Below are positions 1 to 64,000 of a DNA stretch of 64,000 nt, one piece after another. A program made the translations under genes and the position numbers. Positions within the stretch are counted from its first letter, which is position 1. Each line of letters opens with the position of its first letter. The notes under the pieces are model-generated. The model was not told the origin of the DNA. It did no database searches and saw only the letters and a program-made list of their open reading frames with translations. Source of the stretch: Ideonella oryzae (GTDB taxonomy: Bacteria; Pseudomonadota; Gammaproteobacteria; Burkholderiales; Burkholderiaceae_C); the NCBI RefSeq assembly GCF_024055665.1, contig NZ_JAMXMC010000002.1:434001-498000 (forward strand). The letters are read 5' to 3'.

Positions 1-526
1 CCAGTTCCTGGGCCAGCGACTTGCTGGCCGCCTGGAGTCCGGCCTTGGCCGCGGCGTAGTTCGTCTGACCCCGGTTGCCCATCAGGGCCGCCACCGAGGA
101 CACCGAAATGATCCGGCCCCAGCGCCCGCGGACCATGGGCATGGTCAGCGGCTGGGTGACGTTGAAGAAGCCGTGCAGGGACACGTCGATCACCCGGTGC
201 CACTGCTGGGCGGTCATGCCGGGGAAGGCGGCGTCGTCATGGATGCCGGCGTTGTTCACCAGCACCTGCACCGGGCCTTCGGCCAGCACGGCTTCCAGGG
301 CCTGGGTGCAGGCTGCTGCATCGGTGACGTCGAACTGCAGCCAGTCGGCCCGCAGGCCATCGGCGCGCAGCTGCTCGCACAGGGCCTGGGCGGCGCCGGC
401 CTGCCGGTTGGCGTGGATCAGAACGTGCAGGCCATCGGCGGCCAGCCGGCGGCAGATGGCCGCGCCGATGGCGCCGCTGCCGCCGGTCACCAGGGCTTTG
501 CGCCGGGGTAGGTCGGGAGTGTTCAT
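1..526 (-). CDS. apeQ: 3-oxoacyl-ACP reductase, FabG/ApeQ-like (3' end outside window)
   Basis: Short-chain dehydrogenase that should reduce the beta-ketoacyl-ACP made by the neighbouring ketosynthases, using NADPH. Read from the ATG at 526, the protein has the Rossmann motif TGGSGAIG near residues 14-21, an NNAG motif near residue 95 and the YxxxK active-site pair (NYAAAKAG) near residue 160. About 175 of the usual ~240 residues lie inside the window; the C-terminus runs off the left edge. It starts 12 bp after the dehydratase gene ends, as the most distal gene seen in this minus-strand operon. The class is certain. The name apeQ rests on the aryl-polyene context. Confidence 0.9.
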   Translation of the reverse strand, partial: MNTPDLPRRKALVTGGSGAIGAAICRRLAADGLHVLIHANRQAGAAQALCEQLRADGLRADWLQFDVTDAAACTQALEAVLAEGPVQVLVNNAGIHDDAAFPGMTAQQWHRVIDVSLHGFFNVTQPLTMPMVRGRWGRIISVSSVAALMGNRGQTNYAAAKAGLQAASKSLAQEL

Positions 527-538
527 CGAGAGAAGGGA

Positions 539-976
539 TCAGAGCCGTTCGGCGTCCAGCACCACGGTGGCCCGGCCGCTCAGGAGATTGTGCCCATGGA
601 CGTCGATCCGAAAGCCATACAGCACGGTCAGCCCGTTGGCCGACAGGCGCTCGGCGTGGACCTGCAGCGGCCCGGGGGCGGTGTGCAGCCAGGGTTGCCG
701 CCATTGCACGTCACGCACGCTGGTGAGGTAGCCCTGGCGTGCGGCGGCGGCCTCGGCCGTGGTCAGGGCGCCATGCACCGCCATGGCCTGGGCGGCGTAC
801 TCGACGCCGGCCGTGATGTTCAGGCCCTGCGCCGTGCGCAGCGGGTGGTCAGGCGCCTGGTGGCTGGTGGCCCCGCAGAGGATGTGATCGGCATCCCATT
901 GCTCCACCGACTCGAGCAGGCACATGCGCCCTTGGTGCGGGATGTGGGTGGCGATCCAGCGATGGTCGAGCATCAT
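539..976 (-). CDS. apeP: Hotdog 3-hydroxyacyl-ACP dehydratase, ApeP-like
   Basis: A 145-residue protein of the hotdog dehydratase family found in aryl polyene clusters (COG4706-type). It contains the IPHQGRM / LLE segment near the N-terminus and the GVEYAAQAMAVH helix near residues 57-68 that is usual in this subgroup. It lacks the classic FabZ HFPGxPxxPG signature. In the Xenorhabdus aryl polyene system ApeP works as a complex with the small dehydratase ApeI; a short ApeI-like gene is present here at 7911-8207, so the same pairing is inferred. The start overlaps the end of the chain-length-factor gene by 4 bp (ATGA), indicating translational coupling. Confidence 0.85.
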   Translation of the reverse strand: MMLDHRWIATHIPHQGRMCLLESVEQWDADHILCGATSHQAPDHPLRTAQGLNITAGVEYAAQAMAVHGALTTAEAAAARQGYLTSVRDVQWRQPWLHTAPGPLQVHAERLSANGLTVLYGFRIDVHGHNLLSGRATVVLDAERL

Positions 977-1767
977 GGCAGCAGTTCCACGCGCAGCTGC
1001 AACTGGTCCAGGTATTCCAGCACCCAGGTGCCGTGCCGCTGGCGGGCCAGGCCCTGCAGCAGCGGCAGGGCACGCGCGGCCGGGACGGCCGTGCGCAGCG
1101 ACTCCAGCACCGGGTCGGCCAGGGTGTCGATCGGCGCCTGGGCCCAGCCCACACGCAAGGCCGGTCCCGTGCCCGGGGTCGGGCTCAGCAGCAGGGCCAC
1201 GCCAACAGCATGGGGGATGGGGCGGATCTGCTGCAGGGGCGCGGGGTAGGCCGTGTCATAGGCCACCAGCAGACAGGGTTGGCCGCTGGCCTGCATCTGC
1301 ACCACGGCCTCGAGCAGCCCGGCCGCGAAGGTGGCGTCGTAGGCACACAGGCTGGTGGAAGGGGCCTGGCACTGGTTGGCGATGCCCCAGTAGCCCGCCG
1401 GCATGTTGTGCACCGAGTTGTGAAAGCGCGTTGGAGACACGGCCCGGTCCGCAGAGGCGAGGGTGTCGAGCAACTGGTGGCAGTTGTCGCAATCTCCACC
1501 GGTCGAGGAGAAGACCGTGGCCAGGCCGCTGGCGTCGGCGCCCGCCACCTGGACGGCGTCGAAGCCGGCAGCCATGGCCAGTTTGAGGGCCAGGCCCACC
1601 CGGCGCCGCTCGGCCGGCGGCAGCGAGGTGGGCGCGGGCAGCACGGTGGGTTGCAGAACCAGGGGGCGCTCGCCACGCAGCACGGGCAGGGCATCGGACC
1701 AGCCGCTCATGCCCGGACCGAACAGCCCGATGCCTTGCACATGGACGGCGAAGGGGGGGGCGCTCAT
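973..1767 (-). CDS. apeC: Beta-ketoacyl synthase chain-length factor, ApeC-like
   Basis: A 264-residue, roughly half-length ketosynthase-like protein, the size of the chain-length factors (Ketoacyl-synt_2 family) that pair with a full ketosynthase. Recognisable segments are FHNSVHNMPAGYWGI near residue 105 and PSTSLCAYDATFAAGLLEA near residue 122, both typical of this family. The N-terminus MSAPPFAVHVQGIGLFGPGM at the ATG at 1767 fits the family, and this start overlaps the stop of the preceding ketosynthase by 4 bp. A cysteine occurs where I expect the degenerate active site, so catalytic inertness cannot be assumed. Its partner is inferred to be the 1764-2957 ketosynthase. Confidence 0.85.
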   Translation of the reverse strand: MSAPPFAVHVQGIGLFGPGMSGWSDALPVLRGERPLVLQPTVLPAPTSLPPAERRRVGLALKLAMAAGFDAVQVAGADASGLATVFSSTGGDCDNCHQLLDTLASADRAVSPTRFHNSVHNMPAGYWGIANQCQAPSTSLCAYDATFAAGLLEAVVQMQASGQPCLLVAYDTAYPAPLQQIRPIPHAVGVALLLSPTPGTGPALRVGWAQAPIDTLADPVLESLRTAVPAARALPLLQGLARQRHGTWVLEYLDQLQLRVELLP

Positions 1768-2957
1768 GCGGCACCTCGGGACAGCAGGACGCTGCAGTTG
1801 CTGCCGCCGAAGCCGAAGGAATTGCCCAGCACATGGCGCAGCGGCAGGGGCAGGTTGTCCAGCAGGTAGTGGGCGGACAAGGCCGGGTCGATTTGCCGGG
1901 TGCCCACGCCGGCGGGTGCCAGGCCATGCCGCAGGGCCAGGGCCCCGACCACGGCGTTGACGATGCCGGCAGCGCCCAGCGTGTGGCCGGTGTGCCCCTT
2001 GAGGGAACTGCAGGGGACACCTCCCGGCCCGAACAGGGCCGCGACGGCCTTGTCTTCGGCCGCGTCGTTGGCCGGGGTGGAGGTGCCGTGCAGCGTGATG
2101 TAGCCGACATCGGCGGGGGTGAGGCCGGCGGCCTGCAGCGCGCCCTGCATTGCCAGCCGGGCACCGAGCCCTTCGGGGTGGGGCGCGGACATGTGGTGCC
2201 CGTCGCTGGACTCGCCCACGCCGGACAGCACGATGGCATCGTCCGAGGGCGCCGCGGCCCATTCCAGCAGCGCGAAGCCGGCCGCCTCGCCGATCGAGAT
2301 GCCGTTGCGGTCGGCATCAAAGGGGCGGCAGGGCGCCGGAGACACCAGCTGCAGCGAGGTGAAGCCGTACAGCGTCGTCAGGCACAGGGAGTCGACCCCG
2401 CCGACCACGGCGGCGTCGATCAGCCCGGCGCGCATCAGGCGTTGCGCGTTGGCGAACACCTTGGCGCTGGACGAGCAGGCGGTGGACACCACGAAGGCCG
2501 GCCCCTGGAGCGCGAAATGCTGCCGCACGAAGTCGGCCACCGAGAAGGTGTTGTGGGTGTGCCGGTAGTCCAGCCAGGCCGGCAGCCGGCCTTGCGCATC
2601 GCGTTCGCGGTAGGCCTGTTCCGAGCTGAGGATGCCCGAGGTGCTGGTGCCCAGGAAGACGCCGATGCGTTGCGCGCCATGCCGGGCAACGGCCGCTTGC
2701 ACGGCGGACTCGAAGCCATCCTGCTGCAGCGCCCACCAGGCCAGGCGGTTGTTGCGGCAATCAAAAGCCTGCAGGGGGGGCGGGACGCGGAGGTCGTCCA
2801 GGCCGTGGACCTCGCCGATGCAGGTGTCGAGATCGACCGTCTCCCAGGCGCGTCGGGCCAGGCCGCTGCGCCGGTCCCGCAGGGCCTGCCAGGTCGCGTC
2901 CAGTCCGGCGCCCAGGGCGCTGGTCATGGTGTAGGAAGTCAGTTGAATGGCCGGCAC
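1764..2957 (-). CDS. apeO: Beta-ketoacyl-ACP synthase, ApeO-like
   Basis: Full-length (397 aa) KAS-I/II-type condensing enzyme. The catalytic triad is visible: nucleophile Cys in VVSTACSSSAK near residue 161, first His in LHGTSTPAND near residue 295, second His in LKGHTGHTLGAAG near residue 330, and the C-terminal NSFGFGGSN loop. It should extend the polyene chain together with the chain-length factor encoded directly downstream (4-bp overlap). The start is GTG at 2957; no good ATG lies upstream in frame, and PAIQLTSYTMTSALGAG is the expected N-terminus. A 270-bp gap separates it from the deacetylase gene, the longest break inside this operon. Confidence 0.9.
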   Translation of the reverse strand: MPAIQLTSYTMTSALGAGLDATWQALRDRRSGLARRAWETVDLDTCIGEVHGLDDLRVPPPLQAFDCRNNRLAWWALQQDGFESAVQAAVARHGAQRIGVFLGTSTSGILSSEQAYRERDAQGRLPAWLDYRHTHNTFSVADFVRQHFALQGPAFVVSTACSSSAKVFANAQRLMRAGLIDAAVVGGVDSLCLTTLYGFTSLQLVSPAPCRPFDADRNGISIGEAAGFALLEWAAAPSDDAIVLSGVGESSDGHHMSAPHPEGLGARLAMQGALQAAGLTPADVGYITLHGTSTPANDAAEDKAVAALFGPGGVPCSSLKGHTGHTLGAAGIVNAVVGALALRHGLAPAGVGTRQIDPALSAHYLLDNLPLPLRHVLGNSFGFGGSNCSVLLSRGAA

Positions 2958-3011
2958 GGAGGCACCTGCAAGCGGGAGATCGGAAAAGGAAAGGAACAGG
3001 GAACGCGGGGC

Positions 3012-3212
3012 TCAGCGCTTCTGCGCCATCGGCATCACATGGGCGAAAGGGGTTCCGGCGCTCATGGGGCGGGCCTCCACCGAGAAGCCGCGTCGGGTGA
3101 GCGCATCCGCCCGGTCGGGCAAGGGGCGGCTCCCATTCTGTTCAGGCGGTGCCCCTGTGCAAAGGCCATACCCCGGTTCATCCACGGGTTGAACCGGAGG
3201 CGCAGGCCGCAC
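3012..3212 (-). CDS. Small open frame, possible remnant or small hypothetical protein
   Basis: I do not recognise this 66-codon frame. It begins with GTG at 3212 and ends ahead of the ketosynthase gene, filling most of the 270-bp gap between ketosynthase and deacetylase. Its last ~30 residues (containing GFSVEARPMSAGTPFAHV) look like the tail of a longer conserved protein, while the first half is low-complexity and proline-rich. No ribosome-binding site is obvious. It could be the leftover C-terminus of a deleted cluster gene, for example a methyltransferase, or chance coding in GC-rich DNA. Confidence 0.2.
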   Translation of the reverse strand: MRPAPPVQPVDEPGYGLCTGAPPEQNGSRPLPDRADALTRRGFSVEARPMSAGTPFAHVMPMAQKR

Positions 3213-3227
3213 GCAGGAGCATGGACT

Positions 3228-4049
3228 TCAGGTGGGCGTGCATGCGCGTGAGAGTGTAACGGGCCGAAGTCCTTGTGATTGCAGGTGCGCGAGCAGCCGC
3301 GGCAGCACGGCCAGTACCACGGCCTGGCCCTCGGCCGTGCGGGCCGCGTGGCCGTCGTGCAGCAGCAGGATGTCGCCGGCCGCAAGCCGGTGGGTCAGAC
3401 GCTGGAACACCACCTCGGGGTCGCCGCAGCGCGTGTCGTAGGCCCGGCGTGTCCAGGCCGCCAGCTGCAGGCCCAGGCTGTGCAGCACGGGGTCGAGAAA
3501 GGGGTTGCGCAGGCCCGCCACCGCCCGGTAGAAGCGGGGGCTCTGCCCGCCAATGTGCTGGAGCGCCGACTGGCCGCCATGGATCTCCTGCCGCCAGCCG
3601 TCCGGGCCCATCAGCGAGGCGTGCCAGGGGTGGCGCAGGCCATGGTTGGCCAGTTCATGGCCACTGTCGGCCAGGGCGCGGCACAGCGCCGGGTGCGCCT
3701 GGGCGCGCTGGCCGATGCAGAAGAAGGTGGCCTGCACCCCATGGGCGGCCAGCAGGGCCATCAGCTGGGGTGTGACCTCAGGGTCCGGGCCGTCGTCAAA
3801 GGTCAGGGCGACCTCGCCGCGTTGCCGGGCGGCTTCCGGAAGGCGCACCAGGGTCGGACCCAGCCAGCCGCAGCGGGGCAGCAGGCCCGCCAGGCTGAGC
3901 AACCCGTGGTTCGCCAGCAGCAGGGTCAGCCACACCGGCCAGCCCGAGGGACGGAGCAGCCAGCCGGCCAGCACGGCCAGGTGCAGCAGCAGGCTGGCCA
4001 TCACCAGCGGGGATGGCCGCCAGGGCGGTGTCCGGGCCTCAGCGGGCAT
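3228..4049 (-). CDS. Polysaccharide deacetylase family protein (NodB domain), membrane-anchored
   Basis: A 273-residue carbohydrate-esterase-4 type protein. The N-terminal ~55 residues form two hydrophobic segments, likely membrane anchors. The NodB domain follows: motif 1 TFDDGPDPE near residue 85, motif 2 HELANHGLRHP near residue 130, an altered motif 3 (YRAVAG in place of RxPxG), and LLLHDGH near residue 240. The start chosen is ATG 4049 (MPAEARTPP), which overlaps the exporter gene by 11 bp; an earlier in-frame start would lie deep inside that gene. Its role in the cluster is unknown. It could remove an acetyl or acyl group from a sugar head group, but that is inference. Confidence 0.82.
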   Translation of the reverse strand: MPAEARTPPWRPSPLVMASLLLHLAVLAGWLLRPSGWPVWLTLLLANHGLLSLAGLLPRCGWLGPTLVRLPEAARQRGEVALTFDDGPDPEVTPQLMALLAAHGVQATFFCIGQRAQAHPALCRALADSGHELANHGLRHPWHASLMGPDGWRQEIHGGQSALQHIGGQSPRFYRAVAGLRNPFLDPVLHSLGLQLAAWTRRAYDTRCGDPEVVFQRLTHRLAAGDILLLHDGHAARTAEGQAVVLAVLPRLLAHLQSQGLRPVTLSRACTPT

Positions 4050-6390
4050 GGCGTGGCTCAGCCGGCGCGCACAGCACCGCCGAGAAGAACAGGGCCAGCA
4101 GGGCGCCGGGTGCCACCGTGCAGCCCATGGCGGCCAGCAGGGGCACCTTGGACAGGCCCAGGGCGGCAAAGCTGCCCACGGTGGTGAGATTGGCCACCGC
4201 CAGCGAGACGAGCGTGCGTCGCCGCTCCTCGGCGGGGCCTGCGTCGAGGCCGCTGTCGAAGAACAGGGCGTAGTTGGAGCCCACGGCCACCACCAGCAGC
4301 AGGCCCACCAGGTGCAGGATGGTGAGCTGCTGCCCGCTCAGCAACAGCCCGGCAGTCACCGCCAGCACCGCGCTGGCCAGGGGCAGCGCCACGCGGGCCA
4401 CCCGGGTCAGCGAGCGCAGGTGCAGTGCCAGCAGGGCCAGCACCGCCAGCATGCCCAGGCCGGACATGCGCAAGGCCTCGTGCAGGTAGTGGTCGAAGAT
4501 GCCGGTGGTCTCGGCCAGCAGGTCGATGACCGTGATGTCGGGGGCCTGCGCCTGGGCCAGCGCCGCCGACACGCGCGCCAGATCGATGGCGCCATCGGGC
4601 GCGCCCGCAGGGGCGCGCATCGGCAGCAAGGCCAGCACATCGTGGGCCCGGTGCACCAGCAGCGAATCGACCAGCATGCCGGCGGAACTGTCGTGCAGCT
4701 CGCTGCGCTGCAGCGGCGAGGCCTGCCGGGCCAGTTGCACGTCGTCGATGAAGCCTTGCAGCCGCTCGGCCCTCAGCGGCGTGCCTTGCAGGGCCTCGTC
4801 CAGGCGGGTGCGCAATTCGGCTGTCGGTGGCAGGGCGGCGCGACGGGCCTGCTGCGTGGCCAGGCTGGGCAAGGCCTGGGCCGGCGAGCTGAAGCCACCG
4901 ATCACGCCCTCGGCCTGCAGGCGGCGCAGGGTGGGCGCGGCTTGCTCGGCCCGTTGCAGGGCAGTCTCCTCGTCCGGGGCGGAGATGCTGGCGATGTAAC
5001 GCAGGTCAGGGGCACCCAGATCGGCGCGCAGGCTGGCGTCGAGGGCCTGTTCGGCATGTGACACGGGACTGAGCGCCGACAGCTGCCGGTTCCAGATGTC
5101 CTGGTGACGCCAGGCCAGCAAGGCGGTGGCGGCGGCCAGCAGCAGGAGCACGAGCGCTTGCAGACGGGGCAGGGCATGCACGACCCGCTCCAGCAGCCGG
5201 CCCACGGGATCGAGGTCGCGCAGGGGCAACTGCGCCGGCAGCAGCCGGGGCAACACGAAGCGGGTCACCAGCACCGCCGCCACCAGGCCGGCGATGGAGT
5301 AAAGGCCCAGCTGCGCCAGCCCGGGAAAACCGGACAGCAGCAGGGCGGCAAAGCCGGCGATGGAGGTGAGCACGCCCAGGCGGATGGTGCGCCAGAAGTG
5401 GGCCGGCGGCTGCCGGTCGGCCCGCTGGACGAAGAGGTAAATGGAGTAGTCCACCGCTTCGCCGATGAGGGTGGTGCCGAAGCCCAGGGTCAGTCCGTGC
5501 ACCTGGCCGAAGCCCAGGCTGACCGTGGCCACGCCGGCCACGGCCCCACTGAGCACCGGCAGCAGACCCAGGCCGAGCAGCCGCGGGGACCGGTACACGG
5601 TCAGCAGCAGGGCCACGACCAGCACCAGGCTGACCGTGGCCAGCCGGCTCACCTCGGACTCGATGGTGGCGCGCGAGGAGACCGAGAAGACCCCGGTTCC
5701 GCTCATCACCAGCCGGGCGTCGGCGGGGCGGCCCGGCAGCTGGGCAAACAGCGTGCGGATGCGTTGCTGCGCGGCAGCCTGGGCATCGATGTCGGAGCCG
5801 GCGGCGCGGGTCTGCAACAGCAGGATGGCGCGTCGGCCATCGTGCGAGGCCCAGGCCCCCTCCAGGCTGTCGGGTTGGGATTCGCCGCTGAACTGGCCCA
5901 GCAGCGCCAGCGTCTCCCCCGTGGGGTCCCGGGGCAGCAGGCTCTTGAGCAGCAGGCCGCCGTTGCCGGCCAGGCCTTGAAGGGACTCGTCGATGGCCTG
6001 GCGCAGGCCGGTCGTGGTGAATCGCTGGGGGGTGACCTCCGGACTCAGCAGGTAGCGGTGGCCGAAGAAGAAGGCCCGGTCGCGCTCCTGCAGCTCGGCA
6101 TCGCCGTTCTGCACCGCCTGGAAGGCCGGGTCGGCCCGCAGCTGGCGCCCCAGCTCGCGCGAGAGCCGGGCCCGGGTGGGGGCGTCGCTCCCTTCGATGC
6201 CGACCATGATCAGCCGTGCCACGATGCCGTCCTGCAACTGGTCCAGCAGCAGTTGCTGCCGTTGGGTGGGCAGGCGGGGCATGAAGGCCGAGAGGTCCGC
6301 CACAAAGCGGGTCTGGGAGATGACGCCGACCCCCAGGGCCAGCAGCAGCAACCAGACCAGGACAGCGGCCGAGGTCCAGCGCTGTCTCAT
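4039..6390 (-). CDS. MMPL/RND-family exporter of the aryl polyene cluster
   Basis: A 783-residue inner-membrane protein with the RND/MMPL layout: one N-terminal transmembrane helix, a large periplasmic domain (about residues 30-230), a block of five to six helices (about 230-390), then the same arrangement repeated (second periplasmic part about 420-600, helices about 620-775). GFGTTLIGEAVDYSIYLF in the first helix block and VGSNYALFFD in the second match the family's conserved helices. COG4258-type exporters of this kind are standard in aryl polyene clusters and are thought to hand the finished lipid to a LolA-like carrier; the LolA-like gene lies directly upstream with an ATGA overlap. Confidence 0.88.
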   Translation of the reverse strand: MRQRWTSAAVLVWLLLLALGVGVISQTRFVADLSAFMPRLPTQRQQLLLDQLQDGIVARLIMVGIEGSDAPTRARLSRELGRQLRADPAFQAVQNGDAELQERDRAFFFGHRYLLSPEVTPQRFTTTGLRQAIDESLQGLAGNGGLLLKSLLPRDPTGETLALLGQFSGESQPDSLEGAWASHDGRRAILLLQTRAAGSDIDAQAAAQQRIRTLFAQLPGRPADARLVMSGTGVFSVSSRATIESEVSRLATVSLVLVVALLLTVYRSPRLLGLGLLPVLSGAVAGVATVSLGFGQVHGLTLGFGTTLIGEAVDYSIYLFVQRADRQPPAHFWRTIRLGVLTSIAGFAALLLSGFPGLAQLGLYSIAGLVAAVLVTRFVLPRLLPAQLPLRDLDPVGRLLERVVHALPRLQALVLLLLAAATALLAWRHQDIWNRQLSALSPVSHAEQALDASLRADLGAPDLRYIASISAPDEETALQRAEQAAPTLRRLQAEGVIGGFSSPAQALPSLATQQARRAALPPTAELRTRLDEALQGTPLRAERLQGFIDDVQLARQASPLQRSELHDSSAGMLVDSLLVHRAHDVLALLPMRAPAGAPDGAIDLARVSAALAQAQAPDITVIDLLAETTGIFDHYLHEALRMSGLGMLAVLALLALHLRSLTRVARVALPLASAVLAVTAGLLLSGQQLTILHLVGLLLVVAVGSNYALFFDSGLDAGPAEERRRTLVSLAVANLTTVGSFAALGLSKVPLLAAMGCTVAPGALLALFFSAVLCAPAEPRHAR

Positions 6391-7007
6391 GGTGCCGTGA
6401 CCGGTGTGACCTGCATTTCCGAACGGTCTCCGTCGGCCTGCTCGAAGACGATCAGGCGCACCACCGTGCCAGCGCCCTCGATGCGGATGCGGCTCACGAG
6501 TTTGGCCATGCGGGGCTGCTGGGGCAGCAGCAGCAGCTTCCAGCGCTCCGGGCTGCCGGTCAGTTCCAGCGCGTAGTACTTCTGCAGTGTCGCCAGGTCG
6601 CCGGCCAGGGTGCCGCGGATGCTTTCCACGAAAGCGGCGGCCTCCGGGTTGGCCCCCAGGTTCACGGTCATGTGCCGCTTGTTGGCATCGTCCACGGTCA
6701 GCAGGTCGCCCTGCAGCACCAGTGATTCAGGCCGCGGCGACAGCGTCCGCTTCTCCAGACGGTCCGGTGCGGTGAAGGACAGCTCGCCACGCGACTCGAC
6801 CGGCTGATCGAGCACCGCCAGGTACTTGCGTTCCACGAAGGTGGCCTTGGCCGACTTGTGGGTTGCCAGGGACTGCATCAGCGCCGCCGGGGTCCAGGCC
6901 TGGGCCCAGGCCGGCGACAGGCTCGAGAAGGCGAGCGTGAGGGTGAGCAGGGCCGGGCGGAAGGCAGCGTCAAGACTGCGACGGAAGGGGCGAGTGCCAG
7001 AAGTCAT
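6387..7007 (-). CDS. LolA-like outer-membrane lipoprotein carrier protein
   Basis: A 206-residue periplasmic protein with an N-terminal signal peptide (LLTLTLAFSSLSPAWAQA, cleavage probably after AWA-Q near residue 36). The body has the LolA pattern: FVERKYLAVLDQPVESRGEL early, then RLEKRT and a beta-rich C-terminal half. LolA homologues in these clusters are presumed to ferry the polyene lipid between membranes. The ATG at 7007 gives a normal export signal, whereas an upstream start at 7061 only adds a polar leader. It overlaps both the acyltransferase (by 38 bp) and the exporter (4 bp), so it is tightly embedded in the operon. Confidence 0.82.
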   Translation of the reverse strand: MTSGTRPFRRSLDAAFRPALLTLTLAFSSLSPAWAQAWTPAALMQSLATHKSAKATFVERKYLAVLDQPVESRGELSFTAPDRLEKRTLSPRPESLVLQGDLLTVDDANKRHMTVNLGANPEAAAFVESIRGTLAGDLATLQKYYALELTGSPERWKLLLLPQQPRMAKLVSRIRIEGAGTVVRLIVFEQADGDRSEMQVTPVTAP

Positions 7008-7914
7008 AGAAGTTGAACCAGTTGTAGGGGGCGGCGCGGCAGTACCGTTCCAGCTGTGCAACGTACTGCGCCATCAGGGCCCGGATCTGTGCCTCGCGGT
7101 CGCCGCCGAGCGTCGGGTCCAGGTGCAGGGGGTGAAAGTGCAACTCGTAGCGATTGCCCCCCTGGTAGAGGCCGGTCATGAAGTAGATCGGCTGGCCCAG
7201 CATCACCGCCAGCCGGAACGGCCCGCAGGGAAAGGGCGCGGGCTCGCCGAGAAAGGGTATCTGGAGGTATTGGTCCGAGCCCGAAGCCCGGTCGGCGAGC
7301 ATGCCCACCAGCCGCCCCTCCTTCAGCCGCTGGTGCACGGTGAGGATGGCCTCCAACTGACCGAGCGGGATGATGTCCGGCGCTGCCGCCGGGTTGATCG
7401 CGGCCAGGGTCTCGTGGATCTGCCGGGCATTCTCGAGGTACATGGCCACGCTCAGCTGCAACTGGCCGTGGTGCCGGGCCTGGGCCCGCAGGACCTCGAA
7501 GCTGCCCAGGTGGGCGCCCAGCAGCAGCAGACCGCGCCCCTCGCCGCTGTGCTGACGGTCCACCGCCTCGTGGCCAATTGGTTGCAGGTCGAACAGCGCG
7601 AAGCGGTCGTTGAGAAGGTACACCCGGTCGTGGATGGTGGAGGCGAAGGCGTGAACGTGGCGGTACAGGTCCGACCAGCGGGCAGGCCGGCCCAGGCAGC
7701 GTGAGAGGTAGCTGCGCGAGGCCTGGCGGGCGGCCCGGGCGGTGATCAGGAAGTACAGCGCGATGAGGGCCACCAGGGGGCGTGTGGCCCGCCGGCCCAG
7801 GCCCAGGGACAGCCGGGTCATGAGGCGCAGCAGCCACAGGCTGCCGCGCTCCTGCTGGCGCATCCAGGCTGGACGTGCGTCGGCGGCGGGCGGGGTGGTC
7901 GCCTCGGGCTTCAT
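6970..7914 (-). CDS. LpxL/HtrB-like acyltransferase
   Basis: A 314-residue lysophospholipid-acyltransferase-fold protein of the LpxL/HtrB type. It has a hydrophobic membrane anchor near residues 40-60 and the catalytic motif HLGSFE near residue 135. The later VGMLADRASG segment and the C-terminal APYNWFNFYDFW are also typical. In aryl polyene clusters such enzymes transfer the ACP-bound polyene to a lipid or sugar head group. Here the glycosyltransferase that is often fused to it is absent. Gene overlaps on both sides (4 bp upstream, 38 bp downstream) place it in the same transcript. Confidence 0.87.
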   Translation of the reverse strand: MKPEATTPPAADARPAWMRQQERGSLWLLRLMTRLSLGLGRRATRPLVALIALYFLITARAARQASRSYLSRCLGRPARWSDLYRHVHAFASTIHDRVYLLNDRFALFDLQPIGHEAVDRQHSGEGRGLLLLGAHLGSFEVLRAQARHHGQLQLSVAMYLENARQIHETLAAINPAAAPDIIPLGQLEAILTVHQRLKEGRLVGMLADRASGSDQYLQIPFLGEPAPFPCGPFRLAVMLGQPIYFMTGLYQGGNRYELHFHPLHLDPTLGGDREAQIRALMAQYVAQLERYCRAAPYNWFNFYDFWHSPLPSQS

Positions 7915-8207
7915 GCCGGCGCGCGCAGGAACCTGCCGCTGGCCACCAGGGTGTCGTCTGCCGCGAGATGCAGCGAGAAGCCGACGCCCGTGTCGGTGAC
8001 GGTGTGAGCCAGCAGCACGGCCTCGCCAGGCGCGAGTGGACGCAGGAACTTGGCTGAGGCCAGACCGGTCATGGGCTGGCCAAGCTGGGCTTCCAGGGCC
8101 TGCTGAGTCAGGGCCAGCAGCACCACGCCAGGGACGATGGGCCGAGAGGGGAAGTGCCCTTCGAACGCCGGGTGGTCGGCAGGAATGTGCAAGGCGATGC
8201 GGTTCAT
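7911..8207 (-). CDS. apeI: Small hotdog dehydratase, ApeI-like
   Basis: A 98-residue single hotdog domain. It carries the FabZ/FabA-type active-site loop HPAFEGHFPSRPIVPGV at residues 12-28, followed by a helix ending QQALEAQLG. This is the short dehydratase of aryl polyene clusters, expected to dehydrate 3-hydroxyacyl-ACP to the trans-enoyl product together with ApeP. The ATG at 8207 overlaps the stop of the adenylation gene (ATGA), and the stop overlaps the ATG of the acyltransferase gene. Confidence 0.87.
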   Translation of the reverse strand: MNRIALHIPADHPAFEGHFPSRPIVPGVVLLALTQQALEAQLGQPMTGLASAKFLRPLAPGEAVLLAHTVTDTGVGFSLHLAADDTLVASGRFLRAPA

Positions 8208-9571
8208 GCGGCGTCGGTTCCGTCCAGATGCTGGCGGATCAGGGCCTGGACCGTGGCCGACGTGATCTTGCCGTTGGCGTCGCGCGGCAGATGCTCCACC
8301 CGGACCAGCGGACGCGGCAGGAACACCGGATCCACATGGGCCCGCAGCGCATGGAGGATCTCGCCGGCCTGCTGGTCGGGCGCTACCACGAAGGCGGCCA
8401 GGCGGGTGTCGTCGCTGGACCCTCGGGCGGGCGGCAGGCAGTAGACGCCGTCCACGACGCCGGGCAGGCTGGTCAGGACCTGGTTGAGGTAGCTCAGCGA
8501 ACTGCGCTTGCCAACGATGTTGACCAGGTTGCCCGGGCGGTCGATCAACTCGAAGGTGTCCGGTCCGGTGATCTCCAGGAGGTCGTGCACCGGCTGGGGT
8601 TGCCCCTGAGAGCTGCCCTGGATGGTCAGCCCACCCTGGGCATCCTGGCGAAGCTCGCAGCCGGCCAGCAGCCGCCACGCCGTGCCTTCGGTGGTGCGGC
8701 GGGTGGCCACCTGGCCGGTTTCCGTGGCGCCGTAGATTTCCAGCAGGGGCGCGCCCAGGCGGGACTCTGCGGTCTGGGCCACGGGCAGGCCCAGGGGGGC
8801 CGTGGCGGACAGCAGCAGATCAAGGGGAGGGAGGTCCTGCTGCGCCTCCAGCAGCTTGCGCAGATGGAAGGGGGTGCTGACCAGCAGGCGACGTCCGGGC
8901 ACTTGCGCCAGGGACGCGGCGATGTCCGCCGGGAAGAAGGGCTGCTCGTCGGTCAGCACGCCGCCACCCAGCAGGGGCAGCAGCACCGTGGATTCCAGAC
9001 CGTACATGTGGCGAAAGCTGACGGTGCCCACCACGCTGCAGGGGCCGCCTGCGGCGGACCAGAGGCGCTCGGACGTGGCCTGCACGCTGGCGCAAAGCGG
9101 CCCCCACGATTTGTCGTGCGACTGGGGGCGGCCGGTGGAGCCGGAGGTGAACACCCGGGCGACGACCTGTTCAGCCGGGATGGCCGGCTCGCCCGGGACG
9201 GCCGCTTGCTGGGGCTGTGCCATCAGCGCACGCACGTCCAGCACGGCCGGTGGCTTCAGGCTGGTCTCGGCCGGTGGGTTGTCCCACAGGGCGGGGGCCT
9301 GTGGCGCCTGGGCCCACACGCCCGTCAGCGACTCCGGCGCCAGAGCATGCGGCAGCAGGCTGCGGATGCCGCGCAAGGCGCAAGCCAGCAGGCTGAGGCT
9401 GAACCAGTAGCGGCTCTGGCAGAGATTGACCACTTCGGGCACGTCCGGCAACTGCGTGGCCAGGTGCCGGATCTGGGCGAGAAAGCGGGCCCGTGACACC
9501 GGGCGGGCGTCATGCCAGGCGACGACCGTGTCGTCGGGATGCGCTGGAAGCAGGGGCAACAGGGAAGGCAT
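8204..9571 (-). CDS. apeH: AMP-dependent acyl/aryl-ACP ligase, ApeH-like
   Basis: A 455-residue adenylate-forming enzyme. The phosphate-binding loop VFTSGSTGRPQSHDKSW is at about residue 140 and the A5 motif IYGATETGQ at about residue 260. The C-terminal subdomain contains DRPGNLVNIVGKRSS and the catalytic lysine context LPRDANGKIT. In aryl polyene synthesis this enzyme loads 4-hydroxybenzoate or a related aryl acid onto an ACP; the substrate cannot be read here. The ATG at 9571 was chosen because the family N-terminus begins shortly after it. It lies 11 bp downstream of the membrane-protein gene. Confidence 0.85.
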   Translation of the reverse strand: MPSLLPLLPAHPDDTVVAWHDARPVSRARFLAQIRHLATQLPDVPEVVNLCQSRYWFSLSLLACALRGIRSLLPHALAPESLTGVWAQAPQAPALWDNPPAETSLKPPAVLDVRALMAQPQQAAVPGEPAIPAEQVVARVFTSGSTGRPQSHDKSWGPLCASVQATSERLWSAAGGPCSVVGTVSFRHMYGLESTVLLPLLGGGVLTDEQPFFPADIAASLAQVPGRRLLVSTPFHLRKLLEAQQDLPPLDLLLSATAPLGLPVAQTAESRLGAPLLEIYGATETGQVATRRTTEGTAWRLLAGCELRQDAQGGLTIQGSSQGQPQPVHDLLEITGPDTFELIDRPGNLVNIVGKRSSLSYLNQVLTSLPGVVDGVYCLPPARGSSDDTRLAAFVVAPDQQAGEILHALRAHVDPVFLPRPLVRVEHLPRDANGKITSATVQALIRQHLDGTDAA

Positions 9572-9582
9572 TGACGCGGTGC

Positions 9583-10239
9583 TCAGCGGTGGGCCTGGCG
9601 AAAGGACCGGTAAGCCTGGATGGTCTGGCGGACGTCCATGTGGGGGCGATCGGGCAGCAGCTTGAGCCGCACCGCGTACTCGGCCACGAAGAGTCCGCCA
9701 ACCAGGGCCGGCGTGAGGATGTTGGCCAGCAGGGACCACAGCCACAGTTGGCCCGTGAAGAACAGGCCCACCGAGAGGCCGAGCATGGTGAGGAAGAACA
9801 GTGTCCAGACCCAGGTGACCTGCCAGGTGTACCGCAGGTAGCGGGCGTCCAGAGGCTCCGGCGTCACGAAGGCGGCAATGCGGGAGCACAGGGCCCGAGC
9901 GTGGTCGCGCCCCAGAGAGTGGCCGAACATGAGGGCGAGGAAGCCCATGGCGCCGGCGTGCTGCAGGAAATAGACGGTGGCCACATGCTCGACCAGCGCG
10001 GGCAGCCTGCAGACCAAAAACACCACTGCGCCCAGCCAGGCGACCAGCCCCAGGGCGCGGCGCCAGCCGGACTGGTGCCAGACGAACAGGCCGGCCATGA
10101 AGGCCATGGGCGCCAGACTGACAACGACTGCGGCCAGCGGAGGGTGGTCAGAGGCGCCGGCGACAAAGGCCAGCCCGAGGTAGATCGCCGCCAGGACCGC
10201 GGCGGCCAGCCGCTTGGCCATGGGCGGCAGCCAGTTCAT
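9583..10239 (-). CDS. COG4648-type integral membrane protein of aryl polyene clusters
   Basis: A 218-residue inner-membrane protein with about six hydrophobic segments and a basic, soluble C-terminus (RLKLLPDRPHMDVRQTIQAYR). Proteins of this type are a regular but uncharacterised component of aryl polyene gene clusters (called ApeG in some systems). No catalytic motif is visible. It sits between the acyl carrier protein gene (4-bp overlap) and the AMP-ligase gene (11-bp gap), so its product is made together with the loading machinery. Confidence 0.78.
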   Translation of the reverse strand: MNWLPPMAKRLAAAVLAAIYLGLAFVAGASDHPPLAAVVVSLAPMAFMAGLFVWHQSGWRRALGLVAWLGAVVFLVCRLPALVEHVATVYFLQHAGAMGFLALMFGHSLGRDHARALCSRIAAFVTPEPLDARYLRYTWQVTWVWTLFFLTMLGLSVGLFFTGQLWLWSLLANILTPALVGGLFVAEYAVRLKLLPDRPHMDVRQTIQAYRSFRQAHR

Positions 10240-10526
10240 TGCGGGCGATGCTGCCCGATGTATTGGGCCAGACTGCGCAGGGAACTGAAGATGCGGAAGT
10301 TGTCAGCGTTGTCGGCCTTCAACTGCACACCGTACTTTTTGCCGATCAGCAGGGCGACTTCCAGGATGTCGATGGAGTCCAGACCCAGGCCGTCGCCATA
10401 CAGAGGCTGGGTGGGGTCGATGTCCCCGGCGTTCACTTCCAGGCTCAGTTCGGAAACGAGCATGTTGGCGAGCTCGGCTTCCAGGGCGGGGTGGATCACA
10501 TCGGCGCTGTCGGTAGGGAGAGTCAT
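10236..10526 (-). CDS. Acyl carrier protein (first of two in the cluster)
   Basis: A 96-residue acidic four-helix acyl carrier protein. The phosphopantetheine attachment serine is Ser51 in GDGLGLDSIDILEVAL. It should carry the growing polyene between the ligase, ketosynthases, reductase and dehydratases. The second ACP of the cluster is at 13937-14224. The gene starts the downstream half of the cluster after a 64-bp gap that holds a possible promoter and a palindrome, and it overlaps the next gene by 4 bp. Confidence 0.92.
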   Translation of the reverse strand: MTLPTDSADVIHPALEAELANMLVSELSLEVNAGDIDPTQPLYGDGLGLDSIDILEVALLIGKKYGVQLKADNADNFRIFSSLRSLAQYIGQHRPQ

Positions 10527-10545
10527 GGGGTTCTTGATCGGAAAT

Positions 10546-10580
10546 TTGTCAGTGTTGACAATGCTTTATATCGAATTGTA
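10546..10580 (-). promoter_or_regulatory. Possible internal promoter with palindromic operator
   Basis: The 64-bp gap between the OmpV-like gene and the ACP gene is AT-rich for this genome. It contains a perfect 16-bp inverted repeat, TTGTCAGTGTTGACAA, at 10546-10561 and, read on the minus strand, a TACAAT hexamer at 10575-10580 that could serve as a -10 box. The palindrome would then lie just downstream of the start point, a position compatible with repression. No convincing -35 box is seen. The binding protein is unknown. Confidence 0.35.
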
Positions 10581-10590
10581 GCCGAGCGCC

Positions 10591-11460
10591 TCAGAGTGGT
10601 GCGGGGCCGGAGGCACGGGCCTCGGACTGCTCGAAGACCCAGGTCAGTGCCAGGCCGCCGAACCAGTTGCTGCGCTGGCTGACCAGGGGGCTGTCGGCAA
10701 AGCGCGCGCCGCCGAGCTGGCTCAGCCCCACGAACGCGCCGCCCACCCAGGCGCCGCGCCGCAGGAGCACGCCGGTGTTCAGCGTGGCGCCGGCATAGCC
10801 GCCCCGGGCCTGGTAGGCGGGCCGGTCAGGGGTGACCTCGTCGTCCCGGACCCGGTAGTAGAAGTTGTTGTAGCGGCTGTCCTGGAACTTCACCGTCAGG
10901 TCCAATCCCCACTCCAGGGATTGGCCCGCCCATTGCAGCTGCCGGGTCCAGCGCAAGGTGGGGTCAGCGATCCAGCCAATGGCCATGAGGTGGCGGTGGT
11001 CGATGCCGGTGGCGTAGCGCAAGGGCAGGCGCAGGCTCAACCGGTCGCCGGCGGTGCGGTGCAAGGCGATGGCGTAGACCACCCCGGATTCGAGGGCCAG
11101 CGGCAGGTCATGCATGCCGGCCCGCTCGGTGTCTGCGGAGTCCACCGGCAGGGTGCCGCTGAAGGACAGGTCCAGCTCGGTGCGGGGGGTCTCGTTCAGC
11201 TGCAGGCCCACGCCCTCCCGGTTGGCGTGGAGGATGTCACCCCGGTACACCGCATAAGGCCACGGCACGGCGTAGGTGCGGGTCACGCGCGAACCCAGGT
11301 AGGCGGGCGTGGCCAGCAGGCCGGCGCCTGCGCCCAACTCCCAGAGCGGCAGATCCGGGCCGGTGGGGTTTGCGCCCGACCCTGCGGCCCATGCGGACAG
11401 GCCGCTCAGGCACAGGCTGGATGCGATGGCCAGCCGGCGGAGTTCATGGCAGGGGGTCAT
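10591..11460 (-). CDS. MipA/OmpV family outer-membrane protein
   Basis: A 289-residue outer-membrane beta-barrel protein with a signal peptide (cleavage near AWA-A, residue 26). The family hallmark WELGAGAGLLATPAYLGS follows directly after the signal. The sequence then alternates amphipathic strands up to the terminal strand GGLALTWVF, but ends with a 13-residue polar tail rather than a terminal aromatic residue. MipA/OmpV proteins are known as scaffold or osmoregulated barrel proteins; inside an aryl polyene cluster it might form the outer-membrane end of the export route (inference). It overlaps the dehydratase gene upstream by 4 bp. Confidence 0.82.
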   Translation of the reverse strand: MTPCHELRRLAIASSLCLSGLSAWAAGSGANPTGPDLPLWELGAGAGLLATPAYLGSRVTRTYAVPWPYAVYRGDILHANREGVGLQLNETPRTELDLSFSGTLPVDSADTERAGMHDLPLALESGVVYAIALHRTAGDRLSLRLPLRYATGIDHRHLMAIGWIADPTLRWTRQLQWAGQSLEWGLDLTVKFQDSRYNNFYYRVRDDEVTPDRPAYQARGGYAGATLNTGVLLRRGAWVGGAFVGLSQLGGARFADSPLVSQRSNWFGGLALTWVFEQSEARASGPAPL

Positions 11461-11960
11461 GCGACGGGATTCAGATGGGTTTGAAGTTCGCTGCGCGGGG
11501 TGTTGACCACCAGGAGCTCGATCTGACCCGCCTCCCGGCCCTGCCGGGACACCTGGCCGACCACCTGCACGGCCAGCTCAGACATCTGGCGCGTGCGTGC
11601 CGAGAGCTGCACCGTCTCGCCCGGCAGCACCGGCTGCTTGAAGCTGCATTTGCGGATGCCGGCCAGCACGCCGATGTAGGCCGGGCCCAGGCTGCGCGCA
11701 TGATCGTTGCCCACCAGCATGCCGGCGCCCGCCAGCTGTGCCATGGCTTCCACCAGCAGCACGCCGGGCACCAGGGGCATGCCGGGAAAGTGTCCTTGCA
11801 GAATGGCCAGGGAGGGTTCCCAGCAGGCCTCGCCCTGGTAGTGGTCGTGGGCCAGCACGGTGAGCTGTCGGATGAACAACGCTTCGCCGCGATGAGGGAG
11901 CACCTGCTCGATGCCGGACCGGTCCAGGGTGAAGGGGTAGTGCAGGGGCGGCAGGGTCAT
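11457..11960 (-). CDS. FabZ-type 3-hydroxyacyl-ACP dehydratase (third hotdog enzyme)
   Basis: A 167-residue hotdog protein carrying the full FabZ signature: the PHRGEALF segment near residue 22 and HFPGMPLVPGVLLVEAMAQ near residues 58-76, with the catalytic His and Glu present. It is thus a complete dehydratase, separate from the split ApeI/ApeP pair of this cluster. Its start overlaps the PAP2 gene by 4 bp and its stop overlaps the OmpV-like gene by 4 bp. It may act on early or alternative intermediates; the cluster's own ACPs are the likely substrates, but housekeeping fatty-acid synthesis cannot be excluded. Confidence 0.85.
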   Translation of the reverse strand: MTLPPLHYPFTLDRSGIEQVLPHRGEALFIRQLTVLAHDHYQGEACWEPSLAILQGHFPGMPLVPGVLLVEAMAQLAGAGMLVGNDHARSLGPAYIGVLAGIRKCSFKQPVLPGETVQLSARTRQMSELAVQVVGQVSRQGREAGQIELLVVNTPRSELQTHLNPVA

Positions 11961-12664
11961 GGTGAGGCAGGTGTCCTGGCCGCGCCACTGCTGTGCCGTT
12001 GGCCGGCCTGGCGACGGACGGGGTGGGTCAGCCAGGCCACGCCCAGGCCCAGCGCAGAACCGGCCAGCACGTCGATGGCCACATGCTGGCGGGTGGCCAT
12101 CGTGGAGTAACAAATGGCCAGGCACCACAGGGCATTGCACCCGCGGGCGGTCCGCCCCAGCCCGAGTTCCGGCAGTTGGTGGTGCAGCCAGTAGCCCGCG
12201 AACACGGCCGTGGCCACGTGCAGCGAAGGGCAGGCATTGCCTGCGGCGTCGACGCCCTTGAGGAACGCCATGCCAGGGTAGCGGGCCCAGTCGATGTGGC
12301 TCGGGGGCACGGCATTGGGCCATTGCCAGAACACCAGCAGGCCGATGAGGCAGACGATGGCCATGCGCCAGCCGAAGCCGATGATCTCCCGCCGGCGGGT
12401 CATGAGGCTGGCCGGCAGAGACAGATACACCCACAGCGACAGGTAGACCGGCAGGGCCGCTGGATTGAAGGGGATCCAGTCGTCCAGCCAAATCTGCGGC
12501 ACGGTGGTGACCGGTCCGCCGGGATGCTTCATCAGGTGGATGTAGGCGATGAAGAAGGCCGTGGTGAAGCCGGTGATGCCGAAGGTCTTGAACCAGAACT
12601 GGGGCCGGAGTCGGGCCCAGGCATGGCCCGCGACTTGGCGCAGGGCCTGGGGGGGGCGCGGCAT
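11957..12664 (-). CDS. PAP2-superfamily phosphatase, membrane-bound
   Basis: A 235-residue polytopic membrane protein with about five hydrophobic segments. Two of the three acid-phosphatase motifs of the PAP2 family can be read: SLHVATAVF near residue 155 and ATRQHVAIDVLAG near residue 200. The first motif (KxxxxxxRP) is not clear. Such enzymes dephosphorylate phosphatidate, undecaprenyl pyrophosphate or similar lipids. The ATG at 12664, 13 bp after the ketosynthase stop, is preferred over an upstream TTG that would overlap the ketosynthase gene. Its position between a ketosynthase and a dehydratase suggests a role in preparing or trimming the lipid acceptor. Confidence 0.8.
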   Translation of the reverse strand: MPRPPQALRQVAGHAWARLRPQFWFKTFGITGFTTAFFIAYIHLMKHPGGPVTTVPQIWLDDWIPFNPAALPVYLSLWVYLSLPASLMTRRREIIGFGWRMAIVCLIGLLVFWQWPNAVPPSHIDWARYPGMAFLKGVDAAGNACPSLHVATAVFAGYWLHHQLPELGLGRTARGCNALWCLAICYSTMATRQHVAIDVLAGSALGLGVAWLTHPVRRQAGQRHSSGAARTPASP

Positions 12665-12677
12665 GCCGGGCACGGAC

Positions 12678-13940
12678 TCAGTCGGCCCAGCGGCGCGCAA
12701 CGAGGCAGGCGTTGCTGCCGCCGAAGGCGAAGGAGTTGGACATCACCGCCTCCATGTGCGCGTTCCGGCGGGCCGTCACCGCCACATGGTTCAGCGGGCA
12801 GCGTGGGTCGGGCTGGTGCAGATGCGCCGTTGGCGGGATGGTGCCGGTGGCCAGGGCCCGCAGGGCCAGTGCGAACTCCAGTGCGCCGCCCGCGCCAATC
12901 AGATGGCCGTGCACCGCCTTGGTCGAACTGACCGGCAGCTTGGGGGTGTGGGCGCCGAAGACCTCGACGATGGACTGGCTCTCGATGACGTCACCCGCCT
13001 CCGTGGCGGTGCCATGGGCGTTGAGGTAGTGGATGTCGGCCGGCTGCAGCCCGGCGTGCGCGAGCGCCTGCTGCATGGCGGCCACCTGCCCGTCCACGCT
13101 GGGGGCGGTCAGGTGTCCGGCATCGCTGCTGCTGCCGTAGCCGCACAGCTGCGCATGGACACGCGCCGCGCCACGGGTCTGGGCGTGCGAACGGCTCTCC
13201 AGCACCAGGGCGGCAGCGCCTTCTCCCAGCACAAAACCCGATCGATCCGCCGCAAAGGGCCGGCAACTGGTGGCGGGGTCCACGGGATCGCACGAGGCCA
13301 TGACCCGCAGCGCGTTCCAGGCCACCAGCGAACCCGGCGTGAGCATGGCCTCCGTGCCGATGACGATGGCGGCGTCAAGGTAGCCATGCTCGATGGCGCG
13401 CAGGGCCTCACCCGCCGCGATGGCGGATGAGGCGCAGGCCACCGAATAGGTGTTGCCCATGCCCCGCAGGCCGTAGCGCATGGACACGGCGGCCATGGGG
13501 CCGTTGGCCATCATGCGCGGCACGGACAGCGGGTGCATCACGGTGGCGCCCCTGCGGCCGGCTTCGGGGCCGTGCAGGGCAGCAAAGTAGCGGCTGTAGA
13601 GGCCATCCAGGGTGTGGGCACCACCGAAGCCGATGCCGGCAAACACCCCGAAGCGGCGCCCATCCGGGGGGCCATCGCTCAGCCCGGCATCCCGCATGGC
13701 TTCCTCGGCCGCCACCAGCGCCATCTGGGTGGCACGGTCGCCGGAGAGCAGCTTGCGCTCGAGCCGCTGCGCGGGCTCGACGGCCACGGGCGCCACGAGA
13801 AGATCCGGAATGCCCGCCGTGAGGGACACCGGGGCGCGGACGATGGCGCTGCGCGCAAGCACTGCGGCTTCGAAGCTGGAGGCGACATCTGCCCCCAGGG
13901 GGGAGAGCATGCCCAGGCCCGTGACAAGGACCGGGGTCAT
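12678..13940 (-). CDS. Beta-ketoacyl-ACP synthase (FabF-like, ApeR-like)
   Basis: A 420-residue condensing enzyme with the complete catalytic set: Cys in YSVACASSAIA near residue 168, His in LNAHGTATEAGD near residue 307, the KAVHGHLIGAGGALE segment with the second His near residue 345, and NSFAFGGSN at the C-terminus. It is more FabF-like than the 1764-2957 enzyme. In the Xenorhabdus system a third ketosynthase, ApeR, primes the pathway; this gene is the best candidate here. It overlaps the upstream ACP gene by 4 bp, suggesting the two act as a pair. Confidence 0.88.
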   Translation of the reverse strand: MTPVLVTGLGMLSPLGADVASSFEAAVLARSAIVRAPVSLTAGIPDLLVAPVAVEPAQRLERKLLSGDRATQMALVAAEEAMRDAGLSDGPPDGRRFGVFAGIGFGGAHTLDGLYSRYFAALHGPEAGRRGATVMHPLSVPRMMANGPMAAVSMRYGLRGMGNTYSVACASSAIAAGEALRAIEHGYLDAAIVIGTEAMLTPGSLVAWNALRVMASCDPVDPATSCRPFAADRSGFVLGEGAAALVLESRSHAQTRGAARVHAQLCGYGSSSDAGHLTAPSVDGQVAAMQQALAHAGLQPADIHYLNAHGTATEAGDVIESQSIVEVFGAHTPKLPVSSTKAVHGHLIGAGGALEFALALRALATGTIPPTAHLHQPDPRCPLNHVAVTARRNAHMEAVMSNSFAFGGSNACLVARRWAD

Positions 13941-14224
13941 TTGGCGATGGCGGTGTCCAGCGCCTCGACCGGGGGGATCTGGCCGTCGTGGCGGCCGCGC
14001 ACTTCATCCTCGATCGCTGTCACCATGGCAGAGAAGCTCATGGTCTGAAAGCGCATGGGATCGGAAATCTGGAAGCCGAACCGATCCTCGACCTCGAAGA
14101 GCATCTCCACCAGGCTGAGAGAGTCCAGCCCCAGGTCGGAGACCATCAAATCGGGTTGTGCCAGTTTGGTCGCATCCACTCCCGCTGTGTCGACCAGGTA
14201 GTTCTTGATGAGTTCAGAAAGCAT
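13937..14224 (-). CDS. Acyl carrier protein (second in the cluster; first gene of the operon)
   Basis: A 95-residue acyl carrier protein. Ser35 in SDLGLDSLSLVEMLFEVE is the phosphopantetheine site. It has a longer C-terminal helix than the other ACP. It is the first gene of the ~14-kb minus-strand run and ends in an ATGA overlap with the adjacent ketosynthase. Having two different ACPs is usual for aryl polyene systems, where one accepts the aryl starter and the other the extender units. Which one does which cannot be decided from sequence. Confidence 0.92.
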   Translation of the reverse strand: MLSELIKNYLVDTAGVDATKLAQPDLMVSDLGLDSLSLVEMLFEVEDRFGFQISDPMRFQTMSFSAMVTAIEDEVRGRHDGQIPPVEALDTAIAK

Positions 14225-14254
14225 GACTGCACGGTGCGCTGGGAATTCGCGGGG

Positions 14255-14260
14255 ATTGTA
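14255..14260 (-). promoter_or_regulatory. Possible -10 box of the aryl polyene operon
   Basis: The 70-bp gap upstream of the first ACP gene contains TACAAT on the minus strand, 31 bp before the ATG, in a locally AT-rich stretch. No good -35 hexamer is visible at 17 bp, so an activator-dependent promoter is possible. Confidence 0.35.
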
Positions 14261-14294
14261 AAGATCACCGACATGCGTTCTCGCCCGATTCGAT

Positions 14295-15905
<1,611 letters not shown>

Positions 15906-16029
15906 GACTTCCTCCAGAGAATCTTGTGGTGCCTGGAGCCGTCCCGGGGAGGGCGCCCCAAGTAAAATGCCAGTCTATCCAAGAAACCCCAAGACCCTGG
16001 CGACCGCACCGGGGCAGGAGAAATTTGCC

Positions 16030-16752
16030 ATGGCTGGGCACTCGAAATGGGCCAATATCCAACACCGCAAGGGCCGTCAGGACGAAAAGCGGGGCAAGGT
16101 CTGGACGCGCGTGATCCGCGAAATCATGGTGGCTGCGCGCCAGGGTGGCGGTGACATCAGCGCCAACCCCCGCCTGCGTCTGGCGGTGGACAAGGCCAAG
16201 GCGGCCAACATGCCGGCCGACACCGTCAAGCGCAACATCGACAAGGCCACCGGGGCCCTCGATGGCGTGACCTACGAGGAAATCCGTTACGAGGGCTACG
16301 GCATCGGCGGCGCGGCCATCATCGTGGACTGCATGACCGACAACCGCGTGCGCACGGTGGCCGAGGTGCGCCACGCCTTCAGCAAGTACGGCGGCAACCT
16401 GGGCACCGAGGGCTCGGTGGCCTTCCAGTTCAAGCACTGCGGCCAGCTGATCTTCGCCCCCGGCACTTCCGAGGACAAGGTCATGGACGTGGCGCTCGAA
16501 TCGGGTGCCGAGGACGTGATCACCGACGACGACGGCGCCATTGAGGTGCTGACCGCGCCGGGCGACTTCGAAGCCGTGAAGAACGCGCTGGAAGCCGCCG
16601 GCCTGAGCGCCGAAGTGGCCGAGGTGACGATGCGCGCCGAGAACACCATCGCGCTGGCCGGCGATGACGCCGAGCGCATGCAGAAGCTGCTGGACGTCAT
16701 CGAAGACCTCGACGACGTGCAAGAGGTCTACCACAACGCCGAACTGGGCTGA
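16030..16752 (+). CDS. yebC: YebC/PmpR family regulatory protein
   Basis: A 240-residue YebC/TACO1-family protein beginning [20 protein letters not shown], the invariant family N-terminus. Older work describes members as DNA-binding regulators (PmpR); newer work links the family to translation of proline-rich stretches. The ATG at 16030 follows a GGAG ribosome-binding site by about 9 bp; longer reading is excluded by the fixed N-terminus. The gene lies 3 bp before purD, so the two are co-transcribed. Length and motifs are normal. Confidence 0.96.
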
Positions 16753-16755
16753 TCC

Positions 16756-18045
16756 ATGAACATCCTCGTCATCGGCAACGGCGGCCGCGAGCATGCCCTG
16801 GCCTGGAAACTGGCCCAGAGCGAGCGGGTGCAGCGCGTTTACGTGGCGCCGGGCAACGGCGGCACCGCGCTGGACAAGCGCCTGACCAACGTCGCCATCA
16901 CCGACCCGGTGGCGCTGGCGGATTTCGCCCAGGCCGAGAAGGTCGGCCTGACGGTGGTGGGCCCCGAGGCCCCGCTGTCCCAGGGGGTGGTGGACATCTT
17001 CCGCGCCCGCGGCCTGCGCATCTTTGGCCCCACCCAGGCGGCTGCGCAGTTGGAGTCGTCCAAGGCCTTCGCCAAGGACTTCATGAAGCGGCACGCCATC
17101 CCGACGGCCGCGTACGAGACCTTCTCCGACCCGGCCGCGGCCCATGCCTACATCGACCGGCTGGGTGCGCCCATCGTCGTCAAGGCCGATGGCCTGGCCG
17201 CCGGCAAGGGCGTGGTCGTGGCGATGACGCTGGAAGAAGCCCACGAGGCCGTGCGCTTCATGCTGGAGGACAACACCCTGGGCGTGGTGCACAACGCTGG
17301 CGGCGCCCGCGTGGTGATCGAGGAGTTCCTGCAGGGCGAGGAAGCCAGCTTCATCGTGCTGTGCGACGGCAAGAACGTGCTGCCGCTGGCCACCAGCCAG
17401 GACCACAAGCGCATCGGTGACGGCGACACCGGCCCCAACACCGGTGGCATGGGTGCCTACTCGCCCGCGCCGGTGGTCACGCCCAATGTGCACGCCCGGG
17501 CGATGCACGAGATCATCCTGCCGACCATCCAGGGCATGGCCAAGGACGGCATTCCCTTCACCGGCTTCCTGTATGCCGGCCTGATGATCGACGCCGAGGG
17601 CCGGCCCAAGACGCTGGAGTTCAACACCCGCATGGGCGACCCGGAAACCCAGCCGATCATGATGCGCCTGAAGAGCGACCTGGTGGAGGTGCTGCTGCAC
17701 GCCACCGACGGCACGCTCGACAAGGTGGAACTGAACTGGGACCGCCGCTTTGCCCTGGGCGTGGTGATGGCTGCTGCCGGCTACCCGATGAATCCGCGCA
17801 AGGGCGACGTCATCACCGGTCTGCCGGCCGACGCCGCGGGCACCGCCGACAGCATGGTCTTCCATGCCGGCACCGCGCAGAAGGACGGGCAGACGCTGGT
17901 CACCGGTGGCCGCGTGCTCTGCGTGACGGCGCTGGGCGACTCGGCCCGCACCGCCCAGCAGCGGGCCTACGAGGTGCTGCGCGACATCCATTTCGACGGC
18001 GCGCAGTGGCGCACCGACATCGGCCACCGCGCCATCAAGCGCTGA
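16756..18045 (+). CDS. purD: Phosphoribosylamine-glycine ligase
   Basis: GAR synthetase: joins phosphoribosylamine and glycine using ATP, the second step of purine synthesis. The 429-residue length is standard. It begins MNILVIGNGGREHALAWKL, and the ATP-grasp domain shows VVKADGLAAGKGVVVA near residue 140 and GFLYAGLMIDAEGRPKTLEFN near residue 275. The C-terminal domain includes RVLCVTALGD. It is separated from yebC by only 3 bp and followed by a clear terminator. purN, another gene of the pathway, is elsewhere in this window (57234-57860). Confidence 0.97.
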   Translation: MNILVIGNGGREHALAWKLAQSERVQRVYVAPGNGGTALDKRLTNVAITDPVALADFAQAEKVGLTVVGPEAPLSQGVVDIFRARGLRIFGPTQAAAQLESSKAFAKDFMKRHAIPTAAYETFSDPAAAHAYIDRLGAPIVVKADGLAAGKGVVVAMTLEEAHEAVRFMLEDNTLGVVHNAGGARVVIEEFLQGEEASFIVLCDGKNVLPLATSQDHKRIGDGDTGPNTGGMGAYSPAPVVTPNVHARAMHEIILPTIQGMAKDGIPFTGFLYAGLMIDAEGRPKTLEFNTRMGDPETQPIMMRLKSDLVEVLLHATDGTLDKVELNWDRRFALGVVMAAAGYPMNPRKGDVITGLPADAAGTADSMVFHAGTAQKDGQTLVTGGRVLCVTALGDSARTAQQRAYEVLRDIHFDGAQWRTDIGHRAIKR

Positions 18046-18057
18046 GGCCTGTTCCAC

Positions 18058-18090
18058 AAGCCCGGTGGTGTCCAGCCGCCGGGCTTTTTT
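18058..18090 (+). terminator. Rho-independent terminator after purD
   Basis: An 11-bp stem (AAGCCCGGTGG against CCGCCGGGCTT, with one G-T wobble) and short loop are followed by a run of T. It begins 12 bp after the purD stop codon and ends the yebC-purD transcript before hemF. Confidence 0.85.
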
Positions 18091-18105
18091 ACATTCGAGG
18101 TACCC

Positions 18106-19026
18106 ATGGACAGCGAGGCGCTCAGAGCCTATTTCTACGAACTGCAGGACAACATCGTCGGCACCCTCGGTGAGATCGACGGTCAGCCGTTCCGGTCCGT
18201 GCGCTGGAAGCGCGAGCCCGGTGAACCGCTGGAAGGCGAAGGCCTGACCCGGGTGCTGGAAGGTGGCGGACTGCTGGAGCGAGGGGGCTGCAACTTCAGC
18301 CACGTGCATGGCCGCTCGCTGCCGCCGTCCGCTACCGCCCACCGGCCCGAGCTGGCCGGGGCGGCCTTCGAGGCGATGGGCGTCTCGCTGGTCTTTCACC
18401 CGCGCAACCCCTATGTGCCCACGGTGCACATGAACGTGCGTGTCTTTGCCGCCCTGCCGGCCGGGCGCGACCCGGTGGTCTGGTTCGGTGGCGGCATGGA
18501 CCTGACGCCGTATTACGGCTTCGAGGAAGACGCGGTGCACTTCCACCGCACCTGCCGCGACGCGCTGGATCCCTTCGGCGTCGGCCTGCATCCCCGCTTC
18601 AAGACCTGGTGCGACGAGTACTTCTTCCTCAAGCACCGCAACGAGCCGCGGGGCGTGGGGGGCATCTTCTACGACGACTTCAACGAAGAGGGTTTCGAGC
18701 ACAGCTTCGCGATGACCCGCTCGGTGGGGGACGCCTTCCTCAAGGCCTACCTGCCCATCGTCGAGCGCCGGCGCCACATGCCCTACGGCGAGCGCGAACG
18801 TGACTTCCAGGCCTACCGGCGCGGCCGCTACGTCGAGTTCAACCTCGTGTTCGACCGTGGCACCTTGTTTGGCCTGCAGTCGGGCGGCCGCACCGAGGCC
18901 ATCCTGATGTCCATGCCGCCGGTGGCGAACTGGCGCTACGACTGGCAGCCCGCGCCGGGCACGCCCGAGGCCCGGCTCTACACCGACTTCCTGCGCCCAC
19001 GCGACTGGGCCGCGGAAGGCGCCTGA
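18106..19026 (+). CDS. hemF: Oxygen-dependent coproporphyrinogen III oxidase
   Basis: Converts coproporphyrinogen III to protoporphyrinogen IX with O2 in the heme pathway. The 306-residue length is typical. Family landmarks are [10 protein letters not shown] near residue 63, [11 protein letters not shown] near residue 105, [12 protein letters not shown] near residue 127, [13 protein letters not shown] near residue 166 and [19 protein letters not shown] near the end. It follows the purD terminator, so a promoter must lie in the ~20 bp before it or read-through occurs. nadD follows 11 bp downstream. The heme-rich sox proteins of this window give the cell a large heme demand. Confidence 0.96.
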
Positions 19027-19037
19027 ACCGGCCGGGC

Positions 19038-19640
19038 ATGCGGCGCGTCGGCCTGTTCGGGGGCAGTTTCAACCCGCCGCATCGGGCCCATCGGGCTTTG
19101 GCGAGGCTGGCTTGCGACGTGCTGGCGCTGGATGAGCTGCGCTGGCTGCCGGCCGGCCAACCCTGGCAGAAGCCGGCAGAGGCGTTGGCGCCGCCGCAGC
19201 ACCGCCTGGCCATGGTCCAGGCCCTGGTTCAGGGCGAACCCCGGTTTGTGGTGGACAATCGCGAACTTTGCCGCCAGGGGCCCAGCTACACGCTGGACAC
19301 GGTGCGCGAACTGTCCGCCGAGCAGCCGGGCACCGAATGGGTGCTGGTGATCGGGCAGGACCAGTACGCGCGTCTGGCCAGCTGGCATGGCTGGCGGGAG
19401 CTGTTGGCGTCGGTGACGCTGGCGGTGGCCGCCCGCGAAGGACAGGCGGTGCAGACACCGCCGACGCTGGCGGGGGTGCCGCACCGTTGCGAGGTGCTGC
19501 CCCTGCCGCAAATGGACATCAGCGCGACGGACATCCGGGCGCGGGTGGCGGCCGGACTGCCGATCTCTCCTCTGGTGGGGGACGCGGTGGCACGCTATAT
19601 TGATCAACACAGCCTCTACCGGGCCCCGCCCGGCCACTGA
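19038..19640 (+). CDS. nadD: Nicotinate-nucleotide adenylyltransferase
   Basis: Adenylates nicotinate mononucleotide in NAD synthesis. The 200-residue protein has the nucleotidyltransferase motif GLFGGSFNPPHRAH at residues 5-18 and the C-terminal ISATDIRARVAAG motif near residue 163 (the ISSTxIR signature). The HxGH-like position reads HRAH rather than HxGH, a variation seen in some NadD proteins. The gene runs straight into rsfS: its stop codon is adjacent to the rsfS ATG. Confidence 0.93.
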   Translation: MRRVGLFGGSFNPPHRAHRALARLACDVLALDELRWLPAGQPWQKPAEALAPPQHRLAMVQALVQGEPRFVVDNRELCRQGPSYTLDTVRELSAEQPGTEWVLVIGQDQYARLASWHGWRELLASVTLAVAAREGQAVQTPPTLAGVPHRCEVLPLPQMDISATDIRARVAAGLPISPLVGDAVARYIDQHSLYRAPPGH

Positions 19641-20444
19641 ATGGACATCCGAAAACTGCAACGCGCCATCGTCGATGGCCTGGAGGACGTGAAGGCCCAG
19701 GACATCCTGGTCTTCAACACCGAGCATCTCTCACCCCTGTTCGAGCGGGTGATCGTGGCCTCGGGCACCAGCAACCGACAGACCAAGGCGCTGGCCTCCA
19801 GCGTGCGCGAGTCCGTCAAGGCGGCGGGTCTGCAGGTGCTGCGCACCGAAGGCGAGGACAACGGCGAGTGGATCATCGTGGACTGCGGCGCCGCCGTGGC
19901 CCACATCATGCAGCCGTCCATCCGCGACTACTACCGCCTCGAGGAGATCTGGGGCGGCAAGCCGGTCAAGCTCAAGGTGGGCAGTGCCAAGACCTCCCTG
20001 GTCAAGGCGTCCGAGCCGATGGACGAGGACGACGCGCCCGCCGCTCCGGCCAGGAAGAAGCCGGCGGCCAAGAAGGCTGCGGCTGAGGTCAAGGCTGCCA
20101 AGCCGGCCCCCGCCCGCAAGGTGAGCAGCGGCACGACCTCTGCGGCCAAGAAGGCGGCGCCAGTGAAGAAGGCGGCGACCAAGACCACGGCGGCCAAGAC
20201 CGCCGCGCCGAAGAAGGCCGCACCCAAGAAGGCCGTGACCCGCAGCACCGGCACCACCCGCAAGGCCGCCGAGGCCAAGCCGGTGCAGACGGTGGTGGTG
20301 GGCAAGCCTGCCAAGAAGACCACCGCCAAGGCGGCGCCGGGCAAGAAGGCGGCACCCGCACGCAAGGCGGCGGCTCCGGCCAAGGCGCCAGTCAAGGTGG
20401 CGGCGAAGGCCCCCGCCAAGAAGGCCGCTGCCAAGCGCGGCTGA
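19641..20444 (+). CDS. rsfS: Ribosomal silencing factor RsfS with long Lys/Ala-rich tail
   Basis: RsfS binds ribosomal protein uL14 and blocks subunit joining in starved cells. Residues 1 to about 115 are the normal domain (DILVFNTEHLSPLFERVIVA, the EGEDNGEWIIVDCG region and MQPSIRDYYRLEEIWGG). From about residue 130 to 267 the protein is a disordered, very basic extension made of repeated Lys-Lys-Ala / Ala-Ala-Pro units, resembling histone H1 or AlgP-type proteins. The codons are the normal GC-rich ones and the frame is uninterrupted, so it is genuine coding sequence. Typical RsfS is only 105-130 residues. The gene abuts nadD and is followed by rlmH after 22 bp. Confidence 0.93.
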   Translation: MDIRKLQRAIVDGLEDVKAQDILVFNTEHLSPLFERVIVASGTSNRQTKALASSVRESVKAAGLQVLRTEGEDNGEWIIVDCGAAVAHIMQPSIRDYYRLEEIWGGKPVKLKVGSAKTSLVKASEPMDEDDAPAAPARKKPAAKKAAAEVKAAKPAPARKVSSGTTSAAKKAAPVKKAATKTTAAKTAAPKKAAPKKAVTRSTGTTRKAAEAKPVQTVVVGKPAKKTTAKAAPGKKAAPARKAAAPAKAPVKVAAKAPAKKAAAKRG

Positions 20445-20466
20445 GGCGCCGGCCGCCTCCTGACCG

Positions 20467-20934
20467 ATGCAGCTCATCATCGCCGCGGTCGGCCAGCGCC
20501 AGCCGGCCTGGGCCGACGCGGCCTACGAGGATTTCGCCAAGCGCTTTCCGCCGGAAATGCGCCTGACGCTCAAGGCCGTCAAGGCCGAGCCCCGCGGCAG
20601 CAAGACCGCCGAGCAGCTGATGGCCGCCGAGGCCCAGCGCCTGGAGGCTGCCGTGCCCAAGGGCGCCCGGCGGGTGCTGCTGGACGAGCGGGGCACCCGC
20701 CTGACCACCGCCCAGCTGGCCCAGCGCTTCGAGTTCTGGCTCGGTGACGGGCGGGACGTGGTCTTCTTCATCGGCGGGCCCGATGGGCTGGACCCCCAGC
20801 TCAAGGGCACGGCCGACGAGAGCCTGCGGCTGTCGGACCTGACCCTGCCGCACGCCTTCGTGCGGGTGCTGCTGGCCGAGGCGCTCTATCGCGCCTGGTC
20901 GCTGCGCAACGGGCATCCCTACCACCGTGAGTGA
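20467..20934 (+). CDS. rlmH: 23S rRNA (pseudouridine1915-N3) methyltransferase
   Basis: A 155-residue SPOUT-class methyltransferase acting on pseudouridine 1915 of 23S rRNA. It begins [20 protein letters not shown] and has the knot-region motifs [10 protein letters not shown] near residue 99 and [25 protein letters not shown] near the C-terminus, ending HPYHRE as family members do. It follows rsfS as in many proteobacteria, and its last 8 bases overlap the GTG start of the acyltransferase gene. Confidence 0.96.
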
Positions 20935-22111
20935 GCCCGCGGGCGGCGTGAGTCGCCCCGAACCCCGGCGCGAGCCCCGGCTGGACGCGCTGCGCGGTCT
21001 GGCCATCGCGGCGGTGCTCGTCCTGCACTTCACGCTGGCCTTCGGCCTGGCCCGCAGCCCGCTGGGCGCCTGGCTGGGCCGGCCGCTGCTGGCGGTGCTG
21101 ACCCTGCGCGGCAACTACGGCGTGACGCTGTTCTTCGCCATCTCCGGCTTCCTGATCACCGACCATGTGCTGCGGCGCGATGGGGCGCTGCAGCAGCTGG
21201 ACTGGCGGCGCTTCGCGGTGGAGCGGGCCAGTCGCCTGCTGCCGCTGCTGTGGCTGGCGCTGCTGTGCGTGCTGGTGCCCGGGCTGCTGGGCTGGCCCTT
21301 CTTTGCCGGTGACACCCACGCACCACCCATGGCCGCCGGGCGCTGGGCCATCGCCTTGCTGTCGGTGCTGGGCTTCTGGCACAACCAGCTGATGCAGGAC
21401 TGGGGCTACTTCCACTACATCCTGAACGTCTACTGGTCGCTCTCGGTGGAGGAGGCCTTCTACCTGGGCTTTGCCGTGCTCTGCCTGGCCCTGGGCCGGG
21501 GCGAGCGGGTGATGATGGTGGCGGTGGCGCTGGTGCTGCTGGGGCCGCTGTACCGGGCCGTGCATCCAGATGACGAGATCCGCTACCTCTACGCCTATCC
21601 GGCCTGCTTCGACGCCATCGCCTGGGGCGTGCTGGCGGCCTGGGTGGCCCACCGCCATCCGGCCTCGCCGGCGCGCGCCGTGTGGGCGCGGGCCTGGGGG
21701 CTGGCCGGCATCGCGGTGGCCTGGGGCGTGGATTTCGGCGCCCACCCGGCCTGGAGCTTCTCGGCGCTGGCGGCGGCCACGGCGTTGTGGCTCTGGGCCC
21801 TGGCCGGCAGCCGGCCCTGCCACCCGCACTGGGCCCGGCTGCTGGCGCCCTGGGCCTGGCTGGGGCGGCACAGCTACGAGCTCTACCTCTTCCACATCAT
21901 CGTGCTGGCGCTGCTGCGCCAGGTCTGGAGCCGGCAGACGCTGCCCGACGCCGGGCGGCTGCCGCTGCTGGTCGCCTACCTGGCGTTGAGCGCTGCCGTG
22001 GCCTGGGCCGTGGCCCGCGGGGTGGGGGACCCGGCCCGACGGGCCTGGCGCCGCCGTTGGAGCCAGGGCGAGGGGCAGGCCGGGGACCGCGCCACAATCG
22101 CCAACCCATGA
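20927..22111 (+). CDS. Acyltransferase 3 family membrane protein (OafA-like)
   Basis: A 394-residue multi-pass membrane acyltransferase. The family motif [18 protein letters not shown] is near residues 18-35 and contains the usual Arg-Gly; [13 protein letters not shown] follows near residue 66 and the [12 protein letters not shown] motif near residue 170. About ten hydrophobic helices follow. Such enzymes O-acetylate or acylate sugars, lipopolysaccharide or antibiotics; the substrate is unknown here. The GTG start lies within the rlmH end and the stop overlaps the maf ATG (ATGA), so it is translationally coupled between two housekeeping genes, where it looks like an insertion into a conserved operon. 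Confidence 0.87.
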
Positions 22112-22725
22112 GCACCGCACCGCTTCACGATTTCATCTATCTGGCCTCCCAGAGCCCCCGCCGCCGCCAGCTGCTGGACCAGCTGGGGGTGCGCCACGAG
22201 CTGCTGCTGCCCGGCTCCGACGAGGATGCCGAGGCCCTGGAGGCAGAGCGCCCGGGCGAAGCCCCGGCCGACTACGTCGAGCGGGTGACGCGGGCCAAGC
22301 TGCAGGCGGCGCGGGCGCGCTGGAAGGCGCGCGGGCTGCCCGCGGCCCCCATCCTCTGCTCGGACACCACGGTGGCCCTGGGCCGGCGCATCCTGGGCAA
22401 GCCGGCCGACGCCGCCGACGCCACCGCCACGCTGACCCGGCTGTCCGGCCGCAGCCACAAGGTGCTGACCGCAGTGGCCCTGTGGGACGGCCGGCGCAGC
22501 CATCTGGCGGTCAATGTTTCGAGCGTGAAGTTCGCGTCCCTGCCGCCCGAGGTGGTGGCCGCCTACGTGGCCAGCGGCGAGCCTTTTGGCAAGGCCGGCG
22601 CCTATGCGATCCAGAGCGCGCTGGCCGGCTGGATCGAGCGCATCGCCGGGAGCTACTCCGGTATCATGGGTTTGCCCCTTTACGAGACAGCCCAGTTGCT
22701 GCGACAGGCCCGCGTCCGCCTCTGA
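22108..22725 (+). CDS. maf: Maf-family nucleotide pyrophosphatase
   Basis: A 205-residue Maf/YhdE-type house-cleaning nucleoside triphosphate pyrophosphatase. The N-terminus [18 protein letters not shown] is diagnostic. [16 protein letters not shown] near residue 90 contains the conserved Asp of the substrate pocket, and [13 protein letters not shown] near residue 155 is the third family block. Members hydrolyse dTTP/UTP or 7-methyl-GTP; the exact subgroup was not resolved. It starts with ATG overlapping the previous stop and is followed by rng after 50 bp. Confidence 0.93.
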
Positions 22726-22775
22726 CCGCCGTGCCCGCGGCCCCGGGAAGACGCCACCCACCCACGCGGCCGCAC

Positions 22776-24257
22776 ATGCACGACATCCTGATCAACTGGG
22801 CTCCGCAGGAGACCCGCGTCGCCCTCATCGAGAACGGGGCCATCCAGGAGCTGCACATCGAGCGCACGCTGGAACGTGGCCTGGTGGGCAACATCTACCT
22901 GGGCAAGGTGGCCCGGGTGCTGCCGGGCATGCAGAGCGCCTTCGTCGACATCGGCCTGGAGCGTGCGGCCTTCCTGCATGTGGCTGACCTGCACACCGCC
23001 CATGCGCCGGGGGCGCGCGACAGCCACCCGCCCACCCCCATCGAGAAGCTGGTCTTCGAGGGCCAGGCGCTGACGGTGCAGGTGGTCAAGGACCCGATTG
23101 GCACCAAGGGCGCGCGCCTGACCACCCAGATCAGCATCGCCGGGCGCATGCTCGTCTTCCTGCCGCAGGACAACCACATCGGCATCTCGCAGAAGATCGG
23201 CTCGGTCGAGACGCGCGAGCAGTTGCGCCAGCGCATGGTCGCGCTGGTGGGCAAGCCGGAACCGGGCAGCAAGGAGGGGCCGGGCGGCTTCATCCTGCGC
23301 ACCAATGCCGAGGAAGCCAGCGACACCGAGCTGTCCGAGGACATCGCCTACCTGCGCAAGACCTGGGCCCAGATCCGCCAGCGCGCGGTGTCCCGTCCCG
23401 CAGGCACGCTGCTGCACCAGGATCTGTCCCTGGCCGAGAGGGTGTTGCGCGACATGGCGACCGAGCAGACCCTGGCCATCCGCATCGATTCGCGCCTGCA
23501 GTACGAGCAGCTCAAGGCCTTCGGCATGGCCTACACCCCGGCCTCGGCCGCCAAGCTGGAGCATTACCGCGGCGAGCGGCCAATCTTCGACCTCTTCAAC
23601 GTCGAGGAAGAGATCGCCCGGGCGCTGGGACGGCGGGTGGACCTGAAGTCCGGCGGCTACCTCATCATCGACCAGACCGAAGCGCTGACGACGATTGACG
23701 TCAACACCGGCGGCTTCGTCGGCGCGCGCAACTTCGACGAGACGATCTTCAAGACCAACCTCGAGGCGGCGCTGGCCATTGCCCGCCAGCTGCGGCTGCG
23801 CAACCTGGGCGGCATCATCATCATCGACTTCATCGACATGGCGCGCGAAGAGCACCAGCAGGCCGTGCTGGCCGAGCTGCGCAAGCAGCTCTCGCGCGAC
23901 CGCACCAAGACCACGGTGAGCGGCTTCACCCAGCTGGGCCTGGTGGAGATGACCCGCAAGCGCACCCGCGAGAGCCTGGCCCATGTGCTGTGCCAGCCCT
24001 GTCCCACCTGCGAGGGCCGCGGCCAGGTCAAGACCGCCCGCAGCGTCTGCTACGACATCCTGCGCGAGATTCTGCGCGAGGCGCGGCAGTTCGATCCCAG
24101 GGAGTTCCGGGTGGTGGCCAGCGCGGGGGTGGTCGAGATGCTGCTGGACGAGGAGAGCCAGCACCTGGCCGACCTGTCGGCCTTCGTGGGCAAGCCCATC
24201 TCGCTGTCGGCCGAGCCGACCATGAACCCCGAGCAGTACGACATCGTGCTGCTCTGA
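22776..24257 (+). CDS. rng: Ribonuclease G
   Basis: An endoribonuclease of the RNase E/G family that matures the 5' end of 16S rRNA. The 493-residue length matches E. coli RNase G (489). It has an S1-like N-terminal domain (GNIYLGKVARVLPGMQSAFVDIG), the catalytic DNase-I-like region with TTIDVNTGGFVG and IIIIDFIDM (metal-binding Asp residues) near residues 300-350, and the Zn-link CQPCPTCEGRG near residue 406. The start at 22776 (MHDILINWAPQETRVAL) is the usual N-terminus; longer reading would enter maf in another frame. Confidence 0.96.
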   Translation: MHDILINWAPQETRVALIENGAIQELHIERTLERGLVGNIYLGKVARVLPGMQSAFVDIGLERAAFLHVADLHTAHAPGARDSHPPTPIEKLVFEGQALTVQVVKDPIGTKGARLTTQISIAGRMLVFLPQDNHIGISQKIGSVETREQLRQRMVALVGKPEPGSKEGPGGFILRTNAEEASDTELSEDIAYLRKTWAQIRQRAVSRPAGTLLHQDLSLAERVLRDMATEQTLAIRIDSRLQYEQLKAFGMAYTPASAAKLEHYRGERPIFDLFNVEEEIARALGRRVDLKSGGYLIIDQTEALTTIDVNTGGFVGARNFDETIFKTNLEAALAIARQLRLRNLGGIIIIDFIDMAREEHQQAVLAELRKQLSRDRTKTTVSGFTQLGLVEMTRKRTRESLAHVLCQPCPTCEGRGQVKTARSVCYDILREILREARQFDPREFRVVASAGVVEMLLDEESQHLADLSAFVGKPISLSAEPTMNPEQYDIVLL

Positions 24258-24317
24258 CACGTCCAGGACCGGCGGCGTCTTCAGACTGCCATCAGCCCGG
24301 TCTGCCAGACTCGCACC

Positions 24318-25277
24318 ATGCAATACAAGAACCACGACGACGCCGACGAACACGCCCTCTACACTTCGGCCGAGCGGGCCAAGGCGGCCAGCCGCAGCAC
24401 CTGGGTGAGCGTGGCGGTGAACCTGGTGCTCTCCACGTTGCAGATCGTGGTGGGCCTGCTGGCCAAGTCCCAGGGCCTGGTGGCCGACGGCCTGCATTCG
24501 CTGGCCGACCTGGTGTCCGATGCCGTGGTGCTGGTGGCGGGCCACCAGGCCCGCAAGGCGGCCGACGACGATCATCCCTATGGCCACCAGCGCTTCGAGA
24601 ACGCCGCCTCGATGGTGTTGGGCGTGCTGCTGCTCGTGGTGGGCGCCGGCATGCTGGTTTCGGCCTTCGGGAAGTTGCACACCCCTGCGGCGGTGCCGTC
24701 GGTGCATGTGGCGGCGCTGTGGGTGGCCGCTGGGACGCTGGTGGCCAAGGAGCTGCTGTTCCGCTACATGCTGGCCGTGGCCAAGCAGGTCAAGTCAAGC
24801 CTGCTGGTGGCCAATGCCTGGCACGCGCGCTCGGATGCAGCCTCCTCGCTGGTGGTGGCCCTCGGCCTGGTGGGCAACCTCGCGGGCTACCCCATCCTGG
24901 ACCCGATCGCGGCCCTGATCGTCGGTCTGATGGTGGCCAAGATGGGCATCGAGTTCGGCTGGAGTGCCCTGCACGACCTGATGGACCGCGCGGCCGATGA
25001 TGAGGAAGTGCAGGCCATCCGCCAGACCCTGGTGGAAACGCCGGGTGTGGCGGGCGTGCACGATGTGCGCACCCGCAAGATGGGCGACATGATCGTGGTG
25101 GACGCCCACATCGAGGTGGACGCGGCCATCACGGTGGAGCAGGGCCACGACATCGCGGTGGCGGCCCGGCAGCGGGTGATGCAGCGCCACCGGGTGCTCA
25201 ACCTGATGACCCATGTGGACCCCTGGCACCGGCCCGACCTGGACCACGCGCCGGTGAAGTCCGCGCCGCAGGCCTGA
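24318..25277 (+). CDS. Cation diffusion facilitator family transporter
   Basis: A 319-residue CDF transporter exporting divalent metal (Zn, Fe, Co or Mn) in exchange for protons. Six hydrophobic helices are followed by a cytosolic C-terminal domain from about residue 215. Metal-site motifs HSLADLVSD near residue 60 (helix 2) and HARSDAASS near residue 169 (helix 5) provide the acidic and His ligands; DHPYGHQRFE follows helix 2. It lies 8 bp before the P-type ATPase gene, so the two cation pumps are probably co-transcribed. Substrate not determined. Confidence 0.92.
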   Translation: MQYKNHDDADEHALYTSAERAKAASRSTWVSVAVNLVLSTLQIVVGLLAKSQGLVADGLHSLADLVSDAVVLVAGHQARKAADDDHPYGHQRFENAASMVLGVLLLVVGAGMLVSAFGKLHTPAAVPSVHVAALWVAAGTLVAKELLFRYMLAVAKQVKSSLLVANAWHARSDAASSLVVALGLVGNLAGYPILDPIAALIVGLMVAKMGIEFGWSALHDLMDRAADDEEVQAIRQTLVETPGVAGVHDVRTRKMGDMIVVDAHIEVDAAITVEQGHDIAVAARQRVMQRHRVLNLMTHVDPWHRPDLDHAPVKSAPQA

Positions 25278-25285
25278 GTCGAGCG

Positions 25286-27763
25286 ATGGACGCGGGGCTC
25301 AGCGACGCAGAGGCCGCGCGCCGGCTGCGCGAGGAGGGGCCCAACGAACTCGCGCCAGCGACCCGCCGGTCGCTGTGGCGGCTGCTGCTCTCGGTGCTGA
25401 CCGAGCCGATGTTCGGTCTGCTGCTGGCCTGCGGTGCGCTCTACGCGCTGCTGGGCAATGCCCAGGAGGCCTGGACGCTGATGGGCTTCGTGATCGTCGT
25501 GATGGCGATCAGCCTGGTGCAGCAGCAGCGGGCCGAGCGCTCGCTGCATGCCTTGCGCGAGCTTTCTTCCCCGCAGGCGCAGGTTTGGCGCGGGGGGCGG
25601 GTGTGCCGCGTGTCCAGCCGCGAGCTGGTGCGGGGCGACGTTGTGCTGCTGGATGCCGGCGACCGGGTGCCGGCCGATGTGCGTCTTCTGGCCGCCACCG
25701 GCGTGTCGGTGGACGAGTCCCTGCTGACCGGGGAGTCGGCGCCGGTGTTCAAGACTGTCACCGAGGATGCCGCGGGCGGTCTGTTCGCGGGCACCTTGCT
25801 GACCGCAGGGTCCGCCCGCGGCGAGGTGGTGGCCACCGGTGCGCGCAGCGCGCTCGGTCGTCTGGGGGCCGCGCTGGAGGGAGGCACCGAGGCCGCCAGC
25901 CCGGTGCAGCAAGAGACGGCGCGCATCGTGCGTGTGGCGGCCGCGGCCGGGCTGGGGCTGGCTGCGCTGCTGGCCCTGCTCTACGGCTGGCAGCGACAGG
26001 ATGCCCTGCAGGGGCTGCTGGCCGGCCTCACGCTGGCCATGGCCATCCTGCCGGAGGAACTGCCGGTGGTGCTGACCCTGTTTCTCGGGCTGGGCGCCTG
26101 GCGCCTGGCGCGCGAGAAGGTGCTGGTGCGGCAGATGTCCGCGGTGGAGATGCTGGGGGCCACCACCGTGCTGTGCGTGGACAAGACCGGCACCCTGACG
26201 CTCAACCGCATGGCGGTACGGCGCCTGTGGTCGCCCCAGGGCGAGCACGACCTGGTGAGCGAGGGCGAGCTGCCCCTGCCCGAGGCCGTGCACGAGACCC
26301 TGGAGTACGCCATCCTCGCCAGCCACCGGCAGGCCATCGACCCCATGGAGCGGGCCCTGCTGGAGGCGGGGCAGCGTGAGTTGGCGCAGACCGAGCACCT
26401 GCATGCCGACTGGACCCTGGTGGAGGACTATCCGCTGTCGGCCGAGCTGCTGGCCATGTCGCGGGTCTGGCAATCCCCCGACCGGCGCGAGCGCCTGATT
26501 GCCGCCAAGGGAGCGCCGGAGGCGGTGATCGACCTCTGCCACCTGGATGCAGCCCGCCAGTCCCGCATCGTCGGCCAGGTGGCCCGCCTGGCGGACCAGG
26601 GCTGGCGCGTGCTGGGGGTGGCCCGCGCGGTCTTCGCGGCCGACTGTCTGCCGCCCATCCAGCACGACTTCGATTTCGAGTTCGTCGGCCTGGTGGCCCT
26701 GGAGGACCCGCTGCGGCCCGAGGTGCCTGCGGCGATTGCCGAATGCCGAGCCGCCGGCATCCGGGTGGTGATGATGACCGGCGACCATCCGTCCACCGCG
26801 ATCTCGGTGGCCCGGCAGGCCGGCCTGGATGTGGCGGGCGGGGTGGTGCCCGGCACCGCCTTGGCGGCGCTGGACGACATGGGCTGTCAGGACCTGGTGG
26901 CGCGCAGCGGCGTGTTCTGTCGTGTGCAGCCGGAGCAGAAGCTGCGCCTGGTGCAGGCCCTGCAGGCCCGTGGCGAGGTGGTGGCCATGACGGGCGACGG
27001 GGTGAACGACGCCCCGGCGCTGCGGGCTGCTCACATCGGCGTGGCCATGGGTGCGCGCGGCACCGACGTGGCCCGCGAGGCGGCCGACCTGGTGCTGATG
27101 CAGGACAGCTTGACCGGTCTGGTGACAGCGGTGCGCCACGGCCGCCGGGTCTTTGCCAACCTGAGCAAGGCCATGGTCTTCGTGCTGGCAGTGCACGTGC
27201 CCATCATCGTGCTGACCTTTCTGCCGGTCCTGCTGGGTTGGCCCATGCTCCTGATGCCGGTGCATGTGCTGTGCCTGCAACTGGTCATTGATCCGGCCTG
27301 CTCGCTGGTGTTCGAGGCCCAGCCGGCTGAGCCCGGACTGATGCAGGCCCCCCCGCGGCCGCGGCAGGTGCGTCTGTTCGACCGCCGCGTGCTGCTGCGC
27401 AGCCTGGGGCAGGGCGTGGGCCTGGCCCTGCTGTGCCTGGGGGCCTATGCCGGGGCGGTGGCCGCTGGCGAAACGGCCGAGGCCGCGCGGGCCCTGTGCT
27501 ACGGCGTGCTGGTGGGCGGCAGCGTGGCGCTCATCTATGCCAACCGGCACTGGTCCGTCACTGGCTGGCGCAGCGGCGCTGCGGACGGCATGGCCTGGCT
27601 GGCGCCTGGAGCGCTGCTGCTGGTGCTCATGGCCTGGTGGGTGCCGGTGCTGCAGACGGCCTTTGGCTTCGCCTTGCCTGGGTTGCCCACCATGCTGGCC
27701 GGGTTGCTGCTGGTGGGCCTGGCGGCGGCCTGGTTCGAGCTGGTCAAGCGGCGCACACCCTGA
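25286..27763 (+). CDS. Cation-translocating P-type ATPase (P2-like)
   Basis: An 825-residue P-type ATPase. Visible are the N-terminal cation-ATPase domain, actuator motif TGES near residue 149, helix-4 motif PEELP near residue 255, phosphorylation site DKTGTLT near residue 298, TGDGVNDAP near residue 569 and six C-terminal helices including DPACSLVFE. There is no heavy-metal-binding N-domain or CPC motif, so it belongs to the Ca2+/Mn2+/monovalent cation side (P2) rather than Cu/Zn pumps. PEELP replaces the PEGL of typical SERCA-like pumps. It is coupled to the CDF gene upstream; a stem-loop lies 43 bp past the stop. Confidence 0.9.
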   Translation: MDAGLSDAEAARRLREEGPNELAPATRRSLWRLLLSVLTEPMFGLLLACGALYALLGNAQEAWTLMGFVIVVMAISLVQQQRAERSLHALRELSSPQAQVWRGGRVCRVSSRELVRGDVVLLDAGDRVPADVRLLAATGVSVDESLLTGESAPVFKTVTEDAAGGLFAGTLLTAGSARGEVVATGARSALGRLGAALEGGTEAASPVQQETARIVRVAAAAGLGLAALLALLYGWQRQDALQGLLAGLTLAMAILPEELPVVLTLFLGLGAWRLAREKVLVRQMSAVEMLGATTVLCVDKTGTLTLNRMAVRRLWSPQGEHDLVSEGELPLPEAVHETLEYAILASHRQAIDPMERALLEAGQRELAQTEHLHADWTLVEDYPLSAELLAMSRVWQSPDRRERLIAAKGAPEAVIDLCHLDAARQSRIVGQVARLADQGWRVLGVARAVFAADCLPPIQHDFDFEFVGLVALEDPLRPEVPAAIAECRAAGIRVVMMTGDHPSTAISVARQAGLDVAGGVVPGTALAALDDMGCQDLVARSGVFCRVQPEQKLRLVQALQARGEVVAMTGDGVNDAPALRAAHIGVAMGARGTDVAREAADLVLMQDSLTGLVTAVRHGRRVFANLSKAMVFVLAVHVPIIVLTFLPVLLGWPMLLMPVHVLCLQLVIDPACSLVFEAQPAEPGLMQAPPRPRQVRLFDRRVLLRSLGQGVGLALLCLGAYAGAVAAGETAEAARALCYGVLVGGSVALIYANRHWSVTGWRSGAADGMAWLAPGALLLVLMAWWVPVLQTAFGFALPGLPTMLAGLLLVGLAAAWFELVKRRTP

Positions 27764-27805
27764 TGTGGGTTCAGGCATTGATCAGGGAAAACCCTTGGGT
27801 CTGCT

Positions 27806-27840
27806 CAGGATTCCGTGCACACGTCGTGCATGGAATCCTG
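27806..27840. repeat. 15-bp inverted repeat (stem-loop) between ATPase gene and tolB
   Basis: CAGGATTCCGTGCAC is followed after 5 bases by GTGCATGGAATCCTG, an almost perfect 15-bp stem with one G-T pair. No T-run follows on either strand, so it is not a canonical intrinsic terminator. It might be an mRNA 3'-end stabiliser, a protein-binding site or a terminator of unusual form. It begins 43 bp after the ATPase stop codon and ends 157 bp before tolB. Confidence 0.6.
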
Positions 27841-27996
27841 TCGAGGAAGCGGGCACGCCCAGGGGCCATGGAAACCACCGGATGACCGTCACCATCCGAC
27901 ACATTCAGGCGACAGGCCTACAATCCCTGCGATTGAAGGCGTGCCGGAACGGTTCTACGGAACTTTTGGGCATGAACCGGCATCACCCACCGACAC

Positions 27997-29274
27997 ATGT
28001 GGAATAGACGATACGCACTAGGCGCCCTGGCCGCCATGGGGGGGCTGAACCTGCTGCCCGCTCGCGCACAGTTTCGGGTCGAGATCGCCGGCATCGGCGC
28101 GACCCAGCTGCCGATCTCGCTGCTGCGCTTCCGCGGGGAGGACAAGGCTCCCCAGCCCATCTCCCAGATCATCCGTGCCGACCTTGAGCGCAGCGGACGT
28201 TTCCGCTTCGTCGACACCGGCCAGATGTTTGATGAGACCGGTGTCCCGGGCTACGCAGACCTGCGCAACCAGGGGTCCGACGCCATCGCCGCGGGCTCGG
28301 TGACCAAGCTGGTCGATGGCCGCTTCGATGTGCGCTACAAGCTCTGGGATGTGGTCAAGGGCCAGGACCTGGGCGGTCAGAGTCTGGCCGTGGTGGCTGG
28401 CGATCTGCGTCTGGCGGCCCACCGGATTGCCGATGCCATCTACGAGAAGCTGACCGGCGAGCGCGGGGTGTTCGCCACCCGCATCGCCTACGTCACCAAG
28501 GGCGGTGGTCGCTACACGCTGCGCGTGGCCGACGCCGACGGCGAAGGTGGGCAGGTGGCTCTGGTGAGCCCGGAACCCATCATCTCGCCGTCCTGGGCAC
28601 CCGATGGCCTGCAACTGGCCTATGTGTCCTTCGAGGACCACAAGCCGGTGGTCTGGGTGCAGAACACCGCCACCGGCGCCCGTCGCCGGGTGGCCAATTT
28701 CCGCGGCTCCAACAGCGCACCGGCCTGGTCGCCCGATGGCCGCACGCTGGCCGTCACGTTGTCGCGCCAGGGCGGCTCGCAGATCTACCTGATCGACAAG
28801 GACGGGGGCACCCCGCGGCGGGTCACGCAAAGCCTGGCGATCGACACCGAGCCGACCTTCTCGCCCGACGGCCAGACGCTGTACTTCGTCAGTGACCGGG
28901 GCGGCTCGCCGCAGATCTACAAGCAGCCCGTGTCCGGCGGCGGCGCCACCCGGGTGACGTTCTCCGGCAACTACAACGTGAGCCCGGCCCTGAGCCCCGA
29001 TGGCAAGACCCTGGCCTTCGTGCAGCGCCAGGGCGGAGGCACGTTCAAGGTGATGACCATGGACCTGGCCAGTGGCACGGCCCAGGCCATCAGCGACACC
29101 AATGACGACGAGAGCCCGAGCTTCTCGCCGAACGGACGCTTCGTGGTCTATGCGACTCGCTCGCAGGGCCAGGAAGTGTTGATGACCACCACGGTGGACG
29201 GGAAGATCAAGACCCGCCTGCTCACCAGTGGCCAGGATATTCGCGAGCCCAAGTGGGGCCCGTACGGTCGTTGA
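27997..29274 (+). CDS. tolB: Tol-Pal system beta-propeller protein TolB
   Basis: A periplasmic 425-residue protein of the Tol-Pal envelope complex, binding Pal and colicin-type ligands. The signal peptide MWNRRYALGALAAMGGLNLL ends near ARA-Q (residue 25). An N-terminal mixed domain to about residue 160 precedes a six-bladed propeller with repeated WSPDGRTLA / FSPDGQTLYF / LSPDGKTLAF / FSPNGRFVVY blades. pal and cpoB follow in order, but tolQ, tolR and tolA, which normally precede tolB, are not in the 230 bp upstream, where an unrelated ATPase gene ends. Confidence 0.96.
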   Translation: MWNRRYALGALAAMGGLNLLPARAQFRVEIAGIGATQLPISLLRFRGEDKAPQPISQIIRADLERSGRFRFVDTGQMFDETGVPGYADLRNQGSDAIAAGSVTKLVDGRFDVRYKLWDVVKGQDLGGQSLAVVAGDLRLAAHRIADAIYEKLTGERGVFATRIAYVTKGGGRYTLRVADADGEGGQVALVSPEPIISPSWAPDGLQLAYVSFEDHKPVVWVQNTATGARRRVANFRGSNSAPAWSPDGRTLAVTLSRQGGSQIYLIDKDGGTPRRVTQSLAIDTEPTFSPDGQTLYFVSDRGGSPQIYKQPVSGGGATRVTFSGNYNVSPALSPDGKTLAFVQRQGGGTFKVMTMDLASGTAQAISDTNDDESPSFSPNGRFVVYATRSQGQEVLMTTTVDGKIKTRLLTSGQDIREPKWGPYGR

Positions 29275-29360
29275 ACGACGCAGGCATGACTCTGCGCCGC
29301 TCGTCATGGCACGCCGGCATCCGGCCGGCACTTTCGTCTGTTGTTCCTGAAGGAAAAAAA

Positions 29361-29912
29361 ATGCTGAAGCAAACTGTGTTCACCCGTCGTCTGGGCCTGA
29401 CGGCTGCTGCCGTCGTGGCCGTGCTGGCCACTGGCTGCGCGTCCAATGTGAAGCTCGCGGACACCCCGGTCGAGACCCGCAATCCGACCGCCAGCGAATC
29501 CACCCAGCCCCAGCAGGCCCAGAGCTCCGTGGCCACGGTGGACCTGGCTGCCCAGAAGAACGCCGAGCTGCTGGCCGCTGCCCAGAAGGGCCGCGTGATC
29601 TACTTCGACTTCGACAGCTTCGTGGTCAAGGACGAGTTCCGCCCGGCGGTGGAAGCCAACGCCAAGTACCTGGCCAACAACAAGAAGGCCCAGATGATCA
29701 TCGAAGGCCACACCGACGAGCGCGGCAGCCGCGAGTACAACCTGGCCCTGGGCCAGAAGCGTGCCGAAGCGGTGCAGAAGTCCCTGGTGGCCCTGGGCGC
29801 GGCCGACGGTCAGCTGGAATCGGTGAGCTACGGTGAAGAGCGTCCGGCTGTGGACGGCCACGACGAAGCTGCGTGGTCGAAGAACCGCCGCGCCGAACTG
29901 AAGGACCGCTGA
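29361..29912 (+). CDS. pal: Peptidoglycan-associated lipoprotein Pal
   Basis: A 183-residue outer-membrane lipoprotein. The lipobox LATGC is at residues 22-26 (acylated Cys26). An alanine/glutamine-rich linker leads to an OmpA-type peptidoglycan-binding domain with IYFDFDSFVV near residue 78, IIEGHTDERGSREYNLALGQKRA near residue 112 and the conserved SYGEERP. The ATG at 29361 follows an AAGGA ribosome-binding site. It lies 86 bp after tolB and 4 bp before cpoB. Confidence 0.96.
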   Translation: MLKQTVFTRRLGLTAAAVVAVLATGCASNVKLADTPVETRNPTASESTQPQQAQSSVATVDLAAQKNAELLAAAQKGRVIYFDFDSFVVKDEFRPAVEANAKYLANNKKAQMIIEGHTDERGSREYNLALGQKRAEAVQKSLVALGAADGQLESVSYGEERPAVDGHDEAAWSKNRRAELKDR

Positions 29913-29916
29913 CACC

Positions 29917-30687
29917 ATGGCGACCCGCTTGCTCCGACCACTGATGCCGGCCGTTCTGGCCGCGTGCGGGCTGTGGCTGGCCGTGTCTCCGGCGCGGGCG
30001 GGCCTGTTCGATGACGACGAGGCGCGCAGGGCCATCCTGGACCTGCGCGCCAAGATCTCGCAGAACGAGCAGCTCATCAAGCAGCAGGCTGACCAGATCC
30101 AGTCGCTGCAAAACGGTCTGCTGGACCTGGGCAACCAGAACGAGCAGCTGCGCACGGACCTGGCCAAGCTCCGCGGCCAGGACGAGCAGATGCTGCGCGA
30201 CATGGCCGATCTGCAACGCACCATGCGTGACCTGCAGGCCGGCTTGAACGACCGCATGCGCAAGCTCGAGCCCCAGCCGGTGACGGTGGACGGCAAGACC
30301 TTCACCGTCGACCCGGAGGAGAAGGCCGCGTTCGAGGATGCGATGAACAGTCTGCGCGGCGGCGACTTCGACCGCGCCACGACTTCACTCAACAGCCTGC
30401 TCAAACGCTACCCCAGCACCGGTTACGGCGATTCGGCACGCTACTGGCTGGGCAATGCCCAGTATGGCCAGCGCGATTACAAGGGCTCGCTGGCCACGTT
30501 CAAGGCCTTCCTGGCCGCGGCACCGGACCATCCCCGTGCGGCCGAGGCCATGCTGGCCATCGCCAACTGCCAAGCCGAGCTCAAGGACACCAAGGCCGCC
30601 AAGCGCACCTTGGAAGACCTGATCAAGCGCTATCCGCAGTCTGAAGCCGCCCATGCGGCCAAGGAACGCCTGGTGGCGTTGAAGTGA
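29917..30687 (+). CDS. cpoB: Cell division coordinator CpoB (YbgF)
   Basis: A 256-residue periplasmic protein coupling Tol-Pal function to peptidoglycan synthesis by PBP1B. It has a signal peptide ending SPARA-G (residue 28), a coiled coil with heptads of Gln/Leu/Asp (about residues 35-115), and TPR repeats from about residue 130 (YPSTGYGDSARYWLGNAQYGQRDY is typical). The gene follows pal by 4 bp and its stop overlaps the GTG start of tcdA. Confidence 0.94.
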   Translation: MATRLLRPLMPAVLAACGLWLAVSPARAGLFDDDEARRAILDLRAKISQNEQLIKQQADQIQSLQNGLLDLGNQNEQLRTDLAKLRGQDEQMLRDMADLQRTMRDLQAGLNDRMRKLEPQPVTVDGKTFTVDPEEKAAFEDAMNSLRGGDFDRATTSLNSLLKRYPSTGYGDSARYWLGNAQYGQRDYKGSLATFKAFLAAAPDHPRAAEAMLAIANCQAELKDTKAAKRTLEDLIKRYPQSEAAHAAKERLVALK

Positions 30688-31460
30688 GCGGGGTCGCGCA
30701 GGAGCTGGACGCCGACCTGGAGCGCCGCTTCGGCGGCCTGCGCCGCCTGCACGGCGAGGCTGATTACGCCCGGCTGCGGGCGTTGCGTGTCGCGGTGGTC
30801 GGCGTGGGGGGCGTGGGGTCCTGGGCCGCCGAGGCCCTGGCCCGCAGCGGCGTGGCCACGCTGGTGCTGATCGATCTCGACCAGGTGGCCGAGTCCAACA
30901 TCAACCGACAGATCCAGGCGCTGGGCGCCACGGTGGGCCAGGCCAAGGTCCAGGCCCTGGCCGAGCGCATCACCGACATCCACCCGGGCTGCCGGGTGCT
31001 GCAGGTCGAGGAGTTTGTCGAGCCGGGGAACTGGCCCGCGCTGCTGCCCGAGCCGGTGGATGTGCTGATCGATGCCTGCGACCAGGTCAAGGCCAAGGCC
31101 GTGCTGGCGGCCTGGGGTCGCACGGTCGGCGTGCCGGTGGTCTGCTGCGGTGCTGCGGGTGGCAAGCGCCAGCCCCAGCGGCTGGAGGTGGATGACCTCT
31201 CGGCCGTCACCCATGATCCCTTGCTGGCCTCGCTGCGCAACCGCCTGCGGCGCGAGCATGACGCGCCGCGACAGGGCCGCATCGGCTTGCGCTGCGTGTT
31301 CTCGCGCGAGAGCGTGGCGCCGCCGGCCGATGGTGTTGCCTGCGACAGCGACGGCAGCCTGAACTGCCACGGCTATGGTTCCTCGGTCATGGTCACGGCG
31401 GCCATGGGCATGACGGCTGCCGCCGAGGCCGTGGCCTGCGCGCTGGCACAGCGTCGCTGA
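30684..31460 (+). CDS. tcdA: tRNA threonylcarbamoyladenosine dehydratase
   Basis: A 258-residue E1-like (ThiF-fold) enzyme that dehydrates t6A37 of tRNA to the cyclic form. The nucleotide-binding motif VVGVGGVGSWAAEALARSG is near residues 39-57. LIDLDQVAESNINRQ and the DACDQVKAK segment are also typical of the family, and the catalytic-cysteine region VACDSDGSLNCHGYGS is near residue 220. It starts with GTG inside the cpoB end. Its tRNA role is apt, because tRNA-Lys genes, whose products are t6A-modified, follow directly downstream. Confidence 0.92.
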   Translation: MSGVAQELDADLERRFGGLRRLHGEADYARLRALRVAVVGVGGVGSWAAEALARSGVATLVLIDLDQVAESNINRQIQALGATVGQAKVQALAERITDIHPGCRVLQVEEFVEPGNWPALLPEPVDVLIDACDQVKAKAVLAAWGRTVGVPVVCCGAAGGKRQPQRLEVDDLSAVTHDPLLASLRNRLRREHDAPRQGRIGLRCVFSRESVAPPADGVACDSDGSLNCHGYGSSVMVTAAMGMTAAAEAVACALAQRR

Positions 31461-31483
31461 CAAAAGATCAAAAGCCGAAGGGC

Positions 31484-31512
31484 TTGGCATGGTGTCAAAA
31501 CCATGCCATAAT
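31484..31512 (+). promoter_or_regulatory. Sigma-70 promoter of the tRNA-Lys pair
   Basis: TTGGCA (31484-31489) and CATAAT (31507-31512) are separated by exactly 17 bp. The expected start point falls about 9 bp before the mature 5' end of the first tRNA. Confidence 0.8.
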
Positions 31513-31527
31513 CACTGACTCTGCCGG

Positions 31528-31603
31528 GGGTTGTTAGCTCAGTCGGTAGAGCAGCGGACTTTTAATCCGTTGGTCGCAGGTTCGAATCCTGCACAACCCA
31601 CCA
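31528..31603 (+). tRNA. tRNA-Lys (anticodon UUU)
   Basis: A 76-nt cloverleaf: acceptor stem GGGTTGT / ACAACCC, D arm GCTCAGTCGGTAGAGC, anticodon loop CTTTTAA (anticodon UUU), T arm GCAGGTTCGAATCCTGC, and encoded CCA at the 3' end. It is the first gene of a two-tRNA transcript; 40 nt separate it from the next tRNA. Confidence 0.97.
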
Positions 31604-31643
31604 GTTCCGCCGGGCTCACATGCCGTGAACCTGGATGCGGTCA

Positions 31644-31719
31644 GGGCTCTTAGCTCAGTTGGTAGAGCAGCGGACTCTTAATCCGTTGGTCGTAGGTTCG
31701 AATCCTACAGGGCCCACCA
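31644..31719 (+). tRNA. tRNA-Lys (anticodon CUU), copy 1
   Basis: A 76-nt cloverleaf with acceptor GGGCTCT / AGGGCCC (one U-G pair), D arm GCTCAGTTGGTAGAGC, anticodon loop CTCTTAA (anticodon CUU), T arm GTAGGTTCGAATCCTAC and encoded CCA. It is identical base for base to the gene at 49709-49784, 18 kb downstream in the same orientation. Confidence 0.97.
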
Positions 31720-31728
31720 AACAGCTTG

Positions 31729-31764
31729 AAAAGCACCTCGCGCCTCGGCGCCAGGTGCTTTTTT
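31729..31764 (+). terminator. Rho-independent terminator after tRNA-Lys pair
   Basis: AAAAGCACCT pairs with AGGTGCTTTT, with an inner GCGCC/GGCGC stem, followed by T residues. It lies 9 bp after the tRNA CCA end. Confidence 0.85.
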
Positions 31765-31844
31765 CATGGCTGTTTCCCGTGCGCTGCACGGCATGCCCCG
31801 TGCAAACCCGGGCGGGGATTCTCCCCATGCCTGTGTCATCGTTG

Positions 31845-31877
31845 ATCACTAATATTTGTTTGCGCGCATATTGTGAT
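31845..31877 (+). promoter_or_regulatory. Inverted repeat upstream of soxC, candidate operator
   Basis: Left arm ATCACTAATAT (31845-31855) and right arm ATATTGTGAT (31868-31877) form a palindrome around a 12-bp centre, apart from one extra T in the left arm. It lies about 70 bp before the soxC start, in an AT-rich island within GC-rich DNA. This is a sensible place for the local ArsR-type regulator or another sulfur-responsive factor to bind. No clear -35/-10 pair was fixed beside it. Confidence 0.55.
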
Positions 31878-31948
31878 GCAGGGATGACCTCCAGGAGCCA
31901 CCCGGCCGCCCAAGCGACGCACCCACCGGTCAGACCCGAGGAGTGAGC

Positions 31949-33328
31949 GTGAGCCTTGACCCCCAGCACTCCGGCCGCCTGCGCAAGGCGCCCGAGAACT
32001 TCATCGACCCGGACGGTGTCCGGGCCGTGTTCCGCGAAGCCAAGGACGGGCGTCGGGACTTCATCCGGGGCGCCTTTGCCGCGGCCATGGCCACGGCCGC
32101 TGCGCCGGCAGCGCTGGCCCAGGCGAACCCGGTGCCGGCCGAAGGGGGCGATCCCAACATCCTGAACCTGCCGAGTTACAGCAAGGGCTTGGGGCAGCCG
32201 GTGGCTTCGGAGGGAGGCTATGGCAAGCCATCCCAGTACGAGGCCAATGTGCAGCGCCGCCCCAGCCCGGGCCTGACACAGACCACCCAGGCCTCGGTGT
32301 CGTTCGCGCCGCTGCAAAGCCTCTTTGGCATCGTCACGCCCAGCGGCTTGCACTTCGAGCGTCACCACCAGGGCTGGTGGGACATGGACCCGGCCAAGCA
32401 CCGGCTGATGCTCAACGGCTCGGACGAGAAGATGCTCAAGCGCCCCATGGTCTTCACCATGGACGAGATCATGCGTCTGCCTTCGGTGAGCCGCTTCCAC
32501 TTCATCGAGTGCGGCGCCAACACCGGCATGGAGTGGGGCAATGTGGCGGTGCCCACCGCCCAGTACACCCATGGCATGCTCAGTTGCAGCGAGTTCACCG
32601 GCGTGCCGCTGAAGATCCTGCTGGACATGGCAGGTGCGGACTACAAGCGTGGCCGCTACCTGCTGGCCGAGGGGGCCGACGGCTCCAGCATGACCCGCAC
32701 CATCCCGATGGAGCTGGTGGAGAGCGGCGAGGTGCTGGTGGCTTACGGCCAGAACGGCGAGATGCTGCGGCCCCAGCAGGGCTACCCGCTGCGCCTGGTG
32801 GTGCCGGGCGTGCAGGGTGTGAGCTGGGTGAAGTACCTGCGGCGCATCGAGGTGGGTGACCAGCCTTACGCCACCAAGGATGAGGCCGTTCACTACATCG
32901 ACCTGCTGCCGGGTGGCCAGCACCGCCAGTACAGCAGCACCCAGGAGTGCAAGAGCGTGGTGACCACGCCCTCGGGCGGGCAGGTGCTGCTGGACAAGGG
33001 CTACTACCAGATCAGCGGTCTGGCCTGGTCGGGCCGTGGCAAGGTCAAGCGCGTGGATGTGAGCGTGGACGGTGGCCGCAACTGGCGCACGGCGCGGCTG
33101 CAGGAGCCGGTGATGAGCAAGTGCCTGACCCGCTTCACACTGGACTGGGCCTGGGACGGCAAACCGGCCCTGGTGCAGAGCCGCGCGATGGACGAAACCG
33201 GCTATGTGCAGCCCAGTTATGGCCAGCTGCGCGCGGTGCGCGGCACCCGTTCGATCTATCACAACAACGCCATCCAGACCTGGCTGGTGCAGGAGAGCGG
33301 GGAGGTGAAGAATGTCCAGCTCTCTTGA
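31949..33328 (+). CDS. soxC: Sulfane dehydrogenase molybdopterin subunit SoxC
   Basis: Molybdenum subunit of Sox(CD)2, which oxidises the sulfane sulfur bound to SoxY in the periplasm. The 459-residue protein has a Tat signal (GRRDFIRGAFAAAMA, near residue 34), the sulfite-oxidase fold with the Mo-ligand cysteine in HFIECGANTGMEWGN near residue 187, and the Mo-co dimerisation domain to the C-terminus. A GTG at 31949 is preferred because GAGGAG lies 5 bp before it; a GTG 6 bp upstream would overlap that site. It leads the plus-strand sox operon, and soxD overlaps its end by 17 bp. Confidence 0.95.
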   Translation: MSLDPQHSGRLRKAPENFIDPDGVRAVFREAKDGRRDFIRGAFAAAMATAAAPAALAQANPVPAEGGDPNILNLPSYSKGLGQPVASEGGYGKPSQYEANVQRRPSPGLTQTTQASVSFAPLQSLFGIVTPSGLHFERHHQGWWDMDPAKHRLMLNGSDEKMLKRPMVFTMDEIMRLPSVSRFHFIECGANTGMEWGNVAVPTAQYTHGMLSCSEFTGVPLKILLDMAGADYKRGRYLLAEGADGSSMTRTIPMELVESGEVLVAYGQNGEMLRPQQGYPLRLVVPGVQGVSWVKYLRRIEVGDQPYATKDEAVHYIDLLPGGQHRQYSSTQECKSVVTTPSGGQVLLDKGYYQISGLAWSGRGKVKRVDVSVDGGRNWRTARLQEPVMSKCLTRFTLDWAWDGKPALVQSRAMDETGYVQPSYGQLRAVRGTRSIYHNNAIQTWLVQESGEVKNVQLS

Positions 33329-34400
33329 GCGCCTGCTGGCTGCGGCGCTGCTGGCAGGGGTCGGCATGGCCTCGGCCTGGGCCCAGCCGGCCGGCTACCC
33401 CGGCATCGGCCGCGAGGCCACGCCCAAGGAGGTCGCGGCCTGGAACATCGACGTGCGGCCGGACTTCCTGGGCCTGCCCAAGGGCTCGGGCACGGTGTCG
33501 CGTGGCCAGGACGTCTGGGAGAGCCACTGCGCCGCCTGTCATGGCGTGTTCGGCGAAAGCAATGAGGTCTTCTCGCCGCTGATCGGCGGGGTGACGGCCG
33601 AGGACGTCAAGACCGGCCATGTGGCCCGGTTGAACGACAAGGGCTTCCCGGGCCGCACGACCTTCATGAAGGTGTCCACCGTCTCGACCATCTGGGACTA
33701 CGTGAACCGGGCCATGCCCTGGAACGCCCCCAAGTCCCTGTCCACCGACGAGGTCTACAGCGTGGTGGACTATCTGCTCAACCTGTCGGGCATCGTGCCG
33801 GACGACTTCGTGCTCTCGGACGCCACCATGGCCCAGGCCCAGCAGCGCATGCCCAACCGCAACGGCATGACGACCGACCACGGCCTGTGGCCCGGCAAGG
33901 GCATGGGCAATGGCGGCAAGCCGGACGTGAAGGCGGTGGCCTGCATGAAGGACTGCGCGGGTGAGCCCAAGGTGGCCTCCTTCCTGCCGGACCACGCCCG
34001 CAACAACAACGGCAACCTGGCCGAGCAGCAGCGTCTGGTGGGACCGCAGTATGGCGTGGACACCACCCAGCCGCCGGGGACGAAGGCCGCGGCCACGATG
34101 GTGGCCGCGCCGTCGCCCAAGCCGGCGGCGGCCGGGCAGGGCGCCCCGGTGCAGGCCCTGCTGCAGAAGTACGCCTGCGCGGCCTGCCATGGGGTGGACC
34201 GCAAGATCGTCGGGCCGGCCTTCCAGGATGTGGCGGCCAAGTACCAGGGGCGGGCCGACCTCCAGGCCTACCTCAGCGCAAAGATCCGTTCCGGTGGCCA
34301 GGGTCTGTGGGGCAGCATCCCGATGCCGCCCCAAACCGCACTGCCCGAGGTGGACCTCCAGCGCATCGTCGATTGGTTGGCGGGTGGGGCCTCCAAGTAA
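33312..34400 (+). CDS. soxD: Diheme cytochrome c subunit SoxD
   Basis: Electron-accepting subunit of sulfane dehydrogenase. The 362-residue precursor has a signal peptide (cleavage near AWA-Q, residue 24) and two class I c-type heme sites, CAACH at about residue 73 and CAACH at about residue 289, separated by an Ala/Pro-rich linker (AAATMVAAPSPKPAAA). The overlap with soxC matches the tight stoichiometry of the SoxCD complex. Electrons should pass from here to a small periplasmic cytochrome and the terminal oxidase. Confidence 0.95.
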   Translation: MSSSLERLLAAALLAGVGMASAWAQPAGYPGIGREATPKEVAAWNIDVRPDFLGLPKGSGTVSRGQDVWESHCAACHGVFGESNEVFSPLIGGVTAEDVKTGHVARLNDKGFPGRTTFMKVSTVSTIWDYVNRAMPWNAPKSLSTDEVYSVVDYLLNLSGIVPDDFVLSDATMAQAQQRMPNRNGMTTDHGLWPGKGMGNGGKPDVKAVACMKDCAGEPKVASFLPDHARNNNGNLAEQQRLVGPQYGVDTTQPPGTKAAATMVAAPSPKPAAAGQGAPVQALLQKYACAACHGVDRKIVGPAFQDVAAKYQGRADLQAYLSAKIRSGGQGLWGSIPMPPQTALPEVDLQRIVDWLAGGASK

Positions 34401-34470
34401 ACCCCCTGGGGTTCCCCCGCTTCTTGTCGCGAAGAATCTTCACTACTTTCGTTTCCTCAGAGGAGTACAC

Positions 34471-34929
34471 ATGATCAACCGACGCGAGATGCTCACCCGC
34501 TCCGCTGCCGTGGCGGCAATGCTGGGTTCCGCCGGTCTGCTGCCCACCGCGGCACAGGCGGCCTACAACGCCGCCATCTTCGACATGAAGACCCTGGCCG
34601 AAGTGGTCAAGGCCCTGGGGGGCAGTGCGCCGACCGAGAGCAAGGACGTCACCATCACCGGGCCCGACATTGCCGAGAACGGCGCGGTGGTGCCCATCGG
34701 CGTGGCCACCACGCTGCCGGGCGTCAAGCAGTTGATGGTCATGGTGGAGAAGAACCCCAGCGTGCTGTCGGCCCTGTTCGACGTGAGCGATGCGGTGGAG
34801 CCCAGCTTCGCCACCCGCGTGAAGATGGGCCAGTCCTCCAACGTGATGGCCGTGGCCCTGATGAACGACGGCAAGGTGCTGTTCGCGCACAAGGAAGTCA
34901 AGGTCACGCTGGGCGGCTGCGGCGGCTGA
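34471..34929 (+). CDS. soxY: Thiosulfate oxidation carrier protein SoxY
   Basis: Carrier that holds sulfur intermediates covalently on its C-terminal cysteine. The 152-residue protein has a Tat-type signal (NRREMLTRSAAVAAMLG) and ends in GGCGG, with the substrate-binding Cys at residue 150. The ATG at 34471 follows AGAGGAG. It lies 70 bp after soxD and 53 bp before soxZ, its partner. Length and ending are exactly as expected. Confidence 0.96.
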   Translation: MINRREMLTRSAAVAAMLGSAGLLPTAAQAAYNAAIFDMKTLAEVVKALGGSAPTESKDVTITGPDIAENGAVVPIGVATTLPGVKQLMVMVEKNPSVLSALFDVSDAVEPSFATRVKMGQSSNVMAVALMNDGKVLFAHKEVKVTLGGCGG

Positions 34930-34982
34930 GGCCGCGCGCACCTCCCCCGCATCCACCTTTCACACAGACACAGGAGAACACC

Positions 34983-35294
34983 ATGGCAGACCCGATGCGC
35001 ATCCGCGCCAAGGCCGAAGGCGACAAGACGACCGTGCGCGTGCTGATGAGCCACGAGATGGAGACCGGACAGCGCAAGGACGCGTCCGGCAAGGTGATCC
35101 CGGCCTGGTTCATCCAGGAGGTCAGCGCGAGCCTCAATGGCAAGCCGGTGCTGACCGCCCAATGGGGCCCCTCCATTTCCAAGAACCCTTACCTGCAGTT
35201 CGCCGTCAAGGGCGCCAAGGCGGGCGACAAGATCAGCGTGAGCTGGAAGGACAACCACGGCGACACGCGGACCGACGAGGCCACGGTGTCCTGA
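34983..35294 (+). CDS. soxZ: Thiosulfate oxidation carrier complex protein SoxZ
   Basis: A 103-residue immunoglobulin-like partner of SoxY. It starts ADPMRIRAKAEGDKTTVRVLMSHEMETGQRKD, a characteristic SoxZ beginning, and contains WFIQEVSASLNGKPVLTAQWG. It has no signal peptide, as usual, because it is exported together with SoxY by the Tat route. The ribosome-binding site CAGGAG precedes the ATG. Confidence 0.96.
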   Translation: MADPMRIRAKAEGDKTTVRVLMSHEMETGQRKDASGKVIPAWFIQEVSASLNGKPVLTAQWGPSISKNPYLQFAVKGAKAGDKISVSWKDNHGDTRTDEATVS

Positions 35295-35340
35295 GCACCC
35301 GGCGCTTCGGTCCATCCTCCACCCCTTCACCGCGAACAGC

Positions 35341-36156
35341 ATGCACACCACCCGAATCATGGCTGGCGGCCTGGCGGCCCTGGCCGCACTAGGCGCGCTG
35401 GGCAGCGCCAGTGCGCAGCAGAAGTCGGCCGCCGACGGCATTGCCGAATACCGCAAGATGCTCGAGGACGGCAACCCCGCCGAACTGTTCGAGGCCAAGG
35501 GCGAGGACCTCTGGAAGACCCCGCGGGGACCGAAGAAGGTGTCCCTGCAGAGCTGCGACCTGGGCCTGGGGCCGGGGGTGGTCAAGGGCGCCTGGGTGCA
35601 GATGCCGCGTTGGTTCGCCGACACCGGCCGGGTGCAGGACCTGGAGTCGCGCCTGCTGACCTGCATGGAGAAGATCCAGGGCTTCAAGGCCACCGAGATT
35701 GCCGCCACGCCCTTCGGCAAGGGCGAGCAGGTCACGCTGGAGGCGCTGTCGGCCTGGATCTCGGCCGAGTCGCGCGGCATGAAGATCGCGGTGCCCCAGG
35801 CCCATGCCGAAGAGCGCCGCTTCTACGCGCTGGGCCAGCGGGCCTTCTTCTTCCGCGGCGGGCCCATGGACTTCTCCTGCGCCAGCTGCCACGGCGAGGA
35901 TGGCAAGCGCATCCGCCTGCAGGACCTGCCCAACCTGACCAAGAACCCGGGCGACGGCGTTGGCTTCGCGGCCTGGCCGGCCTACCGGGTGTCCAGCGGC
36001 GAGATGTGGAGCATGCAACGCCGGCTCAACGACTGCTTCCGCCAGCAGCGCTTTCCCTATCCCGGCTATGCGTCGGATGTCACCATCGCGCTGGGTGTCT
36101 TCATGGGCGTGAACGCCAAGGGCGCCGAGTCGATCGCCCCCGCCCTCAAGCGCTGA
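35341..36156 (+). CDS. soxA: Sulfur oxidation c-type cytochrome SoxA
   Basis: Subunit of SoxAX, which links thiosulfate to SoxY. The 271-residue precursor has a signal peptide (cleavage near ASA-Q, residue 25). It has one heme site, CASCH, at about residue 180, and the catalytic heme-ligand cysteine in RLNDCFRQQRFPYPGY at about residue 232. The N-terminal domain has Cys in SLQSCDLG and LLTCME instead of a second CxxCH, so it is the mono-heme type in which a disulfide replaces the second heme. Confidence 0.95.
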   Translation: MHTTRIMAGGLAALAALGALGSASAQQKSAADGIAEYRKMLEDGNPAELFEAKGEDLWKTPRGPKKVSLQSCDLGLGPGVVKGAWVQMPRWFADTGRVQDLESRLLTCMEKIQGFKATEIAATPFGKGEQVTLEALSAWISAESRGMKIAVPQAHAEERRFYALGQRAFFFRGGPMDFSCASCHGEDGKRIRLQDLPNLTKNPGDGVGFAAWPAYRVSSGEMWSMQRRLNDCFRQQRFPYPGYASDVTIALGVFMGVNAKGAESIAPALKR

Positions 36157-36183
36157 GGCGCCGAACCGACAAGGACGAACCCC

Positions 36184-36837
36184 ATGCAACGCCACCCCGT
36201 GCTTCTGTCGATGTCGGCCGTGCTGGCCGCATCCTGGCTGGTGATCGGCTGTGCCAGTGCGCCCACCGCGGCCGAGCTGGACACGCAGGCCCGCGCCATG
36301 ATCAAGAACTCCTTCCAGGCCAAGGGCATTGCCGGCATGGACCGCCTGGACCAGGACGCGGTGCAGGCGGCCTGCTCCAGCCCCACGCCGCCGGACGAGG
36401 CCGTGACCCGCCGGATCGAGTCCGCGGAATTCGCCACCATCCGCTGGCCCGAGGGCGGCCGCTACATCGGCGACTGGAAGGTCGGCGAAAAGCTGGCCCA
36501 GAACGGCCGCGGCATGACCTGGTCCGATGCCAGCACCGACTCCGCCACCAATGGCGCCCAGTGCTACAACTGCCACCAGATGTCCCAGCAGGAGATCTCC
36601 TACGGCACCATCGGGCCCAGCCTCTACAACTACGGCAAGATCCGCGGCGTGAAGAGCCTGAGCGATCCGGCCTCGGCGCCGATCATCCAGTACACCTGGG
36701 GCAAGCTGTGGGACAGCAAGGCCTACGCCGCCTGTTCCACCATGCCGCGCTTCGGTCACGGCAAGCTGCTCAACGAGCAGCAGCTGCGCGACGTCATGGC
36801 GCTGCTGCTGGACCCGCAGTCTCCCGTCAACCAGTGA
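36184..36837 (+). CDS. soxX: Sulfur oxidation c-type cytochrome SoxX
   Basis: Heme subunit of SoxAX. The 217-residue precursor has its heme site CYNCH at about residue 127 and the Met ligand likely in STMPRFGH near residue 187. The N-terminus ends with VIGC at residues 20-23, a good lipobox, so this SoxX may be a lipoprotein; SoxX is normally soluble. The length (~195 mature residues) is longer than the Paracoccus type, with the extra residues before the heme domain. It sits 27 bp after soxA. Confidence 0.93.
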   Translation: MQRHPVLLSMSAVLAASWLVIGCASAPTAAELDTQARAMIKNSFQAKGIAGMDRLDQDAVQAACSSPTPPDEAVTRRIESAEFATIRWPEGGRYIGDWKVGEKLAQNGRGMTWSDASTDSATNGAQCYNCHQMSQQEISYGTIGPSLYNYGKIRGVKSLSDPASAPIIQYTWGKLWDSKAYAACSTMPRFGHGKLLNEQQLRDVMALLLDPQSPVNQ

Positions 36838-36907
36838 CCACTGCCGGACCGCGCGGCGGCATGCCGTGCGGCCGTGGCTGGCCCTTCACATCGGTGCTTG
36901 CTGAACC

Positions 36908-38644
36908 ATGAATCTTTCGCGCCGCGAATTCCTCAACGTCATGGCCTCGGCCTCGGTGGCCGGCATGGCCCTGGGCCGCTATGCCAATGCCGACGCCGCC
37001 ACCGCCGAGCAGGGGCTGTACGACCTGCCGCGTTTCGGCAACGTCTCGCTGCTGCACATGACCGACTGCCATGCCCAGCTCAAGCCCATTCACTTCCGCG
37101 AGCCCAGTGTCAACCTGGGCATCGGCAGCATGCAGGGCCAGCTGCCGCATCTGGTGGGCGAGCAGCTGCTGAGGGCGGCCGGCATCCCGGCAGGCGGGCC
37201 GCTGGCTCATGCCTACACCTGCCTCGATTTCGAGACGGCGGCCCGGCGCTACGGCAAGGTGGGCGGCTTTGCGCACCTGGCCACCCTGGTCAAGCGCCTG
37301 AAGGCCAGCCGCCCCGGCGCGCTGCTGCTCGACGGTGGCGACACCTGGCAGGGCTCGGCCACCTCGTTGTGGACGAACGCCCAGGACATGGTGGACGCCT
37401 GCAAGCTGCTGGGCGTCGACGTGATGACCGGCCACTGGGAGTTCACCTACGGCATGGACCGGGTGATGGAGATCGTCCAGAAGGACCTCAAGGGCAAGAT
37501 CGAGTTCGTGGCCCAGAACGTCAAGACCAACGACTTCGGCGATCCGGTCTTCAAGCCCTACACGCTGCGCAACCTCAACGGCGTGCCGGTGGCCATCATC
37601 GGCCAGGCCTTTCCCTACACACCCATCGCCAACCCCCGCTACATGGTGGCCGATTGGGCCTTCGGCATCCAGGACGAGAACATGCAGGCGGTGGTGGACG
37701 AGGCCCGTGGCAAGGGGGCCCAACTGGTGGTCGTGCTCTCGCACAACGGCATGGACGTGGACCTGAAGATGGCCAGCCGCGTGCGCGGCATCGACGCCAT
37801 CTTCGGCGGCCACACCCATGACGGCGTGCCGGTGGCCGTCCCGGTCAAGAACGCCGGCGGCACCACCCTGGTCACCAATGCCGGCAGCAACGGCAAGTTC
37901 CTGGCGGTGATGGACTTCGAGGTCAAGGACGGCAAGATGGCGGACTACCGCTACCGCCTGCTGCCGGTCTTTGCCAACCAGCTCACGCCCGACGCCGAGA
38001 TGCAGGCCCTGATCGACCGGGTGCGCGCGCCCTACGAGGCGAAGCTCTCGGAGAAGCTCGCCGTCACCGATGGCTTGCTGTTCCGCCGCGGCAACTTCAA
38101 CGGCAGCTGGGACCAGCTCATCTGCGACGCGCTGATGGACACCCAGGGCGCCGAGATCGCCTTCTCCCCCGGCTTCCGCTGGGGCACCACGCTGCTGCCG
38201 GGCGACACCATCACCCGCGAGCTGATGATGGACCAGCTGGCCATCACCTACCCCTACGCCACCCTCACCGAAATGAGCGGTGCCACCATCAAAACGGTGC
38301 TGGAGGACGTGGCCGACAACCTCTTCAATCCCGATCCCTACTACCAGCAGGGCGGGGACATGGTGCGGGTGGGCGGCCTGAGCTACGCGATGAACCCGGG
38401 CGCGGCGATGGGCCAGCGCATCAGCGACATGCGTCTGCGCGGCCAGCTGATCGAGGCGGACAAGACCTACAAGGTGGCCGGCTGGGCCCCGGTGGCTGAA
38501 TCCGCCAGGACGGCGCCGGGCGTCAAGCCGGTGTGGGAGCACGTGGAGGCCTGGCTCAAGGCCCAGGGCGGCCGGGTCAAGCCGCGCCACATCAACACCC
38601 CCTCGCTGACTGGCGTGCAGGGCAACCCCGGCATGGCGGCATGA
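36908..38644 (+). CDS. soxB: Thiosulfohydrolase SoxB
   Basis: Releases sulfate from SoxY-bound thiosulfonate with a dinuclear manganese centre. The 578-residue precursor has a Tat signal (NLSRREFLNVMASASVAG). Metallophosphatase-fold motifs are MTDCHAQLKP near residue 52, LLDGGDTWQGS near 140, GHWEFTYG near 175, LSHNGMDVD near 279 and GGHTHDG near 303. A 5'-nucleotidase-like C-terminal domain follows. It is 70 bp after soxX, and its stop overlaps the next ATG. Confidence 0.96.
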   Translation: MNLSRREFLNVMASASVAGMALGRYANADAATAEQGLYDLPRFGNVSLLHMTDCHAQLKPIHFREPSVNLGIGSMQGQLPHLVGEQLLRAAGIPAGGPLAHAYTCLDFETAARRYGKVGGFAHLATLVKRLKASRPGALLLDGGDTWQGSATSLWTNAQDMVDACKLLGVDVMTGHWEFTYGMDRVMEIVQKDLKGKIEFVAQNVKTNDFGDPVFKPYTLRNLNGVPVAIIGQAFPYTPIANPRYMVADWAFGIQDENMQAVVDEARGKGAQLVVVLSHNGMDVDLKMASRVRGIDAIFGGHTHDGVPVAVPVKNAGGTTLVTNAGSNGKFLAVMDFEVKDGKMADYRYRLLPVFANQLTPDAEMQALIDRVRAPYEAKLSEKLAVTDGLLFRRGNFNGSWDQLICDALMDTQGAEIAFSPGFRWGTTLLPGDTITRELMMDQLAITYPYATLTEMSGATIKTVLEDVADNLFNPDPYYQQGGDMVRVGGLSYAMNPGAAMGQRISDMRLRGQLIEADKTYKVAGWAPVAESARTAPGVKPVWEHVEAWLKAQGGRVKPRHINTPSLTGVQGNPGMAA

Positions 38645-39174
38645 GGTTCCCGATGCCGCGTTCTTGCCGCTTCCCTGTGCTCGCGCTGGCTGGTCTGCTG
38701 GGCTGGAGCGGCAGCGCCGCCGTCCATGCCGCCGACGCCCCGGCCGCCACCTTCACCGTGCGCCAGCTCACGCCAGAGACCGCGCTGAAGGCGGTGCAGG
38801 CCGCGCTGGCCCACTGCCGCGGCCAGGGCTACCAGGTGGCGGCCGTGGTGGTGGACCGGGCCGGCCTGCCCCAGGCCCTGCTGCGCGACCGGCTGGCCGG
38901 TGCCCACACGCCGGACGTGGCCACCCGCAAGGCCTGGACGGCGGTGAGTGTGAAGATGAGCACCTCGGGTTTTGCCGCCGAGACCCAGGCCGGCAAGCCC
39001 ATGAGCGGCCTGCGGGGCGACCCGCGCTTCATGGCCGCGGGGGGCGGGCTGCCGATCGAGGCGGGTGGCAGCCTGCTGGGGGCCATCGGTGTCTCCGGTG
39101 CACCGGGGGGCGACGCGGACGAGGCCTGCGCGGCCCAGGGCCTGCGCGCCATTGCCGACGACATCGAGTTCTGA
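38641..39174 (+). CDS. Secreted GlcG/HbpS-like (DUF336) protein
   Basis: A 177-residue protein with a signal peptide (VLALAGLLGWSGSAAVHAAD, cleavage near residue 30) followed by one GlcG/HbpS domain: QAALAHCRGQGYQVAAVVVDRAG near residue 55 and GSLLGAIGVSGAPGGDADEACA near the C-terminus. Relatives bind heme or act as extracellular sensors. In sox operons such proteins occur as unexplained extras. It is translationally coupled to soxB by an ATGA overlap, so a periplasmic role in sulfur oxidation or heme handling is inferred. The function is not established. Confidence 0.8.
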   Translation: MRFPMPRSCRFPVLALAGLLGWSGSAAVHAADAPAATFTVRQLTPETALKAVQAALAHCRGQGYQVAAVVVDRAGLPQALLRDRLAGAHTPDVATRKAWTAVSVKMSTSGFAAETQAGKPMSGLRGDPRFMAAGGGLPIEAGGSLLGAIGVSGAPGGDADEACAAQGLRAIADDIEF

Positions 39175-39211
39175 CCGCCTTCGCCGAGACACCATCCCCA
39201 AGGAGACACCG

Positions 39212-39625
39212 ATGCGCTTCAAGTCCTTTCTGCTGGCCTTGGCCCTGTCCTGCTTCGCCTGTGCTGGCTGGGCCCAGGACCTGGTCGTCTACCACATCGA
39301 CAACGCAGTCGCCCAGGGCCTGAAGGGCCTGCGCAACCTGCGCAACCACATGGATGCCGACCCCGAGGCCAAGATCATCGTGGTGACCCACGCCGAGGGG
39401 GTGGACATGCTGATGGAAGGGGCCAAGGCCCCGGACGGCACCGAGTTCGCGCCCCTGGTGTCGGCCTTGCGTGCGCGCGGCGTGCGCTTCGAGATCTGCG
39501 AGATCACGCTGAAGAACCGCGGCCTCAAGAAGGACCAGTTCATCCAGGAGGCTGATTTCACGCCCTCCGGCGTGGTGCGTCTGGCCAAGCTGCAGCAGCA
39601 GGGCTACGCCTACATCAAACCCTGA
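39212..39625 (+). CDS. Secreted DsrE/DsrF-like family protein
   Basis: A 137-residue protein. The first ~21 residues are a signal peptide (FKSFLLALALSCFACAGWAQ). The mature part has the DsrE-like alpha/beta pattern: LVVYHIDNAVAQGLKGLRNLRNH, then AKIIVVTHAEGVDMLM, LRARGVRFEICEITLKNRGL and GVVRLAKLQQQGYAYIKP. DsrE proteins carry sulfur on a cysteine in the cytoplasm; this one is predicted to be periplasmic and keeps one Cys in FEICEIT near residue 93. It is probably a sulfur-binding accessory of the sox pathway. AGGAG precedes the ATG. Confidence 0.82.
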   Translation: MRFKSFLLALALSCFACAGWAQDLVVYHIDNAVAQGLKGLRNLRNHMDADPEAKIIVVTHAEGVDMLMEGAKAPDGTEFAPLVSALRARGVRFEICEITLKNRGLKKDQFIQEADFTPSGVVRLAKLQQQGYAYIKP

Positions 39626-39633
39626 GGCACGCC

Positions 39634-40755
39634 ATGGGCCTGGACCTGTTGCTGGAGCGCTGGGGAGAGGACCGGGTGCTGGCCGGCGGGGCCCTGCTCA
39701 TCGGCATGGTCTTCGGCTTCATGGCCCAGCGCTCGCGCTTCTGCCTGCGCTCGGCCGTCATCGAGTTTGCCCGCAACCTGCTGGGTGGGCGGCTGACGGT
39801 CTGGCTCTTCGCCTTCGCCACCGCGGTGGGGGGCACCCAGCTGCTGGCCAGCCTGGGCTGGTTCGACGCCGGCAATGCCCGCCAGATCGCCGCACGCGGC
39901 AGCCTGTCGGGTGCGGCCGTGGGCGGCGCCCTGTTCGGCATCGGCATGATCCTGGCGCGCGGCTGCGCCAGCCGGCTGCTGGTGCTGGCGGCCCAGGGCA
40001 ATTTGCGCTCGGTGGTCTCGGGCTTGATCTTCGCGGTGACCGCGCAGTCCGCGCTGACGGGGGCACTGTCGCCCTTGCGCGAATGGATCTCCGCGGGGTG
40101 GACCATCGACGGCGGCGGCGCCCGCGACCTGATCGCCCGCACCGGCATCGGCCATGGCGGTGCCATGCTGTTCGCCGCCTTCTGGCTGCTGGCGGCCATC
40201 GTCTGGGCGCGGCGGCAGAAGGTCTCGTTCTGGGGCTGGGCCGGCGCGGTGGGCGTGGGGCTGAGCGTGGTGGCGGGCTGGTGGTTCACCTACGCCGTGT
40301 CGCGTCTGGCCTTTGACGCGCACCCCATCCAGTCGCTGAGCTTTACCGGACCCTCGGCCGAGGTGCTCAGCCGGGTGCTCTTCGTCACCGACAAGCCCCT
40401 GTCTTTCGACGCCGGGCTGATGCCGGGTGTGTTCCTGGGCTCCTTCCTGTCCGCGGCCCTGTTTGGCGAGCTCCGGCTCGAGGGCTTCGAGAGCGGCCCG
40501 GGTATGCGGCGCTACATCGTCGGGGCGGTGCTGATGGGCTTTGGTGGCATGCTGGCCGGCGGCTGCGCGGTGGGGGCAGGCCTGTCCGGCGCCGCGGTCT
40601 TCACCGCCACCGCCTGGGTGACGCTGGGGGCCATGTGGGCGGCCGCGGCCCTGACCGACCGGCTGCTGGACCATCACCTTGGCGACACGGTGCAGGAGCC
40701 TGGCGGCCAGTCCCTGCCCGGCAAGTCCGTGGCGGCAACGCCCACCCGGAGCTGA
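39634..40755 (+). CDS. YeeE/YedE family (TsuA-like) sulfur transporter, copy 1
   Basis: A 373-residue inner-membrane protein with about ten hydrophobic helices arranged as two repeats. Each repeat has the conserved cysteine loops: QRSRFCLRSA near residue 35, LARGCASRLL near residue 109, and GGMLAGGCAVGAGLSG near residue 311. The related protein TsuA imports thiosulfate through such a chain of cysteines, so transport of thiosulfate or another sulfur compound is inferred. It lies 8 bp after the DsrE-like gene and 3 bp before the SoxH-like hydrolase gene. A second homologue lies at 42248-43363 on the other strand. Confidence 0.86.
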   Translation: MGLDLLLERWGEDRVLAGGALLIGMVFGFMAQRSRFCLRSAVIEFARNLLGGRLTVWLFAFATAVGGTQLLASLGWFDAGNARQIAARGSLSGAAVGGALFGIGMILARGCASRLLVLAAQGNLRSVVSGLIFAVTAQSALTGALSPLREWISAGWTIDGGGARDLIARTGIGHGGAMLFAAFWLLAAIVWARRQKVSFWGWAGAVGVGLSVVAGWWFTYAVSRLAFDAHPIQSLSFTGPSAEVLSRVLFVTDKPLSFDAGLMPGVFLGSFLSAALFGELRLEGFESGPGMRRYIVGAVLMGFGGMLAGGCAVGAGLSGAAVFTATAWVTLGAMWAAAALTDRLLDHHLGDTVQEPGGQSLPGKSVAATPTRS

Positions 40756-40758
40756 GGG

Positions 40759-41715
40759 ATGCTGGCTCGTGGGCTGTGCCGGGGGGTGGCGGTGTGGCTG
40801 ATGGTCTGCGTGGCCACCGCCCGGGCCGCGCTGGTCGCGGAGCCCGAGCCACTGCCTCTGCAACAGGTGGCCGACAACATCTGGTTCGTGCAGGGCCAGG
40901 CGGCGCTGGGCGCACCGGCCAACCGCAACTTCATCTCCAACGCCGGCTTCATCGTCACTCCGGACGGCGTGGTGGTGGTCGACGCCCTCGGCTCGCCCGC
41001 CCTGGCCCGGGCACTGCTGGCATCGATCCGCAGCGTGACGCGGCAGCCGGTGCGCTGGGTCGTCGTCACCCACTACCACGCCGACCACGTCTACGGCCTG
41101 CAGGTCTTCAAGGACCTGGGGGCCACGGTCATTGCCCGCCAGGAGGGGCGCGAGTACCTGAATTCCGACACGGCCCAGCGCCGGCTTGAGGCCAGCCGGC
41201 AGGAGCTCGCGCCCTGGGTGGATGCGCAGACCCGCCTGGTGCCGGCAGACCGCTGGCTCGACGCGGACACCACGCTGACCGTGGGCGGCGAGCGCCTGCT
41301 GCTGCGCCATGTGGGGCCGGCCCACACGGCGGAGGACCTGGCGGTGTTCGTCGAGCGCAACCGCGTGCTGTTCGCGGGCGATCTGGTGTTCCGCGGCCGG
41401 GTGCCCTATGTGGGCACGGCCGACAGCCAGGCCTGGATCACCGCGCTCACCGGCCTGATCGATCTGAAGCCGGCCGTCATCGTGCCCGGCCACGGTGCGC
41501 TCTCGCGTGAGCCGCTGGCAGACCTGACGCTGACCCGCGACTACCTGCAGTACCTGCGCAGGAGCATGGCCGAGGCGGCCGCCAACCTCGAGCCCTTCGA
41601 GGACGCCTACGCCCGCACCGACTGGTCGGCTTTCGAGCATCTGCCGCTGTTCGGCGTGGCCAACCGCATCAACGCCTACAACACCTACCTGCTGATGGAG
41701 CAGGCCGGGCGATGA
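40759..41715 (+). CDS. Secreted metallo-beta-lactamase-fold hydrolase, SoxH-like
   Basis: A 318-residue precursor with a signal peptide (cleavage near ARA-A, residue 23) and an MBL fold. Zn motifs are VTHYHADHVYG near residue 111, the His in LLRHVGPAHTAEDL near residue 185, Asp in VLFAGDLVFRG near residue 206, and VPGHG near residue 245. SoxH in Paracoccus is a comparable periplasmic hydrolase of unknown substrate, not required for thiosulfate growth. It is placed between the YeeE/YedE gene and a TlpA-like gene whose ATG overlaps its stop. Confidence 0.85.
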   Translation: MLARGLCRGVAVWLMVCVATARAALVAEPEPLPLQQVADNIWFVQGQAALGAPANRNFISNAGFIVTPDGVVVVDALGSPALARALLASIRSVTRQPVRWVVVTHYHADHVYGLQVFKDLGATVIARQEGREYLNSDTAQRRLEASRQELAPWVDAQTRLVPADRWLDADTTLTVGGERLLLRHVGPAHTAEDLAVFVERNRVLFAGDLVFRGRVPYVGTADSQAWITALTGLIDLKPAVIVPGHGALSREPLADLTLTRDYLQYLRRSMAEAAANLEPFEDAYARTDWSAFEHLPLFGVANRINAYNTYLLMEQAGR

Positions 41716-42218
41716 CGATGCACCATCGCCTGCGCCGCGGGGTGGGGCTGCTGGCCCTGCTCGGCGTGATCGGTGCCGCGACGGGCCAGGTGCCATCCCC
41801 GCTGCTGGACAGTCCCCCGCTCACGACACTGGCGGGGCAACCGCTTTCGCCCGGCGCCTGGCCTGGTGCGGCCACGGTGGTCGTGTTCTGGTCGGTGGAC
41901 TGCGCCTACTGCCAGCGCCACAACAGCCGCATCGCGCAGCTGCACGCCACGGTGGACCCGCAGCGCCTGAAGGTGCTGGGCGTGGCGGAGGGGGGCGACG
42001 CCGCCGCGGCCCGGCAGGAGGCGGCCCGGCGGGACTGGCGTTTTCCGATGGTGATCGACGATGGGCGCCTGCGCGCGCGTTTCACGCCACGCCGTGTGGT
42101 GCCCATGACCTGCCTGCTCGCCGCCGATGGGCGGCTGGCGCAGTGCATCCCGGGTGAAATGAGCGAGGCCGATGTGATGGCGCTCGCTTCGGTCCCGTGG
42201 TCCGGCTCGGCCCGCTGA
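41712..42218 (+). CDS. TlpA-like periplasmic thioredoxin
   Basis: A 168-residue thioredoxin-fold protein. An N-terminal hydrophobic segment (GVGLLALLGVIGAATG) serves as signal or anchor. The redox motif is CAYC at Cys64/Cys67, in FWSVDCAYCQRHNSRIAQ. The cis-Pro region reads RRVVPMTCLL, with an extra Cys after the cis-Pro. It is probably a thiol reductase for SoxYZ or for cytochrome maturation. It is the last gene of the long sox transcript and faces the minus-strand YeeE/YedE gene tail to tail, only 29 bp apart. Confidence 0.84.
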   Translation: MTMHHRLRRGVGLLALLGVIGAATGQVPSPLLDSPPLTTLAGQPLSPGAWPGAATVVVFWSVDCAYCQRHNSRIAQLHATVDPQRLKVLGVAEGGDAAAARQEAARRDWRFPMVIDDGRLRARFTPRRVVPMTCLLAADGRLAQCIPGEMSEADVMALASVPWSGSAR

Positions 42219-42247
42219 AGAGGGATGAAGCGATGCGCCGATCCGCC

Positions 42248-43363
42248 TCAGCCCATGCGTTCGATGCGCCAGCTCTGGTAGCGCAGCCCCAGCAGACCGC
42301 CGGCCACGATGCCCAGCACCGCCAGCCCGCTGCCCAGCGACAGGGTGGACAGGCCGGAGATGCCCTGGCCGATGGTGCAGCCCATGGCCACCACGCCGCC
42401 CACGCCCATCAGGCTGGCCCCCACCAGATGCAGGCCCAGGTCCTGCACGTCGGCAAAACCTTCCCAGCGGAAGCTGCGCTGCTGCACCGCCGAGGCCGCG
42501 GCCCCCAGTGGCACGCCGAGCACGCTGACGATGCCCAAGGTCAGGGTCTTGGAGCTGTCGCTGAAGAACAGCAGCCAGTCCAGCGCATAGGCCAGCGGCG
42601 AGGCCATGCTCAGCGCTTCCATGCGGTGGCTGTTGGTGGCCAGGAAGGTGGGCTCCAGGGTTTGGGGATCTTCCGGCACGTAGCCCAGCACACCGGACAC
42701 CCACCACACGCCCGTGATCACCGCGCCGATGCCCAGGCCGCCCAGCAGGGCAGCGGGGCTGCGGCCTTCGGGACGGCTCAGTGCCCAGCCGGCCAGCAGC
42801 AGCGCCACGGCCGCACCCAGCCCGCCAGCGATGGCAGGTACGCGACCCCAACCGGCACCGGCCAGCAGCGTGGGCAGGTCCTGCCCGCCGGGCAGGTCGG
42901 CGAAGAAGCGCTCCACCGTGGCCACCCGCCACACCGCCGTCAGGCCCTTGAGGGTGGCAAAAGCGGTCACCGCCATCACGATCAGCACCACCAGCGACTT
43001 GAGGTTGCCGCCGCCCAGGCGCACCAGGTTGCGGCTGCCGCAGCCCGAGGCCAGCACCATGCCGAAGCCGAACAGCCCGCCGCCCAGCCCGGCCGACAGC
43101 CACAGCAGCCGGGGCACGGCGTAGATCGTGTTGCGCGCCTCGACCCAGCCCAGGGCCACCATGCCGTTGAAGCCCAGCGTGGCCACGGCCACCGCCAGGG
43201 CCCACATGCGGGCCCGTTCCCAGTGGCCCATGCTGACCACGTCGGCGATGGCGCCCATGGTGCAGAAGCGGCTGCGGTGGGCGATGAAGCCGAAGAGCAG
43301 GGACAGCCCGAAGGCAGCCCAGAGCACCTGGGTGGCCAGGTGGGCGGTGTCGACATCCGTCAT
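42248..43363 (-). CDS. YeeE/YedE family (TsuA-like) sulfur transporter, copy 2
   Basis: A 371-residue inner-membrane protein of the same family as 39634-40755. Conserved cysteines are in AHRSRFCTMGAI near residue 34, LASGCGSRNLVRLGGGNLKS near residue 107 and VVAMGCTIGQGISGLS near residue 328. The last motif matches the thiosulfate-transporter consensus better than copy 1, so this may be the true importer and copy 1 a divergent paralogue. It is transcribed away from the ArsR gene, 148 bp apart, a layout that fits regulation by that protein. Confidence 0.86.
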   Translation of the reverse strand: MTDVDTAHLATQVLWAAFGLSLLFGFIAHRSRFCTMGAIADVVSMGHWERARMWALAVAVATLGFNGMVALGWVEARNTIYAVPRLLWLSAGLGGGLFGFGMVLASGCGSRNLVRLGGGNLKSLVVLIVMAVTAFATLKGLTAVWRVATVERFFADLPGGQDLPTLLAGAGWGRVPAIAGGLGAAVALLLAGWALSRPEGRSPAALLGGLGIGAVITGVWWVSGVLGYVPEDPQTLEPTFLATNSHRMEALSMASPLAYALDWLLFFSDSSKTLTLGIVSVLGVPLGAAASAVQQRSFRWEGFADVQDLGLHLVGASLMGVGGVVAMGCTIGQGISGLSTLSLGSGLAVLGIVAGGLLGLRYQSWRIERMG

Positions 43364-43511
43364 GGCGTGCGGTGGGGGAGGGTCAGACCGAGGTGGGGCC
43401 GATTGTGCAGGCGGGTGGCCGGAGCGTCACCGCGGAATGCCCTAGGCGGTATGTCGACGCCCTCAGCGTCCGGGGTTGCAGCCCGCTGTCTGCGCAAGTG
43501 CTGATAGAGTG

Positions 43512-43895
43512 ATGAACGAATCCATGCCAGAGGTCGAAGTGGCCGAGACGAACGATCAGGACCGGGTGTTCGAGAGCGCGGCAGAGCTGTTCAGCCTGCT
43601 GTCCACGCCCGTGCGTCTGAAGATCATCAGCGCCGTGTGCAACGGCGAGCGCAACGTTTCGGAGCTGCTCTCGGAGATCGACACCACCCAGCCCAACATG
43701 TCCCAGCATCTGTCCACGCTGTACCGTGCCGGCGTGCTGGGGCGTCGCCGGGAGGGCACCCAGGTGTTCTACCGACTGCAGAGCGAGCGGGTGGCGCAGC
43801 TGTGCCGGGCGGTCTGCACCCAGATCGCCATCGAGCTCGATGACGGGGCTGAGCTGCCTTCGGCAGACCAGCTCTTGCGGGGCCGCCGGGGTTGA
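43512..43895 (+). CDS. ArsR-family regulator of the sulfur region, SoxR/SqrR-like
   Basis: A 127-residue winged-helix repressor. The recognition helix is in TTQPNMSQHLSTLYRAGVLG (residues 58-77) and the wing is RREGTQVFYRL. Cysteines are at 43 (AVCNGERNVSEL), 98 and 102 (QLCRAVCTQIA), suggesting thiol or persulfide sensing. They are not at the spacing I recall for SqrR/BigR (~66 residues apart). It starts at ATG 43512; earlier in-frame starts are weak. It lies between the divergent YeeE/YedE gene and the SoxW-like gene, at the centre of the sulfur region, and probably controls sox and fcc expression. Confidence 0.87.
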   Translation: MNESMPEVEVAETNDQDRVFESAAELFSLLSTPVRLKIISAVCNGERNVSELLSEIDTTQPNMSQHLSTLYRAGVLGRRREGTQVFYRLQSERVAQLCRAVCTQIAIELDDGAELPSADQLLRGRRG

Positions 43896-43935
43896 GCCCG
43901 GTGGCCTTCGCCCTGTTGCGAAAGGCCGGACATGG

Positions 43936-44484
43936 ATGACACCACGATGCCCCCCGGGTGGGCTGGATGCGGCGCGACGCCGCTGGCTGGCCGGCGCCCT
44001 GGCCGGCTGTGCCGGGCCCGTCTGGGCCCAAGGCCCGGCTGCCGCTCCGCCGCCTCTTGCGGCGCCCCTGCCGTCTCTGGGCAGTGTGCTGCCCCTGACC
44101 GACGTGCCGCTTCTGGAGGGGGGGGTGTTCCGTCCCGCCCAGGCCCAGGGCCAGGTGGTGGTGGTGTACTACTGGGCCAGCTGGTGTCCCTTTTGTGTCC
44201 AGCAGACACCGTGGATGGAGAAGCTCTGGCAGACCCAGCGCCAGCACGGGCTGGTGGTGCTGGGCCTGTCCATCGACACGCAGGCGGCCGATGCCATCGC
44301 CTACCGGGCCCGCAAAGGCGACACCTTCCCCTGCGGCCTGCTGACCGGCGAGGTGGCCCGCGTGCTGCCCAAGCCCAAGGGGTTGCCCGTCACCATCGCC
44401 CGCGGACGCGATGGCCGCGTGGTGGCGGCGGAGACGGGGCAGCGCTTCCCCGAGGACGTGGAAGCGCTGGCGCGCTTCCTCTGA
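43936..44484 (+). CDS. SoxW-like periplasmic thioredoxin
   Basis: A 182-residue thioredoxin-fold protein with an Arg-rich signal (LDAARRRWLAGALAGCAGPVWAQ), possibly Tat-dependent, and the active site WCPFC at Cys84/Cys87 in YYWASWCPFCVQQTPWMEKL. The cis-Pro loop is KGLPVTI. SoxW-type proteins reduce the SoxY cysteine, receiving electrons from a CcdA-like membrane protein (SoxV), which is not present in this window. The ATG at 43936 lies 41 bp after the ArsR gene; an overlapping ATG 4 bp earlier is in another frame. It faces fccB tail to tail, 11 bp apart. Confidence 0.84.
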   Translation: MTPRCPPGGLDAARRRWLAGALAGCAGPVWAQGPAAAPPPLAAPLPSLGSVLPLTDVPLLEGGVFRPAQAQGQVVVVYYWASWCPFCVQQTPWMEKLWQTQRQHGLVVLGLSIDTQAADAIAYRARKGDTFPCGLLTGEVARVLPKPKGLPVTIARGRDGRVVAAETGQRFPEDVEALARFL

Positions 44485-44495
44485 GGCTTCGTCGG

Positions 44496-45809
44496 TCAGG
44501 CGAAGGTGTCGGCCATCAGCGCTTTGAACCAGGTGTTCATCTGCTCGAAGTTGCCGGTGCTCCAGCCGCTGGAGGCACCCGACGCGTTGGCCACCGAGGC
44601 CATGGCGTGGCTGCCAGCGTCGTACTGGAACACCGCGGTCAGCCAGGAAGCCTGGCTCATCGTGATCGTCGAGTAGCAGGCCGAGTTGGTCACCGGGGCG
44701 GGGTCCAGCGCCTGGCCGGCCAGCAGACGGACGATGGCATCGGCACAGACCTTGGCCTCCTGGTTGGCGATGTGGCCGGCCTTGGGCTGGGTCGTGGCCG
44801 ACGAATCCCCGATCACATGGATGCCCGGGGAGACGAGGCTTTCGTAGCTCAGCACGTCCACCCCGGCAAAGCGGCCGTCGGTCGCGTTGGCCAGGCCGGT
44901 GGCGGCCACGATGGGGGCGCAGCGCTGGCGCGGGATCAGATTGATCACGTCGCCATGCACGGCCCCGGCGCTGGTTTGCAGCGTCATGGTGGCGGCATCG
45001 GCGGACTGGATGGCCACGCTGGTGTGGTACTCGATGACGCCGGCATGCAGGTCGTAGAAGGCGCGGCTGAAGTTGTCCTTCTCGGCCACGAAGTCCGGGT
45101 TGGCGTCCAGCACCAGCAGCTTGGCGCCGGGCTTGTACTTCTTGAGCCAGTCGGCCAGCAGACAGGCCCGCTCGTAGGGCCCGGGCGGGCAGCGGTAGGG
45201 CGTGGGCGGGATGGTCAGGATGGCCGTGCCCTGGGCCGGCAGGGCCTGCAGCTGCTGGCGCAGCGTCGTGGTCTGCGAGCCGGCCTTCCAGGCATGGGGC
45301 ATGGCATTCGGGTCGGTCAGGCCAGGCACCGGGTCGAAGTCGATGCCCGGGGCGATGACGATGCGGTCGGCGCTCAGCGTGCCGCCGCTGGCCAGCGTCA
45401 CACGCCGGTTGGCCGGGTCGATGCCGGTGACCTTGTCGATCACCACCTTGACGCCATAGCGGCTGGCCAGCGTCTTGTAGTTGAAGGACTGCGCAGCCAT
45501 CGTGCGCTGCCCCGTCAGGACCAGGCTGCTCATGATGCAGCTGAGGTAGGTGGCATTGGGCTCCACCAGTGTCACCTCGAGGTTGTTGCCCCACAGGCGC
45601 AGGTACTTGGCCACGGTGGCGCCCGCCATGCCGCCACCGACGACGATGACGCGGGCGGTGGGTGTGGCGGTGAGTTGGCCGGGTGTGCGGGTGGAGGCCG
45701 CCAGGGCCGTGTGCATCCAGCCCGGCAGGGCGAGGCCGCCGGTGGCGGCCAGGGCGGCGCGCAGCCATTCGCGGCGTTGACGGAAGGAGGGGGTGCGGGT
45801 CGGGGTCAT
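44496..45809 (-). CDS. fccB: Flavocytochrome c sulfide dehydrogenase flavoprotein FccB / SoxF
   Basis: A periplasmic FAD protein oxidising sulfide to sulfur. The 437-residue precursor has a Tat-like signal (QRREWLRAALAATGGLALPG). The FAD motif VIVVGGGMAGATVAKYL is at residues 54-70. Two cysteines lie in CPPGPYERAC at residues 207-216, and another Cys lies in LIPRQRCAPI near residue 297; a redox-active disulfide next to FAD is typical. The C-terminal FCSD flavin-binding domain has SACYSTITMSQASW. It is the second gene after the cytochrome, 10 bp apart. The start ATG at 45809 follows GGAG. Confidence 0.93.
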   Translation of the reverse strand: MTPTRTPSFRQRREWLRAALAATGGLALPGWMHTALAASTRTPGQLTATPTARVIVVGGGMAGATVAKYLRLWGNNLEVTLVEPNATYLSCIMSSLVLTGQRTMAAQSFNYKTLASRYGVKVVIDKVTGIDPANRRVTLASGGTLSADRIVIAPGIDFDPVPGLTDPNAMPHAWKAGSQTTTLRQQLQALPAQGTAILTIPPTPYRCPPGPYERACLLADWLKKYKPGAKLLVLDANPDFVAEKDNFSRAFYDLHAGVIEYHTSVAIQSADAATMTLQTSAGAVHGDVINLIPRQRCAPIVAATGLANATDGRFAGVDVLSYESLVSPGIHVIGDSSATTQPKAGHIANQEAKVCADAIVRLLAGQALDPAPVTNSACYSTITMSQASWLTAVFQYDAGSHAMASVANASGASSGWSTGNFEQMNTWFKALMADTFA

Positions 45810-45819
45810 GGTCGGCTCC

Positions 45820-46146
45820 TCACTTCTGTGTCGACAGCCAGGAGGCCAGGGCCTGCAACTGGGCATCGGTGTAGCCCCAGGCATGCTTGGCCATGATGCT
45901 GTTGCCTTCCTTGCCCGCCTGGAATTCCTTGAGCTCCTGGTACAGCTCCGAGGCGGATTGCCCGGCCAGACGCTCGAAGCCTGGCCCGCGACCATTGGTG
46001 CCGTGGCACTGGAAGCAGTTGGAGGCCAGCAGCCGGCCGGGCGGGACGGTGGTGGCCGCCTGACTGGCTGGTGCGAGGACCGCCAGAAGGCCGGCCAAGA
46101 GGAGGGAGGGCGGCCGGTGGCGCGCGCCTGCGGATGCGTGGAGCAT
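45820..46146 (-). CDS. fccA: Monoheme cytochrome c, FccA/SoxE-like subunit
   Basis: A 108-residue precursor with a signal peptide (LLLAGLLAVLAPASQA) and one class I heme site, CFQCH, at residues 44-48; the distal Met is probably in NSIMAKHAWGYTD. It is the electron-accepting subunit for FccB. It is mono-heme, unlike the diheme FccA of Allochromatium, matching the smaller type found in other sulfur oxidisers. The ATG at 46146 is preceded by AAGGAGAG. A palindrome lies directly upstream (46160-46178). Confidence 0.9.
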   Translation of the reverse strand: MLHASAGARHRPPSLLLAGLLAVLAPASQAATTVPPGRLLASNCFQCHGTNGRGPGFERLAGQSASELYQELKEFQAGKEGNSIMAKHAWGYTDAQLQALASWLSTQK

Positions 46147-46159
46147 GGGCTCTCCTTTG

Positions 46160-46178
46160 AATGTGCGAAATGCACATT
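46160..46178 (-). promoter_or_regulatory. Inverted repeat in the fccAB promoter region
   Basis: AATGTGC (46160-46166) and GCACATT (46172-46178) form a perfect 7-bp inverted repeat around GAAAT. It lies 14 bp before the fccA ATG, where a repressor would block transcription start or ribosome entry. The sequence differs from the soxC repeat, so a separate regulator or half-site rule may apply. Confidence 0.5.
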
Positions 46179-46203
46179 AATAGGATAACCCGTAGGGGTA
46201 CCC

Positions 46204-46230
46204 AAAAAAAAGGATCCCCGGTGGGGATCC
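46204..46230 (-). terminator. Rho-independent terminator after the porin gene
   Basis: On the minus strand GGATCCCC, loop ACC, GGGGATCC is a perfect 8-bp stem followed by eight T. It lies 48 bp past the porin stop and 57 bp before the fccA start codon, separating the two transcripts. Confidence 0.88.
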
Positions 46231-46278
46231 CCTGAAAACGGTACAGACGAGGGACAGGCCGGGGCCTGCCGCCGGTCC

Positions 46279-47484
46279 TCAGAAGAAGACGATACCGCCC
46301 ACGGACAGAGTACGCACCTTGGATTCGGTAACGTCGTTGTCCTGCTTCTCGTGGTTGAACTCGCCCACCAGCGTGATGTACTTGTTCAGCGTGTGGTAGA
46401 CGCCCAGCGTGAAGGACTTGCGCACGTTCTTCGGGCCGCCGAAGACGGCGGAGGTGGCGCCGTCCTCGTCGGTGTTCTGGCCGTAGTTGACGCCCAGCTT
46501 GGTGTCGCCAAGCTTGTAGGTCACCTGGGCCAGATAGCCCTTGGAGTCGGTGCGGTTGCCGGCGCCGTCGCTGCCACCCAGGAACTGGGCGCCGATGGTC
46601 GACAGACCCAGGCCCTTGGCCTTGAAGCCGTAGAGCAGCCCTTCGAAGCCGTTCATGCCGGCCTTCACGCCCAGCTCGTAGCCCTGGGCGGTGAAGGGCT
46701 CGCTGCTGCAGTTGCCGCTGCCGCTGGAGCAGCTGGTGCTCTGGTGCACCGCGCCCACCCAGACCTTGCCAGGGGCCGCACCGGCCCAGCTGTAGCCGGC
46801 GCTGGCCTGCAAGGCCGGGGTCTTGGTTTCGTCACCGGCGTACTTGCTGGGTTGGAAGATGCCCACCGAAGCCTGCAGGCCATCGACCTTGGGCGTGTCG
46901 TAGCTGATCTGCGGCTGGAAGCCGGTGTACATGTAGCCGTGGCCGATCATGCCGAAGGTGGTGTTGAAGGGCATGGCGGCGTTGGTGGTGCCGCCCACAC
47001 CCAGCAGCGTCATGTCGGAGAGGATCACGTCCTGGCCGAACAGGCCGATGTCACGGCCGAACTTCAGGTGGCCCCAGTTCTCGTTGCCGAAGCGGAAGTA
47101 GATGTTGCGGGTGTCGATCTGCGAGTAGGCGCCAGGCGTGTTGCCGGCGGCACCGTCGGGCAGGCCCACGACCGTCGAGTTGTTGACGATGCCGGGCGCG
47201 AAGCCGAAGTGGACCTTGAGGTCCTGGTCGGCCACCTTGGCGGTGGCCACGAAGTTCAGCCAGCCGGGCAGCAGGCCGTTGGACACCATGCTGTTGGTGG
47301 CCTTGGCCTCGGCGCCGGTGGCCTTGGTGGTCACCGTGTCCTCGCGGTTCATGTAGAAGCCGTTGACGGTGCCATTGATGTCCATCGTGACGTCACCTTG
47401 GGTGAAGCCGACGGCCTGGGCCGACAGGGCGGCACCAGCCAGAACGGTGAGGGTGGCCGCACGGGCCAGGGCGGTGATTTGCAT
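46279..47484 (-). CDS. Gram-negative porin (porin_4 type)
   Basis: A 401-residue outer-membrane porin of the betaproteobacterial type. The signal peptide ends ALSAQA-VGF (residue 23). The mature protein is a series of amphipathic beta strands with loops, including NENWGHLKFGRDIGLFGQD, and ends in a terminal strand SVGGIVFF with C-terminal Phe, needed for BAM-mediated assembly. A CSSGSGNC loop near residue 260 may form a disulfide. The start at 47484 follows GGAGA. It is monocistronic, with its own terminator. It could admit thiosulfate or other anions, but that is only inferred from the neighbourhood. Confidence 0.9.
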   Translation of the reverse strand: MQITALARAATLTVLAGAALSAQAVGFTQGDVTMDINGTVNGFYMNREDTVTTKATGAEAKATNSMVSNGLLPGWLNFVATAKVADQDLKVHFGFAPGIVNNSTVVGLPDGAAGNTPGAYSQIDTRNIYFRFGNENWGHLKFGRDIGLFGQDVILSDMTLLGVGGTTNAAMPFNTTFGMIGHGYMYTGFQPQISYDTPKVDGLQASVGIFQPSKYAGDETKTPALQASAGYSWAGAAPGKVWVGAVHQSTSCSSGSGNCSSEPFTAQGYELGVKAGMNGFEGLLYGFKAKGLGLSTIGAQFLGGSDGAGNRTDSKGYLAQVTYKLGDTKLGVNYGQNTDEDGATSAVFGGPKNVRKSFTLGVYHTLNKYITLVGEFNHEKQDNDVTESKVRTLSVGGIVFF

Positions 47485-47916
47485 GGTGTTGTCTCCGTTG
47501 GTATGGGTTGGGCTGTGCCAGCACGCAGGCCGGCGCAGCCCCACTGGCGCCAGTTCCATGCCATCCCTGCCAGGGCCGCAAAGTGCCTGATTTCGGGGGT
47601 TAACCCCTTGCGTCCCAGGCCTTGCGTCGCAGGGCGGGACAACCAGGCCTGTTACAAACGGGGGGCGTGTGTGTCAGGGAAGCCTTGTCCATCAGGACCC
47701 TCCCTCGGGTGACGCGCCAAATCGCAACGTCCCCGCAAGGAGCGATGCTGAGCCGTTCGTTCGCAGGTGCGGCGGCTCGGTGTAAATCCCGATGACCGCC
47801 GCCTGCTGTCGGGCGCGGGAACTCTCGTGTCCGAACCGCTTCCCACTGTTTGCCGCCCGGGTGTCAGCGCTGCCGGTGTCCCGCCTTCCCCTCCACTGAC
47901 TTGCGATTGCTCCGAC
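47485..47916. other. 432-bp divergent intergenic region (porin / antiporter)
   Basis: No gene is visible here. The frame that extends the antiporter upstream begins with GTG at 47767 and encodes a leader unlike any membrane protein. Directly upstream of the porin lies the ribosome-binding site GGAGA. A perfect 12-bp palindrome GGGGTTAACCCC is at 47596-47607, a possible operator. No convincing -35/-10 pair was found for either gene. Confidence 0.5.
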
Positions 47917-49620
47917 ATGCACCCTCACATGCCCCTCATCGTCACCCTGGCCGCCGCGCTGGGCCTGGCCCTGCTGCTGGGCTTTGTCGCCCTGCGTCTG
48001 CGGCTGCCTGCGCTGGTGGGCTACCTGGTGGCCGGCGTGGCCCTGGGGCCGCACACGCCCGGCTATGTGGCCGACATGGGGCTGGCTTCCCAGTTGGCTG
48101 AGATCGGCGTGATGCTGCTGATGTTCGGCGTGGGCCTGCATTTCTCGGTGGCCGATCTGATGGCGGTGCGCCGGGTGGCGGTGCCAGGGGCCGTGGTGCA
48201 GATGGCGGTGGCCACGGCCATGGGGGCGGGGCTGGCGGTGTTCTGGGGGTGGTCTCTGGCCGGGGCCATGGTGTTCGGCCTGGCGCTGTCGGTGGCCAGC
48301 ACCGTGGTGCTGCTGCGCGCATTGGAGGCGCGTGGCACGTTGGAATCCCACGAGGGTCGCATCGCCGTGGGTTGGCTGGTGGTCGAGGACCTGGCCATGG
48401 TGCTGGTGCTGGTGTTGCTGCCGGCACTGGTCGGGCTGGCCAGCCCCGCCGGCACGTCGCCCGGTGATGCGGCGGCACCTTCGCTGGGCTGGGCGGTGCT
48501 GCGCACCCTGCTGGCGGTGGGCGCCTTCGTGGCACTGATGCTGCTGGTGGGGCGCAAGCTGCTGCCACGCCTTTTGTGGCTGATCTCACGCACCGGCTCG
48601 CGCGAGCTGTTCACGCTGGCGGTGATCGCGGTGGCCCTGGGCATCGCCTACGGTGCCTCGGCTTTCTTCGGGGTGTCGGTGGCGCTGGGGGCCTTCTTTG
48701 CCGGTCTGGTGCTGCGCGAGTCCGAGTTCAGCCACCGTGCGGCCGAGGAATCCCTGCCGTTCCGGGATGCCTTTGCCGTGCTGTTCTTCGTGTCCGTCGG
48801 CATGTTGTTTGACCCCAAGGTGCTGCTGGAGCGGCCGCTGCAGGTGCTGGCTGTCACGGCCATCATCATGGTGGGCAAGTCGGTGGCGGCGATGGGGCTG
48901 GTACTCTTGCTGCGCTACCCGCTGCAGGCCTCGCTGTCGGTGGCGGCCAGCTTGGCCCAGATCGGCGAGTTCTCCTTCATCCTGGTGGGTCTGGGGGCCA
49001 GTCTGCACGTGTTGCCGCCGGAGGCCGAGAGCCTGGTGGTGGCTGGCGCCTTGTTCTCGATCGCGCTGAACCCGCTGCTGTTCTCCCTGGTGGAGCCTCT
49101 GCGGCGTGCGGTGCTGGCCCGTTCGGCCTGGGCCCGCTCGCTGGATGCCCGGCCAGACCCGTTGGCCGAACTGCCGGCCAGCACCGCCGAGCGCTACCTG
49201 GCCCGGCATGTGGTGGTGGTGGGCTATGGCACCGTGGGGCAGCAGCTGGTGGCGGCGCTGGTGGCGCAAGACGTGCCTTGCGTGGTGGTGGAGCAGCGCC
49301 GGGAGCGGGTGGAGGCCTTGCGGGCAGCCGGCCTGCAGGCCGTGGCCGGCGACGCCGCCGAACCCGAGACACTGATCCAGGCCCACATCCACCAGGCCCG
49401 CCTGCTGGTGGTGACCGTGCCCGACGCCACCGACACGTACCCGATGATTCGCACGGCCCACACGCTGCGGCCCGAACTCACGGTGCTGTCCCGCGCACCC
49501 AACGAGGCGGAGGCGGCCCTGCTGGTGGAGGCGGGTGTGGCTCAGACCGTCCAGCCCCGCGAGGCCATGGCCCAGGTGCTGTTGCAGCACACCCTGGCGC
49601 AATGGGCCAAGGGGGCTTGA
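47917..49620 (+). CDS. CPA2 monovalent cation:proton antiporter with RCK domain (YbaL/KefB type)
   Basis: A 567-residue membrane protein. About twelve hydrophobic helices occupy residues 5-385, with GYLVAGVALGPHTPGYV near residue 35, LMFGVGLHFS near residue 72 and LVVEDLAMVL near residue 152. A C-terminal TrkA-N/RCK NAD-binding domain follows (VVVVGYGTVGQQLVAAL near residue 430). There is no TrkA-C domain, which fits the YbaL subgroup rather than KefB. It should exchange K+ (or Na+) for H+, controlled by nucleotide or redox state. Proton-rich sulfur oxidation nearby makes pH control a sensible role (inference). The ATG at 47917 is the best start. Confidence 0.88.
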   Translation: MHPHMPLIVTLAAALGLALLLGFVALRLRLPALVGYLVAGVALGPHTPGYVADMGLASQLAEIGVMLLMFGVGLHFSVADLMAVRRVAVPGAVVQMAVATAMGAGLAVFWGWSLAGAMVFGLALSVASTVVLLRALEARGTLESHEGRIAVGWLVVEDLAMVLVLVLLPALVGLASPAGTSPGDAAAPSLGWAVLRTLLAVGAFVALMLLVGRKLLPRLLWLISRTGSRELFTLAVIAVALGIAYGASAFFGVSVALGAFFAGLVLRESEFSHRAAEESLPFRDAFAVLFFVSVGMLFDPKVLLERPLQVLAVTAIIMVGKSVAAMGLVLLLRYPLQASLSVAASLAQIGEFSFILVGLGASLHVLPPEAESLVVAGALFSIALNPLLFSLVEPLRRAVLARSAWARSLDARPDPLAELPASTAERYLARHVVVVGYGTVGQQLVAALVAQDVPCVVVEQRRERVEALRAAGLQAVAGDAAEPETLIQAHIHQARLLVVTVPDATDTYPMIRTAHTLRPELTVLSRAPNEAEAALLVEAGVAQTVQPREAMAQVLLQHTLAQWAKGA

Positions 49621-49646
49621 TCAGGCTCGAAAAATCATATTAGAAT
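49617..49646 (+). promoter_or_regulatory. Promoter of the third tRNA-Lys gene
   Basis: TTGATC (49617-49622) overlaps the antiporter stop codon and TAGAAT (49641-49646) lies 18 bp downstream. The transcript would carry a leader of about 56 nt whose GCTTCAG and CTGAAGC segments can pair, a probable RNase processing structure. Confidence 0.6.
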
Positions 49647-49708
49647 GAGAGCTTCAGTTGATTGCAGCGCTTTTTGACAAGAAAGCAGCGACAGACTGAA
49701 GCCGAGTG

Positions 49709-49784
49709 GGGCTCTTAGCTCAGTTGGTAGAGCAGCGGACTCTTAATCCGTTGGTCGTAGGTTCGAATCCTACAGGGCCCACCA
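49709..49784 (+). tRNA. tRNA-Lys (anticodon CUU), copy 2
   Basis: 76 nt, identical in every base to the gene at 31644-31719, including the encoded CCA. The anticodon loop is CTCTTAA (CUU). Flanks differ apart from two A after the CCA, so the repeat is 78 bp. It is transcribed alone with its own promoter and terminator. Confidence 0.97.
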
Positions 49785-49795
49785 AAAATTCCCCG

Positions 49796-49828
49796 AAAAG
49801 GACTCGCCGCAAGGCCAGTCCTTTTTTT
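49796..49828 (+). terminator. Rho-independent terminator after tRNA-Lys copy 2
   Basis: AAAGGACT pairs with AGTCCTTT, with a GCC/GGC inner element, followed by seven T. It lies 11 bp past the tRNA. Confidence 0.87.
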
Positions 49829-50039
49829 GCGTCCGGATCGCACCGGGCCCTTGCTTGGCGGGGCGCGCCGGGTGCCTGCCTGGCACGGTTCTGGCTGCCC
49901 CCCAGGTTCAACCCCTGGCGCGGCGCATCACTTGGTCGCACACTCCGGGGTTTTGTCCTGGTGGCAGTGTTCGGGCGCATCGGTCCCGGGGGCGGGCTGC
50001 CAGGCTTTCGGCAACCCGCCGCATTCATGCATTGACCCG

Positions 50040-51860
50040 ATGACGACCCTGTCTTCCCCTGCCGCATCCACCCCGAGCGGCCAACGTTGGGCCTGGCTCC
50101 CCCGCCAGGGCACCTGGAAGTACCACCTGCTGCTGCTGTCCCTGGGCATCTTCGTCCTCGGTCCCCTGGGTGGCGTGACCGCCTCCTACATGAATTTCTC
50201 GCTGGGCTTCTTCGTCGGCGGGCAGGTGCTGGCGGGCCTCCTGGGCTCGGTGGTCACGCTGGGCTATGGCGCCGAAGGCAAGCATGGCGCCAACTTCATC
50301 CAGACCTCGGCCGCCTCGGTCGCGGGCCTGAGCGCCATGGGCGTGCTGATCCAGGCCATGGTCTGGATGGGCATGCCGCAACCGCCGGTGTGGCAGCTGA
50401 TGCTCTACATGCTGTGCATCGGCATGCTGGGTGCCGGCGTGGGCATGCTCTACACGCCCATCCTGGTGGACAAGCTGCAGCTGCCTTATCCCTCCGGTTT
50501 CGCCGTGGCCAACATCCTGCGCGCCTTGACCGACCCGGTGTTGCTGCGCCGCTCGGTGGCCAAGCTGGGCACCGGCATCGGCGCCGGCCTGCTGGGCGGC
50601 ATTGCGGCGGCCAAGCTGCCCTTCATGGCGGCCATCGAGCTGTCCACCTCCACGCTGGGTGCCGGCCTGCTGGTGGGCGCGCGCATCGGCATCCCGGCCC
50701 TGGTGGCCGGCCTGACTGGCTGGGCGCTGATCCCGTACTTCATCTCGATCGGCTGGCTGCACGAAGGCGACCCGGCCCGCAAGATCATGTTCCTGATCGC
50801 GCTGGGCACGATCATGGGCGCCGCCATCATCGACCTCAGCCTCATCTTCTGGCAGGCTTGGCAGCGGCTGACCGGCCGCGCCCCGGCGCCCGCCCAAAGC
50901 CAGGAAGCCTGGAAGCGGGTGGACACCCGCCGCGTCTTCAGCTGGGTGGCCTTCTGGGCCGTGGCGGTGGTCTGCACCGGCCACTTCGTGCTGGGCCAGC
51001 CGGTGGGCTACCTGGTGTTCGCGGTGCTGCTGGTCTTCCTGTTCGCCATGGTCAATGGCATCTCCCAGGGCATCAGCGACTCCAACCCCATCTCCTCGGC
51101 CTTCGTGGTGTCGGTGGTGATGATGGCGGCTCTGGGCCTGAAGGATCCGGCCATCGGCCTGATGGCCGGCACCGTGCTGCTGGTCTCCGTCAGCGTGGCC
51201 GGTGACATGCAGCAGGACCGCTCCACCGGTGCCCGGCTGGGCACCAGCCGCACCCTGCAGTTCCGCTACCAGGTGGCGGGCATCGTGGTGGGGGCCATCG
51301 TGGCGGTGGGCTTTGCCAAGCTGTTCATGGCCGCCTACCCCGTGCTGCTGCTGGACCAGACGGTGATGAAGGCCGGTGAGCAGCCCGCCGAGTGGAGCGC
51401 GGCCATGACCTACAAATTCGTCGGCGTGCTGCGCAGCCTGACCGACGACAAGCCCTACCAGCGCACCGCCATCTGGGTCGGCGTGGGCATCGGCTTTGCG
51501 GTCGAGCTGGCGCGCAAGCTGCTCAAGCGCAACGCCGGCTACCAGCGCTTCGTGGCCTCGGGCAAGGGCGGCTTCGCCACCGACTTTGTGCTGGATGCGG
51601 TGCTGCTGCCTTCGCCCTACGCCTGGTCCTTCGGCGGTTTCGTGAACCTCAACACCTCGGCCTGGTTCGCCATCGGCGGGGTCATCTCCAGCGCGGTCAA
51701 TTCGCTGCCCAAGGCCAAGCCCCAGGCCGGCGATACGGTGGTGCCCGAGGACATGAGCGACACCTCGCTGATCGGTGGTGGCCTGATTGCGGGGGACGCG
51801 CTGGCGGCGCTGGGCCTGGGCATTGCGGGCCTGCTGGGCACCGTGCTGGCGGGGGGCTGA
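50040..51860 (+). CDS. OPT-family oligopeptide transporter
   Basis: A 606-residue inner-membrane transporter of the OPT superfamily, with about fourteen hydrophobic helices. Family segments include GGVTASYMNFSLGFFVGGQ near residue 46, LQLPYPSGFAVANILRA near residue 150, ISQGISDSNPISSAFVVS near residue 345 and VAGDMQQDRSTGARLGTS near residue 395. Substrates in the family range from peptides to metal-siderophore complexes; none can be assigned here. The ATG at 50040 follows a weak ribosome-binding site. The arsC-like gene starts 2 bp after its stop. Confidence 0.88.
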   Translation: MTTLSSPAASTPSGQRWAWLPRQGTWKYHLLLLSLGIFVLGPLGGVTASYMNFSLGFFVGGQVLAGLLGSVVTLGYGAEGKHGANFIQTSAASVAGLSAMGVLIQAMVWMGMPQPPVWQLMLYMLCIGMLGAGVGMLYTPILVDKLQLPYPSGFAVANILRALTDPVLLRRSVAKLGTGIGAGLLGGIAAAKLPFMAAIELSTSTLGAGLLVGARIGIPALVAGLTGWALIPYFISIGWLHEGDPARKIMFLIALGTIMGAAIIDLSLIFWQAWQRLTGRAPAPAQSQEAWKRVDTRRVFSWVAFWAVAVVCTGHFVLGQPVGYLVFAVLLVFLFAMVNGISQGISDSNPISSAFVVSVVMMAALGLKDPAIGLMAGTVLLVSVSVAGDMQQDRSTGARLGTSRTLQFRYQVAGIVVGAIVAVGFAKLFMAAYPVLLLDQTVMKAGEQPAEWSAAMTYKFVGVLRSLTDDKPYQRTAIWVGVGIGFAVELARKLLKRNAGYQRFVASGKGGFATDFVLDAVLLPSPYAWSFGGFVNLNTSAWFAIGGVISSAVNSLPKAKPQAGDTVVPEDMSDTSLIGGGLIAGDALAALGLGIAGLLGTVLAGG

Positions 51861-51862
51861 GC

Positions 51863-52219
51863 ATGGCCGGCGTGACCCTCTACGGCATTCCCAACTGCGA
51901 CACCGTCAAGAAGGCGCGGACCTGGCTGGCCGGCCAGGGCGTGGAGGCCGTCTTCCACGACTTCAAGAAGCAGGGCGTGCCGGCCGACCGGCTAGCCACC
52001 TGGGTGAAGGCCCTGGGCTGGCCAGCGCTGGTGAACCGCCAGGGTACGACCTGGCGCAAGCTGGACCCGGCGGCCCAGGCCGCCGTGGTAGACGCGGACA
52101 GCGCGATGGCCCTGCTGCGCGAGCAGGCCAGCGTGATCAAGCGCCCGGTGGTGGAGTGGCCCGATGGCCGCGTGACGGTGGGTTTCTCCGCTGCCGACTG
52201 GATGGCCCGCTTGGGTTGA
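51863..52219 (+). CDS. ArsC/Spx-family thioredoxin-fold reductase (YffB-like)
   Basis: A 118-residue protein of the ArsC-related family. GIPNCDTVKKARTWL near residue 8 contains the single N-terminal cysteine usual for YffB-type members. RPVVEWPDGRVTVGF near residue 93 is the conserved C-terminal block. Real arsenate reductases have a different active site (HxCGTS), so arsenate reduction is not claimed. It follows the OPT gene by 2 bp and ends inside a perfect 22-bp palindrome. Confidence 0.86.
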   Translation: MAGVTLYGIPNCDTVKKARTWLAGQGVEAVFHDFKKQGVPADRLATWVKALGWPALVNRQGTTWRKLDPAAQAAVVDADSAMALLREQASVIKRPVVEWPDGRVTVGFSAADWMARLG

Positions 52220-52235
52220 ACCCCGGGGTTCAACC
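52214..52235. repeat. 22-bp perfect palindrome between convergent genes
   Basis: GGTTGAACCCC is followed immediately by its exact reverse complement, GGGGTTCAACC. It spans the stop codon of the arsC-like gene and ends 12 bp before the ppx stop on the other strand. It has no loop and no T-run; it may form a cruciform or bidirectional terminator-like structure, or bind a dimeric protein. Confidence 0.75.
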
Positions 52236-52247
52236 TGGCGCCGGGCC

Positions 52248-53753
52248 TCAGCCCAGGTGCAGGGTCAGGGCCAACTCCGAACGGGCCCAGGCCTGTTCCT
52301 CTTCTTCCAGCAGATGGACTGTGCGGGGATGGGTCTCGACCCAATCCTTGCGCAATGCCAGGCGGGCGATGCGGCCCTGGCGTTGCAGCCGCAGCGTGTG
52401 CTCGGGCACGTCGGAGCGGGCATGGCAGGCGATGACGGCCAGGCGCAGGCACAGCATCTGCCACAGCATCAATTCGCTGTGGAGCAGTTCTTCCATCTTG
52501 CGCAGGCCCCCACGCTGGCCCAGCACCAAGTCCGCCAGACGGCGCTGCTGGCTCTGCGAAAAGCCGGCCGCATCCACGTGGCCCAGCAGGTAGGCGCTGT
52601 GGCGGTGGTGGTCATGGTGGGACACCATCTGGCCGATCTCATGCAACAGGGCGGCCCAGCGCAGCTCGATCCGCTCCTCTTCGGCATCGCGCGGAGCCAC
52701 CTGGTCGAACAGGGTGCAGGCCAGGCGTGCCACCCGCTGGGCCTGCTCGACATCGGCGCCAAAGCGGTGTTGCAGGGCCTTGACGCTGTCCTCGCGCAGG
52801 TCATGGCCACGCTGGCGCTGGCGGGCCATCAGCCGGTCGTGCAGGTCCACGATCACGCCTTGGCGCAGGGCCCCCTTGGCCGGCTGCAGGGCCTCGATCT
52901 GGAAGTGCGTGGCCAGCGTGTACAGGATGGCCAGGCCGCCGGCCAGCACCGGGCGCCGGTCGGGCTTGAGGCCCGGTAGGTCCAGTCGGTCGGCGCTGCC
53001 TGCCTCGATGCATTGCTTCATCAGCCAGCGCAGGCCGTCCGGGGTGATGCTGCCGTCGGTCTGGCCGCTGGCGCGCAGCACGTCGGACACCGCACCGGCG
53101 GTGCCGGAGGAACCCAGTGCCTGGTCCCAGCGGGAGGCTGCAAACGGCGCCAGGGCCTCCTCGAATTCGGCCCCAGCCGCCACCTGGGCGGCGCGGAAGC
53201 CCTCGCTGGAGAACTGGCCGTCCGGAAAGTAGCGCATGGACAGGCTGACACTGCCCACACGAAACGACTCGGCCTCGATGGGTTGACGCTTCTCGCCCAG
53301 GATCAGTTCGGTGGAGCGCCCGCCGATGTCGACCACCAGCCGAGGTTGGCTGGACGGTTGCAGATGGGCCACGCCGGCATAGATCAGCCGCGCTTCCTCG
53401 CGCCCCGAGATGACCTCGATGGGAAAGCCCAGCGCCGCCTGCGCCTGGTGCAGGAAGGCGTCGCGGTTGCGCGCCTCGCGCAGCGTCTGGGTGGCCACGG
53501 CCCGCACCTGCGCGGGATGGAAGCCGCCCAGGTTGCGGGCGAACTGCCGCAGACAGGCCAGGCCGCGCTCGGCCGCCTCGTCGGTCAGCATGCCCTCGTT
53601 GTCCAGGCCGGCCCCCAGCCGCACGGTTTCCTTCAGGTAGGCATGGCGGCGGTAGCGTCCGTCGCGCAAATGGCCAATCTCGAGGCGGAAACTGTTCGAC
53701 CCCATGTCGATGCCTGCGAGCAGGCCGGTGGGGGAGGGCAATGCGATGGACAT
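52248..53753 (-). CDS. ppx: Exopolyphosphatase / Ppx-GppA family phosphatase
   Basis: A 501-residue ASKHA-fold enzyme that removes phosphate from polyphosphate ends or from pppGpp. The N-terminal phosphate-binding loop AGIDMGSNSFRLEIG is near residue 13, VVDIGGRSTELI near residue 140, and LGSSGTAGAVSDV near residue 213. The C-terminal HD-like domain has LRWAALLHEIGQMVSHHDHHRHSAY near residue 370. Length agrees with Ppx. The ATG at 53753 is followed by no closer alternative. It is convergent with the arsC-like gene and divergent from the hydrolase gene. Confidence 0.93.
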   Translation of the reverse strand: MSIALPSPTGLLAGIDMGSNSFRLEIGHLRDGRYRRHAYLKETVRLGAGLDNEGMLTDEAAERGLACLRQFARNLGGFHPAQVRAVATQTLREARNRDAFLHQAQAALGFPIEVISGREEARLIYAGVAHLQPSSQPRLVVDIGGRSTELILGEKRQPIEAESFRVGSVSLSMRYFPDGQFSSEGFRAAQVAAGAEFEEALAPFAASRWDQALGSSGTAGAVSDVLRASGQTDGSITPDGLRWLMKQCIEAGSADRLDLPGLKPDRRPVLAGGLAILYTLATHFQIEALQPAKGALRQGVIVDLHDRLMARQRQRGHDLREDSVKALQHRFGADVEQAQRVARLACTLFDQVAPRDAEEERIELRWAALLHEIGQMVSHHDHHRHSAYLLGHVDAAGFSQSQQRRLADLVLGQRGGLRKMEELLHSELMLWQMLCLRLAVIACHARSDVPEHTLRLQRQGRIARLALRKDWVETHPRTVHLLEEEEQAWARSELALTLHLG

Positions 53754-53879
53754 GGGGCGGGATTGTGCCCCTTGACGATGACATCCCCGGGCCGCCGAGG
53801 CGGTCTTTGAGGCGACTCCTAGAATCGTTCACGCCCTTTCCGGCAGGGGCCGGAATCGAGATCCACCCAGGAGAACACC

Positions 53880-54785
53880 ATGCCCGATACCCCGCTGCTC
53901 AACGACGCCCAGGCCCTGTTGCAGAAGGCCAACGGGGACGCCCCGACACCGCCCACGCGCCGTGAGGTGGTGCAGGCCGGTGTGGGGCTGGGCTTTGCCG
54001 CCGCCACCTTGCCGGTGGCCGCACAGACGGTGATCCAGACGCCCAGCGAGGGCCTGGTGGCCGGGGCGGTGCAGATTCCGGTCGGCGACTTCCAGATGCC
54101 GGCCTATCGCGCCATGCCGCAGGGTGGTGGCGCGCGGCCCGTCGTGCTGGTGATCAGCGAGATCTTCGGCGTGCACGAGCACATCGCCGATGTGGCCCGG
54201 CGCTTCGCCCACCAGGGCTACTGCGCCATTGCGCCGGACTTGTACAAGCGCCAGGGCAATCCGGCGGGCTACACCGACATCGGTGCGCTGATGTCCGAAC
54301 TGGTGTCCAAGGTGCCCGATGCTCAGGTCATGGGCGACCTGGATGCCACGGTGGCCTGGGCCCGGGCGCAGGGCCAGGACACGTCACGCCTGGGCGTGAC
54401 CGGCTTCTGCTGGGGCGGGCGCATCACCTGGCTGTTCGCCGAGCACAGCGCGGCCGTCAAGGCCGGGGTGGCCTGGTACGGTCGTTTGACAGGGGCGACC
54501 AACCCGCTGCAGCCGCGCCATCCGCTGGACCTGGTGGCCGAACTGAAGGCGCCGGTGCTGGGGCTGTACGGCGGGCAGGACACCGGCATTCCGCTGGACA
54601 CCGTGGAGGCGATGAAGAAGGCGCTGGCCGCGGGCAATGCCGCGGCGCGCGATTCGCGCTTCATCGTCTACCCGGACGCGCCACATGCCTTCCATGCAGA
54701 CTACCGGCCCAGCTACCGCCAGGCCGATGCCCAGGATGGCTGGAAGCAGTGTCTGGCCTGGTTCAAGGCCCACGGGGTGGCTTGA
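53880..54785 (+). CDS. Dienelactone hydrolase family protein with export signal
   Basis: A 301-residue alpha/beta hydrolase. The N-terminus (TRREVVQAGVGLGFAAATLPVAAQ, about residues 26-49) resembles a Tat signal. The DLH core has ISEIFGVHEHI near residue 95, nucleophile Cys in GVTGFCWGGR near residue 178, Asp in GLYGGQDTGIP near residue 228, and His in PHAFHADYRPSY near residue 263. Cys in the GxCxGG motif is the family hallmark. It probably hydrolyses dienelactone or similar esters in the periplasm; the real substrate is unknown. A CAGGAGAA ribosome-binding site precedes the ATG. Confidence 0.87.
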   Translation: MPDTPLLNDAQALLQKANGDAPTPPTRREVVQAGVGLGFAAATLPVAAQTVIQTPSEGLVAGAVQIPVGDFQMPAYRAMPQGGGARPVVLVISEIFGVHEHIADVARRFAHQGYCAIAPDLYKRQGNPAGYTDIGALMSELVSKVPDAQVMGDLDATVAWARAQGQDTSRLGVTGFCWGGRITWLFAEHSAAVKAGVAWYGRLTGATNPLQPRHPLDLVAELKAPVLGLYGGQDTGIPLDTVEAMKKALAAGNAAARDSRFIVYPDAPHAFHADYRPSYRQADAQDGWKQCLAWFKAHGVA

Positions 54786-54825
54786 ACCCATGGAGAGGCG
54801 GCCCAGGCGGGCCGCCCGGTGCCGC

Positions 54826-55260
54826 TCAGCGCACCACCAGCACGGGCAGCGGCGAGTGGGTCAGCACCTTCTGGGTTTCGCTGCCCAGCAGCAGGGCGCT
54901 GACGCCACGGCGGCCGTGCGAGGCCATCACGACCAGATCGCAGCCCTTGTCCTTGGCCAGATCGCAAATGGCTTCCCAGGGGTGGACGGCTTCCACGGTG
55001 AAGCCTTCGCAGTCCAGCCCGGCGGCCTTGGCGGCGTCGCTGACGGCCTTCACGCGTGCGGTGGCGATCCGCTCCTGGGCGTCGTAGAACTCCTGCGGCG
55101 GCACCGGCTGCATCTCGCTGATGGCGCTGTAGGGGAAGGGCTCTTTCACGCTGATGGTGCTCAGCTTCGCGCCCAGCAGCTTGGCCATCGAGATGGCGGT
55201 TTCGACCGCCTTGGCGCTGATGTCCGAACCGTCGGTGGGAACGAGGATGTGGCTGTACAT
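54826..55260 (-). CDS. Universal stress protein (UspA family)
   Basis: A 144-residue single USP domain. It begins MYSHILVPTDGSDISAKAVE and has the nucleotide-binding loop VVMASHGRRGVSALLLGSETQKVL near residues 110-133, with the GxxGx9GS pattern of ATP-binding members. The start at 55260 follows a GGAAAGGA ribosome-binding site; the longer reading to 55302 adds an unlikely leader. An FNR/ANR-type box 81 bp upstream suggests induction under low oxygen. It is convergent with the dienelactone hydrolase gene, 40 bp apart. Confidence 0.92.
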   Translation of the reverse strand: MYSHILVPTDGSDISAKAVETAISMAKLLGAKLSTISVKEPFPYSAISEMQPVPPQEFYDAQERIATARVKAVSDAAKAAGLDCEGFTVEAVHPWEAICDLAKDKGCDLVVMASHGRRGVSALLLGSETQKVLTHSPLPVLVVR

Positions 55261-55340
55261 GAAGAGATCCTTTCCTTCGTGAGGGATGGATGGGTGTGTC
55301 ACCCGATGAGCGCAGTGTGTCCCGAAAGTGGCGCCGAGGC

Positions 55341-55354
55341 TTGACCAGAATCAA
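55341..55354 (-). promoter_or_regulatory. FNR/ANR-type binding site upstream of the usp gene
   Basis: TTGACCAGAATCAA (plus strand) equals TTGATTCTGGTCAA on the minus strand, 9 of 10 matches to TTGAT-N4-ATCAA. Its centre is about 87 bp upstream of the usp ATG; with the class II spacing of 41.5 bp the start point would be near 55306, where CACACT could be the -10. Anaerobic control is inferred. Confidence 0.7.
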
Positions 55355-55383
55355 GCCGTCTGTGCAATCAGTGCCAGGCCGTC

Positions 55384-56241
55384 TCAGCCCCGTGCCACCG
55401 GGCGTGCCGGGTCTGCCGACCACTCGCTCCAGGAGCCGGGGTAGAGCCGGGCATCGCCCAGCCCCGCCAGGGCCATGGCCAGCAGGTTGTGGCAGGCGGT
55501 GACGCCTGAGCCGCACTGGTGCACCACCTGCCCCGGCAGCAGGCCCAGGGCCAGGAATTCCTCCCGCAGCGCGTCGACCGACTTGAAGCGGCCGTCGGCG
55601 GTCAGGTTGTCCTTGAAGAAGCGGTTGCGGGCGCCCGGGATGTGGCCGGCCTGGGCATCCAGTGGTTCCACCTCGCCGCGGTAGCGCTCGGGTGCGCGGG
55701 CGTCGACCACCTGCAGGCTGTCCAGCGAGGCCAGCAGCGTGGGGGCATCCACCGTGGGCATGGCCGGGGCCCGAGCCGGGTAGGGGCCGGCGGCCGGCAG
55801 TGCGGCGGCGACCTGGGTGTCCAGCGCGCCGCCAGCGGCCAGCCAAGCCGCCACGCCCCCGTCCAGCACCCGCACGGCCGGATGGCCCAGCCAGCGCAGC
55901 ATCCACCAGGCCCGGGCGGCGTAGGGGCCGCCCTGGCGGTCGTAGCAGACCACCAGCCGGTCAGGCGTCACGCCCCAGGCGCCGGCCCGCTGGGCCAGCA
56001 GTTCGAGGCTGGGCAGCGGGTGGCGGCCGCCCTGGATGGGGCCGGCCGCGCTCTTGGGCGCTGACAGGTCGCGGTCCAGGTGCAGGTAGCGTGCACCGGG
56101 CAGGTGGCCGGACTGGTAGTCCTGCTCGCCCGCCGCAGTGTTGGCCAGGTCGAAGCCGCAGTCCAGCAGCAGGGGGGGCTGGGGGCTGTCCAGCAGGGCA
56201 CGCAACTCGGTCGCGGTGATCAGCGGATGGACGGTGGACAT
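55384..56241 (-). CDS. sseA: Thiosulfate/3-mercaptopyruvate sulfurtransferase (two rhodanese domains)
   Basis: A 285-residue protein with two rhodanese domains. The first, inactive one has LLLDCGFDLANT near residue 28 and GHLPGARYLHLDRDLS; the second has VVDARAPERYRGEVEP near residue 178, GHIPGARNRFF, and the active-site loop CGSGVTAC near residue 240 with catalytic Cys. The loop CGSGVT fits 3-mercaptopyruvate specificity. The start at ATG 56241 follows AAGGAG; a start 18 bp upstream is weaker. It may handle sulfane sulfur in the cytoplasm, complementing the periplasmic sox system. Confidence 0.93.
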   Translation of the reverse strand: MSTVHPLITATELRALLDSPQPPLLLDCGFDLANTAAGEQDYQSGHLPGARYLHLDRDLSAPKSAAGPIQGGRHPLPSLELLAQRAGAWGVTPDRLVVCYDRQGGPYAARAWWMLRWLGHPAVRVLDGGVAAWLAAGGALDTQVAAALPAAGPYPARAPAMPTVDAPTLLASLDSLQVVDARAPERYRGEVEPLDAQAGHIPGARNRFFKDNLTADGRFKSVDALREEFLALGLLPGQVVHQCGSGVTACHNLLAMALAGLGDARLYPGSWSEWSADPARPVARG

Positions 56242-56271
56242 GGGCGCTCCTTCGGGCATGGGCTTGGGGAA

Positions 56272-57171
56272 TCAGGATTCGCTGGGGTTGGCGGCATCCG
56301 GCACCGCACGGTTGCGCAGCAGTGTGGCGGTGAGCCCGGCGGTGACGATGAGCACCATGCCGGCCAGGGCCACCAGCGTCACAGCATCGCCGAAGATCAT
56401 CACCCCGAACAGGAAGGACCAGGCGATGCCGAGGTATTGCAGGCTGGCGTTGGACAGAGCCCGGCCGATGGCGTAGGCCCGGGTCATCAGGATCTGCGCG
56501 GTGGTGGCCAGCACGCCGGTGGCCACCAGCAGGCCCAGGCCGACGGGGGTGTGTGGGTGGAAGCCACTGGTCAGCGCGACCGCCGCGCCCACCACCGTGG
56601 TGCCCAGCGAGAAATAGAAGACCACGCGGTACTCCGGCTCGCCCACCCGGCCCAGGGCCGTCACTTGGAGATAGGCCATGGCGGACATCATTCCCGAGCA
56701 CAGGCCAGCCAAGGCGCCTGGCCACTGCTCCTGGGTGAGGGAGGGGCGCAGCACCAGGGCGACGCCCACGAAGCCCGTGAGGACCGTGACCACCAGGCGC
56801 ATGTCCACCCGGTCGGAGGCACCCACCAGCACCGCGCCGCCGATCAGGAACAGCGCCATCCAGATCGAGGACATGTAGTTCAGCGTGATGGCCGTGGCCA
56901 GGGGCAGCTGGCCGATCGCATAGAACCAGAGCGCCATTGCGCCCACACCCACGATGCTGCGGCCCAGGTGCATGGTGGGATATCGCGTGCCCAGGTGGCC
57001 ACCGCGCCAGAAGACCAGGGCCCCGATGAACAAGGCGCCCACCAGGCCGCGGTAGAAGACGATCTCACCGGCACCGTAGCGGGCCGAAGCCAGCTTCACG
57101 CACACCCCCATCGCGGCGAACAGGAAGGACGATCCCATCATCAGCAGGGGCGCTTGCAACTGGGGCTTCAT
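56272..57171 (-). CDS. EamA/DMT-family transporter
   Basis: A 299-residue inner-membrane protein with ten hydrophobic helices in two EamA repeats (first about residues 5-140, second about 150-285). The beginning PLLMMGSSFLFAAMGVCVKLA and AMALWFYAIGQLPLATAITLNYMSSIW are typical. Members export metabolites such as amino acids; the substrate is not assigned. It is separated from sseA by 30 bp and probably precedes it in the same transcript. It is divergent from purN. Confidence 0.9.
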   Translation of the reverse strand: MKPQLQAPLLMMGSSFLFAAMGVCVKLASARYGAGEIVFYRGLVGALFIGALVFWRGGHLGTRYPTMHLGRSIVGVGAMALWFYAIGQLPLATAITLNYMSSIWMALFLIGGAVLVGASDRVDMRLVVTVLTGFVGVALVLRPSLTQEQWPGALAGLCSGMMSAMAYLQVTALGRVGEPEYRVVFYFSLGTTVVGAAVALTSGFHPHTPVGLGLLVATGVLATTAQILMTRAYAIGRALSNASLQYLGIAWSFLFGVMIFGDAVTLVALAGMVLIVTAGLTATLLRNRAVPDAANPSES

Positions 57172-57233
57172 GCGTGGGCGGGCAGGGTGGGGAAAGCGGC
57201 CGATTCTGGCAGAGCCTTACACTCCTGGCCCTC

Positions 57234-57860
57234 ATGAAGCGAATCGTCATCCTCCTGTCCGGCCGCGGCAGCAACATGCAGGCCATCGTCGAGGCCTGCG
57301 CCGCCGAAGGCTGGCCGGCCAAGGTGGTGGCGGTGGTCAGCAACAAGGCCGAGGCCGCTGGGCTGGCCTGGGCGGCGCAGCGGGGCATCGCGACGGCGGT
57401 GGTGGACCACCGCGGCCAGCCTGACCGCGAGACCTACGATGCCGAGCTGGCCCGGGTGATCGATGGCTTTGCCCCCGACCTGCTGGTGCTGGCCGGCTTC
57501 ATGCGCATCCTGAGTGCCAGCTTCGTGCGCCATTACGAGGGGCGCCTGCTCAATGTGCATCCCTCGCTGCTGCCGGCCTTCCCGGGTTTGCACACCCACC
57601 GCCGGGCGATCGAGCAGGGCTGCAAGCTGGCCGGCGCCACCGTGCACTTCGTGACGGCCGAGTTGGACCATGGCCCCATCGTGGCCCAGGCCGCCGTGCC
57701 GGTGCTGCCGGGCGACGACGAGGCCAGCCTGTCAGCCCGGGTGCTCGAGCGCGAACACGTGATCTACCCGCTGGCGGTGCGCTGGTTCGTCGAGGACCGG
57801 CTGGTGCTGGCCGAGGGCCGGGTCAGCCACCGCGACGGCGTGCCCCAGCATTTGTTCTGA
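57234..57860 (+). CDS. purN: Phosphoribosylglycinamide formyltransferase
   Basis: Transfers the formyl group from 10-formyl-THF to GAR in purine synthesis. The 208-residue protein begins KRIVILLSGRGSNMQAIVEA, and has the catalytic region LAGFMRILSASFVRHYEGRLLNVHPSLLP near residues 84-112 with the Asn-His pair, the HTHRRAIEQG segment, and the conserved Asp in ELDHGPIVAQ near residue 143. The ATG at 57234 is the normal start. It is 34 bp upstream of the methyltransferase gene. Confidence 0.96.
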   Translation: MKRIVILLSGRGSNMQAIVEACAAEGWPAKVVAVVSNKAEAAGLAWAAQRGIATAVVDHRGQPDRETYDAELARVIDGFAPDLLVLAGFMRILSASFVRHYEGRLLNVHPSLLPAFPGLHTHRRAIEQGCKLAGATVHFVTAELDHGPIVAQAAVPVLPGDDEASLSARVLEREHVIYPLAVRWFVEDRLVLAEGRVSHRDGVPQHLF

Positions 57861-57894
57861 GACGCTGGCGGGGCGGGCTGGGATAATCCGGCCT

Positions 57895-59154
57895 ATGCAT
57901 CCGAATGCCCTGCTGGACCTGGCCACCGATCTGCTGCGCCAAGTACTCAAACTCGACCAACCCGCTGACACCGTGGTGTCGGCCTTTTTCCGCAAACACC
58001 GCACCCTGGGGCCGCGCGAGCGCCACAGTCTGGCCGAGACCGCCTACGCCGTGCTGCGCCGGCGCCTGCTCTGGGCCCATCTGGCGCAGAGTGGCTCTGG
58101 TGCGCTCGAGCGCCGGCTGGCCATCCTGGCCTGGCAGGGCAGCGACACCTTCATCCGGGGCGCCCTGGGGCCCAACGAGCTGGCCTGGCTGAGCCAGGTG
58201 CGCGAGGTGGACACCGCCACGCTGCCCGAAAAGGTGCGGGTCAACCTGCCCGACTGGCTGGCCAATGCGCTCAAGGTGGAACTGGGCGAGGAATTTCCCG
58301 CCTTCGTGGCGGCGATGGAGGAACCCGCACCGCTGGACCTGCGGATCAACACCCTGAAGGCCAAGCGCGAAACGGTGCTGGACGCCTTGAAGGAGGCCGG
58401 CATCGAGGCCGAGCCCACGCCGTACTCTCCCCTGGGCCTGCGGGTGCATGGCAAGCCCGCCCTGCAGAAACTGCCGCTGTTCGTGCAGGGGGAGGTGGAA
58501 GTTCAGGACGAGGGCAGCCAGCTGCTGGCCCTGATGCTGGGCGCCAAGCGCGGCGAGATGGTGGTGGACTTCTGCGCCGGCGCCGGCGGCAAGACCCTGG
58601 CCCTGGGCGCGTCCATGCGCAACACCGGCCGTCTCTATGCCTTCGATGTGTCCGGCTATCGGCTGGAGGGGCTCAAGCCTCGGCTGGCCCGCAGCGGCCT
58701 GTCCAATGTCTACCCGGCCCAGATCGCCCACGAGCGCGACGAACGCATCAAACGCCTGGCCGGCAAGATCGATCGCGTCTTGGTGGATGCACCGTGCTCT
58801 GGCCTGGGCACGCTGCGCCGCAACCCCGACCTGAAGTGGCGCCAGTCCCCCAAGGCCATCGACGAGTTGACCGCCAAGCAGGCGGCCATCCTCGACAGCG
58901 CCGCGCGTCTGCTCAAGCCGGGCGGCCGGCTGGTCTATGCGACCTGCAGCCTGCTCTCGCGCGAGAACGAGGACATTGCGCGCGCCTTCTCGGCCGCCCA
59001 TCCGGACTTCGAGCCGCTGTCCGCTGCCGAGCTGCTGGCTACGGCCCAGGTGGAGCAGGCCGAGACCCTCGTGCGCGAGGGCATGCTGCGCTTGTGGCCG
59101 CACCGCCACGCCACGGATGGCTTCTTTGCCGCCGCCTGGCAGCGCAAGGCTTGA
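57895..59154 (+). CDS. RsmB-like 16S rRNA (cytosine-C5) methyltransferase
   Basis: A 419-residue NOL1/NOP2/Sun-family RNA m5C methyltransferase. An N-terminal domain (residues 1-150) with AETAYAVLRRR precedes the catalytic part: VQDEGSQLLALMLG near residue 203, SAM motif FCAGAGGKTLALG near residue 224, motif IV DAPCSGLGTLRRNPD near residue 297, and motif VI VYATCSLLSRENE near residue 350 with catalytic Cys. RsmB (m5C967) is the most likely role, although the N-terminal NusB-like part is short. It shares a transcript with purN. Confidence 0.9.
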   Translation: MHPNALLDLATDLLRQVLKLDQPADTVVSAFFRKHRTLGPRERHSLAETAYAVLRRRLLWAHLAQSGSGALERRLAILAWQGSDTFIRGALGPNELAWLSQVREVDTATLPEKVRVNLPDWLANALKVELGEEFPAFVAAMEEPAPLDLRINTLKAKRETVLDALKEAGIEAEPTPYSPLGLRVHGKPALQKLPLFVQGEVEVQDEGSQLLALMLGAKRGEMVVDFCAGAGGKTLALGASMRNTGRLYAFDVSGYRLEGLKPRLARSGLSNVYPAQIAHERDERIKRLAGKIDRVLVDAPCSGLGTLRRNPDLKWRQSPKAIDELTAKQAAILDSAARLLKPGGRLVYATCSLLSRENEDIARAFSAAHPDFEPLSAAELLATAQVEQAETLVREGMLRLWPHRHATDGFFAAAWQRKA

Positions 59155-59296
59155 AGTCGGACGGGGTATCCCCATCTTCTGCATCGGATGTGATTGCAGC
59201 CATTTCGGTCTGCAATGCACGTTCTCCTGCCGGCAACGCGTGCGAAACGGGCGTTTCTGCACCCCTGTTCGGGGTGGCGGACGGCAGGCTGTCCTC

Positions 59297-59302
59297 TACA
59301 AT
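59297..59302 (+). promoter_or_regulatory. Possible -10 box of the desaturase gene
   Basis: TACAAT lies 42 bp before the desaturase ATG. The region about 17 bp upstream is GC-rich and shows no -35 consensus, as expected for an activated or regulated promoter. The rest of the 189-bp gap shows nothing else clear. Confidence 0.4.
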
Positions 59303-59343
59303 AGGGAGTTAGCCAGCACTTCGCGGGCGAATCAAGGTAGGCA

Positions 59344-60564
59344 ATGGATCAACTGAACACGGTGTTTTCTGCAGTATTAGACTTGGCAGCGAACGGCCTC
59401 ACGCACGCCACTTGGTGGCAAGTCGTGCTCTACGCTGCCGTGGTGACTCACATCACGATCGCCGGTGTCACCATTTTCCTGCACCGTTCGCAGGCGCACC
59501 GTGCGCTGGAGCTGGGTCCCATTCCCTCCCACTTCTTCCGCTTCTGGCTGTGGATGACCACCGGCATGGTGACCAAGGAATGGGTCGCCATCCACCGCAA
59601 GCACCACGCGAAGTGCGAGACCGAGGAAGACCCGCACAGCCCGATCACCCGCGGCATCGGCACCGTCATGAGTCGCGGCGCGGAGCTCTATCGTGCTGAG
59701 GCCAAGGTCACCGAGACGCTCTCCAAATATGGGCACGGCACGCCGGACGACTGGATGGAGCGCAACGTCTACACCAGGCACAGTGCCAAGGGCATCCTGC
59801 TGATGCTCCTGATCAACGTCGCGCTGTTCGGCGCCATCGGCGTCACCATCTGGGCCATCCAGATGGCCTGGATTCCGTTCTGGGCGGCTGGCGTGGTCAA
59901 TGGCCTGGGTCACTACTGGGGCTACCGCAACTTCGAGGCGGCCGATGCGTCGACCAACCTCTCGCCCTGGGGCATCATCATTGGTGGCGAAGAGTTGCAC
60001 AACAACCACCACACCTATCCGACCTCGGCCAAGTTCTCGGTCAAGCCCTTCGAGTTCGACATCGGCTGGGGCTACATCCGCGCCATGGAGATGCTGGGCT
60101 GGGCCAAGGTGCGCAAGACCGCGCCCCAGCTGCAACTGGGCCCGCTGAAGCCGGTGGCCGATGCCAAGACGCTGGAGGCGATCATCGCCAACCGCTACGA
60201 GGTGATGGCCAACTACGCCAAGGAACTGCGCCGTGCCTGTGCCGGTGAAGTGGCTCGGGTGAAGGCTCAAGGCAGCAGCAACTCGGCCTGGAGCAACCTG
60301 CGTGTGGCGCAGCGTTGGCTGCACCGCGACGTGGAGAAGATCCCGACCGACCTGCTCCCGCAGGTGGAGAGCGCCGTGGCCACGTCGCCGGTGCTGCAGA
60401 AGCTGGTCACCATGCGCGAAGAGCTGCGTCAGCTCTGGACCCGCACCAATGTGTCGGCCGAGCAGCTGGTGGCCGATCTGCAGGACTGGTGTCACCGGGC
60501 CGAGAGCAGCGGCGTCGCGGCGCTGCGCGAGTTCTCGCTGCAACTGCGTTCCGCCCGTGCCTGA
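59344..60564 (+). CDS. Acyl-CoA/acyl-lipid fatty acid desaturase
   Basis: A 406-residue membrane di-iron desaturase. The three His boxes are present: HRSQAHR at residues 47-53, HRKHH at residues 84-88 and HNNHH near residue 220. Four hydrophobic helices form the membrane part. A long C-terminal region (about residues 270-406) is helical and Glu/Arg-rich, beyond what a minimal delta-9 enzyme needs. It probably introduces a double bond into membrane acyl chains at low temperature. A terminator follows 25 bp after the stop. Confidence 0.92.
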   Translation: MDQLNTVFSAVLDLAANGLTHATWWQVVLYAAVVTHITIAGVTIFLHRSQAHRALELGPIPSHFFRFWLWMTTGMVTKEWVAIHRKHHAKCETEEDPHSPITRGIGTVMSRGAELYRAEAKVTETLSKYGHGTPDDWMERNVYTRHSAKGILLMLLINVALFGAIGVTIWAIQMAWIPFWAAGVVNGLGHYWGYRNFEAADASTNLSPWGIIIGGEELHNNHHTYPTSAKFSVKPFEFDIGWGYIRAMEMLGWAKVRKTAPQLQLGPLKPVADAKTLEAIIANRYEVMANYAKELRRACAGEVARVKAQGSSNSAWSNLRVAQRWLHRDVEKIPTDLLPQVESAVATSPVLQKLVTMREELRQLWTRTNVSAEQLVADLQDWCHRAESSGVAALREFSLQLRSARA

Positions 60565-60589
60565 CCGATCCACTTCCCGGATCTACCCG

Positions 60590-60613
60590 AAGCCCGCCTT
60601 GCGCGGGCTTTTT
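60590..60613 (+). terminator. Rho-independent terminator after the desaturase gene
   Basis: AAGCCCGC and GCGGGCTT enclose a short CTT-type loop and are followed by a T-run. It marks the end of the core-genome stretch; lower-GC DNA begins about 50 bp later. Confidence 0.85.
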
Positions 60614-60700
60614 CATGGTCGCTTGCTTCGCTTTCTTCCTGAGCGGGTGGGGAGCCCCAGCCAGCACAAAAAGGGCGGGCAATAAAAAAACCTGCGTCGA

Positions 60701-61486
60701 ATGGTGCGGTTTGCCGCCAAGTTCCCGGACGAGCGGATTGTCGTATCACTGATACGACAATTGAACTGGACGCATTTCATCGCCTTGATTCCGCTGAAAG
60801 ATCCGCTTCAGCGGGACTACTACGCGCAGATGGCCAGTGCCGAGCGCTGGAGCGTGCGGACGCTACGCGAGCGCATCGACTCGATGCTGTACGAACGTAC
60901 GGCGCTGTCTCAGAAGCCGGAGGAGACCATCGCTCAGGAGCTGGCAACCCTGCGCGATGCGCAACGGATGACTCCGGCACTGGTGATGCGCGACCCGTAC
61001 ATCCTCGACTTTCTGGGACTGCGGGATAGCTGGCAGGAGAGCGACCTAGAGGCAGCCATCATTCGCGAAATGGAAGCCTTCCTGCTAGAGCTGGGCGCGG
61101 GCTTCTGCTTCGTCGCCCGCCAGAAGCGCATCCAGATCGACAACGAGGATTTTCATCTTGATCTGCTGTTCTACAACCGGAAACTGCGCCGGCTGGTGGC
61201 GGTGGAGTTGAAGATAGGCGAGTTTAAGGCCGCGTACAAAGGACAGATGGAGCTTTACTTGCGCTGGCTGGACAAGCACGAGCGTGAACCAGAGGAAGTC
61301 TCTCCGCTGGGGATCATCCTTTGCACCGGCAAGAAGTGCGAACAGATCGAGTTGTTTGAACTGGATAAGTCAGGGATCCACGTTGCCGAATACCTGACCA
61401 GTTTGCCGCCGCGTGCAGTGCTAGGGGAACGATTGCAGCAGGCAGCACGTCGAGCGGAATCGAAGATCAAACAAGGCAAAGCATAG
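60701..61486 (+). pseudogene. DUF1016/YhcG-family nuclease, 5'-truncated
   Basis: A 261-residue C-terminal two-thirds of a YhcG-type protein (full length about 340 residues). The PD-(D/E)XK nuclease core is intact: Asp154 in HLDLLFYN, Glu169 and Lys171 in VAVELK, and Gln182 in KGQMELYLRWL. The N-terminal DUF1016_N helical domain is mostly missing. In frame upstream of the ATG, codons 60686-60700 still read KNLRR, the sequence expected immediately before MVRFA, then a TAA at 60683 breaks the frame. Hence it is a decayed gene, although translation from the internal ATG would give a nuclease fragment. Base composition is lower in GC than neighbours, suggesting transfer. Confidence 0.8.
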
Positions 61487-63233
61487 AACTCGAAAATCCG
61501 CCCAAGATTTTTTTGAGCGAGTTGAAGTCCTCATCCGACAAACTCTTTGGTGCGACTACTCTTGTCCTGGCCGCCATGTAGAGAGTGCCGTCCTGTGTCC
61601 AAATCGGAGCTTGCCCCATTAGGCAGACTCCGAGGGAAAATTCAGCAAACCGTTCAGCCAACTGTTCGATTTTTGATGCGTTCCTCACGACAAATGCCTC
61701 AAGGCTTTCGTGAATTGCCCGCTGGGCTTCTTCGACGTTAGGAAGCTCCATCTTAGGAAACCCCTCAAGGCAGCTGGACACATCCAAGAACACCAAGCCA
61801 TAGACCCGCTGGGAAATAGCCCTGGCTTGGGCGGTGATCTGCTTGCCCGCCTTCTTGAAGTTTTTCTCAAATTTTTTCTCGGAAGAAAGTCGCTTGCACT
61901 CGCCGAAGACGAGGAACTCGTTGTTTTCGGCGACAACATCCGTGATTTTATTGAAGTCGATCTTGTATCCGGACAACGACATCCTTGCTGCAATCAGCAG
62001 TTCGAACAAAAAGTCTCTTGATGACCCTGCCGAACTAGCATCAGGATGATCTTGTCCGTCCGCTACCTTGCTTAGCCTATCTACAAATCCTTGACTTGCT
62101 TCGTCTCGAAATGCTCGGTGAATCAGAACAATGTTCAAGCACTCGGTATACGAGTTGGTCAGTTTGTCAAACTTGACCCGACCGTCAGCGGAGGTGGGAT
62201 CGTCGCACGAGAAAAAATTATCTACGTCTTTCTCGTATCTTGAATACCGGGATTTCAGGGCGCTAAGACCTTTTTCCTTCAGCCATTCAAGAACGCATGG
62301 CATTTCCTTGAGGATTGATTCACCCGCAAAATCTTTCTTGTGAGTAGAGGACCTTGCATCGTCTGGGGAAGGAAAAATGCCTGGAGAACCTGGCATCAGA
62401 GCATGAAGCGTTGCAAATGCCGCGCTTGCAATTGCCTCGGCGACTTCATCGCGTCGACTTCCCATCAAGGCGCGTATTGCATTGATTCTCGCCTGAATGG
62501 AGGGATGAGTTTGGGAGGCGCCCCACTTATCGCGCGCCAGCAAGATCATTGCAAATAGAGCGAAATAGATTCCGAGTTCTCTCTTTCTGCGAACAAGGTT
62601 CGAGCTTACATTTTCCCGTTGGGCATAGGCATCAAGCTGGTCAAGCAGGAACTTCGTGGCGAAGGCGTCGCATGACATTTCCTCGTTCCTGCGCTGGGTT
62701 GGGTCTTCCTCGTAAGGATCTGCCGAATCACCCTCCTGCTGGTGCTTCAGATGCCGCACCTCATGCAAGAGCGCCCAACCAACTCCCAGCGTTGCAAGCT
62801 CCCCTGGCGCGCGAAGTTGTGGGTTGCCGTCGTAGTGGCCAGGCTCGGGAACATCTTTGGGCAGTGCTTCCAGCTCCGGGGCATCGCTTTCCAAGACACG
62901 CTCAAACGCGTCAATCAGCTCGGCTAGCCGCTTGAGGTCAAGTGGCTCAAATTCAGGCGTTTCCGCTACAACGCGATACGCTTCCCAAGCTGCAAAGCCT
63001 GCGATCCAGAATGCACGCACTACGCGATGATTAAAACGGACGAAGCGATACATCCCCGCTTCCATGACCAATCGCGCGCCGTCGTAGGTATCGGCAGTAA
63101 GTTGAAAACGGGGCTCAAGCAAGCTCCACAAGGAAGCCAACTCGCTTTCGCGTTCCGGCGCAGATCCTAGCAGGACGTTCCGAACTGCGGTTTTTACTTG
63201 TTCATCCTTGCGCGGAGGCAGGGTTGAGTTCAT
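61467..63233 (-). CDS. Putative HExxH metallopeptidase fused to a PD-(D/E)XK nuclease-like domain
   Basis: A 588-residue protein that I do not recognise as a named family. The N-terminal half resembles Lit-type (peptidase U49) or related Zn peptidases: HEVRH at 157-161 in GWALLHEVRHLKHQ, then NEEMSCDAFATKFLLD (Glu184/185, Asp189) as possible third ligand, and THPSIQARINAI near 242. The C-terminal third (about 405-490) has a nuclease-like pattern: Glu411 in a helix, Asp432, and Glu445-Cys-Lys447 in LVFGECKRL, followed by a Lys-rich helix. AGGAG precedes the ATG at 63233. The region has about 45-50 % GC by hand count of two lines, against about 68 % before it. It overlaps the DUF1016 remnant tail to tail by 20 bp. 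A phage-defence role is plausible but unproven. Confidence 0.75.
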   Translation of the reverse strand: MNSTLPPRKDEQVKTAVRNVLLGSAPERESELASLWSLLEPRFQLTADTYDGARLVMEAGMYRFVRFNHRVVRAFWIAGFAAWEAYRVVAETPEFEPLDLKRLAELIDAFERVLESDAPELEALPKDVPEPGHYDGNPQLRAPGELATLGVGWALLHEVRHLKHQQEGDSADPYEEDPTQRRNEEMSCDAFATKFLLDQLDAYAQRENVSSNLVRRKRELGIYFALFAMILLARDKWGASQTHPSIQARINAIRALMGSRRDEVAEAIASAAFATLHALMPGSPGIFPSPDDARSSTHKKDFAGESILKEMPCVLEWLKEKGLSALKSRYSRYEKDVDNFFSCDDPTSADGRVKFDKLTNSYTECLNIVLIHRAFRDEASQGFVDRLSKVADGQDHPDASSAGSSRDFLFELLIAARMSLSGYKIDFNKITDVVAENNEFLVFGECKRLSSEKKFEKNFKKAGKQITAQARAISQRVYGLVFLDVSSCLEGFPKMELPNVEEAQRAIHESLEAFVVRNASKIEQLAERFAEFSLGVCLMGQAPIWTQDGTLYMAARTRVVAPKSLSDEDFNSLKKILGGFSSSMLCLV

Positions 63234-63279
63234 CGTTTTCTCCTGTTGCCGCTCACCTTATTTGTTCTTCGAGGTGTGC

Positions 63280-64000
63280 TGACCTGCCCCCTTCAGCCGT
63301 ACCAGTGATTCGGTTGGGGTCCTGGGGTTGAAGGTTAATGGATCTGGGCAGGGATCTCGTGACGAGCGGCGTCGCCTGCCTGCTGACGCAGTTGCTCGGC
63401 ATACCTGGCTGGCGGTATGCGGCCAATGCTGCTGTGAGGCCGAACCTCGTTGTAGTCCCGACGCCATGCGCCAATCTCGGTGCGTGCCTGGCGCAGGCTC
63501 TGGAACCAGTGCTCGTTGAGGCACTCGTCGCGGAACTTGCCGTTGAAGCTCTCGATGTAGCCGTTCTGCATGGGCCTGCCTGGCTCGATCAGGATGTGCC
63601 GGATGTGGTGTTCCTGCGTCCAGGCGATGAAGGCCCGGCTGGTGAACTCCGGGCCGTTGTCGGTTCTGACGGCGGCCGGGTAGCCCCTGAAGCGCGCCGC
63701 CTGATCCAGCAGCCGGGTCACGTACAGCCCGCTGATTCCGTAGTTCACAGCGATCTCCACGCACTCGTGGCTGAAGTCATCAGCCACGGTCAGACACTTG
63801 ATGCGCCGTCCACTGGCCAGGCTGTCGCTGACGAAGTCCATGCTCCACACCTCGTTGATGCGTTGGGCGATGTTCAGGGGCGCGCGCTCCATCACCGGGC
63901 GCTTGGCCTTCTTGCGCTTGCGCACCGCCAGATTGGCCGCGCTGTAGAGCCGGTACACCCGCTTGTGATTGACGGCAGGGAAGTCGGCACGCAGCAGGTC
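63280..64000 (-). mobile_element. IS3-family insertion sequence, one end (partial)
   Basis: The element's terminal inverted repeat reads TGACCTGCCCCC at 63280-63291, typical of IS3-family ends, and the transposase gene fills the rest up to the window edge. The other end lies outside, so target-site duplication cannot be checked. It ends only 46 bp upstream of the peptidase-nuclease start codon. Confidence 0.82.
63335..64000 (-). CDS. IS3-family transposase OrfB, rve/DDE domain (5' end outside window)
   Basis: Retroviral-integrase-type transposase. The catalytic triad can be read: Asp in VWSMDFVSD, Asp in VRTDNGPEF, and Glu in GYIESFNGKFRDECL (35-residue spacing of the last two, as in IS3 OrfB). 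The C-terminus has NEVRPHSSIGRIPPARYAEQL, typical of the IS407/IS3 subgroups. The frame stays open through the last base of the window (DLLRADFPAVNHKRVYRLY), so the N-terminal half and OrfA are missing here. The gene seems intact as far as it can be seen. Confidence 0.9.
   Translation of the reverse strand, partial: DLLRADFPAVNHKRVYRLYSAANLAVRKRKKAKRPVMERAPLNIAQRINEVWSMDFVSDSLASGRRIKCLTVADDFSHECVEIAVNYGISGLYVTRLLDQAARFRGYPAAVRTDNGPEFTSRAFIAWTQEHHIRHILIEPGRPMQNGYIESFNGKFRDECLNEHWFQSLRQARTEIGAWRRDYNEVRPHSSIGRIPPARYAEQLRQQAGDAARHEIPAQIH

What the first reader, a model, noticed from the sequence alone, without database searches (positions are those of the whole stretch)
61467..63233. HExxH peptidase domain joined to a PD-(D/E)XK-like domain
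One 588-residue protein combines a Zn-peptidase signature (HEVRH 157-161, acidic follow-up residues 184-189, THPSIQARI) with a C-terminal restriction-nuclease-like signature (Asp432, Glu445-x-Lys447, Glu411). I know of no named defence system with this pair. Lit-type peptidases are known phage-exclusion proteins that cleave EF-Tu, and PD-(D/E)XK domains are common effectors, so a two-effector or protease-activated nuclease system is conceivable. The low GC content, the IS and the broken nuclease gene next door are typical of defence islands.
Basis: partly seen in the sequence, partly recalled or inferred. Interest (0 to 1): 0.75.

Follow-up and report, generated by a model that had tools for sequence, protein, structure and literature searches.

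The report
Lit-like protease fused to a nuclease-like domain
A protein built from a Lit-type (phage-exclusion) protease and a restriction-enzyme-like domain sits in a small, IS-damaged mobile island; in some relatives the two halves are neighbouring genes of a three-gene cassette that looks like an uncharacterised anti-phage defence module.

Summary
The 588-aa ORF (61467-63233, minus strand) is real. Residues 1-290 are a Lit/U49-type zinc peptidase: Pfam U49 is over its cut-off, and H157, E158, H161 align with H160, E161, H164 of E. coli K-12 Lit. Residues 305-588 are an unnamed PD-(D/E)XK-like protein; E411, D432, E445, K447, Q465 are invariant in 8 aligned homologues. The fusion is a variant: in Plasticicumulans, Luteibacter and Ramlibacter the halves are separate neighbouring genes (B, C) behind a third gene A with PIN-like motifs; the window and Pandoraea copies are fused, and in both an IS3-type element has broken gene A. 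YhcG and an integrase adjoin C in Pandoraea, Plasticicumulans and Sulfuriferula. A, B and C are under strong purifying selection. The window copy lies in a 4.2-kb insert absent from three congeners. Some Lit relatives stand near Gabija, Hachiman or a PD-T7-1 homologue, or in P2-type prophages; others have no defence neighbour. Most likely: an abortive-infection cassette with a Lit-type protease and a nuclease as coupled effectors. The coupling rests on one mobile lineage, A, B and C also occur apart, and no trigger, substrate or activity was tested. Fold support for C is moderate; gene A rests on motifs only.

The parts
61467..63233 (-). 588-aa fused protein B-C: Lit-like peptidase + PD-(D/E)XK-like domain; an AGGAG stretch stands just before the ATG at 63233
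62364..63233 (-). B, residues 1-290: Lit/U49-type zinc peptidase domain
   Evidence: Pfam PF10463 over cut-off, PADLOC Lit, PHROG 34061 E 2.8e-67; 23 of 29 ten-residue blocks of the model at pLDDT 73-94
62751..62765 (-). HExxH motif, residues 157-161
   Evidence: aligned with E. coli Lit H160/E161/H164, invariant in 7 Lit proteins
62667..62684 (-). E184, E185 ... D189: probable third zinc-ligand region
   Evidence: invariant in 7 Lit proteins and 8 rows; role as ligand is inference
62322..62363 (-). B-C junction, residues 291-304: unconserved linker; small indels here fuse or separate B and C in relatives
   Evidence: DNA alignment; pLDDT under 50 at 288-308
61470..62321 (-). C, residues 305-588: unnamed PD-(D/E)XK-like protein family
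   Evidence: stand-alone homologues; no family match above chance level in this part
61782..62021 (-). nuclease-like core, residues 405-484: helix with E411, strands with D432 and E445-C-K447-R, helix with Q465, strand
   Evidence: invariant residues; order of elements in the model; coordinates
60701..61486 (+). YhcG/DUF1016 PD-(D/E)XK protein, N-terminally truncated, overlapping the end of C tail to tail by 20 bases
   Evidence: Pfam PF06250 and PF17761, PADLOC PDC-S02; full length and followed by an open integrase-like frame in L007, L008, L010
63253..63279 (-). last codons of gene A (AHLEEQIR and stop), the only part of A found
   Evidence: same end as gene A in L008, L009, L011; no match at E 0.001 in the whole genome
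63280..64000 (-). IS3-family element; its ends are at window 63280 and the equivalent of 64536, so it runs past the window end; transposase from 63335
   Evidence: NCBIfam IS3 over cut-off; terminal repeats
60619..64000 (.). foreign insert (ends at the equivalent of about 64793, past the window) between a fatty-acid desaturase and a conserved flank
   Evidence: the stretch is missing between the two conserved flanks in three congeneric genomes, L036, L037, L038

Best explanation
The protein is the fused form of genes B and C of a mobile three-gene anti-phage cassette A-B-C. B is a Lit-type zinc peptidase: kept latent, switched on when a phage product is met, it cuts a host protein (by analogy EF-Tu) and stops growth of the infected cell. 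C is a PD-(D/E)XK nuclease that serves as a second effector in the same response. B and C are made together by tight coupling of their genes or by fusion. Gene A, lost here to an IS, is a third effector or accessory, perhaps a PIN-type RNase. Shown: homology, conserved catalytic residues, gene order, purifying selection, island setting. Inferred: anti-phage role, trigger, substrates, nuclease activity, cooperation of B with C.
For: Lit-family membership by three HMM libraries and catalytic alignment with E. coli Lit. Nuclease motif invariant in 8 aligned C homologues. Model order helix-strand-strand-helix-strand and VIA rows to N.BspD6I (Z 7.3), BsmI (7.1), R.BspD6I small subunit (7.0), a McrBC chain (6.8), XisH (6.4) and Cdn1 (6.2) at residues about 360-588. 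B and C adjacent and co-directional in all 5 loci in which I saw both (window and four named genera), fused in 2 of the 5. NG86 dN/dS 0.09-0.20 for the 10 B pairs and 0.11-0.21 for the 15 C pairs, window included. Setting of relatives: a Lit homologue with GajA (968 bits) and GajB (880 bits) within a few kb; one in a run of genes with Hachiman HamA; one directly after a PD-T7-1 homologue (275 bits); one in P2-type prophages; a C homologue near a TIR gene; gene A alone among what look like phage tail genes. A fragment of the host's EF-Tu holds the Gly-Ile cut site.
Against: A, B and C each occur without the others: A in prophages L019/L020, B relatives in P2-EC46 and Phenylobacterium, C relatives in L013-L015, L017 and Alteromonas, and one close C (L010, 81% identical) stands without A and B after ABC-3C-type genes. 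All B-C pairs belong to one recently spread element (85-94% DNA identity), so linkage could be hitch-hiking. Both fused copies have a broken gene A, so fusion may mark decaying copies. Foldseek gave no match at E 0.001 or better, VIA rows of unrelated proteins score as high, and the C half has pLDDT mostly 55-77. The Lit equivalog cut-off is not met. Several Lit relatives have no co-directional nuclease neighbour. No activity was tested.
Confidence: 0.5

Rival explanations
1. A string of independent single-gene defences: A, B and C are solo genes packed side by side in an integrase-YhcG element, and the B-C fusion is an accident of tight packing with no shared mechanism.
For: Each gene occurs alone elsewhere; C is kept while A-B is swapped for ABC-3C-type genes in L010; YhcG, a further candidate defence gene (PADLOC PDC-S02), overlaps C tail to tail.
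Against: B and C stay together and co-directional in 5 of 5 loci that hold both, and the fused frame is open in two different genomes with low dN/dS between them (0.12 for B, 0.13 for C). Some other Lit lineages also stand next to nuclease-type genes.
Confidence: 0.3
2. Protease-activated nuclease: B's task is to cut C (or its own linker) upon infection and so release the nuclease.
For: Fused and unfused forms coexist; the linker is low-confidence, perhaps flexible (pLDDT under 50 at 288-308).
Against: The junction is not conserved and shows no shared cleavage-like sequence; in three loci C is already a separate protein; known Lit cuts EF-Tu, not a partner (PMC3014915, passages seen).
Confidence: 0.1
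3. The window copy is a dying remnant with no function in this genome (compatible with either origin of the module).
For: Gene A is gone, YhcG lacks its start, no integrase adjoins YhcG, an IS3 element ends 46 bases upstream of the ATG.
Against: The 588-codon frame is open and its divergence from relatives is mostly synonymous (dN/dS 0.12-0.20 for B and 0.11-0.16 for C against each relative; the time since gene A was lost is unknown); an AGGAG stretch precedes the ATG.
Confidence: 0.25

Closest known systems
E. coli K-12 Lit (e14 prophage), peptidase family U49
   Same: HExxH and the downstream EE..D are aligned and invariant; similar length (297 aa against 290); mobile-element setting
   Different: 20% identity in the 8-row alignment, 27% over the best local stretch of 153 residues; window protein below the NCBIfam Lit equivalog cut-off; has a nuclease-like partner, fused or adjacent; EF-Tu cleavage and Gol response untested
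P2-EC46 Z-region ORF1 ('putative lysogenic conversion protein')
   Same: 37.5% identity over residues 9-286, HEVRH and EE.SCD kept
   Different: Single gene in a P2-type prophage; the next gene is on the opposite strand; no C
Lit + GIY-YIG + 172-aa gene set of Luteibacter (L009) and an Agrobacterium plasmid (L047)
   Same: Lit-family gene with a nuclease-type gene directly after it
   Different: 28% identity of the Lit parts; the nuclease is of another type (GIY-YIG)
PD-(D/E)XK superfamily (McrC, XisH, BspD6I, YhcG)
   Same: E...D...ExK...Q motif; weak-to-moderate structural matches
   Different: C and its homologues match no Pfam, NCBIfam, PADLOC or PHROG model above chance level in the scans made

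Membership tests
Peptidase family U49 (Lit) | Pfam U49 profile over its gathering score | tested here: met
   33.6 bits against 23.9
Peptidase family U49 (Lit) | HExxH zinc motif and downstream acidic residues conserved with Lit | tested here: met
   H157/E158/H161, E184/E185, D189 invariant in 7 Lit-family proteins including E. coli K-12 Lit
Lit proper (NCBIfam equivalog PRK09672) | score over the equivalog cut-off of 274 bits | tested here: not met
   85.4 bits
Lit proper (NCBIfam equivalog PRK09672) | cuts EF-Tu between Gly59 and Ile60 in the presence of Gol | not testable with these tools
   a host EF-Tu fragment does hold the RGITI site; the mechanism is from PMC3014915, passages seen
PD-(D/E)XK superfamily (domain C) | conserved acidic-acidic-x-Lys active-site set | tested here: met
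   E411, D432, E445, K447, Q465 invariant in 8 rows from 6 lineages
PD-(D/E)XK superfamily (domain C) | core fold | tested here: inconclusive
   expected order of helices and strands and VIA Z 6.2-7.3 to six PD-(D/E)XK enzymes, but acetyl-CoA carboxylase (7.5) and UDP-glucose dehydrogenase (7.0) score alike and Foldseek has no match at E 0.001 or better
PIN-domain nucleases (gene A of relatives) | HMM or fold match | tested here: inconclusive
   no PIN family in Pfam, PADLOC, NCBIfam or PHROGs; 2 of 5 members match Pfam DUF1079 (best E 1.4e-4); model unusable, pLDDT 40.8; only motif residues (D, E, D..DF, T-D/E) by eye
Known anti-phage system in PADLOC 2.0.0 | a model for a Lit plus PD-(D/E)XK partner | tested here: not met
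   only the Lit model matches the window protein; P0002 (C alone) and gene A of L009 match none

The most novel reading that the evidence does not exclude
A three-effector immunity cassette, PIN-like RNase plus Lit-type peptidase plus PD-(D/E)XK nuclease, in which attack on a host translation factor and attack on nucleic acid are physically coupled; and Lit-family peptidases are often the protease half of protease-nuclease defence pairs (neighbours seen here: PD-(D/E)XK, GIY-YIG, DUF2130, a PD-T7-1 homologue).
Probability: 0.2. Interest if true: 0.8.

Novelty: new variant of a known kind. Interest (0 to 1): 0.55.

Why it matters
Lit is a classic phage-exclusion protease known as a single gene. 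If Lit-type proteases work with nucleases, their triggers and targets must be re-read as parts of two-effector systems, and an unnamed PD-(D/E)XK family (C) and an unnamed prophage-borne family (A) become testable defence genes. The natural series fused / overlapping / separate at one junction is a ready-made experiment.

Tried and rejected
Chance motif: rejected, because family models and distant homologues keep the residues. Assembly artefact of the fusion: unlikely, because a second genome (L007) has the same fused frame with another linker sequence. Solved relatives by sequence: none useful (phmmer of the whole protein best E 1.7; profile of B best E 1; profiles of C and A no row at E 10 or better). 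Foldseek against PDB and BFVD: no match at E 0.001 or better; the best rows were N.BspD6I (E 0.15) and an unnamed viral protein S5VY85 (E 0.059, probability 0.98; not followed). The VIA rows are all under Z 8, and acetyl-CoA carboxylase and UDP-glucose dehydrogenase chains rank with the nucleases, so fold alone would not carry the claim. In the peptidase half the row for Ste24p, an M48 peptidase by recollection, has Z 5.8 over 135 residues, but a CNOT1 chain has 6.0. The model of gene A was unusable and was not searched.

Scans of viral contigs for C and with the whole window protein found no relative. The first order-wide search found 2 of 300 genomes, the window's own and G196. A U49 family search of 398 phylum genomes found 1 and missed the window's own copy, so its sensitivity is poor. 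With profile A10, 4 of 369 class genomes and 3 of 398 phylum genomes matched, own included each time; L049, L050, L051 and L053 are short partial matches and were not followed (in one search I scanned a stretch of L049 that proved to be an unrelated flank). The profile of B and C together matched 7 of 369 class genomes, own included; of the 6 others I used 4 in alignment A4 (L013, L014, L015, L017) and dropped L016 (reading frame broken) and L018 (E 4e-4, probably chance). L022 (frame-broken Lit relative) and L006 (short Lit-like fragment) are not counted among the neighbourhoods.

Papers: ten full-text searches ran; I saw their listings, and passages only of PMC9519451, PMC3014915 and PMC1189080. 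None of the listings showed this pair; the library lacks most subscription journals and preprints, so this is no proof that none is in print. That DUF2130 is a nuclease-like family, the PIN motif pattern, and which PDB entries are PD-(D/E)XK enzymes are recalled, from no call. The calling of integrases in L028 and L033 and of tail genes around gene A is by eye from translations.
Full report
What is there. The ORF at 61467-63233 on the minus strand encodes 588 residues as stated. Its N-terminal half is a Lit/U49-type peptidase: Pfam PF10463 33.6 bits with cut-off 23.9, PADLOC Lit E 6.2e-11, PHROG 34061 E 2.8e-67, NCBIfam Lit 85.4 bits but below the equivalog cut-off of 274. Against E. coli K-12 Lit, window H157, E158, H161, E184, E185 and D189 fall on H160, E161, H164, E180, E181 and D185 and are invariant in the 7 Lit-family proteins aligned. 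It is thus a member of U49, not shown to be Lit proper.

The C-terminal half matches no curated family: the full protein has no Pfam, PADLOC or NCBIfam row in that half and one chance-level PHROG row, and the half alone has none in Pfam. It does have homologues: close ones in the mobile element described below, and distant stand-alone proteins of 288-311 residues on Alteromonas plasmids and in G490, G430, G381 and G663. The model (mean pLDDT 70.3; in B 23 of 29 ten-residue blocks at 73-94, in C mostly 55-77) shows helix 405-420, strands 434-436 and 439-443, helix 452-470, strand 476-484, the usual order of that fold. VIA rows for this part include N.BspD6I (Z 7.3, 122 residues, 4.7 A), BsmI (7.1), the small subunit of R.BspD6I (7.0, 117 of 186), a McrBC chain (6.8), XisH (6.4, 106 of 128) and Cdn1 (6.2), PD-(D/E)XK enzymes by my recollection, but all are below Z 8, and acetyl-CoA carboxylase (7.5) and UDP-glucose dehydrogenase (7.0) score alike. 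Foldseek alone gave nothing at E 0.001 or better. The motif conservation is therefore the stronger argument.

The parent module. A scan of genome contigs with the C-half alignment gave 5 loci. In Plasticicumulans (L008), Luteibacter (L009) and Ramlibacter (L011) the two halves are two adjacent, co-directional genes, B (290 codons, extended by a frame change in L008) and C; in Pandoraea (L007) they are fused as in the window; Sulfuriferula (L010, the same contig as G196/L002) has C without B. The DNA alignment shows that small indels in an unconserved linker decide whether B and C are fused (window, L007), overlap by 74 bases (L008) or are 16 bases apart (L009, L011). Upstream of B in L008, L009 and L011, at 16-39 bases, stands gene A (376-397 aa). 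Its conserved D (YLDTNAW), E, D..DF and T-D/E suggest a PIN-type nuclease (by eye; the motif is recalled), but no PIN model supports this; 2 of 5 members match Pfam DUF1079 at best E 1.4e-4, and the fold prediction failed. Downstream and tail to tail with C is YhcG, followed by an integrase gene or open integrase-like frame in L010, L007 and L008; in L009 and L011 only the last 31 and 23 residues of YhcG remain. So the ancestral element was probably A-B-C / YhcG-integrase.

The window copy. Of gene A only the last codons (AHLEEQIR, stop) survive, cut off by an IS3-family element whose ends lie at window 63280 and the equivalent of 64536, with no matching target repeat at its flanks; no match to A at E 0.001 exists in the genome. 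YhcG lacks its first 85-90 residues and no integrase adjoins it; a 55-residue stretch 62% like the L010 integrase lies at and beyond the far end of the IS. In three congeneric genomes the two flanks are joined without the stretch equivalent to window 60619-64793, so it is a 4.2-kb foreign insert; the fused gene has 52.1% GC against 69.4% for window 1-59000. In L007 gene A is also broken, by DNA that is 98.8% identical to an annotated IS3 family transposase. Thus both fused copies (2 of 2) have lost A, while the three unfused copies (3 of 3) keep it. With five loci this may be chance, but it warns that fusion might accompany decay. Against decay of B and C: dN/dS (NG86, my script) is 0.12-0.20 for window B and 0.11-0.16 for window C against each relative, like the other pairs; gene A pairs give 0.11-0.23.

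Neighbourhoods. B relatives: P2-EC46 Z region, the same gene in a viral contig and in 5 of 5426 E. coli genomes, the one I opened lying between tail-fibre and sheath genes; Phenylobacterium plasmid with an AbiEii-type gene nearby; G857, where the Lit gene overlaps a DUF2130 gene by 4 bases, with GajA and GajB of Gabija and an integrase-like gene within a few kb; viral contig L024, where a PD-T7-1 homologue (275 bits) directly precedes it; Luteibacter L009 and an Agrobacterium plasmid, where a second type of Lit gene is followed by a GIY-YIG gene and a 172-aa gene, on the plasmid in one run with a restriction endonuclease and Hachiman HamA. E. coli K-12 lit, P2-EC46, Phenylobacterium and the Klebsiella plasmid copy have no co-directional nuclease neighbour in the tables I saw (the plasmid tables are incomplete). 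Gene A relatives: alone among apparent tail genes in two viral contigs at 82-83% identity and 26% identical on a Bradyrhizobium plasmid and in a third viral contig. C relatives: near a TIR gene and an integrase-like gene in G490; after ABC-3C-type genes (PADLOC PDC-M68B 492 bits) and an Mrr-like gene (below Pfam cut-off) in L010. For the other C relatives (L029, L030, L032) I recognised no named defence gene by eye. P2-type prophages carry two hot spots for defence genes (PMC9519451, passages seen).

Mechanism. Lit of e14 is a latent zinc protease that cuts EF-Tu between Gly59 and Ile60 once the Gol part of T4 gp23 binds EF-Tu (PMC3014915, passages seen). An EF-Tu fragment of the window's genome has the same RGITI site. 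By analogy B is a latent infection-triggered protease. C, with a complete nuclease motif, is most simply a second effector. Fusion in two genomes and adjacency in all five loci that hold both genes favour cooperation; the solo occurrences of A, B and C and the A-B-free C of L010 favour independence. I put about 0.5 on a coupled two-effector defence module, 0.3 on an array of solo defence genes, 0.1 on protease activation of C; that the window copy itself is dead (0.25) is a separate question.

Novelty. Single-gene Lit is known and PD-(D/E)XK effectors are common; the pair, the C family and the A family are unnamed in the libraries searched, and the listings of ten paper searches showed no account of it. 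I rate it a new variant of a known kind, interest 0.55.

Noticed in passing
L009:10504-12480 (minus) and L047:5845-7812: A second Lit subfamily is followed directly by a GIY-YIG nuclease gene and a 172-aa gene of unknown function; the set is conserved between a Luteibacter chromosome and an Agrobacterium plasmid (59-77% identity by piece), on the plasmid in one run with Hachiman HamA; there the Lit and GIY-YIG genes are each annotated in two pieces.
   Followed up: partly
L033:7754-9993 (minus): Lit-family gene overlapping a DUF2130 gene by 4 bases, with strong GajA and GajB matches of Gabija and an integrase-like gene close by.
   Followed up: partly
L010:679-6885: ABC-3C-type genes (PDC-M68A/B), a 420-aa gene and an Mrr-like gene take the place of A and B in front of C, suggesting cargo exchange in the YhcG-integrase element.
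   Followed up: partly
L019:415-1536, L020:5992-7101: Gene A of the cassette occurs alone among apparent tail genes in two proviral contigs at 82-83% identity: an unnamed prophage-borne family.
   Followed up: partly
L024:3537-5936: Two genes in front of a Lit-family gene match PADLOC PD-T7-1 (275 and 30 bits).
   Followed up: no
L012:8470-8619 (equal to window 64470-64619, past the window end): A 55-residue stretch 62% like the L010 integrase N-terminus lies on the far side of the IS, partly overlapping its end; possibly the remnant of a second integrase at this site.
   Followed up: no
window 59344-60564: The fatty-acid desaturase beside the insert gives a Pfam hit of its C-terminal third to DDE_Tnp_ISL3 (E 9.1e-6, over cut-off); probably a spurious match.
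   Followed up: no
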